Source: Anodontia alba (taxonomy: Eukaryota > Mollusca > Bivalvia > Lucinida > Lucinidae). Taken from it: 64,000 bases of DNA. This document shows, one piece after another, positions 1-64,000 of the stretch (position 1 is its first letter; each line of letters opens with the position of its first letter). Location: the NCBI GenBank assembly GCA_964016985.1, contig OZ024828.1, positions 80,584,033-80,648,032 on the forward strand, given 5' to 3'. Under the pieces are notes generated by a model. It ran no database searches and was not told where the DNA came from. It saw only the letters and a list, made by a program, of their open reading frames with translations. A program made the position numbers and the translations under genes.

Positions 1-96
1 CCTAATGCGTGTCAATTCCGACTGCATGGTGCATTAGGTACTCAGCTCGAGTCGTGCTAAGGTTTCAGTCACTAGCCGAGGAAGGGAGTCGCCGGA

Positions 97-220
97 GGGG
101 TTTCCTCACCCAGGCTGCCGAGAGGATGTCCTCACCATGAGCGCTGATAGGGTGTCCTCACCCATGTTTATGAAGAAAGTAGGGTGTCTTCACCCATGAT
201 CCAGAAGGGTGTCCTCACCC
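97..220. repeat. Five short interrupted palindromes GGGTG-TCCT-CACCC
   Basis: Variants of GGGTGTCCTCACCC occur at about 97-111, 124-136, 149-163, 181-195 and 206-220. Each can fold as a five-pair stem with a four-base loop. They lie just past the stop codon of the minus-strand frame ending at 227, so on that strand they would be in the 3' untranslated region. Spacing is irregular, so this is a motif cluster and not a simple tandem repeat. Confidence 0.6.
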
Positions 221-226
221 GAGTCT

Positions 227-535
227 TTAGCGTGGTTCCACTCTGACGAATGGGTACTTTCCTGTAGGGTCGCCGCAGAAACGCTCCAGGAAGCCAAACC
301 AGGATATGATGTTCGTCTGTGGCTTTCCTGATTTGGCAAGTTCTTCCACCTTTGTGTAGAACTCTTCGTGGTGGTACTTCGACGTCGGTCCCTTGATGAA
401 CAACCAATCTTTCTTCCATGTTCTGTGTAAGAAGTATGCTGGTAGGTCGATGTTCATCTTCTCATCTTCTTCAGGGATTCTTTGAGCCTTGATTATCGCG
501 ACGTCGTGTCCATGGAACTTGTTACTTACCGTAGA
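227..535 (-). CDS. Hypothetical protein, C-terminal part (second reading frame)
   Basis: This frame is open through about 100 codons to a stop at 227, counting from well upstream of its first internal methionine (455-457). The product looks protein-like: mixed charged and aromatic composition, with stretches such as KFHGHDVAIIKAQRIP and KYHHEEFYTKVEELAK. It follows the proline-rich frame 526-1053 and lies in the -1 frame relative to it. The two frames are both open over at least 100 bases. They may be one gene broken by a one-base indel, joined by -1 frameshifting, or joined by splicing at the GTAAGT that ends the upstream frame. I do not recognise the family. No signal peptide or membrane segment is visible. 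Confidence 0.4.
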   Translation of the reverse strand, partial: STVSNKFHGHDVAIIKAQRIPEEDEKMNIDLPAYFLHRTWKKDWLFIKGPTSKYHHEEFYTKVEELAKSGKPQTNIISWFGFLERFCGDPTGKYPFVRVEPR

Positions 536-1053
536 GCGTCCTGTAGGTCGTACTTCTCGTGGATTGGATACTCTTCCTCGTAGTGGTACAAACAGTACGG
601 GATCGAGCGGTCTGGTGCTGGAGACTCTTTTCTGGCTTTCTTCGGAGGCGGTGTCACGGGAGACGCTGGTGCTGGTGCTGGTCTAGTGATAGTTGGCGAT
701 GCGGTGATGGTAGCTGTATTCTTGTAGCCTGGTCTGATGATCTGATGCGGTGTCTGTAATATAGTCTGTGGCGGTGGTGGTAGTGTCTCCCTCTCCATCT
801 GCTTCTGTTCTCGGCGTGGCGGCGGTCTTGTAGCAGGAGCGGGCTGGCGAGGCCACTCGCCAGCAGGGGGTGCAGGCTGCCTCCTGCTTTCAGCCCCCTT
901 CTTGTAGACTCTAGGCGTTGGTAGCTTCTTATGAAAGGTTAGTTCAACCCGAACTAAATCCTTTCCGTCGGACATCCTCCAGAGTGGAGTGCCGACAAAC
1001 TTGTACTCGCTCAGGGCCCTGAGGAGTACACCAGGCATAACTGAATCAGACAT
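526..1053 (-). CDS. Proline-rich hypothetical protein
   Basis: A 175-codon minus-strand frame with its ATG at 1051-1053. The N-terminal 40 residues form a compact-looking segment with WRMSDGKDLVRVELTF. Residues about 45-140 are low-complexity and rich in Pro, Ala, Arg and Gln. The C-terminus is acidic and aromatic (YHYEEEYPIHEKY). The frame stops at a TAA embedded in the sequence CGGTAAGT, which is also a good splice donor, so the stop may be intronic. Some mollusc mobile-element proteins have this plan (short folded N-terminus, then a Pro/Arg-rich tail), but I cannot confirm a family. The next frame (227-535) appears to continue the protein. A TATAAATA at about 1131-1138 is not strong promoter evidence, because it lies in a repeat found again at 61404-61589. 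Confidence 0.45.
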   Translation of the reverse strand: MSDSVMPGVLLRALSEYKFVGTPLWRMSDGKDLVRVELTFHKKLPTPRVYKKGAESRRQPAPPAGEWPRQPAPATRPPPRREQKQMERETLPPPPQTILQTPHQIIRPGYKNTATITASPTITRPAPAPASPVTPPPKKARKESPAPDRSIPYCLYHYEEEYPIHEKYDLQDALR

Positions 1054-1101
1054 GGTTATTCGTTAATTAGCGATGTTGACACTTCAGAGGTCGAAGGTCA
1101 A

Positions 1102-1291
1102 ATGTATTTGTACGAAATCCAGGTAACAGTTATTTATAGCAGCTCTAGTCTTGTCGCTGTGACATCAGAGTGCCGTGTTAAGAGGGCTATCTGTAAACCT
1201 GGACTGGGACATTGGCTAATAGTGCAAACCCAGATCAGACACCATAGAACGCGGTGTCTGATCAGGGTCTGTACTGTTTGCTTAAATTACA
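1102..1291. repeat. Dispersed repeat containing a TGATCAG hairpin (copy 1)
   Basis: Alignable almost end to end with 61404-61589, from the GTACRAAATYCAGGTAAC start to the GCTTAAATTACAG end. It contains the hairpin core at 1223-1281, whose arms carry CAGATCAGACAC and GTGTCTGATCAG between GCAAAC and GTTTGC ends. It is interrupted at its right end by the MITE at 1293-1518. Confidence 0.65.
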
Positions 1292-1292
1292 G

Positions 1293-1518
1293 GGCCCAGT
1301 TGTTCAAAGCTAACGTTAGTTAACGATTCGTTAAAATTTACATCGAGTGATACGCAAATATGCTGAAATTTGTTGCTGAAAAAATGTGAGTAGCAAAAGC
1401 TACTCACATTTTTTTCAGCAAAAAATATCAGAATATTGTGTATTGAATCCGCTAAAAGAGTTAACGAAATGACCCATAACGAGCTCGTTAAGCTAACGTC
1501 GCTTTGAACAACCTGGCC
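1293..1518. mobile_element. MITE with GGCCCAGTTGTTCAAAGC termini (copy 1)
   Basis: A 226 bp element with terminal inverted repeats (GGCCCAGTTGTTCAAAGC, 3' end degenerate) and a central palindrome around ATGTGAGTAGC. It is flanked by CAG on both sides (1290-1292 and 1519-1521), which reads as a 3 bp target duplication. A second copy in the opposite orientation is at 19418-19646, also flanked by CAG. Ends starting GGGCCC with a 3 bp duplication recall PIF/Harbinger-type elements. That assignment is inference, as no transposase is present. Confidence 0.7.
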
Positions 1519-1589
1519 CAGGCAGTTAAGGTTATTCTTATTTCTTCACCCGTCATATTGCTTAGCAAAACTAAAAGTGAAGATGCCAA

Positions 1590-1960
1590 GGAAATGCCAT
1601 AATCACGAAGCTCAGCCTTCCCAAGAAACCAAACGAAGGAAAGATGAGGAATAAATAATGAAAATACAAACACCACATATGAAACTACCGACGCACAAAC
1701 ACGACAGAAAAACTGCCTTGGAACGACCAGTTGGAAAACTACCGGAGGTGGGGTGGGGTGTGGTGGGGTGGGGGCTTAAGCTAGTTCTACTCGCGCGAAA
1801 TCTCACCCTTCTGATGCAGCTCCAAATTACAAATATATGTTTGGTCTGCATATGGGTCCTCTACCAGATCTGTGAACCACATATAATCAAAACCGCTATG
1901 ATGAAACGAAACAAGGCAAAGGGCTCTATGGCGATCTGAAGCCAGAACACAAGAAAACCA
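1590..1960. repeat. Dispersed repeat family with GAACGRYCAGT
   Basis: The segment around CCTTGGAACGACCAGTTGG, the G-rich run, and the block ending near TTTGGTCTGCATATGGG recurs, in part, at 2250-2335, 4080-4790, 9650-9960 and, inverted, at 21080-21720. Open frames here differ between strands and copies and are not genes. Class unknown. Confidence 0.5.
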
Positions 1961-2465
1961 CTATCAGGAGCACGATGGGCCCACAGACATTGATAGTCAT
2001 TGGCTAAATAGATTGAGAAAGGAGCCGTCATTTTGTCTCATGACCGATCCTATCGTCGTTCAGTTAAAGACAGAAGCAAAATTATCAACCATAGTTGGGT
2101 TATTGTTACATACACTGACAATGAACTTTTTTTTTTTGGTTGTGAATGAATAACTAATTCTTAATATATCTTTCACATACAGGATTGTTAAAAGAAAAAC
2201 ATTTGTGAATGAAACACTGCAGAACATTTAACAAACAGTACCACAATGAAGGTTACCGCCTTGGAACGGTCAGTAATAAGTAAAAGGAGTTGGGGTAGGG
2301 GAGGGGTGGGGGTCGAGAAGCTAGCTTAAAGGGATCCTAATCCTCGGCCTCAGCTTTCATTGTGGTAAAAGCATATTTGTTTGATCCGCGTGGAGGTCTT
2401 CCACTAATCAATATCATTATGAGCAAGGCGGTTTCACTGCTGCAGAACGCTTTCGTTTGTATAAA

Positions 2466-2860
2466 GGGATCAAACATGGTTTTTCATGCATTAACATTCG
2501 CCAAGTTCCGTGGGAGGTGTTGAAAACCGAGGCCGGAGGCCGCGGTTTTCAACACCTTCCAAGGGACCTGGCGAATGTTAATTCGCTACATTTCGCGTTA
2601 TTTTGCTACATTTCGCGTTATTTCTTGCACTACTTTGTTTGGTCTTTTCACCTCTCGCGAACGCAATTTGCACGGACTATGCTCGTTCTAGTGCCGGGCA
2701 GTACACATCTCGTAACGGCAGCAAATCTGTGGCCCCGGTACGATCATATTGAAAGTTGCGTAGCTGTGCATTAACAGCGCCTGAATTGCCTTGTTAATAC
2801 ACGGCTTTTTGCCGGTTAATGCACGGCTATTAATAACGTGCGACACTGCTTTTGATGCTG
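2466..2860. mobile_element. Foldback element with 45 bp GC-rich hairpin (copy 1)
   Basis: A large hairpin (about 2486-2583) has arms containing CATTCGCCAAGTTCCGTGGG and its complement, and a GGCCGGAGGCC tip. It is followed by about 270 bp shared with 5878-6175, including GCACGGCTATTAATAACGTG near the end. The second copy is 5692-6175. No coding capacity. The two copies are clearly homologous but diverged. Confidence 0.65.
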
Positions 2861-3455
2861 TCAGTTATTGCATCTGTGCCGTTGTGTCTTTTCCTTGTTT
2901 GTTCCTTATCGGTTTCTGGAGGAGGCTGTGTTTGTAATATTGTGGCCTGTATTCAGTTCTATTTTTGTATTTACCAATTATTGTATTAATGTTGAGAAAA
3001 GAAATGGACGCGACAATGCAAATTCGCCATTCATATACTTAAAACCAAAAGTAACTTGCCACTTTTTATGAATAAATAATTTTGTTTCTACCTCGATTTG
3101 GTTGTAATAAATTAGTTCACTTATTTTACACGGTTAGTCTCAACAGAATTCAAGAGAGATCATTCGTGTAAATGATTCCAGTCTCGCGTTACCTGCATTT
3201 TGATCAACAACAGTACTTTTACATTTGTTTGGACCTCTACAGAGAGTGTACGACCAGTAAAAGATGCAAAAGTTCTTATTGTGTCAAAAGAAAATGGATA
3301 ACAAATTCTTGTAGGATTTCAATTTCAAACATTGTTAAGTTTGATAAAACGACCTTCTCGATAAAAATCGACGCGTTCTGAAGTTGCGCAATAGATGATG
3401 CAGACTTTTTGTTAATTTAAGAACACTTTTCAATACATGTCTGTGCGAATACGGC

Positions 3456-3494
<39 letters not shown>

Positions 3495-4079
3495 GCCTGA
3501 AATAAGCCCGTATTTAAGGTATATTGACTTTCCAAAAGTAAATTAATATTACATGTATAACTTTTGACTTTGACCCTTCTGTTTTTGTTTTGAGAGAGGC
3601 CCTTTTGATAATCTATTTGACAGAAAGGGCTCAACAAATGTGTACCATGTGCACAAACGATTGTTCTTTAACATCATTAAAACAGTTTTTAAAATTTCAC
3701 TTAACAAAAGTCAGTAAAGCTTATAAATATAAATAGTAAAGTTACATTTGGCTTTTAGTATATATTACAATACAAATTACAATACAACATATTTCAATGT
3801 GTTTGTATTTTCTTTCAACCAGAGCATATGTACGCACTTTGATTTTAAGTGTGTCAAGTAGTAACACTTCCACTTTCATTGCAAAATACTTGCAGGTTTA
3901 AGTGGTGCAGACGCAGGTTTCGGATGTCCTTTTCATCAAGGTGATTGTCATAAGCATTGTAAAAAAATTCATTGTCGAGCTGGATACTGTGATGCTTGGA
4001 CAGGGTGGCTCCGGTGTACCTGCGTGGACTGTCATCATGGAAAATAATAAATAACAGAAGTAAGTCTCTTATGCCAAAT
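2861..4079. other. No gene seen; AT-rich with a poly-T run
   Basis: I find no convincing exon or structured repeat here. The only notable item is an uninterrupted run of about 33 T at 3461-3493. Open frames are short and have low-complexity translations. Confidence 0.5.
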
Positions 4080-4790
4080 AAATGGTAAGAGAAAAGTCCA
4101 GGGAGTGCCACAATCACAAACCGCAGCCCTTCCCGGACACCAAGAGGAAGAGGAAACAGACAAAACCAAACAAGCGTAAATCGAACAAACGTACGAAAAG
4201 CACCAAGACTAGCTCTCTCTTCCCCAAGCGAGGTAATCGCAATGCTAAAACACAAGAACAAAATAACACAAGGCAAAACATATCATGAAACGTAAAACAA
4301 ATCGCCTCGTAGAATAAACCACAAAGCAACAAAGAGTAAGACCAACACCGGGACCACCGCATTAGAACGGTCAGTAGAATAAACCACCGGGATGGGGGGT
4401 GGTGGGTAAAGCACTTTTACAGCCGACCAACTTTACCCTGGGTCCCGCTGCAACTCTTAATCACAACTAGTAAACAGAAAGCAAAATGGGCACCTGTTGA
4501 AGGTGATCAAAATGCTAGCATCACAACACAACTAGTAAAACATAAAGCAAAGTGAGCAGCTATTGAAGACGGTGACCACAATGCTAGCATCACAATACAT
4601 ATAGAAAACAGAAAGCAATGCGGGAACCACAAAGCTACAAAGAGCTACAAAGAGTAAGAACAACACCAGGACCACCGCCTTAGAACGGTCAGTAGAATAA
4701 ATTACCGGGGGATTTAAAGCACTTTTACGACCAGCCAACTTCACCCTGGGTCCCAATGTAACTCTTAATACAGGAAAAAACATAAAACTT
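4080..4790. repeat. Locally duplicated copy of the GAACGGTCAGTAGAATAA repeat
   Basis: Two diverged copies of a block of about 320 bp lie in tandem. Each contains AGAACGGTCAGTAGAATAA (about 4363 and 4683) followed by CACTTTTAC and CCCTGGGTCC. The intervening sequence also has smaller internal repeats of GCTAGCATCACAA. Frames that read through the region on the minus strand are repeat artefacts. Confidence 0.55.
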
Positions 4791-5062
4791 CGGTTCGCAT
4801 AAAGGCTCCCAACTCAAGTCGTCAAGGAAAACTAATGTAGAGAATGTACACAAGTACTGGTTAACTGCTTAGAAGACTAAGCTTGCGTATGAAAAGTGCG
4901 AGTATGTTAACTGGCCAGCTCGACATGACCTTATTAGTGTTGACTGGGCTTTAAAATGCCATTTTAAACAAACAAACATTTTTTTTTATGTGCGAAAGAG
5001 CAGTAACTAGTGCCTCAGATATGCTCAGGTTCCGCTTTTAAGGTGACACCAGATTTTCCGCC

Positions 5063-5340
5063 ACATTACGAAAACATGCCTATTCAAATATACTGAAAAT
5101 TTTACCACCAAAAAGTGAACATTTTCAAATAAAAAATCTGATATTTTTAACATTTCTGCTCAAAACTTAGATTGTGGCTACTCGTTAGAACCGCCTCGAC
5201 AAGGCGGTTCTAACGAATACCAACAATCTATGTTTTAAGCAGAAGTAAGAAAAATAATGTATACCCCAGTAAACCCCAGTCATATTATATAAAAGTGGGG
5301 TTTAAGGGGGTCAAAATTATATAGGCATTTTTGCGTGATG
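5063..5340. mobile_element. Foldback MITE, family A
   Basis: Termini are CATTACGAAAACATGCC and its complement-like partner ending in GTGATG. A central long palindrome carries ACTCGTTAGAACCGCCTCG and its complement. Family consensus length is about 280 bp, and the two subterminal halves differ from each other (one A/T-rich, one with GTGGGGTTTAAGGGGGTC). Around twenty copies lie in this window, in both orientations. Confidence 0.85.
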
Positions 5341-5691
5341 TTATTATAAGGGAGAAAACTTTTGTGACCTCCTGTTTGCCTTCCTACACACTTAGCTCCT
5401 GCTGAAAAAGGTGTCTATTCTAAAAGAACGGGTTTGCTCCCTTTGGGCAAAAACAAGTCTTGCCTCCCCTGAAAGAGAATCAGTTCTGTTCAAAACGTTT
5501 CGAAACTGTTTTCACAAAACTAAGATTTTATTGAGCCGCGCTACAAGAACAATGTCCTCGAACATACAGTTGTATCAGGCAACGAATGGTCATCTGTGCT
5601 GCCTGCTTATACATTACATTAACAAGTCTTCGTAATATGTACCCATAATTCCCCAATAATATATAGTGTTTGGAGGAGTATACATTATAGG

Positions 5692-6175
5692 GATTAAACA
5701 TGGTTTTTCATGCATTAACATTCGCCAGGTCCCGTGGGAGGTGTTGAAAGCCGAGGCCGAATTAACATTCGCCAGGTCCCGTGGGAGGTGTTGAAAACCG
5801 AGGCCAAAGGCCGCGGTTTTCAACACCTCCCAAGGGACCTGGCGAATGTTAATGCATTGAAAAACCATGTTCGATCGCTATTATTACATAAAAACTGAAA
5901 ACATTTGCTACTATTCGCGTTATTTCTTGCACTATTTTGTTTCGCCTTTTCACCGATGTCTCGCGAGTGCAATTTTCATAGACTATCCTCGTTCTAGGGC
6001 CGGGCACTATATATCTCGTGACGGCAGCTAATCTGTGGCCCCAGTACAGGCATATTGAAAATTGCGTAGCCGTGCATTAACAGCGCGTGAATTGCCTTAT
6101 TAATACACGGCTTTCTCCGGTTTATGCACGGCTATTAATAACGTGCGGCAATGCTTTTTATGCAATAATAGGTGT
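5692..6175. mobile_element. Foldback element with GC-rich hairpin (copy 2, duplicated arm)
   Basis: Homologous to 2466-2860. Here the left hairpin arm is present twice in direct orientation (about 5716-5757 and 5761-5803) before the complementary arm (about 5810-5856). The copy therefore carries one unpaired extra arm. Confidence 0.65.
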
Positions 6176-6221
6176 TTACTTTGTTAACAGGAATTTCAGA
6201 ATTTTACATTTTTTTTTATCT

Positions 6222-6316
6222 CATCACGAAAGCATACCTATATAATTTTGACCCCCTTAAACTCCACTTTTATATGGTAAAACTAGGGTTTACAGGGGTA
6301 TACGTTATTTTTTCTT
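6222..6316. mobile_element. Truncated family A foldback MITE
   Basis: Starts CATCACGAAAGCATACC and keeps the GACCCCCTTAAA and GGGTTTACAGGGGTATAC subterminal block. It is lost before the central palindrome. Confidence 0.7.
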
Positions 6317-6711
6317 AAAGACACATTTTTTTCCTTCTTTGGCTAGACCCCCGCCCCCCACCCCCCTTCATGATCACCCCCAATATACAGTCCTGATAAC
6401 AGAGCGCACATCAAAGGCTTATCTTATCTAAGTGATTATGAAGCCATTATAAGGATGTTAAGTCTCTTTAGGTGGGGCCCTATAAGGGTTAATTCATGTA
6501 ACTGAGCAGTATTCAATATGTTACATTAGAAGTAAATAAATTAATTTGCAAATTTTGTATTAAATTTGTTGATTTGTATTGTAGCATTTTATCTATTTAT
6601 TTTCATTTATTTCTTTTTGATAGTTTTTTTTTTTTCAAAAATAAAGGTGTTGTTTTTTCTTGCATTGTGAAAAAATACAAATAAACTGAAATAGAAATAT
6701 AAATAGAAAGT

Positions 6712-7096
6712 TTTATTTATTTATTTATTTATTTATTTACTTATTTGTTTATTTATTTATTTTCTTAAGTAAATAAGAACACTGCGCAATTATTCCATAG
6801 CTGCCTGAAAACTAAATATTGTAGCTTCAATCAATTTGAATCTGCAAATATTTTGTCTTGCGACTAATTATGAGAGTTCACTAGGAAAGAAGAAAAAAGG
6901 AATACTAAATAATATTTATTCATGAAAGTAAAACAAAATGGAATTATCAGAAAGTTTTCTTCAAGAGCCTATAAGATGTTTTTTCAATTGATATTTTTCT
7001 TATTTTTGCATGTCAGAAAGTTCTTAGACAATTTAGAATGTGTAATTTATGCTATAAAGCTTCTCTTTTTAGATAAATAAATAAATAAATAAATTA
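6712..7096. repeat. TTTA and AAAT microsatellites
   Basis: (TTTA)n at about 6712-6766 and a short (AAAT)n at about 7072-7094, with A/T-rich sequence between. No coding signal. Confidence 0.7.
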
Positions 7097-7123
7097 CTGT
7101 CTACCTTACTAATTTTCTGTATT

Positions 7124-7343
7124 TGATCCAAAGAAACAGATAAAGAGGGCATTTGATGATAAATTAGCATATAAGCATAAATATCTGTATTTCTCCATAA
7201 AACATGTTGTGGGTATTCATTAGAATTGCCTGGGAGAGGCAATTCTAATGAATAACAACCAGCTATATTTTATTGAATAAACAGAAAAAAATCATCAAAT
7301 TATCACCAAATTACCCACCTTATCTGTTTCTCTGTCTTGATCA
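7124..7343. mobile_element. Palindromic MITE, 220 bp
   Basis: Outer arms pair TGATCCAAAGAAACAGATAA with the complement of the 3' end near 7320-7343. A second inner palindrome (7196-7260) has ATTCATTAGAATTGCC arms. The inner part resembles the tip of family A but the termini differ, so I treat it as a related family. Confidence 0.6.
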
Positions 7344-7474
7344 TAAACTTTGCTGATATCAAATCTAATTTCCCCTTATCAGGCCCCTACCTGTAAGGGT
7401 GGCCAAAGCCAAGAATTTCTTATCTAAATCTCCTTATGGTCATTAGGGTGTTATGCAATCCAAAATGTGTCTTT

Positions 7475-7661
7475 AATTCTGCTCAAAAACATAGATTGTG
7501 GGTACTCGTTAAAACTGCCTCAGCAAGGCGAAGCTAACGCGTATCCTCAAGCTATGTTTTGAGCAGAAATATGAAATAATATCATTTTTTTTTTATCTGA
7601 AAGTTTTCAGTTTTTAGAGGTGAAGTTTTCTATATATTTGAATAGGCGTGTTTTCTTAATG
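7475..7661. mobile_element. Family A foldback MITE, half copy
   Basis: Keeps the central palindrome (diverged, GCCTCAGCAAGGCG tip) and the end with TTGAATAGGCGTGTTTTC. The other terminus is missing. Confidence 0.65.
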
Positions 7662-7848
7662 AGCTTTTCAATTCATTTGTTACTTCCAGAAATCCGTTTA
7701 CGCATAAATCTGGCTCAATGTGCACAGTTACCGAATTTTCCGTTTCCCATAATATATAGTGAAAATGCCATGGGTAAGATAAGAGGGGTATAAAGAGAAC
7801 TTATTTTTTTTTACGTCTCCACTAAAACATAGAATATGGGTACGGGTT

Positions 7849-8043
7849 AAACCATTTTAGTCTGGAGACCCCCAACGGGGTAGCTGGCAAACAGTGCAGA
7901 CCAAGATCATACGCCGCGTCTGATCAGAGTACCACTGTTTGCAATTAGTTTAGCCAGTTTTCTCAAGGAATATCAAAATCACATAGCCTAACATACCTAA
8001 AATTGAAAACAGAGAGATAGGCGGAATTCATTCAGTCTAAAAA
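7849..8043. mobile_element. Diverged TTAA-type MITE with TGATCAG hairpin
   Basis: Begins after TTAA with ACCATTTTAGTCTGGAG and contains a hairpin core (7887-7942) with GATCATACGCCGC. It resembles the intact element at 10030-10249. The right TTAA is no longer recognisable. Confidence 0.5.
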
Positions 8044-9367
8044 GCGCCTCTGTGGCGCGTTTCTAGTGCATAACACAATACATAGTTTCGTGGGAAAATT
8101 AGAAAAATGTCGAACTTTAGATATGTCTAATGATATACGTTTTAGACAGACGTGTTAATATAACAAACCTTCGCTGTATGCTAACTGAATTACCTGCATC
8201 TGTAACTAAACTTGCGGTTTTGCTGGCTAATCCGGATCTTCCCTGTTCGCATATGCCTATGAGGGACATTTCCTCATGGCGCTTCTCAATTATATCATAC
8301 ATATGTATTGTTTTGATAGCAGAAAAGAAGCCAATTAGAAAGATTTAATATGCGATGGACGTGTCCAGAATTAAGGAAAAACTAGTGATGCACTGTGGTA
8401 CTGAGCATCTTGCTCTAAAGATGGAAACATAACTCCTTCCGGGAATTCAAGTGTTTCGTTATATGTACTTTACTATGTACAAGTAATTAGTGGTCCAGAT
8501 TACATATACACTGGTGCGCATCTAAATGTCACCACTTATTATTGTCAATAATTGCTACTTAGTCTTAATTTGGTTCAGTTGTTATCATTTTATTTACAAA
8601 AAAAAATCAAGACTTTTCGGGGAAATCTTAACTATATCTGGATAACTGTTATAAGTATCAGATCGTTACAGACAGGAGAGTGAGCTAAGTAGAATACCGG
8701 AAAATGAGTTAAGATCTGACACATTACATTACTATTTGATTCAATTAGTAGATACATGACTATGTATTAAGTCCACAAGATCAGATAATCCAGAAGGCGG
8801 TGTCTGGTCAGTGCCTTCAATATGTTACTTTAAAACACTTTTAGGAGAAGAACTCTATAAGCACTCGTGCTTTCGTTCTAATCCCTCTTTTATTTGAGAT
8901 ATTTATGTGTGTATCACATGTACTATTAATGAAATAAAATATGTTTAAACCAACCACTTAGCCAAAGACGGTACTTTGACACCCATTTAAATAATGAATA
9001 ACTTAGTTTAAGCAGTGACCTATAAGATACATAGCTCACTGGTCTAAGAATCCACTCATACTTAATTGGTTAACTCTAAAGTAAACGAGGCTGAACTCCT
9101 ACCGAGGTAGTATTTACGTCTTGATCAAAAGTCTGCAAAATCACATGCATTATTCACACATATTTCTTCTTTTTTATTACAGAGCTGCCTATGTGTTTTC
9201 CTGTTGGTCGTCAAAACACTTTTCAAAAAGGAAACCTCTTTTTTGACTTAAACTGTCATATATTTCAAATAATATCGTGTCAAAAACCACAATAAATAGG
9301 CAACAATAATACTGGTATTCGTTGTCCTATAAAGAAAAGCGAGTATGCAAATTTGCAACTTTTAGGT
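8044..9367. other. No gene or clear repeat seen
   Basis: I see no splice-bounded exon, hairpin or tandem array in this stretch. The two overlapping frames around 8117-8348 lie on opposite strands of the same sequence and have no recognisable motif. Confidence 0.45.
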
Positions 9368-9647
9368 CATTACGCAAACGAGCCTATTCAAATATACTGA
9401 ACATTTTTTTATCACCAAAAAATGAAAATTTTCAGATAAAAATTTTGATATTTTTCCTATTTCTGCACAAAACATAGATTGTGGTACTCGTTAGAACCGC
9501 CTCGGCGAGGCGGTTCTAACGAGTACCCACAATCTATGTTTTTGTGCAGAAATAAGAAAAATAATTCATACCCCTGTAAACCCCAGTTTTACTATATAAA
9601 AGTGGGGTTTAAGGGGGTCAACATTATATAGGCATGGTTTCGTGATG
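9368..9647. mobile_element. Foldback MITE, family A
   Basis: Nearly complete copy. Termini are CATTACGCAAACGAGCC and the GGCATGGTTTCGTGATG end. The central palindrome is long and almost perfect, with a GCCTCGGCGAGGC tip. Confidence 0.85.
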
Positions 9648-9649
9648 TA

Positions 9650-9960
9650 AAATTATAAGTGCCCAGGAAATGCCACAGTCAAGAGGCACTGCCTTCCCGA
9701 GGTTCTATAGAAGGAGAGATGATGAACAAATAATTGAAAAGAAACGCCACATATGAAACCACCGACGCACGAACAAAGAAGAACTGCAACAGAGGATCTG
9801 ACGTGCCAGTTTATCCAAAATATTCTTCATTGATGGAAAATATCATATGCATTATCGTAAAAATGTGGAATATCCCAGGAAAAGTTACAGTCATGAAACA
9901 CAGCACTTCCTTTCTTCCGCCCTCACCACCACCCACCACACTCCATTAAAAAAAAAAAAA
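9650..9960. repeat. Dispersed repeat (related to 1590-1960 and 21530-21720)
   Basis: Shares AGGAAATGCCACAGTC, GCCTTCCCGAGG and CACATATGAAACCACCGACG with the other copies. Ends in a short poly-A stretch at about 9948-9970. Confidence 0.5.
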
Positions 9961-10029
9961 TAATAAAAAAAATGGAAAGGTAATTGTGGTTACAGTCATA
10001 TTACAGGACACGACTACTGGGTGCCTTAA

Positions 10030-10249
10030 CCCATTGTAGTCTGGAGAACCCTAAAAGGGTAATTGGCAAACACTGCAGACCCAGATCAGACGCCACAGAA
10101 TGTGGCGTCTGATCAGGGTCTCCACTATTCGTAAATAGTTCAACCATATTTCTCTCGGAATATCTAAATCACATAGCCTGACATACCTAAAACCGAAATT
10201 AGAATCTTTCAATATATAATGTGGAAAAGATCATTCAGTCTACAATGGG
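10030..10249. mobile_element. TTAA-flanked MITE (piggyBac-like) with TGATCAG hairpin
   Basis: Flanked by TTAA on both sides (10026-10029 and 10250-10253). Terminal inverted repeats are CCCATTGTAGTCTGGA and its partner TCAGTCTACAATGGG. The internal hairpin has GATCAGACGCCAC arms. TTAA duplication and CCC ends are the signature of the piggyBac superfamily. No transposase is present, so the element would have to move in trans. Confidence 0.75.
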
Positions 10250-10745
10250 TTAAAACAGTTTTATGCCCAAGAAACATCGCCTTTAATACTGATACAGCTC
10301 CAATGTACAAATGCATGTTTTGTCCTCATTTGTCTGCCTCATCAGTGAAGCATCCACGTTAAACTGACTATATAAAAACAAAGCAATAAGACTAATGGTC
10401 ATTTGATGCCAGACCAAAACAAAAACATGACAAAAACGTGCCTGGCAAAAGATTCTGATAATCAGACGCAACCCTCTGAAACACATCTAGGAGGGAACCG
10501 TCTTAGAACCGACTGCCCGTCGTGCAATTAAAGAGGGAAGCAGAATTATCAATCATGATTGGGTTTACAACCATGCGTGCAGTTGGCTGCAGAAAATCCA
10601 TTTGAAACCTATCGTTTTGTACCGAGTGTTATTTTTTAAAGTGTTTCATAAAAGCCTTTTTGCCAACAATATCTACGAATTTATAGACAATGTTACCGAT
10701 AGCCTTGCTGAAGTGTTTTTGTTTTCAACCATCGCTTTACATGAC

Positions 10746-11000
10746 CATCACGAAAACATGCCTTTATAATTTTGACCCCCTTAAACCCCACTTTTATATA
10801 GTAAAACTCGGGTTTATAGGGGTATATTTATTTTTCTTATTTCTGATCAAAAACATAGATTGTGGGTACTCGTTAGAACCTCCTCTCCGAGGCGGTTCTA
10901 ACGAGTACCCACAATCTATGTTTTGAGCTGAAATATGAAAAATAGCAGGTTTTTTATCTGAACATTTCAATATTTGGCGGTAAAATTTTCTATATATAAA
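10746..11000. mobile_element. Foldback MITE, family A (3' end lost)
   Basis: Starts CATCACGAAAACATGCC and has the full central palindrome. It breaks off in the A/T-rich half at about 11000. Confidence 0.8.
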
Positions 11001-11027
11001 AAGTTTAGCAATTTAAATCTTATTTCA

Positions 11028-11150
11028 CATTACAAAAACATGCCTATTCAAATATACTGAAATTTTTACCATCAAAAAATGAAAATTTTCAGATGAAAAC
11101 TTCTGATAATTTTCATATTTCTGCTCAAAACATAGATTGTGAGTAGGCGT
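11028..11150. mobile_element. Foldback MITE, family A (half copy)
   Basis: Starts CATTACAAAAACATGCC and ends within the first arm of the central palindrome. It lies 30 bp from the preceding copy, in the opposite orientation. Confidence 0.7.
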
Positions 11151-12075
11151 TCATTCAGTTAACTCAACATGAAATTTATCTTTTATCAGTTTATGAGGCA
11201 ATATTATTTACAGCGTGGAGAAAATTTGAAGATAAACAAGACGTGCGGAAATATCAAGATTGTTATTATTATTATTTTTTTTAATCACACCAGATTTTTT
11301 TTCTGCTGGCCTATACCAGGCAGTCATATTGCCATGCCATTCTTTGCATTTGAATTATATTTGGAAAAAAATATACAGTATATCTATATATTTTTTTCGG
11401 TCCGAGCAGCGATTCCCCAATTCAGTGGATCAGAACAGCACAGAAAAAGAAACCTAAAAAGTAGCTTTCAATAATTTGATGAAATACAAACGAAGGTTCG
11501 ACTGCAAACTGAAAGTCAAAGCAAAATATATCAAACTCTCATGATAGACCCAACCACAGACAGTTACAGTCAAGCAAAAGTTTTATAGAAACGGTTTAAG
11601 GATTGCATCGGCAAAGCGTCAATGGTGCGACCCACCATCATGCAATTAAAGAGGGCAGCAATATTATTAATCATGATTGGATTAAACACTGAGCACGCGG
11701 CCTGTCGCATAACATCTAAATTACACCCTGTATGTCCTTTTAGATCGATTATTAATCATTTTGAATTGTTCTGAAAAGAAAATCAAGCACTACGGTATCA
11801 AGTCTATGCAATGTGCGCCCACATATTCCCCATTGATATATTGTAAAAACAACGGTATGCAGGGGTCCACACTATTTGACGGATTTTCATAATTTTACTG
11901 TTTAAAAGAATCTTTTCAATGAGTTTTGTTTGAGTTTTGTTTTAAACTTCTAGCATTTTTGTACTGCATTACACATTCATAAATTCCTTAATGACTAAAA
12001 CATTCCTCGTTTCCCATGTTATATGATGACAATACAATGGCTTACGGTCTCTAGATAAAATGATGAGCAAGTTAA

Positions 12076-12123
<48 letters not shown>

Positions 12124-12559
12124 GATATCTCGACAAAATACATGCTGTTGGCACTCATTACAGAAGCACCACAACATATGTTGTTCTTTTTTTTTTTTTT
12201 TTTTGTCGAGAAATGATAAACAAATTGGAATGTTAGGTTAAACGATTGGGTATTTAGAAGTGTACATTTTACATCGTTGTGTTAACCTAGTATTAACAAT
12301 GATTCTCCTAGTTTTGTACTGTAAAATAAAAGCCATAAAGGATTGCCTTTGGAAACAAAGAACACAAAAAATCGGAGTAGGTTCTGACAGACCTTGTTGA
12401 GGTCTGTGTTACCATTGGTAAATGTAAGACACCATATTGTTTCCGAGACTTATGCCAGTATATAGTTCTATCGTACATAATATAAATAAATGATATCATT
12501 GTACAAAAATTACAAAAAAAAAAAAAAATAATAAAATAGTACGTATTTCATGTGTTTGT
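11151..12559. other. No gene seen; (TG)n microsatellite
   Basis: (TG)n lies at about 12079-12119, with poly-T at 12188-12203. A weak relic of a family A-like palindrome (GGCACTCATTACAGAAG) lies next to it at 12145-12180. I see no exon. Confidence 0.5.
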
Positions 12560-12950
12560 TAAAACAAGCACTGTGTTGATTTGTTCTCTTTCAAAAGTAT
12601 TTAAGTCACACTATAATTGAAGTGTGCAATGAAACGTCGAAATATCATGAGCTAACTTCCAACGGGAGATTGCACGTTGTTTAGGCTAAGCCGGGCGATG
12701 ATAAGAAATCAAAAACCCTACATCATTGTCCTGTGTGGAAGCTATAATCCAGCAAATACTAGAAAAAATTTACCCTTCTAAGTTTCTTAAGTGGGCTCTT
12801 CCACCTTTGAATCTGGTCAGAACCATTGTTCAAAATAGGGATCGCGTTTAAAAATCAAAACAGAATGGCAAACAGTGTAGATCCTGATTATCCGTTTCGG
12901 TCTGCAGGGCTGAAAGGATTAAGTGCGATTTTAAATTATTTCTTTTCTTG
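12560..12950. repeat. Dispersed 400 bp repeat (partner of 22690-23470)
   Basis: Aligns in inverted orientation with 22690-23090 plus 23407-23470. Shared blocks include TAAGCCGGGCGATGATA and TAAATTTACCCTTCT-like stretches, with a remnant of the GCAAACAGTGTAGATCC hairpin. The partner copy is split by a SINE. Confidence 0.55.
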
Positions 12951-14435
12951 AGGAAACAATACATCGATGCAGTTCGATTTTCTTAACGTAGTTTTAGTTT
13001 CAAGACAATTAAGCATGGGTATTTCAAGAACATGCTCGTTTCCTACTGATCGTTCCAATGCGGATCTTGTTGCCTTTTCAAAGCGAAATCAAAATGCGAA
13101 TGAGTGTCGAAACAAACACCACGCCCTCAGAAATTCATACGCTTTGGTGGTTTATTTCGATAGGAAAATTTATAGGCTGAATTTAACGTTTCAAAGATAA
13201 ACTACAGATTTAAATATGATAAACAGCTAGTTTGGTTGCGTTGGTCGATTACGGAGAAGTAATTCACACGTGTTCTAAGACGTTTGTTTATAAAAAAAAA
13301 TATCTCTAACGCCTACTCATTTTTAGTTCACCTGAGCTAGGCGGGACATGTTTGAAGTGCCGCATGATAATACCAACAAACTGACGTGTGTCTAGCGATT
13401 GCTCGGATCAGCTTGGGAATCCGTCTAGCCTGATCAGTGTTAGTTGTAAGTTCAGTGGAAGGCCATTACCCGAAACATCTGTTCTTTTTTTCTTGCGGAC
13501 AATGATAACTGACCTTATGGAACGGATGGTTAGGCTGATCTGAGTCTTCGCTGGGTGCGCAGGTGATCTTATTAATTTTGTCGTGCTTCGGCTTACTTAT
13601 ATGTCATGGAAACGCGTTTTGTTAATCTTTGAAATGAGTTTATGAAAGAGACAATAATTTAGGACAATACATGAAATAAGGTAGAAGCCGTGAAAAAGAC
13701 CGAATGGAACGGAACGATATTAAAATGCGACATGAATTTCTGATACAGATGGAACAGTTCTTTCATGGTGATTATAAATATAATAGTGAAAGACTATCGT
13801 AAACATAGTTCTTTGTACAATATTTCGTGTGTAAAATTTAAATCATTGATATAATAGTGAAAAACTCTGGTTATTAGACCATCGTATCCATAGCTCTTAG
13901 TATGATAATTCGGATATGAAATATAAATCTCTCAGTTCAATTGATGGTATGTAAGTGCAAAAATAAATAAATAAATAAATAAATAATAAAAAATAAATAA
14001 TAATAATAATAAAAAAAATAAAAAATAGATTTTAATCTTATGCATTTTATTTATTTGAAAGGAACCTTGTTTTTATATGGAAATAAATGAAAATGACATG
14101 CATGAGCAAGGAAATTCAGCTTGCGGTAAACAAAATCTTTCTTTTATTTAAGTCTCTAAGCAGTATTTTGACTATTCATACTACCTTAATACAGCAATAA
14201 ATTTCAGTTTGACATCTTAAAGGAAGATAATTTCATTATTTTTATTTTGTTGTGTTTAATTGATATGTTTCCATCTATTATCTTCGAGGATCTCTATTCT
14301 AATGTGTAGCGTATTGAAGATGGCTCCCCGCCTTAGATTGTAATCTGGCTGAGATGAAGCCGATGCGAGACTAACCTAAGCAGTTTGGCGCATGCGCACA
14401 TCAATGTGAAACTAGTCTATTCAAAATAGCTAAAA
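12951..14435. other. No gene seen; foldback fragment and AAAT repeat
   Basis: A degraded fragment of the long TGATCAG/CGCATGCGC foldback family lies at about 13385-13570. (AAAT)n and (AAT)n sequence is at 13963-14030. The open frame at 12967-13200 has no recognisable domain. Confidence 0.45.
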
Positions 14436-15790
14436 GTTTGCCAATCTGCCTTTTGGTTTGGTTTTCATGGCAACAGAAAGCTTACATATTGTTATAATCG
14501 GAAGATGGTTAAAATGCTTCTTCTCCATAACCAGTGAATTAATGTAAACCATATTTGACAGATATGATTATTTGATGTTGTCTACCCCAGTTTATTTGTG
14601 TTTTGATCAGTGGTCATTTTGTTTGGTTATCATGGCAACATTAAAATAGGAAACCTTTAAAAGGCCTCCTCAAAAACCGCTGAAGCAGTATGATCTTAAT
14701 TTGGTAGAAATGTTGCTTGGGTAAGGGCAAATCAAAATAGCCAAAAGGTTTTGCCAATCTATCTCTTGGTTTGGTTGCCATGGCAACAGAAAGCTCCCAT
14801 AGACTTATAAGTGGAAAATAGTGAAATTTCATTTTCTCCATAACCAGTGAAATGATGTAAACCATATTTGGCATTTATGATACTTTGATGATTGTCTACC
14901 CAGTTAATGTGTTTTATGACCTGTGGCCATTTTGTTTGGTTGCCATAGCATCATGAAATTTTAAAATATAAATGTTTTAAACGATAACTCCTTCAAACCC
15001 CTGAAGTAGCATGGCTCTAATTTGGCAGAAATGTTGCTTGGGTAAGGGCAATTTAAAATAGTTTAACAATCTGCCTCTTGGTTTGGTTGCCATGGTAACA
15101 GATAGCTTCCATAGTGTTATAATGGAAAAAAAATGTTTGATGCTTTTATCTACAGCCAGTTAAGTGATGTTAACCATATTTGGCAGATATGGTCATTTGA
15201 TGATTGTCTACCAAGTTTATTTGTTATGTGACCAGTGACCCTTTTGTTCGGTTGCCATGGCAAAATTTAATTTTAAGTAGGACTTTTTAAACGGCAACTC
15301 CTCAAAAACCGATGAAGCAGTATGATCTTAATTTGCTAAAAACATTTCTGGGTAAGGGCAATTTAAAATAGCTAAAATGTTTTCAAACTACCTCTTGGTT
15401 CGGTTGCCATGGCAACAGAAAGATCCCATGGACTTATAAGGGGAAATAGTTAAATTGCATTTTCTCCAAAACCAGTGAAGTGATATGAACCACATTGGGC
15501 AGTTATGAGCATGTGATAATTATCTAACCAGTTTATGTGTTTTATGACCAGTGTGTGTCATTTTGTTTGGTAGGACATTTTTAAATGACAACTCCCTCCA
15601 AAACCACGGAAAGCGAATAACCCTAATTTAGTAGAAATGTTGCTTTTGTGAGGGCAATTCAAAGTAGCTAAAATTTTGCAAATCTACCTCTTGCTTTGGT
15701 TTCCATGGCAACAGAAATCTCCCATAAACTTATAATTGAAAAATGGTTAAATTGTGTTTTCTCCAGAACCAGTAAAGCTTTAACACTGAA
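14436..15790 (+). repeat. Tandem array, unit about 310 bp, 4-5 copies
   Basis: The marker CCATGGCAACAGAAAG or a close variant recurs at about 14467, 14777, 15089, 15405 and 15702, giving intervals of roughly 300-315 bp. Each unit also carries AAGCAGTATGATCTTAATTTG and TTTTCTCCATAACCAGTGAA or variants. Copies are diverged from each other, so the array is old. No frame is conserved across units. Confidence 0.75.
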
Positions 15791-17640
15791 TCTTATTTAC
15801 AGCATCGAGGACTTAAGATCTACCAAGTTTGTTTAGATGATGATCGTAGGTGGACCTTTGACCTTTTTAATGCAAGGTTTAATGGGCAGTGTCAATAAGG
15901 CCTGTTTTTCGACCCAAGCCGATTTCCTTGTTAATCCTCTTAAATGAGCCCTTATGTATTGGCTTTTTGTATGCATTCATTGGAATGGAGCAATCGTTTG
16001 ACAGAGATAGTCATACATTCAAATTAAACGGGTGGAGTAACTTCGTAAATCTTTGTAGTTACCATCGGAATTGTGTCCACTAGGGGTTATCTGCTCTTGC
16101 CCCTGGGGTATATACATGTATAAAATCGTGTAATCTTCAAACGTGTTCTTCTCTGAGATCTCTTGGCCAATCTTCACCAGATTTCACATTGGGCCTTCTG
16201 TAGAAGTATTGACAATTTGTTCAAATGTATCTGCACCATTAAACAAGATACCCACCATGCTTATATATGGTAAACCAAAAACACTTAAAATCTTAAAAAA
16301 AATATGAACACTTTGAGGTTGAATCTTGATCCATAAAATCGGGGACTCAAGGTCCAAATGATGATCCTAGAATTGCTTTTGGCCTTTTTACGGCGCGGTC
16401 AAATTTGTGTCCCTATACATTTGTATGGGAAAAATAATGGAAAATTATTTTCTCAAACTGTATTAAAGACTTATGGTTCAAACTTACAACGTATAATCAG
16501 AGTAGCAAAACATTTCAGTTACAATAAAAATTTTGTTCCCCGGGGGTATCTGCCCTTTCCCTAGACTATGTACATGTGTGAATCTGTGTACCTTTAAATG
16601 ACTTGTCCTTTGAAACCACTCGACTAATTTTCACCAAATTTCACATTGAGCGTTCAATCAAAAGGATGTTGACAGTTTGTTCAAATGGTTCAACATCATT
16701 AAACAAGATGTCCGACTATCTAGGGTAAAACACTTAAAAATCTTTTTCTATAGAACCGACATCCTTGGGGAATTATTCTTGATCTGTAGTATCCGGGACT
16801 CAAGGTTACCAGGTATGTTGAAATCATAATCCTGGGTTGACCCTTTAACCTTTTTACGGCAAGGTCATTTGCTACCTCATAAATGTCACATATTTTGTAT
16901 GGGGAAAATGTTGAAAAAATAAATTATTTTCACAAAACATTTGAAAGTTGTTGAAACTTACGAGATATGATTACAGTAACAAAACCTTTCAGTTACAATC
17001 AAACTTTTATCCCCCTGGGGTTATCGCCCCCACCCCCTTCCCCGGACTATATACATGTATAAAATCATAGTATCTTTAAACAATTACACATCTGAAAGCA
17101 CTTAGCCTGGTTTTACCAAATTTCATATGGCGCTTTTTGTCAATGGAAGATTGATATTTTGTTATGGTTACACTGTCGACCAAGATGTCTGGCATGCCCA
17201 TGTGTGTTGAAAACACTTAAAAACATTCTTTTTAAACCAAGAAAGCTTTAAAACTAAGTCTTGATATATAGCATTGGGATTATAAGAGCATTAAAATTTG
17301 TTCAAATGATGATCTCAGGTTCACGTCTGACCTTTCTAGGGGAAGATCAAATTTGCTTCCCTATACATTTGTATTGGGAAAATGTTGAATTGTTATTTTC
17401 TCTAAATGTAATGCGTACTAATGGTTGAACATTACAATAAATGATAAGAGTAGTAAAACCTTTCAGTTTTAATAAAATCATTTATCCCATATTGGTTATT
17501 TACCCTTGGCTGTATCCGTGTACAAAATAAAAATTAAAAAAAAAGAATCAATGTATTTTTGAAATCACTGCCAGGGACAAATTTCGCCAAATTTCATAAG
17601 AAGTCTATTAGCCAAGCATTTAGTATTAGATTTGAAACAG
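15791..17640 (+). repeat. Second tandem array, unit about 465 bp, 4 copies
   Basis: From about 16090, each unit has a TATACATGTATAAAAT-like start (16110, 16570, 17045, 17515), then CACCAAATTTCACATTG, TTGACAGTTTGTTCAAATG and TTTCAGTTACAATAAAA. It follows the 310 bp array directly and shares its style (TTTTCTC, GACCTTTTTA blocks). Both may be parts of one larger composite element. Confidence 0.7.
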
Positions 17641-17845
17641 AGTCTTTATTATATTATCAATATTTATTTGACCAGACACAAATATGATTTACCCAAACGC
17701 ATACTTGATATTAATTATAAGTACTTCAAGAGACTGTTTTAAATTGAAAAAAAAAATATATATATATATATTAATTTGATATAGATAGATGGCTGAAAAT
17801 GTACATATTTTAATGGGAACAGTGATTTCAATGCTTAAAAAAAAA

Positions 17846-18752
17846 GAGGTCCATGGGCCACGATTCGCTCACCTGATAAAACAGCTATTGTATATCTGCA
17901 AATGCCTTGCAACTTCTTCCAGTATTGCCACAGCAACTTGGACACAAATTTAACCATACTGTAAAAAGGTCAAATATCATCCTTGTATCATCGACATACA
18001 TAGTAGACTTTGAGATCTCAATGCTATATATAAAGATTCAGCCTCAAAGCTTTCTTGGTTCTGGAGGAGAAAATGTTGTGTTTTACCATATATGACAGCC
18101 ATCTTGTTCAATGGTGCGAAACCATTTGTACATATTGTCAACATCCTTTCGACAGAAGGCCCCATGTTAATCTGATGAAAATTGTTCAACTGGTTTCAGA
18201 CAAGAAGGCATTTAAAAATTCACAATTTTATACATGTATATAACATATAACCTCCCGCCCTATCCCAGGGACTAAATTTTGATTGTAACTAATATGTTTT
18301 ACTACTTTAATCATACATTATAAGTTTCAGCCATTAGTCTTTAATACATATTGAGAAAATGGCTTTTCAACAGTCCCCGCTCCTCTCTACAAATGACGGG
18401 ACGCAAATTGATCTTGTCGCAAAAAGGTCAAAGGTCAACCTACAACCATTATTTGAATAAATTTGGTAGATCTTGCATCCCTGATACTATATACCAGAAT
18501 TCAGCTCCAAAGCTTTCTCGGTTCTGGAGAAGAAGATTTTTAAGTGTTTTTCTTTTTTTTTTTTTTTTTTTTAGCAAATTTTCAATCCCCCTTCACTAGA
18601 AAGTTCCACATGAAGTTTGAAGAAAGTTGGTTCAGGGGTTTCAGAGAAGTCGTTCAAAGGTGTGGACGGACGGACGACGACGGACGACAGACGACGACGG
18701 ACGGCAAGTGATCACAATAGCTCTTCCTGAGCCTTCAGCTCAGGTGAGCTAA
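17846..18752. mobile_element. Mollusc-type repeat ending in CAGGTGAGCTAA
   Basis: Begins GAGGTCCATGGGCCACGATTCGCTCACC and ends with a GACGGACGG tract followed by CTTCAGCTCAGGTGAGCTAA. The GCTCACCTGA start and TCAGGTGAGC end are an inverted pair. Sequences of this type (GGACGGACG tract, GGTGAGC end) are common in mollusc genomes. The class is unknown and there is no coding frame. Confidence 0.5.
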
Positions 18753-18958
18753 AATTATATATATGACCGACTTTTAAAAGTCTATAAATTAAGAACTATA
18801 AATTAACTACAATGATAGTCAATTGCAATCGCACACGTTTTCTTGTGTAAACAAATCGGTTTGTGTTTACTAAAACAAAATAATTTCATACCATGGTTGC
18901 ATGTTTCAGTTTTGTAAAGGTGTTTTTCAGGATTCAAAATTCGGTCCCAGTTTGTTAA

Positions 18959-19340
18959 GTTGGTTGGTTGGTTGTTGTTTAACGGCCCAGTAGACAGCTA
19001 CTGCCATGTCGAGCCGGTCAGCTACCTACACTGTTCCTGGGCAGGCTTAGTCCCTCTGAGCGGATAATCAGTACTTAGTGATCGCACCTGGCGTAACACA
19101 TACAGCCAATAGGTCAATGGCCCAGTCCTCCATCAACCGTCCGTTTCGAACCGTTCTCATAGAAAAGGAGGATAGGATAGGTGAGAAATAAAAAGCAGTT
19201 CTCCCGTCCCGCACTTGATGCAAGCACAATAGGCGCTTGCCCTACTATGATCCAAAGTAGTTGGACGCCCGAAACTGTAAGTTACCAAGCAACATCGCCC
19301 GACCAAACCTCCATGTTAAGCTTATAAATCAAGTTACTGA
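18959..19340. mobile_element. SINE-like element, ACGGCCCAGT type
   Basis: Starts GTTGTTTAACGGCCCAGTAG, then CATGTCGAGCCGGTCAG and GGGCAGGCTTAGTCC, the 3' block shared with the tRNA-headed SINE at 23100-23393. The other end differs and resembles the element at 59601-59893 (TTGGACGCCCGAAACTGTAAG). It is thus a mosaic of the two SINE-like families seen here. Confidence 0.5.
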
Positions 19341-19417
19341 TATAAGATCCAAACAGGACAGCCAGCCATATCAGGAAGCATAATGCTTTGTCTGCCCAAA
19401 TTCTCAGAATAATCCAG

Positions 19418-19646
19418 GGCCCAGTTGTTCAAAGCGTTGTTAGCTTAACGAGCTCGTTAAGGGTCATTTCGTTAACTGTTCTAGCGGATTCAATATACAA
19501 TATTCTGATATTTTTTGCTGAGAAAAATGTGAGTAGCTTTTGCACTCACATTTTTCAGCAAAAATTCCAGCATATTTGCGTATCACTCGATTTAAATTTT
19601 AACGAATCGTTAACTAACGATGTCGTTAGCTTTGAACAACTGGGCC
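19418..19646. mobile_element. MITE with GGCCCAGTTGTTCAAAGC termini (copy 2)
   Basis: A 229 bp element, opposite in orientation to 1293-1518. Nearly perfect termini GGCCCAGTTGTTCAAAGC and GCTTTGAACAACTGGGCC are flanked by CAG at 19415-19417 and 19647-19649. Confidence 0.8.
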
Positions 19647-19649
19647 CAG

Positions 19650-20480
19650 AAAATTGTATTGTGACCAATAAAAACGCACGGCCAGTCGAGAAAACACCCC
19701 TCATTGTAGGTAAACACATCGAAAAAAAATGTTTGTTACAGCTATATTGACCATATCTTCGAAATAACCGATAAACTGTACTCGGGTGAATTCGTTATAA
19801 CTTACTTGTGGCTGGAGTGAATGTGAGGCGATCTCCCGATTAAGTTTTTTTTTTTTTTTTTTTTCGATTAATCCTACCATCTTAACTATGATAAAATTAT
19901 GATTTTATGATGAATACATATATGCCAATTAAGTATGTATCAGAATTAATTTGGTTATGAGGTAGAACATGATGTAATATCCATGTAAAGTGAATAAAGG
20001 TTGTGATTATTTCCACAGACTCAATGTTAAATATCGTAACCAGTACATGTACTCAACCATAAAGTTTTCTCGGAAAGCATATGAAACCACAGGGACTAAA
20101 GAAGAAACCTTAAGATTCTGATAAAGCCTGGTATTGTGTTTGCTCGAGTACTTCCAAAACTCGTCCTCTGAGTAGGCCAGTTGCCTTCATAAACTGCAAG
20201 AGGACCTTTAATATTCTACTTATTTTAGATTTGATGAGGCAAGCCTAAAAACGAAGTAGCTGTAATTATTTTTTAGTCTGAGGGTCATTCTTGTAGCGGC
20301 CAACGGAACGAGAGTTTACTTAGACCTTACGAATTCACCTTTTGCATTATGGAAATAAGCCGATTTAAAGATTTGCGTGTAAAGAACCCAAGACTATTCT
20401 GTATCAAAATCAGCTTCAACATTTATTGTGTGCTAAGCGCACACAAAGCCTTTTGTGAAAGCTAATAACTTGTATTTATA
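19650..20480. other. No gene seen
   Basis: Contains poly-T at about 19845-19864 and a half-palindrome (GCACACAAAGCCTTTTGTGAAAGC, about 20440-20463) related to the full palindrome at 25955-26035. I see no exon. Confidence 0.45.
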
Positions 20481-20483
20481 CAT

Positions 20484-20765
20484 CATCACGAAAACATGCC
20501 TATATAATTTTGACCCCCTTCAACCCCACTTTTATATAGTAAAACTGGGGTTTACAGGGGTATACATTATTCTTCATATTTCTGCTCAAAAACTTGCATA
20601 GATTGTGGGTACTCGTTAGAACCGCCTCGCCGAGGCGGTTCTAACGAGTACCCACAATCTATGTTTTGAGCAGAAATATGAGAAATATCAGAATTTTTAT
20701 CGGAAAATTTCCCTTTTTTGGTTGTAAAGTTTTCAGAATATTTGAATAGGCGTGTTTTCGTAATG
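20484..20765. mobile_element. Foldback MITE, family A (complete)
   Basis: Complete 282 bp copy. It has CATCACGAAAACATGCC start, GGCGTGTTTTCGTAATG end, and a central palindrome with CCGCCTCGCCGAGGCGG tip and flanking GTACCCACAATC arms. Confidence 0.9.
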
Positions 20766-20807
20766 TTGAAACAGGAACTTGGCAGCATTAACATATACAC
20801 ATTCAGA

Positions 20808-20990
20808 CATTCACTGATGAAGATGATCATAAAACCCTTGCCAGTGTGTCTGATGAAGATGATCATAAAACCCTTGCCAGTGTGTCTGATGAAGATGATC
20901 ATAAAACCCTTGCCAGTGTGTCTGATGAAGATGATCTTAAAACCCTTGCCAATGTGTCTGATGAAGATGGTCATAGAGATTCTACCAGGT
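20808..20990 (+). repeat. 36 bp minisatellite, 4-5 units
   Basis: The unit is about 36 bp and contains CTGATGAAGATGATCATAAA and ACCCTTGCCAGTGTGT. Because 36 is a multiple of three, frames stay open and read as repeats of SDEDDHKTLASV or LMKMIIKPLPVC. One frame reads on for about 50 more codons before a stop at 21126. It begins 40 bp after a MITE, with no start or splice context, so I treat it as a minisatellite and not an exon. Confidence 0.7.
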
Positions 20991-21245
20991 TTGTCAATGT
21001 CTGTGGTCGGGCCCATCGTGATCCTGTTTGTGGTTTTCTTGTTTTTTTTTGGCCTGAAATCGTCATCGAGCCCTTTACTTTGTTTTATTACATTGTTTGT
21101 AATTGTTCCTCTTTGATGCTTCAGTGATAGGGTAGAGAACCCTTATGCGGACCAAACATGCGTTTTTAATTTGGAGTTGCATCAGAATTAAGAGTGAACT
21201 TTCGTGCGAGAAAAACTAGTTAACCTACCTCCAGTAGTTTTTCTA

Positions 21246-21523
21246 CATTACGAAAACATGCCTATTCAAATTTACTGAAATTTTTACCACCAAAAAATGA
21301 AAATTTTCAGATAAAAATTCTGATATTTTTTCATATTCCTGCTCAAAACATGGACAGTGGGTACTCGTTAGAACCGCCTCGGCGAGGCGGTTCTAACCGG
21401 TACCCACCATCTAAGTTTTTGAGCAGAAATAAGAAAAATAATATATACCCTGTAAACCCCATTTTTACTATACAAAAGTGGGGTTTAAGGGGGTCAACAT
21501 TATATAGACGTGTTTTCGTGATG
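21246..21523. mobile_element. Foldback MITE, family A (complete)
   Basis: Complete copy with CATTACGAAAACATGCC and GACGTGTTTTCGTGATG termini. The central palindrome tip is GCCTCGGCGAGGC. Confidence 0.88.
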
Positions 21524-21529
21524 TAATGG

Positions 21530-21562
21530 TTCCAAGGTGGTTCCGCCTCTGTTGCCGTTCTG

Positions 21563-21599
<37 letters not shown>

Positions 21600-22689
21600 G
21601 TCGGTGGTTTCATATGTGGAGGTTGTTTTGTCATTCTTTGTTCCCTAATTTCGCCTTAATATGGTGCTTCGGGAAGGCTGTGCTTTGTGATTATGACATT
21701 TTCCGGGTATCTTCATTTATAATTTTGTAAAAAATATAACAGACTTAATCATAATATCATATTTAATGTTACTAAACTGGTTTTGGATTTTAATGTTGGG
21801 GCTGGTGCGCCTTTTGAAAAAGTACTGGTAAGAAAATAATTTCTGATTCTAGAATTCGCTTTTTAGTTTCAAAGGGGTCTAAGTGTAGATTCTCATCGTC
21901 GGTGAATGTAGGAAGAAACGGCTGACTCTTTGGTAGAATTTCGTAAAGGTGGTGCTAACAAGAGCATGTAAAGCTTACCACTTTCACTGATCGGAAGTTC
22001 ATTGGATATAACTGATGAACAAATTTGGTTTCATTCTAAAATATTGTAGATGGCTGACGGCAACATCATATTAATACCTTAAAACAGGAACGTGGTAGCG
22101 CAAAAACAGATCAATGTACGTCTACCGATGAGAGGTCTGTTGTTGGTGAGCACGGTTGCCATAGTGCTGTTGACTTTGCAGTGGGTATGACAGACTATCA
22201 AGAAAACGTTACACAGCTTCACAATAACACAGAAAGCACATCTTATGACGATAATTTCAGTTCAGGCACCACTGCTGAAATGTTTAAATTACTAACTCTC
22301 TGCCTTCCTGCAATTGAGAATCAAGTCATAAAATATTGATAAAACGGCTATAAAAATAATAAAATATATTTTGGCCAATTGAAAATTCAGGCGAGGTTCT
22401 TCAACAATTCAACTCTAAGAATATTTTACACGTTATCTTATAATCTGGTGAAAGCAAGAATAATTCATCTAACTCTATGATAATTTACTCAAGAAAGCAT
22501 GCTTTATTTGGCCTGTAATGAAAAACATGCTATTTGCGTTTCTATGGAGCAATGAATTTATACCTTGTGCACATGTAAAACGTTTGTGAAGCCGTTATGT
22601 ATCTTATGGACAGCACATGTTTTTAGATTTGGTACAAAACGCTATGGACAAAAAATTCGTTCATTCCAGCAGGTCAAGTCATCGACTTT
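21530..22689. other. Dispersed repeat, then an unassigned open frame
   Basis: 21530-21720 is an inverted copy of the repeat at 9650-9960 and contains a T run at 21562-21591. A plus-strand frame without an early ATG is open at about 22055-22339 (95 codons, ending LCLPAIENQVIKY). Its composition is protein-like (Ser/Thr/Asp-rich) but I see no family and no confident splice sites. The rest is featureless. Confidence 0.35.
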
Positions 22690-23470
22690 AACCCTTTAAC
22701 CGCTGAGTTTCCTGAAATGGATTTTCATCTTTGAATCTGGACATGTCCACGGATGGAATTGGGGTTTCAGTCTTAACTCAAAAACAGGATGGCGAACAGT
22801 GTAAATCCTTATGAGACGGCTCATAATTCTGTTTTGATTTTTTAAATGATCTCTATTTGGAACAACGGTTCTGACAAGATTAAAGACAGAAGCGTCCATT
22901 TCAGAAACCCAGAGATGGAAGAGAGAAATTTTCTAATTTTTACTGGATTATAGCTTCAACACAGTACGATCATGTAGGGTTTTTGATATCGTATTATCGC
23001 CCGGCTTACATGTAGCCCAAGCGTTCGTGCAATCTCCCGCTGTAGGGGAAATTAAACTTATGATATTTCGATATTTTATTGCACAGAGTTTGTTTATGTT
23101 GAGGTTTTACGGCCCAGTCAACCCAATAGGGTCATGTCGAGCGCGGTCAGTTTACCTAACCACTCGTTTACTGGGCAGGCTTAGTCCTCCAAGCGGTTAA
23201 CCAGTATTGTGCACATTCTTTCGCCAGAAACTGACAACTGCCCTTCTTGAATCAGCGGAAGGGAGAGAATGACCGTAGAAAATATTTCATGATCAATTTC
23301 CACGAAAGAATGTTGCCGACCTCGGCGGGGGTCGAATCCGCGACCTCCTGGTCTCCAGTCGGACGCGCATCCAACTGCGCCACCGAGGCCGGCTATTGCA
23401 CAGAGTCTTTCACTGTCAGGCTTTCATTATAATGTGATGTAAATACTGTTAAAAGAGAACAAATCATCAC
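22690..23470. repeat. Dispersed 400 bp repeat split by a SINE
   Basis: The inverted counterpart of 12560-12950. It runs from about 22690 to 23099, is interrupted by the SINE at 23100-23393, and resumes at 23407. Confidence 0.6.
23100..23393 (-). mobile_element. tRNA-derived SINE (V-SINE-like) with 13 bp target duplication
   Basis: A 294 bp SINE on the minus strand. Its 5' head (23326-23393, read on minus) is tRNA-like: box A TGGCGCAGTTGG and box B GGATTCGACCC, which are the RNA polymerase III internal promoter. The body carries GGGAGAGAATGACCG and CTTAGTCC blocks; the 3' end is ACGGCCCAGT followed by an A/T tail. Both flanks are TATTGCACAGAGT (23087-23099 and 23394-23406), a perfect 13 bp duplication from LINE-driven insertion. 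The plan resembles the molluscan V-SINE family RUDI; I cannot align it here. Confidence 0.85.
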
Positions 23471-23813
23471 AATAATTGTTTGTAACAAACCTATGAAACA
23501 CGTACAATGTTACCATTTATTTAAATCATGTATAACTATATATAACTAGCAGAAGTCTTGGAAATCCCATGGTGTAGTATTACATTTACAAATGGTAAAA
23601 CAAACCTCAAAAAGGCCTATCAGAACCTCAGTTTTGGATCTTGATCTATGCTGTTTGCACAGGTATCTGCTTTGGTGTGTCGGGCTGAAAGGGTTACTAC
23701 TTCTAATATGACGAACAGGTGCGAGTTGAGGCGAGCTGTTATGTCCGACGACACGTAATGTGATCAAATGTAAAGTAAAATCTATACTGCACGGAAAAAT
23801 GCATATAATTGTA

Positions 23814-24210
23814 GTTTAATTTTACCATTAAGACCACTCGAATTTAGGACTACTCCGCTATTAAGAGCAGCTTTTGCCAGCCTTTTTTTTTTCTTATTAT
23901 GCCATATTCAATATGAAGACCGTGTCACAAATAAGACCACTTTAACCCATTGATGCCGTGTGGATTCCTCTACCATACCTCTTTGGACCGATATATTTCC
24001 AGTAAAAGGGGTGTCTGATTAGTTTTTATTATTTCCTTGTTGTACAGAGATTCCTGTACTAAATGCAAACAGTGTAGACCCTGATCAGGCGCCGCGTTCT
24101 GCGGCGTCTGATCTGGGTCTACACTATTTGCCAACGTCCCATTTATAAGACGCTAGGCACAAATAGGTTAAGGAAGTACCAAAGATGGCCTTAATAGTAG
24201 TATCTCACTG
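23814..24210. mobile_element. pogo/Tc1-like MITE (TA-flanked) interrupted by a TTAA element
   Basis: TA flanks at 23812-23813 and 24211-24212. The ends carry ATTAAGACCACTCG and TTAATAGTAGTATCTCACTG, an inverted pair. The element is cut at TTAA by the MITE at 23946-24167. A related copy lies at 41901-42080. Confidence 0.65.
23946..24167. mobile_element. TTAA-flanked MITE (piggyBac-like), nested
   Basis: TTAA at 23942-23945 and 24168-24171. Starts CCCATTGATGCC and ends with the complement-like GCACAAATAGG. It contains a well-kept hairpin (about 24064-24132) with GATCAGGCGCCGCGTTCTGC. It sits inside the TA-flanked MITE at 23814-24210 and is therefore younger than it. Confidence 0.8.
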
Positions 24211-24379
24211 TACATTGAAAATGTTTTCTAAATATAATTCAAATGCGTCACACATGAATTTAATATAATAATCTCAGTTACTTTATATCGGTATGAATGA
24301 TTAAAACGGTGTGATAAAATCCGAGAAGCAAATGCAGATACCTTTCTATATCGGCACGCTTACATGATTGCATGCTTAC

Positions 24380-24655
24380 TAAGATGCCTTCGAATGTTCC
24401 ATGTTCCATTGCATGGCGTTGCTTTTGATGACGTCTTGGGTCAAAGATCTGACACCAAAATTGATCACGCATTTGTGCAGACTCTGAATTTTAAGTAATA
24501 AAAATGCCAATTTTGATACTGCAAACATCAAAGAATAAGTTAAACTATTAATAGTTCCAGTGACTCCTGCTTCAATAATGGCCCTTTGTCGATTTATTTT
24601 GTTTCTTGGCGAGGTTTCAAACAACTGATGGATATTCATACCGTCTGAGAACAAT
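24380..24655 (-). other. Possible exon fragments of an unrecognised gene
   Basis: On the minus strand, 24380-24483 is open in the frame SAQMRDQFWCQIFDP, preceded by an acceptor-like TTACTTAAAATTCAG and followed by GTAAGC. Upstream, 24545-24655 is open as GMNIHQLFETSPRNKIN after TTGTTCTCAG. Composition looks protein-like, but the gap between them (about 60 bp) is short for an intron. I recognise no family. It may be a degraded exon or chance. Confidence 0.22.
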
Positions 24656-24827
24656 TACAATCACAGTAATTCACAAGAAACGTCCACTCGGAGACAGAAT
24701 ATGTCTAGATAACTGATCAATGAATCAATGAGAAATACAACAAATTTCTGGTTAAACAGTATTTTACTTCTTTCTATATATTAATAGTAATATCAGCAGT
24801 AAGAACATACGGTTGAGTTGTATACAT

Positions 24828-25111
24828 CATCACAAAAACATGCCTACATAATTTTAAACCCCTTAAACCCCGCTTTTATATAGTAAAACGGGGGTTTACA
24901 GGAGTATACATTATTTTTCTTATTTTGCTCAAAAACATACATTGTAGGTACTCGTGAGAACCGCCTTGCCGAGGCGGTTCTAACTGGTACCAACGATTTA
25001 TGTTTTGAGCAGAAATGTTAAAAATATCAAGGATTTTTACCTGAAAGTTTTCAGTTTTTGGAGGTGAAATTTTCTGTATACATGTATTCTAATAGGCGTG
25101 TTTTCGTAATG
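24828..25111. mobile_element. Foldback MITE, family A
   Basis: Full-length with some decay (central arm ACTCGTGAGAACCGCCTTG). Ends GGCGTGTTTTCGTAATG. Confidence 0.82.
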
Positions 25112-25323
25112 TGTCATACAATGACAGAAAAAGGATCTGAACGAACGCTTTGAGCTTACCGACCCATTCCACATTGGCAGATATAAAGTACACACAATAT
25201 TCTCAACATGGCAAATATCCAGTGACGAATCCAGGATTCTTTAATATGGAGTTCAAAATTTCTGAGGGATTCAATTTGATCAAACTACCATACTTACCTT
25301 ATGTGTTTGACAAACAGATCGAA

Positions 25324-25387
25324 GCAAACTGTGTAGTCTCAGATCAGACGCCGCAGAATGCGTCATCAGGGTCTACACATTGTTTGC
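25324..25387. repeat. TGATCAG hairpin core
   Basis: GCAAACTGTGTAG to CATTGTTTGC with GATCAGACGCCGCAGAATGC at the centre. It is the hairpin of the TTAA-type MITEs without recognisable outer ends. Confidence 0.6.
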
Positions 25388-25565
25388 CACTCATCCAGCA
25401 ATTTTAGATTCATTCTCAGGTAGTAATTTGGCCTTGTGAATTTTATTAGGACATGGTAAGAGTTAGTTGAGCGACTATTCTGGATAATTACAGTAAATGT
25501 ATCTAAAATTTATCGACGACCCCGCCCACCCCACCCCCCCCCCCCCAACTTCATTCCCCCCCTCC

Positions 25566-25568
<3 letters not shown>

Positions 25569-25621
<53 letters not shown>
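25569..25621. repeat. (CA)n microsatellite
   Basis: About 26 CA units next to a C-rich stretch (25521-25568). The open frames across it on both strands are artefacts of the dinucleotide repeat. Confidence 0.9.
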
Positions 25622-25624
<3 letters not shown>

Positions 25625-25954
25625 CTCCCCCACCCCCTCTCTCCATCCGCTGGATCCGCTTCTGAACATAAACATATTATCTAAATATGCAGAATACCAA
25701 CACCAACAGACATCACGTGTTTTATGGAGAAAAAAGATGGGATACATGGGTGATATAAAATAAATCAAATGTAATAAGAAAGTCAGATCCTTCACATGTC
25801 GGAGTCAACCTATCCATGACATAAATGTTAAGTACATCATTCTTGATAAAGTATTAAAAATTATCGTCAACGCCCGTGGGCGTGACAATCTTAGGGTTTG
25901 TCATTGCTCCGGATAAAAGGTATGCTATTTTCCATTGACTGCTTAACACATTAT

Positions 25955-26035
25955 TGTAAGCAAGTATTAGCTTTCACAAAAAGCTTGGTCTACGCTAAGC
26001 GTAGACCAAGCTTCTTGTGAAAGCTAATACTTGGT
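25955..26035. mobile_element. Short perfect-arm palindrome (MITE-like)
   Basis: Arms AAGTATTAGCTTTCACAA and TTGTGAAAGCTAATACTT enclose GCTTGGTCTACGC and its complement. A related half-copy lies at 20440-20470. Confidence 0.55.
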
Positions 26036-26096
26036 TATAGTTACTTATGAACTTGGTCGGTACATATCTTTCACTTTTGAGCCGGGGCACAGTATT

Positions 26097-26290
26097 CCTA
26101 CAAGATTTTATTTGAGCTCGGAGAAGACGCAGATCAGCCTGTACATTTGTGCAGTCTGATCAGAGTCTTCGCATGGTACTCTGTGGGTAACCAAGGTTCC
26201 AAAGCGTCTTCAGGCGGACAGCGAAGACACTGATCAGCCTGCGCGAATGCGTATATTGATCTATGGCTTCGCTTGCGTACAGACAATCTT
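26097..26290. repeat. Long foldback repeat family B fragment
   Basis: Contains AGACGCAGATCAGCCTG, GCAGTCTGATCAGAGTCTTC and CAGCGAAGACACTGATC, the hallmarks of the family seen best at 41440-41832. Confidence 0.55.
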
Positions 26291-26474
26291 GTAGGAAATG
26301 CTGTTCCTGAGCATTATTGGTGTATCTTGTAAAAATGACATTAAAACGAATAAACCCTGAGAACAATGAATAAAAAATGAATACAGATGAAGTGTCGCAG
26401 TTTCGTATGCCAGTAAGATCTCATCAGTGACTCATATGAATTACCAAAATTGCAAGAATACCTTGAGTGCTCAC

Positions 26475-27070
26475 AAAGGACCAAAACAGAACAGAACAGA
26501 ACAGAAGATTTGTTTATTGTCGAATATGACAACATGTAACATAAGCCCAGTAGGGCTTTTATTTCGACAAACAAATGTATGAGAAACAAGAATCACAGGC
26601 ATGCAACATATAAAGCATAAAAACATATATAAATATCACAGAAATCATGCAAATAAAATGTGAGAATGCAAAGGTAAAAATTTCAGGCAAACAAGGAAAA
26701 GACAACACATCAAATATATACAAGTTCAGCTATAAGAAACTAAACAAACCAAAACATAAATTACACAAAACAAGTGAAGTAGTGTGAGACGTTTCAATGC
26801 CGTCAGACGACATTAACACAAGCTGCAGTGAAGATAAATAAATGCTAAAAGGAATAATCCTTTAGAGCAATGAAGAAACACAAAAAATGGAAAATAGCTG
26901 AAATGTTGAAGTTTTCTACGCCAGACCAGCTAGTTTCGAGCAATTAGGCATCGCCAGTAATCCTCATATAAGGCCAGGCATAAAAAATACTTTGTTTGCA
27001 GTTGCCGACCATGAATTTTTATTAGGGTAGGTAGGTCGGCCTATTTTTTTTTTTTTTTTTTTTTTTTTTT
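26475..27070. repeat. (CAGAA)n-headed A-rich repeat, possible LINE 3' end
   Basis: Short (CAGAA)n at about 26487-26505 followed by TTTGTTTATTGTCGA, then 400 bp of A-rich sequence and poly-T at 27042-27070. Short tandem tails of this kind are typical of LINE 3' ends. No reverse transcriptase is visible, so the call is tentative. Confidence 0.35.
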
Positions 27071-27218
27071 CTGCAAAATGTGAAAATAGCCCAAATACTA
27101 CAATATTCTACATAAAAAATTGCACACTGTTACAGTAGTTACCCATACTACTGAGATGACAACATCGTAAAAATCTATTTTCCCACAAATGGTGTACCCA
27201 AACTGTGCAGGTGGAAAG

Positions 27219-27284
27219 GCATACAGTGTAGACCCAGATCAGACTTCTCTTTGAAGCAGTCTGATCTGGGTCTGCACTTTTTGC
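27219..27284. repeat. TGATCAG hairpin core, short form
   Basis: Arms ACCCAGATCAGACTTC and its complement-like GCAGTCTGATCTGGGT. No TTAA ends seen. Confidence 0.55.
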
Positions 27285-27618
27285 TGAGGTCTGTTTGTCT
27301 TACTATTCAGGGTGATCATAGTAATCTGCCATTTAGAAAACAAAATATGCCCTCCAAGTGGTCAAAAATATTTTGGGTAGGGAGGATTTTGGTGAGTAGG
27401 CAGGCAATCGCAAACAAACAAAATTTTATTGCTGGCCAAAGATTTTGAAATTTCCGGAACTAGGTCAATGATCACAATAGACTAGAAAATATAGGCTTCA
27501 CTATGAAGAGGTACGAAGAGACATTTAACGGCGGCAGCGCTTGTCACTAATACCAGTTGTAGTGAAGCTATATACATTTAACCCAATTGCAGACTGAATA
27601 AACTCCCCACGCTATATA

Positions 27619-27953
27619 CAGTCGAACCTCGTTATCTCGAACTCGCTTATTTCGAATCACCGCTTATCTCGAAGTGAAAATCTGGTCCCTGTTTTAACAT
27701 GAAACTATGACAACAGGTAACAAAATAATGTGCAAAAGAGGAGAAATTGCTCCTAAGGAGCAATTTCTCCTCTTTTCCACATTATTTTATATATATATTT
27801 CCAACTTCAGGAGTCAAATTACATATTAATTTGTTAAATGTGGTTGTTCAATTTACTGTTTTCCTCACTCTCTCAACTCTGATATGTCGAGGTACGGATA
27901 TCTCGAAGTATTTCAGTGAGTGCCTTGGAATTCGAGATAACGAGAGTCGATTG
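27619..27953. mobile_element. pogo/Tigger-like MITE with TA duplication
   Basis: 335 bp. Starts CAGTCGAACCTCGTTATCTC and ends with the inverted partner TTCGAGATAACGAGAGTCG, then ATTG. TA flanks both sides (27617-27618, 27954-27955). The ends carry tandem TCTCGAA-like motifs, as in pogo/Tigger elements of the Tc1/mariner superfamily. The centre is a palindrome of GAGGAGAAATTGCTCC. There is no transposase. Confidence 0.85.
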
Positions 27954-28009
27954 TATTGGAAAATTCTAAATTCGATTTCAAGTATGTCAGGCTATATGAT
28001 TTAGATAAT

Positions 28010-28143
28010 CTTAGAGAAAAATGGTTAAACTATTTATAAACAGTGGAGACCCTGATCAGACGCCGCGTTCTGCGGCGGTTGATCTGGTTCTGTACTGTTT
28101 GCCAATTACCCTTTTGGGGGGCCTTCAGACCACATTGGGTTAA
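28010..28143. mobile_element. TTAA-type MITE, partial
   Basis: The hairpin core (28037-28103) has GATCAGACGCCGCGTTCTGC. The right end is CCACATTGGG followed by TTAA at 28138-28142. The left end is degraded. Confidence 0.55.
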
Positions 28144-28225
28144 AATGGGGTACTAGATCTATTTAAGGAAACGCAGAGTGAATATTTTGTGAATTTAAAC
28201 AAAAGGCTTTACCAATCAATGATAC

Positions 28226-28509
28226 GTTGAACCCTCATTACAATGACAACATTTATTGTTGCCATCAAAATGAAAGAACCCTCATTTCAACGACAAAATT
28301 GTTCCCAAAAATGTTGCCTTAAAAATGAATGAACCGATGAGGCGATACTAACAAATATCCAAAACATGTTTCTTGAAGTATTAAATACAAAGCTCTTGCA
28401 TAATTTCTGATTAACTGTCACCTCTTAGCGAAGCTTTCGCACCTGTCAAATTATCATTATAACCAACTTTGTCGTTGCATCGGATGTTGGTATAAAGAGG
28501 GTTGACTGT
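28226..28509. mobile_element. TA-flanked MITE, second pogo-like family
   Basis: Begins GTTGAACCCTCATTACAATG and ends with the inverted pair TTGGTATAAAGAGGGTTGACTG followed by TA. The interior has a repeat of AACCCTCATT(T/A)CAA. Confidence 0.55.
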
Positions 28510-28578
28510 ATTTTGGGAACTGATAATTAAAACCGGGCTAAGTGTTTGGAAGATTTAGCCTTTCAATCATCTAACATG

Positions 28579-28843
28579 CATTACGAAAACATAACTATTT
28601 AAATATATATAGAAAATTTCACCTCCAAAAACTGAAAATTTGCAGATAAAAAACTCTGATATTTTTCATATTTCTGCTCAAAACATAAATTGTTGGTATT
28701 CGTTAGAATCGCCTTGGCGATGAGTTCCTAACGAGTACCAATAATCTATGTTTTTGAGCAGAAATAAGAAAAATAATGTATGTATAACTGTAAAAAAGTG
28801 GGGTTTAAGGGGGTCAAAATTATATAGGCATATTTTCGTGATG
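28579..28843. mobile_element. Foldback MITE, family A
   Basis: Full-length but decayed. CATTACGAAAACATAAC start; central palindrome has a mismatched tip; ends ATATTTTCGTGATG. Confidence 0.78.
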
Positions 28844-28907
28844 GCTCCATTTTGCCCGAGATGGAGGCCACCATATCTATTCTTCAGTCGTATGCCCAAA
28901 CTTTAAG

Positions 28908-29082
28908 AAACCTTACACCGAAAGGGTATACACTAATTAGGGAATCATCGTTCCTAAGTCAGGCCATGCGACAGCTTATGTCGAACGTTGTGTTCATGTG
29001 ATTTTACATAAGTTGGGCCGATTTGCCTTACGTATTGGTGAGAAACACTCAGTTTGGTGTATACCCTTTCGGTGTAAGGTTT
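28908..29082. repeat. Inverted repeat, 26 bp arms
   Basis: AACCTTACACCGAAAGGGTA at about 28909 is matched by its reverse complement ending near 29082, with about 120 bp between. It is probably a small MITE. Next to it, 29128-29208 holds a direct duplication of about 50 bp (TTTATACTTTTTGCACGTTG). Confidence 0.5.
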
Positions 29083-29435
29083 ATGTGCATTGCATACATT
29101 GCGTATACGGGCACAGTGGTGCTGATAGTAAAGATAAGGTTTATACTTTTTGCACGTTGTGTTGATAGTAAAGAGAAGCTTTATACTTTTTGCACGTTGT
29201 GTTTACGCGTATTGTTTACATTTCACATATATCTAAACACGATCAGTTATAAAGTCGCAACGGGCTAGATTACATGGGCCCGAAAAGGGCATAATCTGTT
29301 TTGCAACTTATGCAACTTTTATTGTAAGTTTTACATTTTTATGTCATTTTGTTTTAAATAGAAAACCTCTGAAGAAGGCGAAAGCCGAAAGGCCTCAGGT
29401 AAACACATCATTTGCACTGTTAATGAATAACTCTC

Positions 29436-29610
<175 letters not shown>

Positions 29611-29614
29611 ATAT

Positions 29615-29945
29615 ATATAAGGTCTATTATCGTATGACATATTTGTGCCCAAACACAAATTTAACGCATATATGCAGAGTGGACTCTTCTACCTCAGCTC
29701 TTTGGACAGGTCCATTTTCAATATAAGGGGTGTCTGGATAGTTTTATTAATTACCATGTTTAATATAATTTCTGTATCTAATGCAAACAGTGAAGACCCT
29801 GATCAGACGCCGCATTCTGTGTCGTCTGATCTGGGTCTACATTGTTTGCCAATGTCCCTTTTATGGGACGCTAGGCTTAAATGGGTTAAGACTAGTGAAA
29901 TGTCGAAATACTTCCAACAAAATTTCGTTAATCTCATTCGCGCAG
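29615..29945 (-). pseudogene. Truncated copy of the TLR TIR exon, split by a MITE
   Basis: Two minus-strand segments match the intact TIR exon at 30672-31040. 29887-29945 encodes an EVFRHFT-like stretch matching QVFRHFT. 29615-29660 matches the last codons, WAQIC...IIDL, without the stop. Between them lies a TTAA-flanked MITE (29665-29885). About 30 bases of exon next to the right TTAA are missing. The copy begins at the edge of a foldback repeat (29936-30080), so only the last third of the exon is represented. It looks like a partial duplication of the TLR 3' end, now broken. Confidence 0.7.
29665..29885. mobile_element. TTAA-flanked MITE (piggyBac-like) inside the TIR pseudo-exon
   Basis: TTAA at 29661-29664 and 29886-29889. 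The intact exon has GTTAACTTTG at the equivalent position, so the empty target site is known from the paralogue. The hairpin core has GATCAGACGCCGCATTCTG. Confidence 0.82.
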
Positions 29946-30080
29946 TCTGACCAGAATCTTCACTAGATGTATGTTGGATAGCCAAGGATGCAAAGTTTCT
30001 TCTTGCGGACAACGAAGACTCTGACCGGACTTCGAGGATGTTCAGGCTGGTTTTAATCTTCGTTGGGCGCAATTGTCAGA
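29936..30080. repeat. Long foldback repeat family B fragment
   Basis: Contains GCGCAGTCTGACCAGAATC, TTGGATAGCCAAGGATGCAAAG and TCTTCGTTGGGCGCA, all seen in the better copies at 39850-40037 and 52150-53030. Confidence 0.55.
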
Positions 30081-30184
30081 AGGCACAATTTGCTAACGAT
30101 GCGGCTGGTATGACAATCAGGACAAGGCAATCTGAATATTTATCATACATTTAATAGAAAATATGTTCATTTTGCATATGTGAT

Positions 30185-30665
30185 ACTAACATGGCTTTCA
30201 AGCACATATCATTCTTGTGGAGCGCAAAAGGTGTGATAATGGGTCACGTTGGTGATACGGCTTCTTTGCCCGGGCAGAAAACCCATATCACCAAGTCACG
30301 TTGGTGTTACGGCTTTTTTAGCACGGGCAAACTACATTCGGAGCACTCGGCGGTCTTCCCTTTGACTGTTATGTTATATTCTGTTATCCGTGTGACTAGT
30401 CATCAGCCGCCATCTTGTAACATCGAAACGGTGTCGTAGGGACGAGAGGAGACGTCGCCACAATTTCACCGCATACGATATCATATAGTCAAACTTGTCA
30501 GAAAGAAAAATGTATGATAAATAGATTATGAGATGGCAATTTTCACATCATACCCCATATTAACCCTTGATCCATATCAGCCCGAAGGCCGAAGGCAGGC
30601 CCGAGGGCTGATATAGGTGTCTCGGGTTGATATGGAGTACGACGTAAAAATCGCCTTGTAATAAT
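30185..30665. repeat. Palindromic and duplicated sequence 3' of the TLR gene
   Basis: 30236-30345 has two copies of TCACGTTGGTGATACGGC or a variant. 30577-30640 is a palindrome with ATATCAGCCCGA arms. I see no AATAAA for the TLR gene here, so its 3' end is not defined. Confidence 0.4.
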
Positions 30666-30671
30666 CTCTAT

Positions 30672-31040
30672 TTACATTAGATCTATTATCGATTCACATA
30701 TTTGTGCCCAGTCTGGCTGAATTTTATAATATCCGTCTTCAAACGCAAAGTTAACACGCGTGAAATGTCGAAATACTTGCAACATAGTCTCGTTCATCTC
30801 ATGCTCGTCAACCATCTCTTTAAACATTGGAATGATATTTTTTCTCGTCAGGTAAGCCTGTTCTATTTCATATCGACAGAATTCACTTCTACAGTAGTTT
30901 TTCGAGATCACAGCTACGAATACCGATGTCTCCCGAAGGCACCGGAATATTTCTGATAGGATGGTGCGGCCTGGTATGAAATCTTTATCAGCAAAACATA
31001 TAAGATCTCTGTCGACTCCGCTGAAGTCCTGCAGATGACG
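30672..31040 (-). CDS. Toll-like receptor, 3' exon (rest of TIR domain)
   Basis: Encodes 122 residues and a stop in phase 0. The exon begins at 31040 after the acceptor TATATGTTTTCAG. The frame is open further upstream, but that part is intron. TIR motifs: box 2 region CFADKDFIPGR (residues about 15-25), the BB loop with its conserved proline (P23), then FVAVISKNYCRSEFCRYEIE, and a C-terminal helix ending at IIDLM. In TLRs this domain lies in the cytosol and recruits MyD88-type adaptors. The first strand (YPVFLSYSSDD) is in the other exon, 6.9 kb away. Joining the two gives a complete TIR order, and the DPLQ to RHLQDFSG junction is the expected place in helix A. No FW box 3 is obvious. A broken partial copy lies at 29615-29945. 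Confidence 0.88.
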   Translation of the reverse strand, partial: RHLQDFSGVDRDLICFADKDFIPGRTILSEIFRCLRETSVFVAVISKNYCRSEFCRYEIEQAYLTRKNIIPMFKEMVDEHEMNETMLQVFRHFTRVNFAFEDGYYKIQPDWAQICESIIDLM

Positions 31041-32425
31041 CTGAAAACATATAAGATGTTTCTGTAAAGCACCAAGAAGATGATCATTAGTTAATTCTTT
31101 CCAACCTGAGTATATGAAATGGACGGTTCCATTACTGAATTTGGACTTGTCCATTTTTGCAAATAGGGGCGTTAGTAAAAATAATGATAATAATAAAATG
31201 GCAAACAATGTATTTGCATTCGTATCAGTTTGGTCTGCAGGGCTGAACGGGTTAAGAGCAATTGAGACACCAAATATTTTGCTGCCCTTTTACAAGAGAG
31301 ACAACTGTTTTGGTTGTTCGTTTGTTTGTTTAAACTAGACATCGGACTCTTTCTGGAAGAAGATGAACAGTCGAACTTCAAAGGCTCCAATATCTTTGGG
31401 ACCATGTATATTTGTTCGAGACACGGGTAGTTCGAGCCACTAATAGTTAATCATAGCACAAGGTCAAGAGGCAAATGGATATAATTTAGAGATACCTTTT
31501 CGATCTTCTGTATAATAATGGTATGTTGAGTGTATTCATTAGAATCGCCTCGATGAGGCAACAGTAGTGAGTACACACAGCATACATGTTCACGATCGTC
31601 ATGTCAAAATCCGGAAAAAATCTCTAAAATATCCCTAAATGTATATATATATTTTTTAGCTATCGTGAGATTTCCCGGGAAAAAAATTCGAATTAGCCAC
31701 GATAAACAAATCATCAGTGTTCGAGTCGCTGTAATTGGACTAATCCAAAATGAAAGAATTTGCTCCTCATGTAGCAAATTTAGAGTATATATGTATCAAT
31801 AAGGAAAGCAAATTTATTTCGTCAGAGTTTTCTTCCATTCCATGTAAGGGGACTAGATACACTTGGTAGGATTCGCCCCTTCGCCCCCCCCCCCCCCCCA
31901 CCCCGCTCCCTTTTTTTTTTTTTTACAATGAGGACAACTTTTGCAATTTCCTGGGTGCCTTGCTGCACGTCGTCTGATGGGTCTACTCTAAATCGAAAAA
32001 TATTTCTTTGCTGAGGTAGTAGACCACTTTTCAGAAGGAATGCAAAAACATTTTGGCAGAGTTGCTTCCCCTGAAAGTGTATCAATTCACCCGAAAACGC
32101 TTTTTACTAAACAAAGCATTATGACGTGCGAAGACATCGCTGAACAAGGATTTAAAAACAATACATCAGAGTTTCAATGACTCGAACACCGACTACTCGT
32201 GTACCGTGGCTGTTTTGAACTCGTCCCTAGGAGATTTGAAAATGTTTAGGGATAGTTAAGTAGTAAAAAATTCTTCTTTTTTTTTTTTTTCATGAAAATG
32301 CATGTGATATATATATATACTCAATGGAATCGCCTCTGATATTTCAGGAAACTGTTCTTATTCATAATGAAAATGTATGTTGTGTGTACTCATTAGAATT
32401 GCTTCATCGAGGCGACTACTTTTAT

Positions 32426-32635
32426 CTTGTAAAACCTCCTACTATATCCAACAAAAATTTACCTTCTGTTATCTTTTTTGTAAAACCTCCATCTATATCC
32501 AACAATTTAACTACTGTTGTCTTGTAAAACCTCCTATTTATCCAATATTTTACCTGATGTTATCTTGTTGTAAAACCTACATCTATATCCAACGTTTTAT
32601 CTAATGTAATCTTATAAAACCTACTATAAATAAAA
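32426..32635 (+). repeat. Minisatellite, unit about 52 bp, 4 copies
   Basis: The unit starts TTGTAAAACCTCC and continues with TATATCCAACA, ACCTTCTGTTATCTT or variants. It lies in the TLR intron. Confidence 0.7.
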
Positions 32636-33065
32636 TTTGAATTTGTATTTAATTATATTATGCAAGTACAAGCGAAGTACAAACTAGTATACGAGGGTTT
32701 TAAAAAGCTGGACTAGTTAAATGTCTGTTTCTAAGTGTTGGAAATAAAACCGACTGATAATCGATTTATAGTTGACGTAGAGAAAATATAATAATAAAAT
32801 ATTGTTAATTGTGCCCTCTTTCCAGGTACTTATTAATAGCGCCAAATCGATAAGAGTGGTATCCACATATTTTCTCCATGAAATGCTGTTCGTATTCAAG
32901 CCTCGCCGAGGCACTTCTAATGAGCACACACAGCATATGTTTTCATTGGGAAATAAGAAAAAAATATCAGTAATTTTCGGTTGAAAAAAACAAAAAAAAA
33001 ACAATGTCTTATTTCAGGTTTTTTAAAAGTGACCGAAGCGATCATCGGTGGCAACACTAGTGCAC

Positions 33066-33066
<1 letters not shown>

Positions 33067-33098
<32 letters not shown>

Positions 33099-33106
33099 GT
33101 AATAAA

Positions 33107-33172
<66 letters not shown>
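33067..33172. repeat. (AAT)n followed by (ATT)n
   Basis: About 24 AAT units (imperfect) then about 12 ATT units, giving a self-complementary block. It is followed by TATCTTTATTAAATAGG, a common LINE-tail context. Confidence 0.9.
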
Positions 33173-33174
<2 letters not shown>

Positions 33175-33817
33175 CTTTATTAAATAGGACTACATATTTA
33201 GTATAAAAATATTATCTACCATATGGTCCTCCGTAAAACATATAAAACACAAGGCATTATATACATAATATGCACAAACGTAAAACATTTCACAGAGGTC
33301 TAGGAATATTAAGATTAAAACTACGGAGTTTCCGCGACATATAATATAAGATATTAGTAAAAACGTTTGACATGTAAGATGTCTGAGCTGATGAAACTGT
33401 TCAAATGCTTATAATTCTAAAATGATGTATTGGGTTTTAAGAAAATCTTCAATTCTGTAATTTGAAATCCTGATCTCGCTAAAACTAATATCAGTAAAAT
33501 TGAAGTAAGGGTTTAAAAGCGTCTAGGTGACATAAGATCGCAACCACTGAGATGACAGAGAATGGTTGGAAAACATTGGAATCGTTTGTCAGCTAACTTT
33601 CTAACCTGGAGAAGCCCTTGCACTATTTTTTTTCTGACACCTGTCTTCAGCTTATCAAAGTATTATACAGACCGGAAGTACTTACTCATACTGGTATTTT
33701 TATATTTTCGTCCTAGATAAAGTTATTTGGTTTCTTAGTCGAATGAAACATGATATAAAAATATCTCTTACACAAATATGATATGATGTAAAGATGCAAC
33801 TTATTCGTTTATATATG

Positions 33818-34400
33818 TGTGGCGGCCGTAAAAAGTCTCCCCGTACATCATCATAGTGCAGGTTATATTTTACTTCCTTTGGAATCATTGAGCCCATCCT
33901 GGCTCTTTTGAAAATCGAATACCGTTTAAGCCGGCGATAATGGGCGTATGCGGCCCCGCAAACTACAGTGCTGCATATGAAGAGACTGAATCAAACAGAG
34001 TTTCCTATTTTCGTGATTTTTTGTGTTCTTTGTTTCCAAACGGCAGTCTTTTTTTTTTTTTTTTTTTTTTTTTTTTATTTTACTTTTATTTTAATCTACT
34101 GTAGCTGGTGTTGTGCCGTGTGGCGGCCGTAAAAATTCTCCCCGTACACCCTCATAGAGCAAGTTATATTTTATTCCATTTAGGATCATTGAGCCCATCC
34201 TGGCTCTTTTGAAAATCGAATACCGTTTAAGCCGGCGATAATTGGCGTATGCGGCCCCGCAAACTACAGTGCTGTATATGTGTTCTTTGTTTCCAAAAGG
34301 CAATCTTTTTTTTTTTACTTTTATATTACTCTACTGTAGCTGGTGTTGTGCCGTGTGGCGGCCGTAAAAAGTCACCCATGCAATCATGCCTATATTCCAT
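33818..34400. repeat. Tandem duplication, unit about 300 bp
   Basis: GTGTGGCGGCCGTAAAAA starts copies at about 33818, 34119 and 34356 (the last truncated). Copies share GAGCCCATCCTGGCTC, CCGTTTAAGCCGGCGATAA and GCGGCCCCGCAAACTACAGTG, then a T tract (34050-34076). A more diverged relative is at 37735-37900, next to the TLR exon. Confidence 0.72.
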
Positions 34401-35044
34401 CTGTACACACTCGTTGAACATCAGCATGACAGCATGTGGCGGAAATCAACATCCCGGTACAGGGACTGCTGCTGATTTAATCATGGATTTGCAATTGGTC
34501 ACAAAACTCATATCAAGCTACGAATACAAAAATAAACCGCTCCTGGTCAGCAAGTTTTTTTGTTGTTTTTTTTATCAGAAAACGTATTTACCTGGTATGC
34601 CTAGAGTCTACTTTTGATACTTTTCAAAGGATGCAAGGGTTTTGGACATTCTAACTGACAAAGGAACAATTTTCCAGGAGTTTTCGTAGAGACATTCGTG
34701 AACTCGATTTATGTAATAATTCATCACTAACCCGAGCCTAAATTTCTACTGTGGACATCATATTTTTTTTTTTTTTGTTTTGTTTTTGTGAAAAGGTCAG
34801 TTATGTATTCAGGTGCCATACTGTGTAAAGCTGTATAAAGCATTACACAGGTATGATACTGAACGTTTTGAGGAAAAGCTTACCTTTTTTTTTCGATAAA
34901 CATAACTTGTGAAGGAGTCAGCATATCTGCCTAAAAAGTAATTCTTGCGGCTTTAGTAGTCGTTATAAGTTTGCTGCTGAATTTTAGAGACAATGCGTTT
35001 TAACAGACATAGCAGACAGCCAAGAGCAAACGAAACATACAACA

Positions 35045-35990
35045 GTGTATTATGGCAATGAAATTTTATGAAATAATTCAAATATAAAAGCTGAAAATCG
35101 CACATTATTAAATAAAAAAATGGCTCCATACAGGTATTAAATAATATAAAAGATATTTATGATTATAATTTAAAGAAAATGTTCTCCTTTGAAGAATTAA
35201 TTAGGCTTATATAATTTACCAAGAACTGACTTTCTAAAATATATTAGCCTGGTTCAGAGTATACCAAATTACTGGAAAGCTCAACTGAAGCAAGGAAACA
35301 CAGATGTTCTTCGGGTTCCAACTGTTTCTGACTAGCTTCAAAAAGCAAGACAAACAAATAAACTTGTTTAAAATATGCTGCCAAACTCTGAAGAAGTTGA
35401 AGGGAAAAAGCCAGAACAGAAATGGAATTAATGCTTTTTGGACGAAGAATGAAACTGGAAAAACATATACTGCATGAACGACAACAGATGAAATCAAGAT
35501 TAGAGATTTAAAATATAAGTATTCAAAAATAATAATACCAACAAACCAGTTCTTAAACAAATGTAGATTAGTTACTTCATCTTTACGTGATTTTTGAAAT
35601 TTGGAAATATAGAAACATTAAACCATTTTTGGGGGGAATGCAGACATGTGCAAAGTTTCTGGATGTAGTTAATGGAATTCCTAAAAGAACACAACACACA
35701 CTTAGACGTAACGTTTAAAAACATAACTTTTGGACTACAGAAAAAGCAAGATCCAAGTATTAAAATAAATAATTTTATAATTTTTACTGCAAAATATTTT
35801 ATATTTAGTAATAAGTATCAGAAAGCAATTCCAATGTGGGAGGATTTTAAGCTATATATAAGAAATAAAATGCGCATTGAACAAGAAATAGCTCTTATAA
35901 AGGATAAACTTTTAGATTTCAAACGAGCATGGGAACATTTTAAAAACATTTTTTGAGCAGCCAGTAAGAAAGCAAAAGTTAATTGTAGAT
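35045..35990 (+). pseudogene. Degenerate LINE (L1/Tx1-like) ORF2 C-terminus
   Basis: Plus-strand frames, broken by many stops and frameshifts, retain the order expected after the reverse transcriptase of L1/Tx1-type LINEs. They are FSFEELIRL, SIPNYWKAQLK, NWKNIYCM, IKIRDLKYKYSKIIIPTNQ-like codons, then the zinc-knuckle-like LNHFWGECRHVQSFW. An open 95-codon tail (35672-35956) carries FTAKYFIFSNKYQ and ends in a stop. The (CT)n at 36001 may mark the element's 3' end. It is a dead 5'-truncated copy in the TLR intron, antisense to the gene. Confidence 0.7.
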
Positions 35991-35995
35991 GGCAG

Positions 35996-35999
<4 letters not shown>

Positions 36000-36056
<57 letters not shown>
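36000..36056. repeat. (CT)n microsatellite
   Basis: About 28 CT units directly after the LINE relic. Confidence 0.92.
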
Positions 36057-36060
<4 letters not shown>

Positions 36061-36256
36061 CTCATAAAGCATTTTAACTTATTGTAACATGCTGTGAAAA
36101 GTTAATTTCAACATATAGTGAAGAAATTTTTGTGAAAGTTTGTTTCAAGCATGATATAATTTTCTTTCAATGTTATAGGATAGTATACTGTATTTCTGAA
36201 GAAATTATTAATGTATTTGCAAATTGCTTTGTATGACATGTAACAGTGATAGATTA

Positions 36257-36280
36257 AATAATAATGATAATAATAATAAT

Positions 36281-36319
<39 letters not shown>

Positions 36320-36320
36320 T
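36257..36320. repeat. (AAT)n microsatellite
   Basis: Imperfect AAT run of about 20 units at the 3' end of the minus-strand LINE relic. It may derive from that element's tail. Confidence 0.85.
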
Positions 36321-36885
36321 TCTGCTGCTGAACATCGACCCCACATCCGTAGTCCAAAATAGGAAGAATGTATGAATTGTAATACTGTGTAATACTGTGT
36401 CATACTTTTTTTCTGTATTTAGAAAATTGTTCCAGTAATAAGTTCCTGCGTGTGATTTTAAGACACACAGTATCGAACCGATCGTTCCAGTTTAGTGTTC
36501 CATCGATTATAATTCCTAGAAGTTTTTGTTTCTCTACACTCTGCATTATCTCATCTTCTAAATAATTTTTTATCGGACCAGTTTTAAACAAGTTTCTACG
36601 AGATCTGTATATTTATATGCATCGTGTTACAAAGGCACAAGCACTTATATCCATTAGTTGCTGCCTGTAGCCGAGTTTTAATCATCAAATACTCCTCATT
36701 AAAGAGTCCTCTGATATCTTGTTGATACTCTCTACTCTCTTTCAGTCAGTACCCACAAGATGTATCGGCTTCTTTATACGATATATGAACTGTGGTGTCA
36801 TCTGCGTAAATTTCTGTATCAGAGTTTTCCGTAAATAGATTTACAAACTGATGTCCTAGTTTATGGTGTGTGATACACAGTCGAA
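36320..36885 (-). pseudogene. LINE reverse transcriptase fragment (CR1/jockey-like)
   Basis: Read on the minus strand. At about 36785-36880 it encodes TEIYADDTTVHISYKE, with the YADD catalytic box of reverse transcriptase. Further on come KLLGIIIDGTLNWNDRFDTVC (36480-36530) and FGLRMWGRCSAAE near 36330, all in the order seen in CR1/jockey-type LINEs. Stops and frameshifts interrupt it. It ends in the (AAT)n at 36257-36320. The strand is the same as the TLR gene. Confidence 0.72.
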
Positions 36886-37106
36886 CTTCAGTCGCTCGAA
36901 CATCTTTGGGACATAGAAATTTCCTCTAGACATGGGTAGTTCGATTTGATTTCGATCTTACATAAAATAATGGTATATTGAATGTACTCATTATTATTAC
37001 CACGATGAGGCAATTTTAATGAGTAAACACAGAGTCAAATTTCAATTTTAAGTATGCCAGGCCATGTAATTTGGATATTCTTAGACTAAAAATAGCTAAA
37101 CCTTTT

Positions 37107-37173
37107 GCAAGCATTGGAAAACTTGATCAGACGCCGCATTCTGTTGGGTCTGATCTGGGTCTGCACTGGTTGC
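37107..37173. repeat. TGATCAG hairpin core
   Basis: GCAAGCATTGG to CACTGGTTGCC with GATCAGACGCCGCATTCTG. The upstream AAGTATGCCAGGCCATGTAA also occurs at 27980-28000, so both are relics of one MITE subfamily. Confidence 0.6.
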
Positions 37174-37957
37174 CAATTTCCGTTTTGGGGTCTGCAGACT
37201 AAAATAGCGTAACGTGAAAATATAGATTGAATCGACAACCACCGAAATAGCAGTCACATAATTATAGCAATACCGGTCTATGGACGAATCATTTTGCTTG
37301 CAAACCAGTTAAGGAAATCTTGGATTTTACCCTGGAATAGTTATTTTTATCATACCCCAGTTATCCTACCCAGAATAAGATATAATTGAGAATTCTCACG
37401 TGTTTGATGTACTCTCGTTGTAAAGGACGTTAAGGTTGATGTCATTGAACGTAATGATGTCACTAACGTCAAAGTAATGTCATTACAATATCCGGACGTC
37501 AGCAATCAAAGTGACTGTATTATAAAAAGTCCACGTTCGGAAATGAAATGTATGCAAGAAAAGAAATCTATAGATATGAGGCATAAATAGGAAATTCTGT
37601 CCCTCGGGGTCAAAGTCTGGTGATGCCAGACAGTGACCCTCGGGACGGATTTTTCTATCTATCCCTCACACCCATGAGATATTTATAATATTGCGTACCT
37701 AACATCTCCAAAACACACGATTACTTGCATGCGCATGTTGCCCATTCTGGTTTCTTTGAAAAACGAATATCATTTAAGCCTGTGCTAAGAGGGGGGCGTA
37801 TGCAGCCGCGCAACGTACAATGCTGTACATGTGTATGAAGAGTCCCAATCAAACCGAGACCCTGAACGTTCTTTTATATGCTCTTTGTTTCTAAAGGTAA
37901 CCGTTTCGATTTTTATTGTACTCTAATGCAACAACTGTAATAACAAGTAAAAAGTAC

Positions 37958-39805
37958 CTGCAGTGGGTCGAGCACAAACTGAGCAACAAAGTCCCTGTCG
38001 TCACTGGAATAGGACAGGAAAACTGGATAGCGAAATCCTATGGTGTTTTCTCGAAGCTGAGTGACTTGATCTTCCATCCGTTGGTATAACATCTTTTTCT
38101 TACGTCTTTTATAAACAATCACAAAAGCTATAATCGAAGCTACAATAACAGTTGGAGATAGAGTAGAAGACAAGAGCACAATGAGCCGTTTACGTTTAAC
38201 TCTTTCGCAATCCTCTTTCGACACATTAACCACCCCGTCATTCATTTCAATACTCTTGCCATATAATTTGCAATGATAATTGTGTCGAATATCCAAAAAT
38301 ATAGGCGAGACAACAAACCACTGAAGGAACTCAAGAGACTCACAAGTACAGGACAATGGATTTCCGTCGAGTAACACCTGAACGGATATGTTGTTAAAAG
38401 TAGTATTATGCAACTGTTTTTGAGAATTATATAGGTTATCCAGAAATGTCTGTGACTGTTTATCAAGATAATTTATGGCATTAAACCGAAGGTCCAAAAA
38501 TGATAAATTTAGGAGATACGAAATGTCAAATGTTATTTGCTGCAAAGTATTATTTGAAAGATCTAGCTCTTTTAAATTTATATTTGAAGCAAACGTGCGA
38601 GTGGGGAGGTATGTTAGTTTGTTAGATGACAAATTAATAACTTTAATCTGGCGAGTATACCGAAATAATTCCGAAAATACACCACGTAATGCATGCATGC
38701 TAAACAATTGGTTATTAGAAAGGTCTATTTCTTCTAAGGAGCTTAAGTTTTTCAATGCCTGCCGATTAATATTTTGTATGGCATTACGAGATAGATTGAT
38801 AAATGTGAGTCGATCGTTGAATAACTTTGCATCGAAATTCGGAAGGAAATTACGAGAAAAATGTAGCTTTCTGATGGAAGTATTAATATATAATAGAAAT
38901 GAGCAATTGGAGAATGAAACTTCTTCTAGTTGTGTCACAATTTCATTGATGTATATAACTTGTACTGCTCCAAAGAAAGCAAAATTAAACTGCAATTCTA
39001 TGCTGTAATTAACACACATATTTGTTTTGATGTCCTTTTTTAACGCAACTGATTGGCTGGCATTTAAAACTTTTAACGACTCACAAACACGCGCTTGCTT
39101 AAATTTTCTTTTACAGTCAGTCGGTGAACCAACGTAACTAAAGGTGACTAGCGTTTCGCACAACTTGCTAGAGTTGTGAAAATCAAATACGAAAGACAAA
39201 AAACTTATGTCAAGATAAGCTATTGGTCTCAGAGCAAGAGCATTTATGAAGTTTTGGTTTAGCTTTAAAGTATAATAGAGTCCACTACCGGCAAGAATCA
39301 GCTGTGTAAGTTTGGGGAAGTTTTTTGATTCAGCCAGAGTTTTGTACAAATCGGACCAGTGTATACTTCTGCAGTGTGAAAGGTCAAATAATACAATGTT
39401 CTTCAAACCAGTAAATGCATATTTAGAGAAGTGCTGTAGAAAACGACTCCTCAATTTGAATGCAGAAATAGTTTCTAGACATTCAAAGACTCCCCCAATT
39501 AAGTTAAAATATTTCGGTTTTGCATTTTTCTGGGAATCGACTGAGATTGACACGACTTCAACATTAGTCCATGATACTTGACAAAATCTTCCTGGAACAA
39601 GTTCTGCAGGATCTATCTGTGACATAATGATTTCTTTTGTTGTCAAAGGTACATTGAATGGTATGTAATTCACACATTTGACCTTTTCATGGTAACATCT
39701 GCAATTCTGGTAAGAACAAGTATCATTTTTCTGAAAAAGCAAATTAGTCGTTGATGTTGTCATGCCCATCAGCAATAGCAATAAAAATATCTTCCTCGTC
39801 CACGT
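37958..39805 (-). CDS. Toll-like receptor, ectodomain/transmembrane exon
   Basis: 616 codons, phase 0 at both ends. The acceptor TTTTCTGCATTTCAG precedes ACGTGG at 39805, so the upstream ATG at 39878 is probably intronic and the true start lies in an unseen 5' exon (candidate 49207-49279). Order: hydrophobic signal-type core IFLLLLLMG; a Cys cluster (CSYQNCRCYHEKVKC); LRRs, clearest in the C-terminal half (LEEIDLSNNQL, IKVINLSSNKL, LKELDLSNNTL, LSFLDLRFN); an LRR C-cap (NPLSCTCESLEFLQWF) with later cysteines; a membrane segment (LIVLLSSTLSPTVIVASIIA) followed by KRRKKK; the TIR start YPVFLSYSSDDRDF. One C-terminal cysteine cluster is the vertebrate-like TLR plan. The exon ends at CTGCAG before GTACTT. 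Role: innate immune receptor; ligand not predictable. Confidence 0.9.
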
Positions 39806-39849
39806 CTGAAATGCAGAAAAGATATGAACCGTAACGTGAGAAAACGTAC

Positions 39850-40037
39850 TTTCTGACAGACGTGCCAAACGAAGACTCAAATCAGACTGCGCATGCGCGC
39901 AGTCTGATCAGAGTCTCCGCTGTCCGTATGAAGAAACTTAGTATCTTTTGCTATCCAAATGCACCCAGTGAAGATTCTGATCCGATTCCGCGAATGCGCT
40001 GATCTGAATCTTCGCTGAGCGCACATATCCGATGGTA
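39850..40037. repeat. Long foldback repeat family B (split by Tc1 element)
   Basis: Contains AATCAGACTGCGCATGCGCG with its partner, TATGAAGAAACTTAG, GATCTGAATCTTCGCTGAGC and CCGATGGTAC. It resumes at about 41381 with TTTTCTGACGTTGCGGCTC after the transposon. It overlaps the apparent upstream coding extension of the TLR exon, which supports treating that extension as non-coding. Confidence 0.65.
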
Positions 40038-41380
40038 CACTCCGGTGCCAAAAATTAGTCAACTTTTTTTCAAACTGGCGGACTTGAACCTTGCCGAAAA
40101 CAACAAAATCTAACTAACTAACCTTAAAACCACTCTATTCTTTTAATATTTCGTGATGAAACCCTCTGATCTGATGACTTGTCGGACACGCCTCGGCAAG
40201 GACCTGTATAAACTCTGAAGATATGTTATAGTAACTTTACTCCACCCACTCTGTAATGTGCGCTTTAGATCGTCAGTGGTCTTGATGTTAAAAATTACTT
40301 TTTTCACGTAATTCTTCAGGAACAGCCAGATATTTTCTATTGGGTTAAGATCGGGACTCTGCGGGGGCCAGAAGAAGGGCTGAATTCCAGAGGTTTGTTT
40401 AAATTCTTCCGTAGCCAGGGACCTGTGAATGGGGCAGTTGTCGTCAATGAAGTACCATCTTTCTTGAGGGAAATATTTCAAAACCTCTGGTCACAGATAA
40501 TTATCTAAAATGTTGAGCTATTTAGCACTGTCCGTATTTCTATCTACAAATGTCAAAATTCCTCTACCGTAATATGTGATCGTACCCCAGAACATTATTT
40601 TCAGAGTTTGAGTTGGACCTTGCGACATATACCCGACAGTAGCCTTTCCATTTCTCGGAGGACTTTCTCCAAACTTTTACTTTATCATCAGTAATTGTCA
40701 TTTCATCACTGAAAATTACAGCTCTCTCCAATACCTCTCATCGACCAAAAGAGCTTACCCCGGCAGTACTGTAGTCTTGTTTACGGTTGACCTCTTTGAC
40801 ACACACTCTTTGGCTACAATCCTTTTAAAATAATCAACGGCATATAATTCCCTTTGAACAATCCTGTGAGACACCTTGACCGGCGTAACTTCGTTCAGCT
40901 CTGCCGTTATCTCGCATAAACTCTACCTCCTCCGATACTTCTTCACAATCACAGATAAAGCATTTTTCTCACCTCACGAACTGTCAAAAATTTTCGGCCT
41001 TCCATTTTGCTTTTTGTTTTTATTGTTTCACGCGCACGACATCTCTCCAAATATTTACTCGGGGTAGAATTGCTTATTCCAAACAATCTGCTTATTTCTA
41101 CCTGTTTTATTCCCTTCTGAATCATGCACAATATGTTATTTGTCATGGCATCTGTCATTGCTTTTCCGCGAGGTGCCATGTTTTGACAGACAGCAAATCA
41201 TGCCACCTAGCAATTTGATGACGTCACGAAAATGCGCCATGTTTACGTCATTTGACATCATTTAAATAAAGCGCATCCGAAACTCAAGAGTAACCAATTA
41301 AGTTACTGACTTCTTTCTCTTTGATCGCTACAAAAAGCGAGTCCGCCATTTTGAAAAAGCTGGCTAATATTTGGAACCGG
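40038..41380 (-). mobile_element. Tc1/mariner element, about 1.34 kb, inactive
   Basis: Left end CACTCCGGTGCCAAAAATTA after TA (40036-40037). The right end (about 41340-41380) is the inverted, diverged partner: GGCTAATATTTGGAACCGG preceded by AGTCCGCCATTTTGAAAAA. The transposase is on the minus strand. The insertion splits a family B repeat whose unbroken form reads GGTACGTTTTCTGGCG at 53000. Confidence 0.8.
40143..41179 (-). pseudogene. Tc1/mariner transposase, broken
   Basis: The N-terminus (MAPRGKAMTDAM at 41179) has a helix-turn-helix with IKQVEISRLFGISNSTPSKY. After a stop at 40949 the frame is lost, then recovered. A middle part with WGTITYYGRGILTF has in-frame stops near 40515 and 40490. 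The C-terminus (from 40481) has FIDDNCPIHRS, with the second catalytic Asp, and WPPQSPDLNPIENIW, with the third catalytic Glu. The spacing fits the DD34E group of Tc1-like enzymes. Several nonsense and frameshift changes make it non-functional. Confidence 0.88.
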
Positions 41381-41439
41381 ACTTTTCTGACGTTGCGGCT
41401 CATATTTTGACAGAAAATAATAAAAACAAGCATTAAGGT

Positions 41440-41832
41440 ATGACAAGGCGAAAATTACACAGAGATTATTTTGCATTCTGTAATGTTTTGTGAAATATAT
41501 GGGCCGCGCCAAGCGAAACTGTTTTCGAGCATGCGCAAAATGCACGGATTCAGATTCATCCCACGCATGCGCAAAGTCTCATCCGGGCAATTGATATCTA
41601 CTGATACATTCTTTAGTGCCCAATGATTCTGTAAGCGGACAGTGAAGGCCATAATTAGATTGTGCGGATGCGCAGGCTGATATTGGACTTCACTGTCCGC
41701 TAACAGAATCATTGGATACTATAGAATGTATCAGTAGAGAGCAAAGGCCCGGATGAGAGTTTGCGCATGCACAGGATAACGTGAATCCACACATTTTACG
41801 CACGTCTGAAGGCACATTTTCGCTGGACGAGG
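41440..41832. repeat. Long foldback repeat family B, best copy
   Basis: A nearly complete palindrome of about 390 bp. The outer arms carry GCCTTGTC/GGCCGCGCCAAGCGAAA-type sequence and GCATGCGCAAA. The inner arms carry CAATGATTCTGTAAGCGGAC and its complement near 41696. The centre has TGCGGATGCGCAGGCTGAT. It would fold into a very long hairpin if transcribed. Fragments occur at ten or more other places in the window. Confidence 0.7.
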
Positions 41833-41900
41833 CCTATATTTTCTGTGCTCCTCAGAGGTTAAAGAAAGCGCGCTTCACACGTGTTGCAGAAATATTATAA

Positions 41901-42080
41901 CACCGCAAAATTCTGCGATTAAGACCACCTTTGAGACTGCATAAAAGTGGCCCAATTGGTGGGGTAGTCTTAATATAGAATATAAAAATACAAGAAAGAA
42001 ACCATTTGGGATTAGTAAAAGTTGCTCTTAATAATGGAGTGGTCTTAACTTTGAGTGGTCTATATAGCGGAATTGTACTG
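41901..42080. mobile_element. Small MITE, relative of 23814-24210
   Basis: Ends carry GCGATTAAGACCACC and GAGTGGTCTATATAGCGGAA as an inverted pair, with a second inner pair (GGGTAGTCTTAA, TGGTCTTAA). Confidence 0.55.
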
Positions 42081-42198
42081 TTTTCTCTGAACATGTAGGC
42101 CTAACTGCAAACAGAAGTGGTGTAGTCAGACCAGAATTATTTTTACGCACATCCAGTAAAAAATCCCTGTATTAACGCTTCAAAAATGGGCACCACAC

Positions 42199-42252
42199 TT
42201 AAAGGAAAGAATGTGCTCCCACAATGGGGCGGGAGCAAATTCTTTCCTTAAA
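42199..42252. repeat. Short palindrome AAAGGAAAGAATGTGCTCCC
   Basis: A near-perfect 54 bp hairpin. Its arm sequence (GGAAAGAATTTGCTC) also occurs near 5420, 44490 and 46513, beside AGGGTCTACTCT. That suggests a dispersed element. Confidence 0.5.
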
Positions 42253-42559
42253 GAGCATTCCCTATAATAGGGGGAGTTAAATATATTTTATCTTAGGCGA
42301 AGTCTCCTTATTGAAAATATTTTTCCTTACGCGCATGCGTAATTTGCAAAATGAGCGCTACGCTTGTGAACAGTAACAACAGGGATATCCCAAAAAAGTC
42401 ATAATGACGGAGCCTAATCTTTTCAAGTGTTTAAAATACAGAACAACAATCAACGAAAACCAATAGATCAAAAGAGTCGCGCCTTGCGAAATGTTGATAT
42501 CGCACCGAGACACTTAATCAAAGCTTCCGTATTTAAAGGCTTATATGCGCCGCTCCATA

Positions 42560-43190
42560 CGAAAACGTGTCTTCGGGCATATGCTGACAGCGAAGGCCCA
42601 GATCAGATTGCGCATGTGCGCAATCTGATCAGGGCCTTCACTGTCTGCTTACAGAATCATAAAATACTATAGAGTAGTTCAATGGAGAGCAAATACCCGG
42701 ATGAGCCTTTGCGCGTGTGCGGAATGATGTGAATCTGCACATTTTGCGCGTGCTCGAAGGCACTTTTTCGCTTGACGTGGCCCAAAATATAACCTCGTTT
42801 CTGGTTCCCAGGTGTTTTAATTACGTCAAATTAAATATTGAAACAAGTACTCACTGGTCACGTGACAAGATTATTTTTGTCCCTATAGCAGCTTTCAGTG
42901 CACCCCTTTCGTATACGTGGACATTAATACTATAGGGGCTGTGCCGAGCGAGGAAGTGCCTTCGAGCATGCGCGAAATGCGCAGATTCAGACCATCGACC
43001 ATCTTGTGCATGCGCGAAGTATCATCCGGGCCTTTGCTCTCCATTCATACAATCTATAGTGTCCAATGATTCTGTTAGTGGACAGGGAAGTCCCTGATCG
43101 GACTGCTCGGATGCGCCGGCTGATCTGGGCTTTCGCTGTCCCTATATGCCAAAGACACGTTTTCGCATGGCGCGGCCTATATCGGAGATG
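42560..43190. repeat. Two adjacent family B foldback copies
   Basis: 42590-42800 and 42920-43190 share the GATCAGATTGCGCATG, AGAATCAT, CCGGATGAG and CGCATGGCGCGGCC-type motifs with 41440-41832. The sequence between them contains no exon. Confidence 0.6.
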
Positions 43191-43413
43191 CCATAAAATG
43201 CGGGAGTTTTGATTTAGCGTCTCAATGTGATATCAACATCTGAGGCATCTGATGGCATATTGACTATATTTGATGGACAAGTCCTACCTAGGAATGGGCC
43301 CTAACTTTCACAGTCACAAAGATTAATAGTTTCTCTATGGCATAAGCGCATATATACATTTGAAAATTCTATGTTACTACCTGTTAATGTTTCTAAAATC
43401 GTGCTGGATTAGT

Positions 43414-43482
43414 GGCAAACAGTGTAGACCCTAATTAGTCGCCGCATGTTGCGGCGTCTGATCTGGTTATACACTGCTCAGG
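43414..43482. repeat. TGATCAG hairpin core
   Basis: GGCAAACAGTGTAGACCC followed by GCCGCATGTTGCGGCGTCTG. The outer ends of the parent MITE are not clear. Confidence 0.6.
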
Positions 43483-43529
43483 CATGTGTGTCACAATGTT
43501 TGGGGTTATTACGGTATGCATTTATGCTC

Positions 43530-43800
43530 TCCGACGTTGACTCTACTTGGGATGGTCGGTTGTGGCGAAGGGTTTGTGTATCTTACGTAACCGGGGCGTC
43601 CAAATGGCATTGGCTTACAGTTGGGCAAGGCCTGCTATCTTTGTAGCAGGTAAGGGTAGAGGGGGAATGTTTTTTATTTCTTCTGTTTCTTCACTTTTAT
43701 TCCTGTTCATCTTTCTTCTTCTATCTCTTTACTCCCTTTTTCTGGGAGACGATACAAAATGACTCACAGTGGTTGACGTCTCGTTAAACCCCAACACAAT
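43530..43800 (-). mobile_element. SINE-like repeat (inverted copy of 59601-59893)
   Basis: Shares CTTACGTAACCGGGGCGTCC, TTGGGCAAGGCCTGCTAT and CTCGTTAAACCCCAACACAA with 59601-59893 and 62440-62700. The pyrimidine-rich middle (TTCTTCTATCTC) is the complement of the GAAGAGA tract in those copies. Confidence 0.6.
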
Positions 43801-44160
43801 CAATCGTTGACTATAGTATTATTCCATATAAGGACAAGATTTTAAGGAGGTTGTTCATGTACACGCATCTACATCTGAATAACCCGACTGACAGAACTGA
43901 ACTTACTATGTGGTCATACTTTGATTTTTGGGAACTCTTCATGTAATCAGAGCAAACAATAATACAGAAATATGAACTGTAAGAGGTCGGTTGTCGTTCT
44001 CCTGACCATTTGTCATCAAGATATATGTTTCATAAATTCGCATTAAAAAAGATATCCCTAAAAACAAATTTAGAAAGATTAAAGATCGACTTTTTTATGT
44101 GTCAAATCATATGTATGGCCTTTCTTTAATTACAACATGACTAATCATCATAACACACAT

Positions 44161-44403
44161 CGAGGGTTGAGCGCAAGACTAGCGTAAGTCAGATGGTTGT
44201 TTTTCCCCAAACCTAATCTCCTCACCATGAAGGTGTTATGAAGATTACAACAGTTCTTTCTGTAAACAATGAAAATTTAGGTGCCATTGCTCGTATGAGC
44301 AATGGCACCTAAATTTGCATTGTTTACAAAGGGGTCCAAGTTGCCTCTAAACAAGGGTTTCAAAAATATGTTTGAGTTACTATAGTCTTGCGCTCAACCC
44401 TCG
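44161..44403. mobile_element. MITE with 21 bp inverted ends, 4 bp ACAT duplication
   Basis: 243 bp. Ends CGAGGGTTGAGCGCAAGACTA and the complement TAGTCTTGCGCTCAACCCTCG, flanked by ACAT at 44157-44160 and 44404-44407. A central palindrome has AATTTAGGTGCCATTGCTC arms. The superfamily is not assigned. Confidence 0.82.
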
Positions 44404-44814
44404 ACATGAATTAAGGGGATGGATTCACTTTCAGGGGTGGTAACTCTTTCAAAACTGTTTCATCCCTTCAGGAAAGGTGTTTAATATGAAAGGAAAGAAC
44501 TTGCTCCACTTGGCTCGTAAGCATATTAATTCCTTTTAGATCAGACTCCTTTTCAGAAGGGACTTGCCAGGAAAGCACAAAAATTTTCTCCCTTGTGAAA
44601 TGACAGTAAAGCACCAAGTGTATTCAAGATCCTTATCCATGCTATCAAATTAAACCATATCATGGTATGGTGGTCAGATTACATTATGGGCATAAAAATA
44701 GACAAGGAAGATAATTTGAGACAAAATAAATTTCCCTTTAAGTATAGACGTAACCTACTACATTTGCTAAGACAGTCATAAAACGGTCAAGGTCTTTTTT
44801 TTTTTATTTTTGGA

Positions 44815-45060
44815 CCATGTCAAGCCATGTCAAGCGAAATTTGTCCTCGCCATGCGGAGACGTTCTACGGCATATGCGGACAGCGAAGGCCAACATTATC
44901 CTGCGCATCCGCACAGTCCAATCAGGGCCTTCCCTGTCCAATAACAGAATCACTGGATACTATAGAACGAATGAATGAAGAGGAATTACCCTGATAATTA
45001 TTTGTGCAGGCACAGGACGATCTGAATCTGCGCATGTTCAAGGGCCCGCTTCACTTCTAT
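44815..45060. repeat. Family B foldback repeat copy
   Basis: Contains CATATGCGGACAGCGAAGG, CCTGCGCATCCGCACAGTCC and ATAACAGAATCACTGGATAC. Confidence 0.55.
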
Positions 45061-45156
45061 GCCTATAACATGTATACAATCAGCAACTTTGCCTTGTCTG
45101 ATCAGTTTTCGTTGTCTGAATGAAGAAACTTTGCATCCAAAATATGCTACAGTGTT

Positions 45157-45340
45157 TATTTGTGTTGGTATTTTACGGCCCAGACAGCCCCCTATGGTCG
45201 TGTCGAGAGCAGTCAGTTTACCTAATCACTTTTACTGGGCAGGCTTAGTCCTCTAAGCGGTTAACCACTGTTGTGTACAGTCTTTCGCCAGAAACTGACA
45301 ATTGCCTTTCCTGAATCAGCGGAAGGGAGAGAATTTTCGG
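45157..45340 (-). mobile_element. V-SINE-like element, truncated (no tRNA head)
   Basis: TTTACGGCCCAGACAG to AGCGGAAGGGAGAGAAT, matching the 3' two thirds of 23100-23393. The tRNA-like head is missing. Confidence 0.65.
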
Positions 45341-45559
45341 AGTTTAACGGCATCTGATCAGGGTCTACACTGTTTGAATTAAGTACAGGAAACCATGGAA
45401 ATAATGATAAAAAAAAACTAACCAGACAACCCTTTTCCTGATCAAAAGCCGCGTCAGGACTTTATGTATTATTGCCAGATTTACCCTAAATATTCGGCCA
45501 CATTTATCCTTTACCATTCCTGTCCTAAAATTTGAATAAGTTCATTATACTACTAATTG

Positions 45560-45790
45560 GGTCGCGTCAAGCGAAAACGTACCTTCGAGCATGAGCAAAT
45601 ATGGTTTTACATCATCCTACGTATGCGCAAGGTCTCATCCGGGCCTTTGCTCTCTACGTATACATTCTATAGTATCCAATGATGGCTATGATTCTTGCAC
45701 CGGACCTTGAAGGCTCTGATCTGACTGCGCCGATGTGCAGGCTGATCTTGGCTTTCGTTGTTCGCATATGCCCGAAGACTTTCGCTTGGT
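45560..45790. repeat. Family B foldback repeat copy
   Basis: Contains GGTCGCGTCAAGCGAAAACG, CGTATGCGCAAGGTCTCATC and TGCGCCGATGTGCAGGCTGA. Confidence 0.55.
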
Positions 45791-45896
45791 CCGGCTCAAT
45801 GATGCTTCTAATAACTGCTGGATTAGTAGTTAACAGTCTAGACCCAGAGCAGACGCCATGTTCTGCAGTGAACAGAACGTACCATAAATTGAACCC

Positions 45897-45936
<40 letters not shown>

Positions 45937-46112
45937 ACGTTTTAAAATCTACTATTTTCTCAAACTGGAAAACAAGTAGACAAATTATGCAGCATTAAGT
46001 TCTACAGAAACTTTAAAGAATTATCCACCTTAAATCTGGTAAAATACTAGCTGTTTGTATGTAGGCCTTAGTACTTAATTGTGTTATAAAATCCACCAGT
46101 TCTGATTGTTGT

Positions 46113-46392
46113 CATCACAAAAAACATGCCTATATAATGGTGACCCCCTTAAACCCCACTTTTATATAGTAAAACTGGGGTTTACAGTGGTATACATTAT
46201 TGTTCCAATTTCTGCAGAATAAAAAATAGATTGTGGTACTCGTTAGAACCGCCTCGTCAAGGCGGTTCTAACAAGTACCTACAATTTATGTTTTGTGCAG
46301 AAATGTGAAAAATATTCGAATTTTTATCTGAAAATTTTCATGTTTTAGTGGTAAAATTTTCAGTAGATTTGAATAGGCTTGTTTTCGTAATG
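46113..46392. mobile_element. Foldback MITE, family A (complete)
   Basis: CATCACAAAAAACATGCC start and GGCTTGTTTTCGTAATG end. Central palindrome tip GCCTCGTCAAGGC. Confidence 0.87.
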
Positions 46393-46547
46393 TAAGGGGA
46401 CTAAATACGCTTGGAAGGTTTTCTGGTATTTTTATACAAAAGTGATAACTTTTGTGACTTCCTGTTTGTTTTTCTGTTCATTAATCCCCTTCTAAAAAGG
46501 GTCTACTCTAAAGGAAAGAATTTGCTCTTAAGACACTAAAAGCACAG

Positions 46548-46826
46548 CATTACGAAAACACGCCTATTCAAATATATTGAAAATTTTACCACCAAAAACC
46601 AGAAAATTTTCAGATAAAAATTCTGATATTTTTCATATTTCTGCTCAAAACATAGATTGTGGGTACTCGTTAGAACCGCCTCGCCGAGGCGGTTCTAACG
46701 AGTACCCACAATCCATGTTTTTGAGCGGAAATTAGAAAAATAATGTCTACCCCTATAAACCCCAGTTTTGCTATATAAAAGTGGGGTTTAAGGGGGTCAA
46801 AACTATATAGGCGTGTTTTCGTGATG
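46548..46826. mobile_element. Foldback MITE, family A (complete, well kept)
   Basis: 279 bp, opposite orientation to the copy at 46113-46392. CATTACGAAAACACGCC start and GGCGTGTTTTCGTGATG end give near-perfect termini. Palindrome tip CCGCCTCGCCGAGGCGG. Confidence 0.9.
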
Positions 46827-47465
46827 GGAACTTGCATTTACATAAAACTTCGATCTGATTATGGTTATCATTTAAAATTTTGATGACTTTTCTCAAAAAA
46901 TAAAAGGATAAAACTTTTTAACTTAAATATGGCAATAAACTGTCTCAGCTGCCTCTTTAAAGGTCATAAATCTAAGTCTTAATTTTTAAAATTTTTTTGT
47001 AAAAAAAATAAATAAATAAATAAAATAAAAATAAAAAAAAACCAATATGACTACTATGACGTCATAAAAGTCTCATTAATATTCATGAGCTGTTTGAAAA
47101 CTGTTTGGAAAAAAAAAAGATCAAAGCTGCTCAAGTTCAAATCGCTAAACCTTAATTGGGAACTAATTGGAACTTTTCAAGCGGTTTTTGCACCATGATC
47201 ATTGAAACAATGCCTTTAAGGCTACAATGGAACAACAGGAATACAAATCTTTGTCATTTGATCTTTAAGAGATTTGTCATACTTACGGGTTGTCACTATG
47301 GGAACAATGGCTGTTTTTAGCACTGGTAGTAAACTTCTTTTATGCCTTTAGTTGACTTGGGCCATTGATGATTCATCGGTCTAATATAACTGAAATATCC
47401 TTGAAGTAGTCATATACTCCATTGAAGATAGAACTAAAGTTGAAATGTGCACATTATTTGTCAGG
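46827..47465. other. No gene seen
   Basis: A/T-rich, with a short AAAT run at about 47007-47040. No exon or hairpin recognised. Confidence 0.45.
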
Positions 47466-47591
47466 AAACTGACAACTGCCCTTTTTGAAGCGGAAGGGAG
47501 AGAATGACCGTAGAAAATATTTCATGACCAATCTCCACGAAAGAATGTTGCCGACCCGGAGGGGTCGAACCCACAACCTCCTGATCACCAT
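47466..47591 (-). mobile_element. V-SINE-like element, middle fragment
   Basis: GAAACTGACAACTGCCC through GTTGCCGACCCGGAGGGGTC and box-B-like GGGTTCGACCC on the minus strand. The 3' block is missing. Confidence 0.6.
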
Positions 47592-47837
47592 TTATGTTCT
47601 AAGTGCAGATGAAACTTTTTGTAACCCTAATGCTTGTACAGTATACAATGAGCGCTCCGTGGCATACGTTAAATTTCAGTAACGTGCAACGAAAGTTAAG
47701 TGCCTTAACAGTAACCCATCCATTGCAAATGAAGGTTATCGAGCTTCGGCCCCACTTGGTCTTGTGACGTGGCCTATTATTGTCTGGCGTTTTGGGCCAA
47801 CATAGTAGACTAATTTAAGCTAGTCTGGCAGGCTAGC

Positions 47838-48222
47838 TTATCACGAAAACATACCTATGTAATTTTGACCAATTAAACCCCACTTTTATATTTTCAGTAT
47901 ATAGCTGACTCTCGTTATCTCGAACTCGCTTAACTCGAACAACCGCTTATCTCGAAGTGAAAATCTTGTCCCTGCCTAAACATGAAAATCGAACAAAAGT
48001 AAAAAATATTTCTCCTCTTTTCCACAATATTTACGATATAGCTCTATCTTCAAGAGTCCAGTTACATAAAAAAATGTTAAATGTGGTTGTTCGAATTATT
48101 TTTCCCTAAAATCTAAAAAGCTGATATGTCGAGGTACGGATATCTCGAAGTGTTTCAGAGAGTCCCTTGGTATTCGAGATAACAAGAGCTTACTGTATTT
48201 GAATAAGCGTTTTTTCGCAATG
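47838..48222. mobile_element. Family A MITE split by a pogo-like MITE
   Basis: Starts TTATCACGAAAACATACC, is cut after TTTTATATTTTCAGTA, and resumes as TTTGAATAAGCGTTTTTTCG to 48222. Most of the family A interior is missing, so the insertion hit an already deleted copy, or deletion followed. Confidence 0.65.
47902..48195. mobile_element. pogo/Tigger-like MITE, nested
   Basis: GACTCTCGTTATCTCGAACT start and GGTATTCGAGATAACAAGAG end with TA on both sides. Same family as 27619-27953. Confidence 0.75.
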
Positions 48223-48428
48223 TTCTGTGGATGTGACATTCTGGACATAGTCTTAACTACTGTAAAATAATTTTATTTGGCGGTCTCTTTTCTTTGGTCA
48301 CTTTACTTTGGCGTGATCCAGGCAAAAATCGACAAAAATAAATAAATATATAAATAAAATAAATAAATAAAATAAAAAAATAAATGAAAATAAAATGAAC
48401 TACAAAAATAAAAATAATAAAATAAAAT

Positions 48429-48744
48429 CATCATGAAAACATGCCTATATAATTTTGACCCTTAAACCCTACTTTTATATAGTAAATCTTGGGTTTACAG
48501 GGGCATCCATTATTTTTTTATTTTGCTCAAAACACAGATTGTGTGTAATTGTTAGAAGCGCCTCGTCGAGGCGGTTCTAATGAGTGCCCACAATCTATGG
48601 TTTGAGCCGAGGCGGTTCTAACGAGTACCTACAATCCATGTTTAAAGCAAAAAAATAAAAAAAATATCTGAAATTTTTTATCTGAAAATTTTCTTTTTTA
48701 GGAGTAAAATTTTCCGTTATTTGAATAAGCAGGTTTTCGTAATG
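48429..48744. mobile_element. Foldback MITE, family A, with duplicated palindrome arm
   Basis: CATCATGAAAACATGCC start and AGGTTTTCGTAATG end. The right arm GAGGCGGTTCTAAYGAGT occurs twice in direct order (about 48567 and 48607), so this copy has three arms. It sits next to A-rich AAATAAAT sequence. Confidence 0.75.
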
Positions 48745-49051
48745 AAGAAAAAAAAAAAGTCCATCAGCATTCACTAAATGTATATAGTTTGGCTTACATT
48801 TGAATGTATGGTTGCGCCAAAATTAAACTATGTAAAGAAAACTTTCCCGTCAAACCACCAAATTTTGATGCCACAGATACACAAGTGTTTTACAGTATTT
48901 TGATGGAAAGTCGTTGTTACTTTAAGTAAAATTAACGTATTTACATTTTGTATTGTAACACATTAACTCTTTGCCATACTTGTCCTAAAATTTGAAAAAA
49001 AAAGTCTTTTTTTAATAATTGTTGATGGGTCTAAAATAGTACTGGATAAGT

Positions 49052-49110
49052 GGAAAACAGTGCTGACTCTAATCAGACACCACGTTCTGATCCGGGTCTA
49101 CATTGTTTGC
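49052..49110. repeat. TGATCAG hairpin core
   Basis: GGAAAACAGTGCTGAC to CATTGTTTGC with AATCAGACACCACGTTCTG. The upstream TTAACTCTTTGCCATAC (48964) may be the remains of a TTAA-type end. Confidence 0.5.
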
Positions 49111-49206
49111 TCTGGCATGTCTGTCCCAATATTTAGGTTATTACGGTACGTTACATAATGATTATGCAACATTGACTAGAATTTTTAAGATTAACAAATG
49201 ACTTAC

Positions 49207-49279
49207 CAACGCAGGGCACAAACACGGGAACAGTCCGTTATTCGAATCCATTTTCGACCCGCTGGCCTTCAACAACGAT
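49207..49279 (-). CDS. Candidate 5' exon with ATG
   Basis: On the minus strand, a GC-richer 73 bp segment lies between an acceptor-like CCCACTTGCAG and a strong donor GTAAGT (49201-49206). An ATG at 49249-49251 opens a frame of 15 codons, MDSNNGLFPCLCPAL, ending in phase 0. The TLR exon at 39805 also starts in phase 0 and lacks a start codon, so this could be its first coding exon across 9.4 kb. That link is inference. The plus strand is also open here and ends at GTACGT, so the strand is not certain. Confidence 0.3.
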
Positions 49280-49408
49280 CTGCAAGTGGGCAAGTCATGC
49301 GGTATTTTCTACTTTTATAAGGTACGTATCTGATGACAGATTTAATTCAAAATATCTCAAACCTGATGCCCATCCACGTAATTTTAGATTGGCTTACGAA
49401 ACAAAAGA

Positions 49409-49680
49409 CATTATGAAAACCCACACCTATTCGAATATATTGAAAATTTTACAACCAAAACAGGAAACTTTTCAGATATTTTTTTTTTCATATTTCTGCT
49501 CAAAATATAGATTAAGGGTACTTGTTAGAACCGCCTCGGCGATGCGGTCTCAACGAGTACCCACAATCTATGTTTTCTAACAAAATTAGAAAAATAATGT
49601 GTAACTCTGAAAACCCCAGTTTTACTACATAAAAGTGGGGTTTAAGGGCGTCAAAATTATATAGGCGTGTTTTCGTGACG
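49409..49680. mobile_element. Foldback MITE, family A
   Basis: CATTATGAAAACCCACACC start and GGCGTGTTTTCGTGACG end. The palindrome has a few mismatches (GCGGTCTCAACGAG). Confidence 0.82.
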
Positions 49681-49714
49681 ACAAGTAAGTGAATTCTTGA
49701 AATAATTACCTAAA

Positions 49715-49992
49715 CACTACGAAAACACGCCTATTCAAATATACTGAAAATTTTACCCCCCAAAAATGAAAATTTTCAGAAAAAAATATCTGATATTTTT
49801 CATATTTCTGCTCAATACATAGATTGTGGGTACTCGCTAGAACCGCCTCGGTGAGGCGGTTCTAACGAGTACCCACAATCTATGTTTTTGAGCAGAAATA
49901 AGAAAATAATGTATACCTCTGTAAATTCCAGTTTTACTATATAAAAGTGTGGTTTAAGGGGGTCAACATTGTATAGGCATGTTTTCGTGATG
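49715..49992. mobile_element. Foldback MITE, family A (complete)
   Basis: CACTACGAAAACACGCC start and GGCATGTTTTCGTGATG end. It lies 34 bp from the preceding copy in the same orientation. Confidence 0.88.
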
Positions 49993-50087
49993 TACACCCT
50001 GCTATTACACTCAAAAACACCATTGGTCCGTTGTTTAGGTTTTCTGTACCGGGCTCACAGCTATATGAGACGCAACGTAAGAATATA

Positions 50088-52063
50088 AGAATCCATCATG
50101 AGCCAGTCCATGCAGGATAGGGTAATCTCACCCGAAGGATAGGAATTTCAACCGGGGACGAGGCTTTAGAATCCATCATAAGCCAGTCAATGCAGGATAG
50201 GGAAATCTCGTCCGAGGGGTAGGAATTTCAACCAGGGACGAGGCTTTAGAATCCATCATAAACCAGTCCATGCAGGATAAGGAAGTCTCACCCGAGGGGT
50301 AGGAAATTAAACCAGGGACGAAGCTTTATAATCCATCATGAGCCAGTCCATGCAGGATAGGGAAATCTCACCCGAGGGGTTGGAATTTCAACCAGGGACG
50401 AGGTTTTAGAATATATCATGAGTGCCCATGCAGGACAGGGAAATCTCACCCTCGGAGTAGGAATTTCAACCAGGAAAGAGGCTTCAGAATCCATTATGTG
50501 CCGGATAGGGAATTCACACCCTCGGGGTAGGAATTTCAATTTAGAATCCATCTTGAGTGTTCATGCAAGACAGGGAATTCTCACCCTCGGGGTAGGAATT
50601 TCAACCGGGGAAGAGGCTTTAGAATCCATCATGTGTCCATGCAGGATAGGGAAATCTCACCCTCGAGGTAGGAATTTCAACCGGGGACGAGGCTTTAGAA
50701 TCCATCATGAGTGTCCATGCAGGATAGGGAAATCTCACTCTCGGGGTGGGAATTTCATCCAGGGACGAGGCTTTAGAAGCCATCATGAGTGTCCATGCAG
50801 CATAGGGGAATTTCACCCTCGGGGTTGGAATTTCATCCAGGGACGAGGCTTTAGAATCCATCATCAGTGTTCATGCAGAATAGGGAAATCTCACCCTCGG
50901 GGTAGGGATTTCAACCAGGGTCGAGTCTTTAGAATCCATCGTAAGTGTCCATGTTGATTATGGAAATCTCACTCTAGGAGTAGGAATTTCAACCAGGGTC
51001 GAGGTTTAAGAATCCATCATGAGTGGCCATGCAGAACAGGGAAATCTTACCCTGGAGGTAGGAATTTAATCCAGGGACGAGGCTTGATCGATAATGAGTG
51101 TTTATGCAGAATAGGGAAATCCCACGCGAGGGTAGGACAAGGCTTTAGAATCCATCATGAGTGTCCATGCAGGATAAGGAAGTCTCACCTTCGGGGTAGG
51201 AATTTCATCCAGGGACGAGGCTTTAGAATCCATCATGAGTGACCATACAGGATAGGGAAATCTCACCCTCGGGAAAGGGATTGCAACTAGTCTCCAGAAT
51301 CCATCATGTGCACGCAGAATAGGGAAATCTCATCCGAGAGGTAGGAATTTCAACCAGGGACGAGGCTTTAGAATCCATCATTAGTGTCCATGTAGGATAG
51401 GAAAATTTCACCCGAGGAGTAGGAATTTCAACCAGGGACGAAGATTTAGAACCCATCATGAGTGGCCATGCAGGATAAGGAAATCTCGCCCGAAAAGTGT
51501 GAAAAATTACAACCAGGGAAGAGGCTTTAGAATCCATCATGAGTGTACATACAGGATAGGGAAATCTCACCCTCGGGGTAGGAATTTCAACCTGGGACGA
51601 GGCTTTAGAATCAATCATGAGTGTCCATGCAAGACAGGGAAATCCCACCCTCGGGGTAGGAATTTCAACCTGGGACGAGGCTTTAGAATCAATCATGAGT
51701 GTCCATGCAAGACAGGGAAATCCCACCCTCGGGGTAGGAATTTCAACCTGGGACGAGGCTTTAGAATCAATCATGAGTGTCCATGCAAGACAGGGAAATC
51801 CCACCCTCGGGGAAGGAATTTCAACCTGGGACGAGGTTTTAGAATCCATCATGAGTGACCATGCAGGATAGGGAAATCTCATCCTCGGGTTTGGAATTTC
51901 AACCAGGGACGAGGCTTTAGAATCCACAATAAGCCTGTTCATGAAGGATAGGGAAATCTCACCCGAGGACTAGGAATTTCAACCAGGGACGTCCCTGGTT
52001 GAAATTCCTACCCCGAGGGTGAGATTTCCCTCTCCTGCATGGACTTGCTCATGATGGATTCTT
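50088..52063 (+). repeat. 78 bp satellite array, about 25 units, last unit inverted
   Basis: The consensus unit is 78 bp: AGAATCCATCATGAG, a variable GTGTCC or CCAGTCC block, ATGCAGGATAGGGAAATCTC, ACCCTCGGGGTAGGAATTTC, AACCAGGGACGAGGCTTT. Units at 51590-51830 are almost identical to each other, while edge units are diverged or shortened. At 51990/51991 the array flips: the last unit (51991-52063) is in reverse orientation, making a perfect palindrome around CCAGGGACGTCCCTGG. Because 78 is divisible by three, long frames (such as 50418-50957 and 51304-51942) stay open on both strands. They are not genes. Confidence 0.93.
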
Positions 52064-52231
52064 TTACTCCCACCTTTAATCGGATTGTTCCTAGGACCGG
52101 CGTGGTCATCTGAGCTATAAGTTTCTCACATGGGCAAAAATCCTATCTCATATAAGCAAGGGTGCGAGAAAACATACTTCCTGACATGTGCGCCGCGCAA
52201 TCGATCTTCATCGTTGTCCGCGTGAAGAAAT

Positions 52232-52400
52232 GTAACGGATAAGTATATATATCACTTCTACAGCCTCGCTGTGGAAGCCGACTTTTATGGCGACACTGGT
52301 AGAGTGATTGGCTCTTTTACGAAGTTAAGCAACGGAGACCGCGGTTAGTACATACAGACTACGGTGCTTGACTTCGTAGAAGACCCGGTTTCACGCTACA
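52232..52400 (+). repeat. Left LTR of the TRIM
   Basis: 169 bp, TG to CA. The 5S-like block at about 52320-52363 is less well kept than in the right LTR: GAAGTTAAGCAACGGAGACC, GGTTAGTACAT, then ACTACGGTGCT in place of the box C sequence. Confidence 0.82.
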
Positions 52401-52506
52401 TTGGTGGCAGCGGTAGGATGGAAGATGGTTGCATAGGCTCCGCCCTCGGATTTGCCTCGTGAGGCGTGTTTGACTTCGGGACGAAGTCAAGAGAAAGGGG
52501 GAGAAA

Positions 52507-52678
52507 TGTAACGGATAAGTATATCACTTCTACAGCCTCTCTGTGGAAGCCGGCTTTAATGGCGACACTGGTAGAGTGATTGGCTTTTTTACGAAGTTAA
52601 GCAACGGAGACCACGGGGTTAGTACCTGATGGGTGACTGCGGTGCTTGACTTCGTAGAAGACCCGGTTTCACGCTACA
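52507..52678 (+). repeat. Right LTR of the TRIM
   Basis: 172 bp, TG to CA. It carries all three parts of a 5S rRNA gene internal promoter in order: box A-like GAAGTTAAGCAACG, intermediate element GGTTAGTACCT, and box C-like GATGGGTGACTGCGGTGCT. In 5S genes these bind TFIIIA and recruit RNA polymerase III. Confidence 0.85.
52590..52649 (+). promoter_or_regulatory. 5S rRNA-like internal control region in the LTR
   Basis: Matches the downstream half of animal 5S rRNA (AAGTTAAGCA, GGTTAGTAC, GATGGGTGAC). The spacing between box A and the intermediate element is slightly longer than in 5S rRNA. The first 40 or so bases and the 3' stem of 5S rRNA are absent, so this is not a 5S gene. Transcription by polymerase III is inferred. 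Confidence 0.7.
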
Positions 52679-52753
52679 GAACATTTGCACCCTTGGCTAT
52701 CCAAAATGCGTCCGGTGAAGAATCTGAGACTTTGCGCATGCCAAGACTGATCT

Positions 52754-52970
52754 CATTACGAACACAAGCCTACTCAAATATATAGAAAATTTCACCTCCA
52801 AAAACTGAAAATTTTCAGGTAAAAAACTCTGATATTTTTCATATTTCCACCCACAATCTATGTTTTGAGCAGAAATTAGAAAAATAATGTATACCCCAGT
52901 AAACCCCATTTTTACTATATAAAAGTGGGGTTTAAGGGGGTCAAAATTATATAGGCATATTTTCGTGATG
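52754..52970. mobile_element. Foldback MITE, family A, lacking one palindrome arm
   Basis: CATTACGAACACAAGCC start and ATATTTTCGTGATG end, but the central palindrome is reduced to CCACCCACAATCTATG. About 60 bp of arm are missing. Loss of a hairpin arm is a usual fate of foldback DNA. Confidence 0.82.
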
Positions 52971-53105
52971 TGAATTTTTGCTGGGCGCACACGTCCGAAG
53001 GTACGTTTTCTGGCGTTGCTGCTCATTAGATGTGCAACTCAAGAGAAGAGCAACTCTGCCATATACGACCAGCTAAGGTCCAGATCAGCCTGTGGTACAG
53101 TTGAA

Positions 53106-53456
53106 TGACTGAGCCGTAAACCCTCAACACAAACAAAACAATCAGCACAGAATGATTGCTTTGTTTGTATTGAGGTTTTACGGCCCAGTAATTCCAATGG
53201 GGTCATGTTGAGCGCGGTCAATCTACCTAACCACACTTTACTTAGCAGGCTGTCCTCTAAGCGGGTAGCCAGTATTGTGCACATTCTTTTGCCCCAAACT
53301 GACAACTGCCCTGCTTGAATCGGAAGGGAGAGAATGACCGTCGAAAATATTTCATGACCAACCTCCACGAAAGAATGCTGCCGACCCAGCGGGGGTCAAG
53401 CCCGCAACCTCCTGATCACCAGTCGGACGCGCATCCAACAAAGCCACCGAGGCCGG
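53106..53456 (-). mobile_element. V-SINE-like element (complete) beside an inverted fragment
   Basis: 53161-53456 matches 23100-23393 along its length, including the tRNA-like head (box A-like TGGCTTTGTTGG, box B-like GGCTTGACCC on minus, both decayed). 53106-53142 is an inverted piece of the same 3' tail (GAGCCGTAAACCCTCAACAC). Confidence 0.75.
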
Positions 53457-53580
53457 TTCCGCACATGCTGATCAGGGCCTTCTCTGTTTGTCCATATATT
53501 CGACTGTAAACACGAAGGCCCTAATGACTGCGTGAATGCATGGGCAAAGCTGTCTCCATTGTCTAAAATGTGAAACGAAA

Positions 53581-53797
53581 ATACCCCGCCATTAACATGT
53601 CCGTGCAGATGCCTCTATCAAAAATTGACGAAAGTTGCCCAAAAGCTATCTGAAACCAGATCTCGACAATGTTAATGCACATGAGTCTGTTGAAAATCCA
53701 TTGAGATTTACTCAAGTTGTTGTCCTGAAACGAAAATATTGACGGACACCAATGTGAAACAAAATACCTCGACACTATCGTGTGTCGGGGTATAAAA
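53581..53797. mobile_element. Element with ATACCCCGCCA ends (copy 1)
   Basis: Starts ATACCCCGCCATTAAC and ends ATCGTGTGTCGGGGTATAAA, an inverted pair. The interior has TTGACGAAAGTTGCCC, GAAACCAGATCTC and GAAAATCCATTGAG, shared with 57863-58124. No coding capacity. Class unknown. Confidence 0.7.
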
Positions 53798-53983
53798 ATG
53801 CAGAAAATCTACAAAAATGTATCTACTCGTTTTAACAAACATTCCGGTATCGACATTTTTCAGAGATGAAATGACAAAAAGTTTGCCGAAAATCGATGCT
53901 ATGTCACTCGCTATTTGCGCATTTTTTTTTTATGTTCCATGCGTACCTGACGTTTCGCTCCAACGACTGGCGACATAATTTAA

Positions 53984-54187
53984 CCCTTAAAGCGCCAGTC
54001 ACAACTATTGTCGTCTGCTTTGTCTTCTGCTGGTAACTTTAAAAGTTATTTCTGCAAACAGTGTGGTCTGGGTCCACACTTTTTGCCGGTATACAAAACT
54101 TGGTTTGAAACGTTTGCAAGAATATTCAGCGGGCGACATAAACAGACGACATTTTCAGATGCAGATTTTTGCTTGGAGTTTTAAGGG
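53984..54187. mobile_element. TTAA-flanked MITE, second subfamily
   Basis: TTAA at 53980-53983 and 54188-54191. Ends CCCTTAAAGCGCCAGTC and TTGGAGTTTTAAGGG. Contains a short GCAAACAGTGTGGTCTGGG hairpin (54054-54087). A fragment of the same subfamily is at about 56298-56345. Confidence 0.72.
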
Positions 54188-54433
54188 TTAATCTGAAAAT
54201 TACTTATTAACCTGTACGTTTTAGCGTAAAATATTTCGAATAAATATTGATTAAGTTATGGCGTCTAAGGTTAAGTTCAAGCGCAAGAATGCCAAGAGTA
54301 TGCTTTTGTCTTGTCTTTACTGTCCATCAGTTTTCCCCCTTTTCGCTTTTTTTTTTTTTCCTAATCCCTGAAACGTATGCGATATTTGCAACAATCTGGT
54401 GTATCATCCGGGCTTTTGCTCTCCATTCATATA

Positions 54434-55868
54434 CAGTCGAACCTCGTTATCTCGAACTCGCTTATTTCGAATTACCGCTTATCTCGAAGAGAAAATCTGG
54501 TCCCTGTTTTAACATGAAACTATGACAACAGGTAACAAAATAATGTGGAAAAGAGGAGAAATTGCTCCTAAGGAGCAATTTCTCCTCTTTTCCACATTAT
54601 TTTATATATATATTTATCACATGACCGTCAAGTTATTCAGTGAAATAACCAATGTCATAAAAATCATATAACCACACGTGTTATAACACCTGCAAGGCTT
54701 CCCATTGGTTAGCCTAATTACCCTCATTAATATTCGTATTACACCGCTTATTGATAGCAACCAAGATGGTGTCCGCATTCGTCGATACAACTTTCACATT
54801 TGGAACAGATCCTGCCTTCAATTTTGAGATGATTTTGAGAAGATCGATAAATGTCAGACCGACGGAGAGGGGAAGACACAAAACAATCACACTGTGAATA
54901 ATACGGCTACCAGAAATATTCATGGTGGTTAAAATTCGATGTTTTCCGGCAACATATTTGTAGGCACTCTCAACATCGATATCGTGAAGCCGTCAATGTA
55001 AAAAAAAAAAAACAAAAAAAAAAAAAACAAAAAAAAAAAAAATCATCACTTTCTCAAAAAAAGCATTGGAGGATGACATGACTCAGACAGTCAATAAATG
55101 TGTCATATCAAAATCCAAACTACAGTTAATAGTCTTGAAATCTGTCGTTTACTTGAGTGCGTCAAACACCGCATAAAACTGTATTGATCAAGGTCAATGA
55201 CCTTTAAATACATGTATGACAGCTGATTGTGGGGGATTTCCCTACTGATTCTCAGTGACGTATTGACTCGCTGAATGACGTTGTTCAATGGAATGTTTAG
55301 TTTTGAATTGATTTATTCAAATGAAATTTTTATTAGCTCAAATAAAAATTATCATTATTTCTTCAGTTTAACGAAGTAATAAATGGCATATTTATCTTGT
55401 TTCTAGTTATTTTCGGGGTAATCAAATAATATGCGACCTATATTTGTTGCGTAGTACTACTTAATCCTTGGTAGTGAGTTGTTCCGCTTAGCTATGGAAA
55501 GCCGTTATCTTTAAAAATATATGTTTTGCATATTTTGTCATCGGAAGGGCCATGTGATAAACAGAATCTTACATTCGTGGTCATTTAATATGAAATTTAT
55601 GAAACTCGTTGGGTAATTTCGGTATTTTGCTCGCTAAAGCTCGCAAAATACTAAAATTACCCAAACTCGTTTCATAAATTTCATATTAAATGACCACTCA
55701 TGTAAGATCCTCTATTTCTAACTTCAGGAGTCAAATTACATATTCATTTGTTAAATGTGGTTATTCAATTTATTGTTTTCCTCACTCTCTCAACTCTGAT
55801 ATGTCGAAGTACGGATATCTCGAAGTGTTTCAGTGAGTCCCTTGGAATTCGAGATAACGAGTCAACTG
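54434..55868. mobile_element. pogo/Tigger-like MITE split by a 1.1 kb insertion
   Basis: TA flanks (54432-54433, 55869-55870). CAGTCGAACCTCGTTATCTC start and GATAACGAGTCAACTG end. The body matches 27619-27953 except for the insertion 54616-55712. Confidence 0.8.
54616..55712. mobile_element. 1.1 kb insertion with terminal hairpin and a small ORF
   Basis: Flanked by TATTT (54611-54615 and 55713-55717); the empty site is known from 27619-27953. It starts ATCACATGACCGTCAAG, with an inverted match GGCCATGTGATAAA at 55550. From 55569 a long palindrome (arms TGGTCATTTAATATGAAATT and complement) runs to the right end. A minus-strand ORF of 69 codons (54714-54923) begins at an ATG in good context (ACCACCATGA). 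It has a hydrophobic N-terminus (SVIVLCLPLSVGL) and ends near GGGTAATTAG, which could be a splice donor. I do not recognise the protein. A captured first exon is possible but unproven. Confidence 0.55.
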
Positions 55869-55870
55869 TA

Positions 55871-56064
55871 GTCGATCTCGTTATCTCGAATTCCAAGGAA
55901 CTTTGTGAAATATCTCGAGATATCCGTACCTCGACACATCGGATTTGCAGTATTGAGGAAAAAATAATTCAAACAACCACATTTAACAAATATATATGCT
56001 ATAGGACTCTTGAAGTTAGAGATATATTGAAAATGTTGTGGAAAAGAGGAGAAATTGCTCCTTA
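55871..56064. mobile_element. pogo/Tigger-like MITE, truncated, head to head with the previous
   Basis: Begins GTCGATCTCGTTATCTCGAA directly after the TA shared with 54434-55868 and runs in the opposite direction. It ends in the central GGAGAAATTGCTCC palindrome. Confidence 0.75.
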
Positions 56065-56283
56065 GGAGAAGAAGTGCAAATTAGATTTCTAAGATAGCGG
56101 CCATGGTGGCCATCATGGATTTCTGTCCATAACAATTTTAGCTATTTTTGATCTACAAGTCACCAAGATGCTTCCTACCAAGTTTCAAGTTAATTGGTAA
56201 TTCATTTCAGGAGAAGAAGAGAATTTATGCCTGCCTAGTCTGCTACAATTTCGCGTAGTGATTAAAGGGTCAGATATGTACAC

Positions 56284-56289
56284 TTTATT
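56284..56289 (-). terminator. AATAAA poly(A) signal candidate for the Myc-like gene
   Basis: AATAAA on the minus strand (TTTATT on plus), about 160 bases past the stop at 56452. It is the nearest such hexamer I find downstream in the right strand. Confidence 0.4.
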
Positions 56290-56451
56290 CGTGCTATACC
56301 CTTAAAGCGTCGACCACAACTGTAGCAGACGACATTTTGAAATATATTTCAAAAGAAAACAAGTCTTGACGTATTATGTGAATGAAATGTCAAGACTTGT
56401 TTTTCTCTGAATAATAAAAATAATGATAAAAACAGAACGGAATGTCATCTG

Positions 56452-57089
56452 TTACAAATTTTGTTTGGTGCTTACAGGTTCATTCATACATCTTTCTGAA
56501 TCATGTTTTTTAGACGAATAAGAAAAATACTTTTCAGACAAGGCCGTGTTTTCTGCTAACAAATGTCTTTTCTTTACTTGTAGACTATCGCATGTATCTT
56601 TCAATTCCTTAATTGTATCCACGGCACATTTCAATATACAATTCTTAGGCATTTCACCCTTTCCTTGTAATGAAGGAATGCAATCTCGTAGATTCTTGAA
56701 CATTAATCTCATTTCCCTGCGTCGTTTACGATCAAGAAGAAACTTATGAACATCCTTCGGTCTGAATTCATCCTGGTCTTCATCCTGGTCTACATCCTGG
56801 TCTTCATCCTGGTTTCCATCCTGGCCTGCCTCCACGTTATGGTCTACAAATAGAAAGCCCTCCGATCTATCCTGCACCTTACGACAATAATTATGAAAGA
56901 TTTCCATGTAGGCAACTGTTGGATGCCTGATCAAAAAAGTTATGGGATGGTTACTATTTCTTTTCTTAGAATTTGACATTTTTCCCTGATGATTTCTTTT
57001 CAACGACTTTGATTTGTAGTTTCGTTTCTGTGATTTTCTTTTATGACAATTATCTGTCACTGTAACGACATCAATTTCTTCATCTTCCA
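56452..57089 (-). CDS. Myc-like bHLH-leucine zipper protein, 3' exon
   Basis: 212 codons including the stop, after a 2-base partial codon. The acceptor TTGTTTCTTTGCAG ends at 57090, so the open frame beyond it is intron. Order: EDEEIDVVTV, matching the conserved Myc acidic/IDVV motif; a Lys/Arg-rich stretch; an acidic QDED repeat (56762-56825); the basic region HKFLLDRKRRREMR; helix 1 FKNLRDCIPSL; loop; helix 2 KNCILKCAVDTIKEL; a zipper with four leucines exactly seven apart (LKDTCDSLQVKKRHLLAENTAL). Myc proteins dimerise with Max and bind E-boxes in the nucleus. Oddity: the invariant Glu of the basic region (LERQRR in Myc) is Asp (LLDRKRR). Exon position relative to IDVV is as in vertebrate MYC exon 3. 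Orthology to Myc against another bHLHZ is likely, not proven. Confidence 0.8.
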
Positions 57090-57158
57090 CTGCAAAGAAA
57101 CAATTACCATAAGTAGTAGGACAACATAACCATACCATCCCTGCAGACCAAAACATTT

Positions 57159-57225
57159 GCAAACAGTGCAGATCCAGATGAGACGGCTTATAACATGCCG
57201 TCTCATCTGGATCTATATTGTTTGC
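57159..57225. repeat. TGATCAG-type hairpin core, variant
   Basis: GCAAACAGTGCAGATCCAG to TATATTGTTTGC with arms GATGAGACGGC and GCCGTCTCATC. The same variant (GAGACGGCTCATAA) is at 22800-22830. It lies 70 bp upstream of the Myc-like exon's acceptor. Confidence 0.6.
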
Positions 57226-57413
57226 AAGTGTGTTATAGATTTTAGATTGAAAACCCTATCTGCAACAATGAATGTGTCCAAATTCAAGGATGGAAGAGTC
57301 CACTTCAGACATTTTGGGATGAAAGGGTGAACTCCTTACCATACTTGTACTACAATTTGAACAGGAGTTAACTCAGTGTTACCAGTTCATGTGTCTAAGA
57401 GTGCTGGATGATT

Positions 57414-57543
57414 TTGTTAGTTTTTACGGCCCAGTCGATCCATTGGGGTCATATCGAGCGCGGTCAGTTATCTAATCACACTTTTACTGGGCAAGCTTAG
57501 TCCTCTAAGCGGTTAACTAGTATTGTGCACATTCTTTTAACAG
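57414..57543 (-). mobile_element. V-SINE-like element, 3' fragment
   Basis: TTTTTACGGCCCAGTCG to AGTATTGTGCACATTC, the last 130 bp of the SINE. Head and middle are missing. Confidence 0.6.
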
Positions 57544-57624
57544 GAAAGTGCTGGATGAATGGCAAACAGTGCAGATCATGATCAGATTCCACATCTGATC
57601 TCTTAGTCTACAATGTCTGTTCCA

Positions 57625-58166
57625 TTATGAAAACACACCTATTCAAATACATTGAGAATGTTACCACCAAAAAATGAAAACTTTCAGATGAAAATTTCTG
57701 GTGGTTTTCATATTATTGCTCAACTCAAAGATTGTGGGTACTTGTTAGAATCGCCTCAACGATGCGATTCTAACAAGTATCCACAATCTATGTTTTTAGC
57801 AGAAATAAGAAAAATAATGTATACCCTGTAAACCCCAGTTTTACTGTACAAATAAAAACGTTAACCTATAACACCCCGCCATTATTGTGTTGCGGGCAGA
57901 TAACTCTGTCAAATTTGACGAAATTTGCCCATTAGCAATCCCAAACCAGATCTCCATAATATCAATGCGCATACCAAGTTTGGTGAAAATCCATTGATGT
58001 TTACTCAAGTTATCATCCGGAAACGAAAAACAGACGGACGGATGTACGAAAGACGGACGGACACACGGACGTCCAACATGAAACCATAATACCCCGCCAC
58101 TATCGTGTGGCGGAGTATAAAAAGACGTTTAAGGGGGTCAAAAGTATATGGGCGTGTTTTCGTGAT
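57625..58166. mobile_element. Family A MITE split by an ATACCCCGCCA element
   Basis: CATTATGAAAACACACC start (about 57623), a central palindrome GTTAGAATCGCCTCAACGAT, then GTAAACCCCAGTTTTACTGT. After the insertion 57863-58124 it resumes TTTAAGGGGGTCAAAAG and ends GGGCGTGTTTTCGTGAT. Confidence 0.8.
57863..58124. mobile_element. Element with ACACCCCGCCA ends (copy 2), nested
   Basis: Flanked by ACGTT (57858-57862 and 58125-58129). It has a GACGGACGGATGTACG tract before the ACCCCGCCACTATCGTG end. Same family as 53581-53797. Confidence 0.72.
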
Positions 58167-58212
58167 ACAGGCCTCTCTATCCAAACACTTTGGGTAAATA
58201 CGGTACCTATTA

Positions 58213-58529
58213 CAGTGGCTATCTCGAATTCCAAGGGACTCTCTGAAATACATCGAGATACCCATACCTCGACATACGAGATTTGCAGAATTGAGGAAAA
58301 AATAAATCAAAAAACCACATTTAACAAATGTATATGTAATTTGACTCCTGGTTAGAGATATATTGAAAATATCGTGGAAAAAGAGGAGAAATTTGGAGCA
58401 ATTTCTCCTCTTTTCCACAATATTTTGTTGCCTGTTGGTAGATTTTCATGTTTAAGCTGGGACCAGATTTTCATTTCGAGATAAGCGGTTATTCGAGATA
58501 AGCGAGGTGGAGATAACGTCAGTCAACTG
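58213..58529. mobile_element. pogo/Tigger-like MITE with TA duplication
   Basis: TA at 58211-58212 and 58530-58531. CAGTGGCTATCTCGAATTCC start, CAGTCAACTG end. Inverted relative to 27619-27953. Palindrome GAGGAGAAATTTGGAGC at the centre. Confidence 0.78.
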
Positions 58530-58843
58530 TATATTGTAGTGCTTTGCGGGTCATACTACTCAGCAGAGGGTATACGCCGTATGAAGAGATAGATAGTCTC
58601 ATCTTCGGCTAAGTCATACAAAAGACTTTGAAATATATATAGAAAAACTGTTAAATACAAATCTCAGTGAAACACAAATCATTAGCACTGTGAAGAAAGC
58701 AAATGGCTCAATTGCGACTTAAAGCCAGATCTAAGGAAAACGGCTAACAGGACCAAGATGAACCCCCTGCCCAACACTAATTAAAATAATTTGTAGATAT
58801 GATCTGAGTGTCAACGAGGTTTTCTGGAAATAGTTTTTTTTCC

Positions 58844-58893
<50 letters not shown>

Positions 58894-58962
58894 GCAATAT
58901 GAAAGAATAGTTCACAAATTTATATACATATAACAACCACAAAAAAGTAAAACGTACCTTCT

Positions 58963-59250
58963 CATCAAGAAAACATGCCTATATATGTTTGACCCCATTA
59001 AACCCCACTTCTATATAGTAAAACTGGGGTTTACATGGGTATACATTATTTTTTTCTTATTTTGTCGAAAACATAGATTATAGGTACTCATTAGACCCGC
59101 CTCGCTGAGGCGGTTCTAACGAATATCCATAATCTATGTTTTGAGCCGAACTATGAAAAATATCGAGTTTTTTATCTGAAAATTTTCAATTTTTGAAGGT
59201 GAAATTTTCTATATTCTATTTCTATATTTGAAAAGGCGTGTTTTCTTAAT
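58963..59250. mobile_element. Foldback MITE, family A
   Basis: CATCAAGAAAACATGCC start and AAGGCGTGTTTTCTTAATATG end. Palindrome tip GCCTCGCTGAGGC. Confidence 0.82.
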
Positions 59251-59257
59251 ATGACCT

Positions 59258-59440
59258 GTGCGCCAAACGAAGACTCAAATCTGAACAGTCTGATCAGTCT
59301 TTGCTGTCTGCATGAGGAAACTTTGCATCACAGGTTTTCCAAAATGCGCCCAGTGAAGATTCTGATCAGACTGCATGTATCTTTGCTGGGCTCCCAAATC
59401 TGAAGGTAGGTTGTCTGATTTTGTGGCTCAAATGACAAAT
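59258..59440. repeat. Family B foldback repeat copy
   Basis: GCGCCAAACGAAGACTC, CTGTCTGCATGAGGAAACTT, GCGCCCAGTGAAGATTC and TCTTTGCTGGGCTCCC in family order. Confidence 0.6.
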
Positions 59441-59510
59441 GTCAGTTGTGTTTACAATGTATCATCCCATTATGCTATATATCAAATTAAAGCTAACGAA
59501 CTAAAATTTT

Positions 59511-60035
59511 GTTTGTTTGTTTTCTGGTTTACTGTCCAGTGAACATAATGTAGTCATACCATGCGTGGTCCGTTAATTTAACCACACTTTTATTGGGCAG
59601 ATTTTGATTGACTGTGTTGGGGTTTAACGACACATCAACCCTTGTGGATCACTTTGTGTCATCTCCCAGAGAAAGGGAGAAAAGAGATAGAAGAGACATA
59701 AGAAGAGATGAAAGAGAGGGACAGATAAGAAAGAGAAACAGGAATGAAAGTGAAGAAACAGAAGAAATAAAAACATTCCCCCTCTACCCTTACCTGCTAT
59801 AAGGATAGCAGGCCTTGCCCAATTGTAAGCCAATATCAGTCGGACGCCCCGGTAACGTAAGATACACGACACCTTCGCACCACCCGACCACCCCAGACTT
59901 AGTCCTCTAAGCGGTTAACCAGTATTGTGCACATTCTTTCGCCAGAAACTGACAACTGCCCTTCTTGAGTCATTGGAAGGGAGACAATGCCCACAGATAA
60001 CATTTCATGATCTATCTCAGCAAAAGAAAATAAAC
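59511..60035 (-). mobile_element. V-SINE-like element split by another SINE-like repeat
   Basis: 59511-59600 (TTTACTGTCCAGTG to TTATTGGGCAG) continues at 59894 (ACTTAGTCCTCTAAGCGG) to about 60035. In intact copies the junction reads GGGCAGGCTTAGTCC. Confidence 0.68.
59601..59893 (+). mobile_element. SINE-like repeat, nested
   Basis: GTGTTGGGGTTTAACGACAC start, a GAAGAGA-rich middle, TTGCCCAATTGTAAGCC, then CGGACGCCCCGGTAACGTAAG and ACCACCCGACCACCCC. Copies at 62440-62700 and, inverted, 43530-43800. No convincing box A/box B seen, so the head type is unknown. Confidence 0.62.
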
Positions 60036-60099
60036 TAATCCACGTAATATGCTCATCATCCGCACGCCTTAGCGATGGGATATTGTGAACGCCTCCGTC

Positions 60100-60440
60100 C
60101 GTCGCTCTAACTACCTCCTCCTAAATTACTGGGCGGAAATTAACCAAACTTGCTACATGACTTCCCTCGGTGGTAAGGATTTGCGCGAGCAACGCTATTT
60201 TTTCATCCGTCTGGCTGTCCGTCCATCTGCCCAGCACGATATCTCCTCCTAAACCACTTGGCAGAATTTAACCAAACTTGCTACATGACTTCCGCACGTG
60301 GTAAGGGTGTGCGAGAGCAACATTATTTTTCCGCCCGTCTGTCCGTCACGCTATTAACAGCGTTAGCACCAAGCATGGGTATTCTGGATGGTGTGTCGTC
60401 GACTGCGCAATCTAGTTTTATTATTATAATAAAAATCTAG
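60100..60440. repeat. Duplicated GTCCGTC-type repeat
   Basis: Two direct copies of about 140 bp (about 60112-60245 and 60246-60360) share TTAACCAAACTTGCTACATGAC, GTGGTAAGG and CCGTCTG-type tracts. A common style in mollusc repeats. Confidence 0.55.
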
Positions 60441-60843
60441 AAGGCAGCTCTTGGAAACAAAGAACACACGAACGAAACTCAGAGACACGACTTTATTAAG
60501 TCTCTTCATGCAGCAATGTAGTTTGCGACACTGCATAATACGTCCAAAGCACCCCTCCCCCCCCCCCCCAACCCCACCCCTGCATCATACCCTGCAACCA
60601 CCCCCTACCCGATATATTTGCTATCCAGTCACAAGAATGGGCTTAACGATCCCAAAGAAATTAACATATATTGTGCAAGCCTCACCAGTATTTTACTATT
60701 AAATGAAATACACAGTTTATGATTTCTCAATCACTTGTACTCGTTTTTTACCGCATTTTAAAATGGCTCGTTTTCTGAGATAGACACCTACTGTGCAAAC
60801 ACCACAACAGTGCAAGCACTACAATAATGTATCATAGTTTTGC
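60441..60843. other. No gene seen
   Basis: Contains a C-rich stretch (60555-60610) and a fragment (GGAAACAAAGAACACAC) related to the end of the 37735-37900 repeat. No exon recognised. Confidence 0.45.
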
Positions 60844-60847
60844 TTAA

Positions 60848-61069
60848 CCCATTTATACCCAATGGACTCTTCTACCTCAACTCTTTGGACAGGTTCCATT
60901 CTAACAGAAGGGGTGTCTGCAAAGTTTTTATCATTAAAATCTTTTATAGAAATTCCTGTGTTTAATGCAAACTGTGTAGATCCTGATCAGATGCCGCATT
61001 CTGCGGCATCTGATCTAGATCTACACTGTTTGCCAATGTCCCTTTTATAGGGCGCTAGGCATAAATGGG
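60848..61069. mobile_element. TTAA-flanked MITE (piggyBac-like), best-kept copy
   Basis: TTAA at 60844-60847 and 61070-61073. Ends CCCATTTATACC and GGCATAAATGGG. The hairpin (about 60968-61033) is nearly perfect: GATCAGATGCCGCATTCTGC and its complement. In the Myc-like intron. Confidence 0.85.
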
Positions 61070-61403
61070 TTAAAATTCTCAAAATAAATGTTCAGCATTT
61101 TTTTGGGTCGATTGTTTACAATCAACCTAAAGTATACATAAACCAAAATTTTCTTTAGGTTGTTGTCCACGTGATTATCATTGACTAATGAAATCAAACC
61201 GTGCATTAGAAGGACCATCCAATTGTTCGCGATATGAAAGCCACGGAATGTTGTCTCTGAACTGAGCACTATCCCCAAATAGAACATTTTGGGGTCGACT
61301 GTTTCTCACTAAAGAATGAGTATTTTTTTTTTTTTTTTTTTTTTTTTTTGTTTTCTTTTCTACAGCGGTCCGCGTGACTATCGCTTTCCAATGAAGTTAA
61401 TCG

Positions 61404-61589
61404 TACAAAATTCAGGTAACGCATATTTATAGCCACGCTAATCTTGTCACTGTGATATCAGAGGGAAATCTGTAAAACCTGGACTGGGCCTAGTTGAGGG
61501 ACATTGGCAAACAGTGCAGCTTTAGAAGATCAGACGCCGCAGAATGCGTCGTCTGATCTGGTTCTGCATTGTTTGCTTAAATTACAGGA
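61404..61589. repeat. Dispersed repeat containing a TGATCAG hairpin (copy 2)
   Basis: Partner of 1102-1291. Hairpin core 61507-61576. Here the GCTTAAATTACAGGAAG junction is uninterrupted, which shows the empty site of the MITE at 1293-1518. Confidence 0.65.
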
Positions 61590-62021
61590 AGTTTAGTGGT
61601 TAATGAACAGTCTGAAGTCCCTGTTCTGGGCAATAATATGAAACCTTTAGGACTTTTGAACAAGTAGAATTTGTTGAAAATCGGTATCCAAAATATCTAC
61701 TCAATCGATTTTTGCATATTTGCAGCCATTTTTACAATGAGAAAAAATGAAAATGTTTGATGTTTTAAAAACTAATGGCTAGTATAAAACTTTGTGCATA
61801 GGTAGTTACAACAAATAGCTTTGCATTAAAACAACTTAAAGTTTGCAAATTTATTCTGTTTGAAGCGCCAGGCGAAAATGACTTCCCGAAAGATGTCGAA
61901 AGGAGAGTAGGCAGATGCTTTCAGCAGACTGTGTTGGTATGCTAGCTGATCTTCTTTGGTACATTTGTCGTAAGTTGCATTATGTCATACTGCAGCTCAT
62001 ATGTCTTATTGAAGAAATAGT
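61590..62021. other. No gene seen
   Basis: Intronic sequence without recognisable repeat or exon. Confidence 0.45.
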
Positions 62022-62386
62022 TATTACTGTATTCGACCTTATTACTGCACCATGCGCTTAGGTTTTTCACAATTACCGGGAAAACGTGGTAAAATATGTA
62101 TCCACCTACACTTAAAATAAAAACAAAAGATCAGCGAAGGACGTATCTAATTATGCCTATCTGATGTTTTTGTGTTTTGTTTTCTGATTTTCTTTACCAA
62201 AGCATAGGTTGTGGGTAATCATTTTAATTGCATTGACAAGTCAATGCAATTCAAATAGGTACCCACAACATATGTCTTTATAAAGAATAGACAAAAAGTA
62301 CACTGGTTGTTATCTGAAGTCTACAAAATTGCTTGACTGTGCGCTTATAGGAGTATGTGCGGTAATTAGGTTGAATACGGTATTAT
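62022..62386. mobile_element. MITE with TACTGTATTCGACC ends
   Basis: About 365 bp. Left end TACTGTATTCGACCTTATTA, right end GGTTGAATACGGTATT, inverted over some 35 bp with mismatches. A central palindrome has TTGTGGGTAATCATTTTAAT and its complement. Confidence 0.6.
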
Positions 62387-62439
62387 AATAGCTCCAGATA
62401 TGAGAAGTATTCAGACGTTTTTTCGTATTTCTCCATGAC

Positions 62440-62700
62440 TGTGTTGAGGTTTAACAACACGTCAACCCTTGTGGGTCATTTTGTCGTCTCCCAGAGAAAA
62501 GGAAAAAAGAGACAGAAGAGATAGTAGAAGAGATGAAAGAGAGGGACAGGGAAGAAAGAGGAACAGGAATGAAAGTGAAGAAACAGAAGAAATAAAAACA
62601 TTCCCCCTTGACCCTTACCTGCTACAAGGATAGCAGGCCTTGCCCAACTGTAAGCCAATATCAGTTGGACGCCCCGGTGACGCAAGATACACACCACCTC
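62440..62700 (+). mobile_element. SINE-like repeat (copy of 59601-59893)
   Basis: GTGTTGAGGTTTAACAACAC to GACGCCCCGGTGACGCAAG, alignable over its length to the nested copy. It is followed by T-rich sequence and (AAT)n at 62898-62918. Confidence 0.62.
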
Positions 62701-63061
62701 ATAAAAAGTGCCTCGCGCTCATTATGTACCCTCAAAGGCGCCTTGCTGGTGCGCTTCTAATAAGTACCCATCACGTTTTTTTTTTTTTATAGGCGGGGTT
62801 TATTTATTTATTTTTTTGTTGTTGTTTTTTTGTTTGTTTTTTTTTTGTGGAGAAATTAGACAAAATGTCAGAATTTCGGTTGAAAATCGCGATTTGAATA
62901 ATAATAATAATAATAATAGCTCAAAAGTAAAAACATATCTTAACGCTTTGGACCATCTGTGAACATTAGGTTGTGGAGGCCAGGTATATTACCATTGTGT
63001 AACAAAGATGTTTAAGTGTCTACTTCAACACGCTTGTCCTTGTCTAAAGTTGTGCATTTAC

Positions 63062-63791
63062 CTTGTTTTGTAGTGGAATAATCACTGTGGCTTTTCTTCA
63101 TTAAATCTGACAAACTTGAAGGTTGTTCACTTGCGAATTTTTCCACACTATACGTTTCTGTCTCCCTCCACTCAGTACAGAACTGATTCCTATGAACTCC
63201 AGGCCGCGAATGTACACGCAAATTTGCACCCAAAGTGCCTGGTAAATAGTCATCATCGAGACTGCTATATCCTATTAAGTCTGGCTCACTGTCAAATACT
63301 GATAAAGGTGTACTGACAGGAAAATAGGGGACACCATTAGCTGGTGAAACAGATTCAGTTTTCAACTCGGCGTATTCTTGGTTTATATCCATGGGGAAAA
63401 CTGACTCACCTGGTGATACAGGTTCAGTTTTAATAACCTTAAATAATTCATTTTCTTCAACAACTCCTAAAGGTTGAGCTACTGAGTCTTCTTCATTTTT
63501 AACAACCCTGAAAGTGTTGGCAGCTAAGCCCGGGTCTACATTCACTCCAGTGCCTGGTCCAGTAGAGTAACCTTCTAGCACAGATGAATTCGTTGGATCT
63601 TTTATCAGTAAAACCGGAAATGGTTCTTGCGTAGTCACGTAATCATACTGGCGATTTCGTTGCATTAATCGTCGTGAAAGAAGGCACTGCTTCACACGGG
63701 CTTTTTTGTTTCTGTTTTTCATCAACAGTTCCTTTTTCTTTTTTGATTGCTTTTCATTCTTTTTATAAAACGTACCTTGCATATGTCTTCT
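63062..63791 (-). CDS. Upstream exon of the Myc-like gene (inferred)
   Basis: 243 codons plus one base, open from the acceptor ATATTTGTTTTGCAG (63792) to the donor CAAG/GTAAATGC (63061). The N-terminal 45 residues are very basic (KKNEKQSKKKKELL, RNKKARVKQCLLSRR). The rest is acidic and Ser/Pro-rich, with two related motifs, IKTEPVSPGES and LKTESVSPANG, of the sumoylation-consensus form psi-K-x-E followed by SP. Myc boxes I and II are not evident. Assignment to the Myc-like gene rests on strand, spacing, matched phase (1) and transcription-factor-like composition. It could belong to a different gene. A GTACGT just inside the exon is an alternative donor that would leave a 16-base exon. The 5' end lies outside the window. 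Confidence 0.55.
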
Positions 63792-63851
63792 CTGCAAAAC
63801 AAATATTCTAAGATACTAGAATTTAAAAATGGTCTTGATGACAGAGACATA

Positions 63852-63965
63852 CCTGCCCAGTGGGCACACAACGTTAAAATGACATTGTATCAACGTCGAT
63901 GTGACGTGATCACGTCGCATCGACGTTGATACGACGTCATTTTGATGTTATGTGCCTGCTGGGTA
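63852..63965. mobile_element. Near-perfect palindromic MITE with CCCAGYRGGCAC ends
   Basis: About 114 bp. CCCAGTGGGCACACAACG at the left pairs with GTGCCTGCTGGG at the right. The inner arms AATGACATTGTATCAACGTC and GACGTTGATACGACGTC meet at GTGATCACG. The entire element is one hairpin. Confidence 0.8.
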
Positions 63966-64000
63966 ATATCATATGAGCGGGGGCACAGAATTTTCTACAA

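Follow-up and report, generated by a model that had tools for sequence, protein, structure and literature searches.

The window, by which we mean the whole 64-kb stretch of DNA analyzed here, contains receptor-like reading frames, several kinds of repeat and a 448-bp LTR element at 52231–52678, which consists of a 170-bp LTR, a 106-bp core and a 172-bp LTR (Table 1). An LRR receptor frame (37916–39907, minus strand) and a TIR-domain frame (30675–31289, minus strand) lie ~7 kb apart and perhaps belong to one toll-like receptor gene. The first named relative of the LRR receptor frame is a Mercenaria toll-like receptor (25% identity), and the other named relatives come from Ruditapes, Pinctada, oysters and mussels, as well as from insects, birds and plants. 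We take the host to be a bivalve and, more tentatively, a heterodont clam. A helix-loop-helix frame (56455–57255, minus strand) has six relatives listed at E 0.001, one of which is 99% identical over 79% of the query. Some 170 bp to the left of the element lies a 78-bp tandem satellite (50088–51991, ~24 copies by length) with an inverted piece at its right end (51990–52062), and to the right the element is adjoined by an interspersed repeat with a palindromic part (52754–52971) that recurs in at least 12 other places in the window, on both strands. A short tandem repeat pair occurs twice (27622–27771 and 54437–54586), and the recurrence of similar pairs 27 kb apart makes a larger duplicated segment possible. 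The only tRNA called by ARAGORN in the window is a tRNA-Ser at 23315–23391.

Layout of the window copy

The original prediction described TG...CA repeats of about 170 bp around a 106-bp core, dimensions that hold once the start, placed one base late, is moved to 52231. The predicted primer-binding-site-like start of the core and the polypurine tract are both present: the core opens with a T followed by TGGTGGCAGCGG, placing the primer-binding site (PBS) at 52402, and closes with the purine tract, which ends at 52506. TG...CA LTRs, a total length below 1000 bp, a PBS, a polypurine tract and a non-coding core together identify the element as a TRIM. Its LTRs share 157 identities, with nine mismatches over 166 aligned bases and ten gap columns.

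Table 1 Features of the element in the window
Feature	Position	Strand	Description	Basis
5′ LTR	52231–52400	+	170 bp, TGTAACGG...CACGCTACA	alignment to right LTR; family LTR ends
3′ LTR	52507–52678	+	172 bp	LTR alignment; family LTR ends
Non-coding core	52401–52506	+	106 bp	LTR alignment
PBS, tRNA-Leu type	52402–52419	+	TGGTGGCAGCGGTAGGAT	
Polypurine tract	52490–52506	+	AGAGAAAGGGGGAGAAA, abuts 3′ LTR	sequence
5S-like segment, 5′ LTR	52320–52351	+	box A and intermediate element, 5S positions 47–78; box C lost	
5S-like segment, 3′ LTR	52592–52640	+	box A, intermediate element and box C, 5S positions 47–94	
TATA-like TATATATA, 5′ LTR	52244–52251	+	−30 to −23 if box A lies at the normal 5S distance	
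T6 run, 3′ LTR	52585–52590	+	candidate Pol III terminator, 5′ of box A and 3′ of the implied start	
T4 run, 5′ LTR	52315–52318		counterpart of the T6 run in the 3′ LTR	
Long imperfect hairpin, LTR RNA	52571–52677	+	spans the 5S boxes; matching one in 5′ LTR	
Hairpin TTTGACTTCGGGACGAAGTCAAG in core	52469–52491	+	just 5′ of the purine tract	

Both LTRs carry exact matches to the box A word AAGTTAAGCA and the intermediate-element word GGTTAGTAC. The box C word GATGGGTGAC is found in the right LTR only, the corresponding stretch of the left LTR carrying three mismatches. Within the left LTR, the zone from the intermediate element to box C differs at 5 of 28 aligned sites, compared with 4 of 138 elsewhere (Fisher p 0.0075). 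Because these changes cluster over this zone, the upstream promoter of the window copy would, by the logic of 5S transcription, be broken. The right LTR, for its part, carries a 4-base deletion at the TATA-like site TATATATA. No exact target-site duplication flanks this copy (GAAA/GAAC, three of four bases; AGAAA/GAACA, two of five), and the GAAA/GAAC pair fits one later change in the 4-bp duplication typical of the family. With a left LTR lacking box C and an imperfect duplication, the window copy is an older one, a fossil of its family rather than the best case. A blastn search found no second copy of the element in the window. The motif AGAAA precedes both LTRs (52226–52230 and 52502–52506); it also stands before the first long LTR hit at three genomic loci (L023, L041 and L043), as expected inside arrays.

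A family with a 5S segment in its LTRs

Additional copies and duplications were sought in the 1.86-Gb assembly, where a search that scored 40 of 1526 first-look candidates gave 63 matches, which resolve into 40 places. All 40 best-match places show an LTR, a core and an LTR, some of them partial; two long LTR hits are present in 26, three or more in 11 and one in 3. A second sample was picked without the 5S part, using a 17-base word that joins the LTR end to the primer site. This word occurs 221 times in the genome, compared with zero for its reversed control, and all 30 of the places read are copies or broken copies. LTR hits shorter than 120 bases (100 in the word-picked sample) were not counted as LTRs. 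Other copies thus bear out both the LTR boundaries and the 5S match on which the original prediction staked its claim: among 93 LTRs from the 40 loci, 71 begin with TGTAAC and 79 end with TACA, and all 93 score at least 50 against the host 5S gene.

Matching duplications are also present. Exact 4-bp duplications flank 15 of 37 best-match copies (19 of 1332 in controls) and 12 of 22 word-picked copies (10 of 462 in controls), and exact 5-bp duplications are rarer (3 of 37 and 1 of 22). These counts leave out three best-match loci with one long LTR hit (L041, L043 and L054) and, from the 30 word-picked loci, three that lie in the same arrays as others (L059, L067 and L074, with L031, L066 and L073, respectively) and five of the remaining 27 that do not have two long LTR hits. 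Pooling of both samples gives 67 loci, 42 of which have two long LTR hits and a core of 60–200 bp. In these two-LTR copies, the core measures 93–138 bp, 22 copies have exact 4-bp duplications, and LTR mismatches range from 0 to 16%. Eight of the 42 show less than 3% mismatch, and the same seven of these eight have a 4-bp duplication together with at most one mismatch in each of the three boxes of either LTR. The low LTR mismatch shows that the family has been mobile recently, in terms of relative time only. Outside the genome, blastn against phages and plasmids gave no match to the element, and exact element or 5S patterns were absent from viral contigs and from GTDB contigs. Seven viral-contig matches of the word for the LTR end and PBS lack a second 12-mer copy upstream and look like chance.

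Host 5S genes were identified with Rfam model RF00001. The best 47 of 33627 first-look candidates were scored; all 47 were above the cut-off, on contigs C9 and C12, and one of them (L085) stood for all in the LTR comparisons. Against this gene the left and right window LTRs score 52 and 63, values reached by none of 5000 dinucleotide shuffles of each LTR, and the highest-scoring tile elsewhere in the window reaches 27. Together with the exact box words, these scores uphold the predicted 5S control region in both LTRs, with box C in the right one only. The likeness to human 5S is less marked, the observed scores being equaled by 70 and 6 of 5000 shuffles. In a comparison across the family, the median LTR scores 72 against the host gene, 52 against a fly 5S sequence and 46 against the human one, and the LTR closest to the host gene agrees with it at 45 of 48 bases (L049). 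A caution for 5S annotation follows, as an LTR may match the host 5S gene this closely.

Within the family, the shared segment is limited to 5S bases 47–94. The match starts at 5S base 47 in 75 of the 93 family LTRs and ends at base 94 in 70 of them. In the right window LTR, 5S bases 1–46 and 95–120 are undetectable (1346 and 501 of 5000 shuffles, respectively, do as well), and therefore only the 5S promoter appears to have been taken. A derivation of the LTR part after box C from the 3′ end of 5S is, by the same 501 shuffles, unsupported. At Rfam gathering scores, no match was found in the window, and no match to the 5S model was listed up to E 10 in 901 bases around the element; we attribute this to the shortness of the 48-base segment relative to the full 5S model. 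A strong-seeming match to human 5S near position 24000 proved to be a gapped match to bases 16–48, and was set aside.

Proposed transcription, priming and rival explanations

The three boxes of the 5S promoter recur across the family with their arrangement intact. Exact words are present in 81 (box A), 65 (intermediate element) and 66 (box C) of the 93 LTRs; with one mismatch allowed, the counts rise to 88, 87 and 81, respectively. The spacings between them, 11 and 3 bases, are those of the host 5S gene and are kept in 39 of the 40 LTRs in which all three boxes are exact. In the 53 LTRs of the word-picked sample, the boxes lie within one mismatch in 53, 49 and 47, with the same spacings in 20 of 20. 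Nevertheless, conservation at the box positions exceeds that of the remaining LTR by little (mean majority share 0.967 versus 0.943, equaled by 6 of 128 equally spaced windows), which counts against strong selection on the boxes. Placing box A at its 5S distance implies a start at LTR base 44 on the left (52274) and base 40 on the right. The TATA-like word TATATATA is exact in 54 of 93 LTRs, and among the 74 LTRs that have both TATAW and an exact box A, the most frequent position of TATAW is −30 (31 LTRs). In the six host 5S loci that were read (L085–L090), the genes form arrays with two kinds of upstream spacer, and in both kinds TAAATATG occupies −28 to −21. Donax 5S genes likewise have a TATA-like motif near −28, according to the available excerpt of PMC6204057. 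Just 5′ of box A, the longest T-run most commonly has six bases (58 of the 81 LTRs with an exact box A), and this run could be the terminator used in the 3′ LTR. AATAAA occurs in 5 of the 93 LTRs.

For the RNA of each window LTR, folding predicts a long hairpin with box A inside it (z −4.8 and −5.1). Across the 93 LTRs, 93% of cells in this hairpin are paired, compared with 39–48% in slid controls, a contrast that flatters the hairpin because its structure was drawn from one of those LTRs; compensatory changes are seen in only 3 of 42 pairs. When a quarter of the LTRs (24) were folded singly, z ranged from −6.4 to 1.3 with a median of −4.0. Taken in full, the core shows no more stable folding than its shuffles do (z −0.87). 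The hairpin might guide packaging, and as it includes box A it could constrain the LTR sequence for a reason other than transcription.

The PBS of the window copy matches the 3′ end of tRNA-Leu(AAG) at 17 of 18 bases, and 22 of 29 sampled family sites match a tRNA-Leu 3′ end at 18 of 18, both comparisons being with generic tRNA-Leu sequence. The original prediction called for a related autonomous element with the same PBS. Other repeats do share the site, but no intact helper was found among the genomic places sharing it that were read. There are 73 genomic occurrences of the family PBS in which the preceding base is not T; 20 short places and one inside locus L022 were read. By eye, 5 of the 20 are mutated family copies, and others form repeated contexts of other elements. 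When ACA is added in front of the PBS word, again preceded by a base other than T, four occurrences are found in the genome, all of them copies or broken copies of the family. In L022 the PBS lies at 2483, TGTAAC stands ~105 bases before it, and the end CACGTTACA resembles the family's CACGCTACA. The broken open frames 3′ of this PBS resemble Gypsy gag; among three pieces of these frames, Pfam gave no family in two and NCBIfam none above the cut-off in two. The L022 repeat is a lead only as a helper. Steamer LTRs start with TGTAACA, which is near TGTAAC, but its PBS, in the partial account available, is TGGTGTCAGAAG, and it is therefore not the helper in this simple form. At another locus, L115 (minus strand), a stretch that by eye resembles the 3′ half of tRNA-Leu is followed by CCA. 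No tRNA is called in it by ARAGORN or by Rfam, and it may be a fragment of a tRNA that was reverse transcribed. Animal tRNA genes do not usually encode CCA.

We consider it likely that the window element is an aged copy of a non-autonomous LTR retroelement (TRIM) family whose LTRs took over the internal promoter from the host 5S gene, positions 47–94 only, and would use it for transcription by Pol III. The basis for a 5S-promoter TRIM is shown here: a family of copies, defined LTR ends, a PBS, a purine tract, duplications, 5S boxes at 5S spacing and recent copies. In the life cycle that we propose, TFIIIB would settle on the TATA-like stretch ~30 bases upstream of the start, and Pol III would begin at about LTR base 44 and end at the T-run of the 3′ LTR before box A, giving an R repeat of ~40 bases. 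The RNA could then be packaged in particles of a Gypsy-type element acting as helper; a tRNA-Leu would prime its reverse transcription, and integration would produce 4-bp duplications. As the T-run is also present in the 5′ LTR, the terminator must be read through once, which counts against this scheme, as do the loss of box C from the left window LTR and the lack of an intact helper among the places read. According to PMC10886601, Cassandra RNA starts in the 5S part of its 5′ LTR and stops in that of its 3′ LTR.

We judge it unlikely that the element is an ordinary Pol II TRIM that carries the 5S segment as a passenger and uses the TATA-like stretch for Pol II. In favor of that reading, the TATA-like stretch fits Pol II equally well, the boxes are little more conserved than their surroundings, and RNA of Echinococcus ta-TRIM, an element that shares the tRNA-Leu primer word, is reported to be polyadenylated although AATAAA is lacking. 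For this last reason, the scarcity of AATAAA in the clam LTRs is weak evidence against Pol II. Against Pol II stand the retention of just the promoter segment of 5S and the recurrence of the three boxes, at unchanged spacing, in both samples and irrespective of copy age. The 5S-derived promoter could also suggest a SINE3 (a 5S-headed SINE) or a 5S pseudogene with chance flanking repeats, and for Cassandra and Ajax themselves, PMC10886601 proposes an origin by insertion of a SINE3 into an LTR. As an account of the present element, this explanation is highly improbable and is refuted by the 4-bp duplications, which lie at the outer LTR ends family-wide; the LTR ends, PBS and purine tract and the missing outer parts of 5S in the right window LTR also oppose it. 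SINE3 may nonetheless be the origin of the 5S segment.

We give least credence, close to none, to the possibility that the repeats are a fragment of a tandem array, that is, a satellite rather than a mobile element. The original prediction had treated an array of more than two units as incompatible with a TRIM, and arrays do occur: 11 of the 40 best-match loci have at least three long LTR hits, AGAAA stands before both window LTRs as it would inside an array, and the 78-bp satellite adjoins the element. However, the two-LTR copies with short cores make up 42 of the 67 pooled loci, 22 of them with exact 4-bp duplications; blastn finds no match between element and satellite; and tandem arrays are reported for the TRIMs Cassandra and biv-TRIM.

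Relation to known elements

In kind, the window element is a 5S-promoter TRIM; it looks like an animal counterpart of Cassandra and resembles Ajax. The comparison with Cassandra made in the original prediction therefore stands as far as a TRIM with a 5S promoter is concerned, but the nearest animal comparison is Ajax. In the accessible portion of Kojima 2024 (PMC10886601), Ajax is a TRIM of 421–434 bp from the nemerteans Notospermus geniculatus and Lineus longissimus, and is grouped with Cassandra and Helenus as TRIMp3, TRIMs with a small-RNA-gene promoter in the LTR. The clam family shares this defining trait, as host 5S bases 47–94 are found in 93 of 93 LTRs. According to the same portion, Ajax LTRs also hold only box A, the intermediate element and box C of 5S, and Ajax also has a tRNA-Leu PBS and a polypurine tract, the tRNA-Leu match of the clam family being to a generic tRNA end. 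By contrast, Ajax duplications are 5 bp there, whereas those of the clam family are mostly 4 bp, and the host phylum differs. Because of the difference in duplication length, we file the clam family as a 5S-promoter TRIM and not as Ajax, a comparison made with the description of Ajax rather than its consensus sequence.

Cassandra, from vascular plants, is a TRIM with a 5S promoter in each LTR and, in the sources as partly available, also has terminators and tandem arrays. The window contains neither the Cassandra PBS word TGGTATCAGAGC nor exact matches to the Cassandra patterns for box A and box C, which match the clam element at best at 10 of 12 and 11 of 13 bases. Cassandra measures 565–860 bp (PMC10886601, accessible portion), compared with 448 bp here. 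In the literature searched, Cassandra and Ajax are the only 5S-promoter TRIM lineages, and we found no report of a molluscan one in the open-access literature searched. A tentative reading, to which we give somewhat less than even weight, is that a TRIM acquired the 5S promoter once more and independently, this time in a bivalve, and that the resulting family works with another integrase (4-bp duplications), has been mobile recently and has a 5S part that looks as if it tracks, or is refreshed from, the host gene. A mollusc 5S TRIM would make 5S promoter capture a repeated route for non-coding LTR parasites, and in an animal family with young copies the driving of an LTR element by Pol III would be directly testable.

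Among other relatives, Helenus comprises tRNA-headed TRIMs, with 51 families in pteriomorph bivalves (PMC10886601, accessible portion). It resembles the clam family in having a small-RNA promoter in the LTR, animal families with 4-bp duplications and proposed Gypsy-type helpers, and differs in that its listed bivalve primer sites do not include tRNA-Leu in that portion. Helenus also carries tRNA-like sequence, whereas ARAGORN finds none in the clam element; generic tRNA patterns for box A and box B occur in neither of the window LTRs nor in the core, and the box B pattern occurs in none of the 93 family LTRs. Like the clam family, biv-TRIM (Satovic et al. 2019, PMC6934838, seen in excerpt) is a bivalve TRIM with a purine tract, GGGGAGA, and tandem arrays. 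It differs in its TDR of 202–218 bp, its core of 77–80 bp and the lack of a clear PBS. The pieces compared, two primers and one inner motif, are short and match the element no better than shuffles, and a word search of the available text found mention of neither 5S rDNA nor a polymerase. Available parts of PMC7215508, PMC10853983, PMC10294476 and PMC12859917 were also consulted. Finally, in the available text of PMC4558846, which mentions no 5S segment, the ta-TRIM of taeniid tapeworms has LTRs of ~198 bp, a core of ~590 bp and polyadenylated RNA. It nevertheless shares with the clam family a tRNA-Leu PBS and, in E. multilocularis, mostly 4-bp duplications, and its core primer begins with the same 13 bases, TTGGTGGCAGCGG, as the family PBS.
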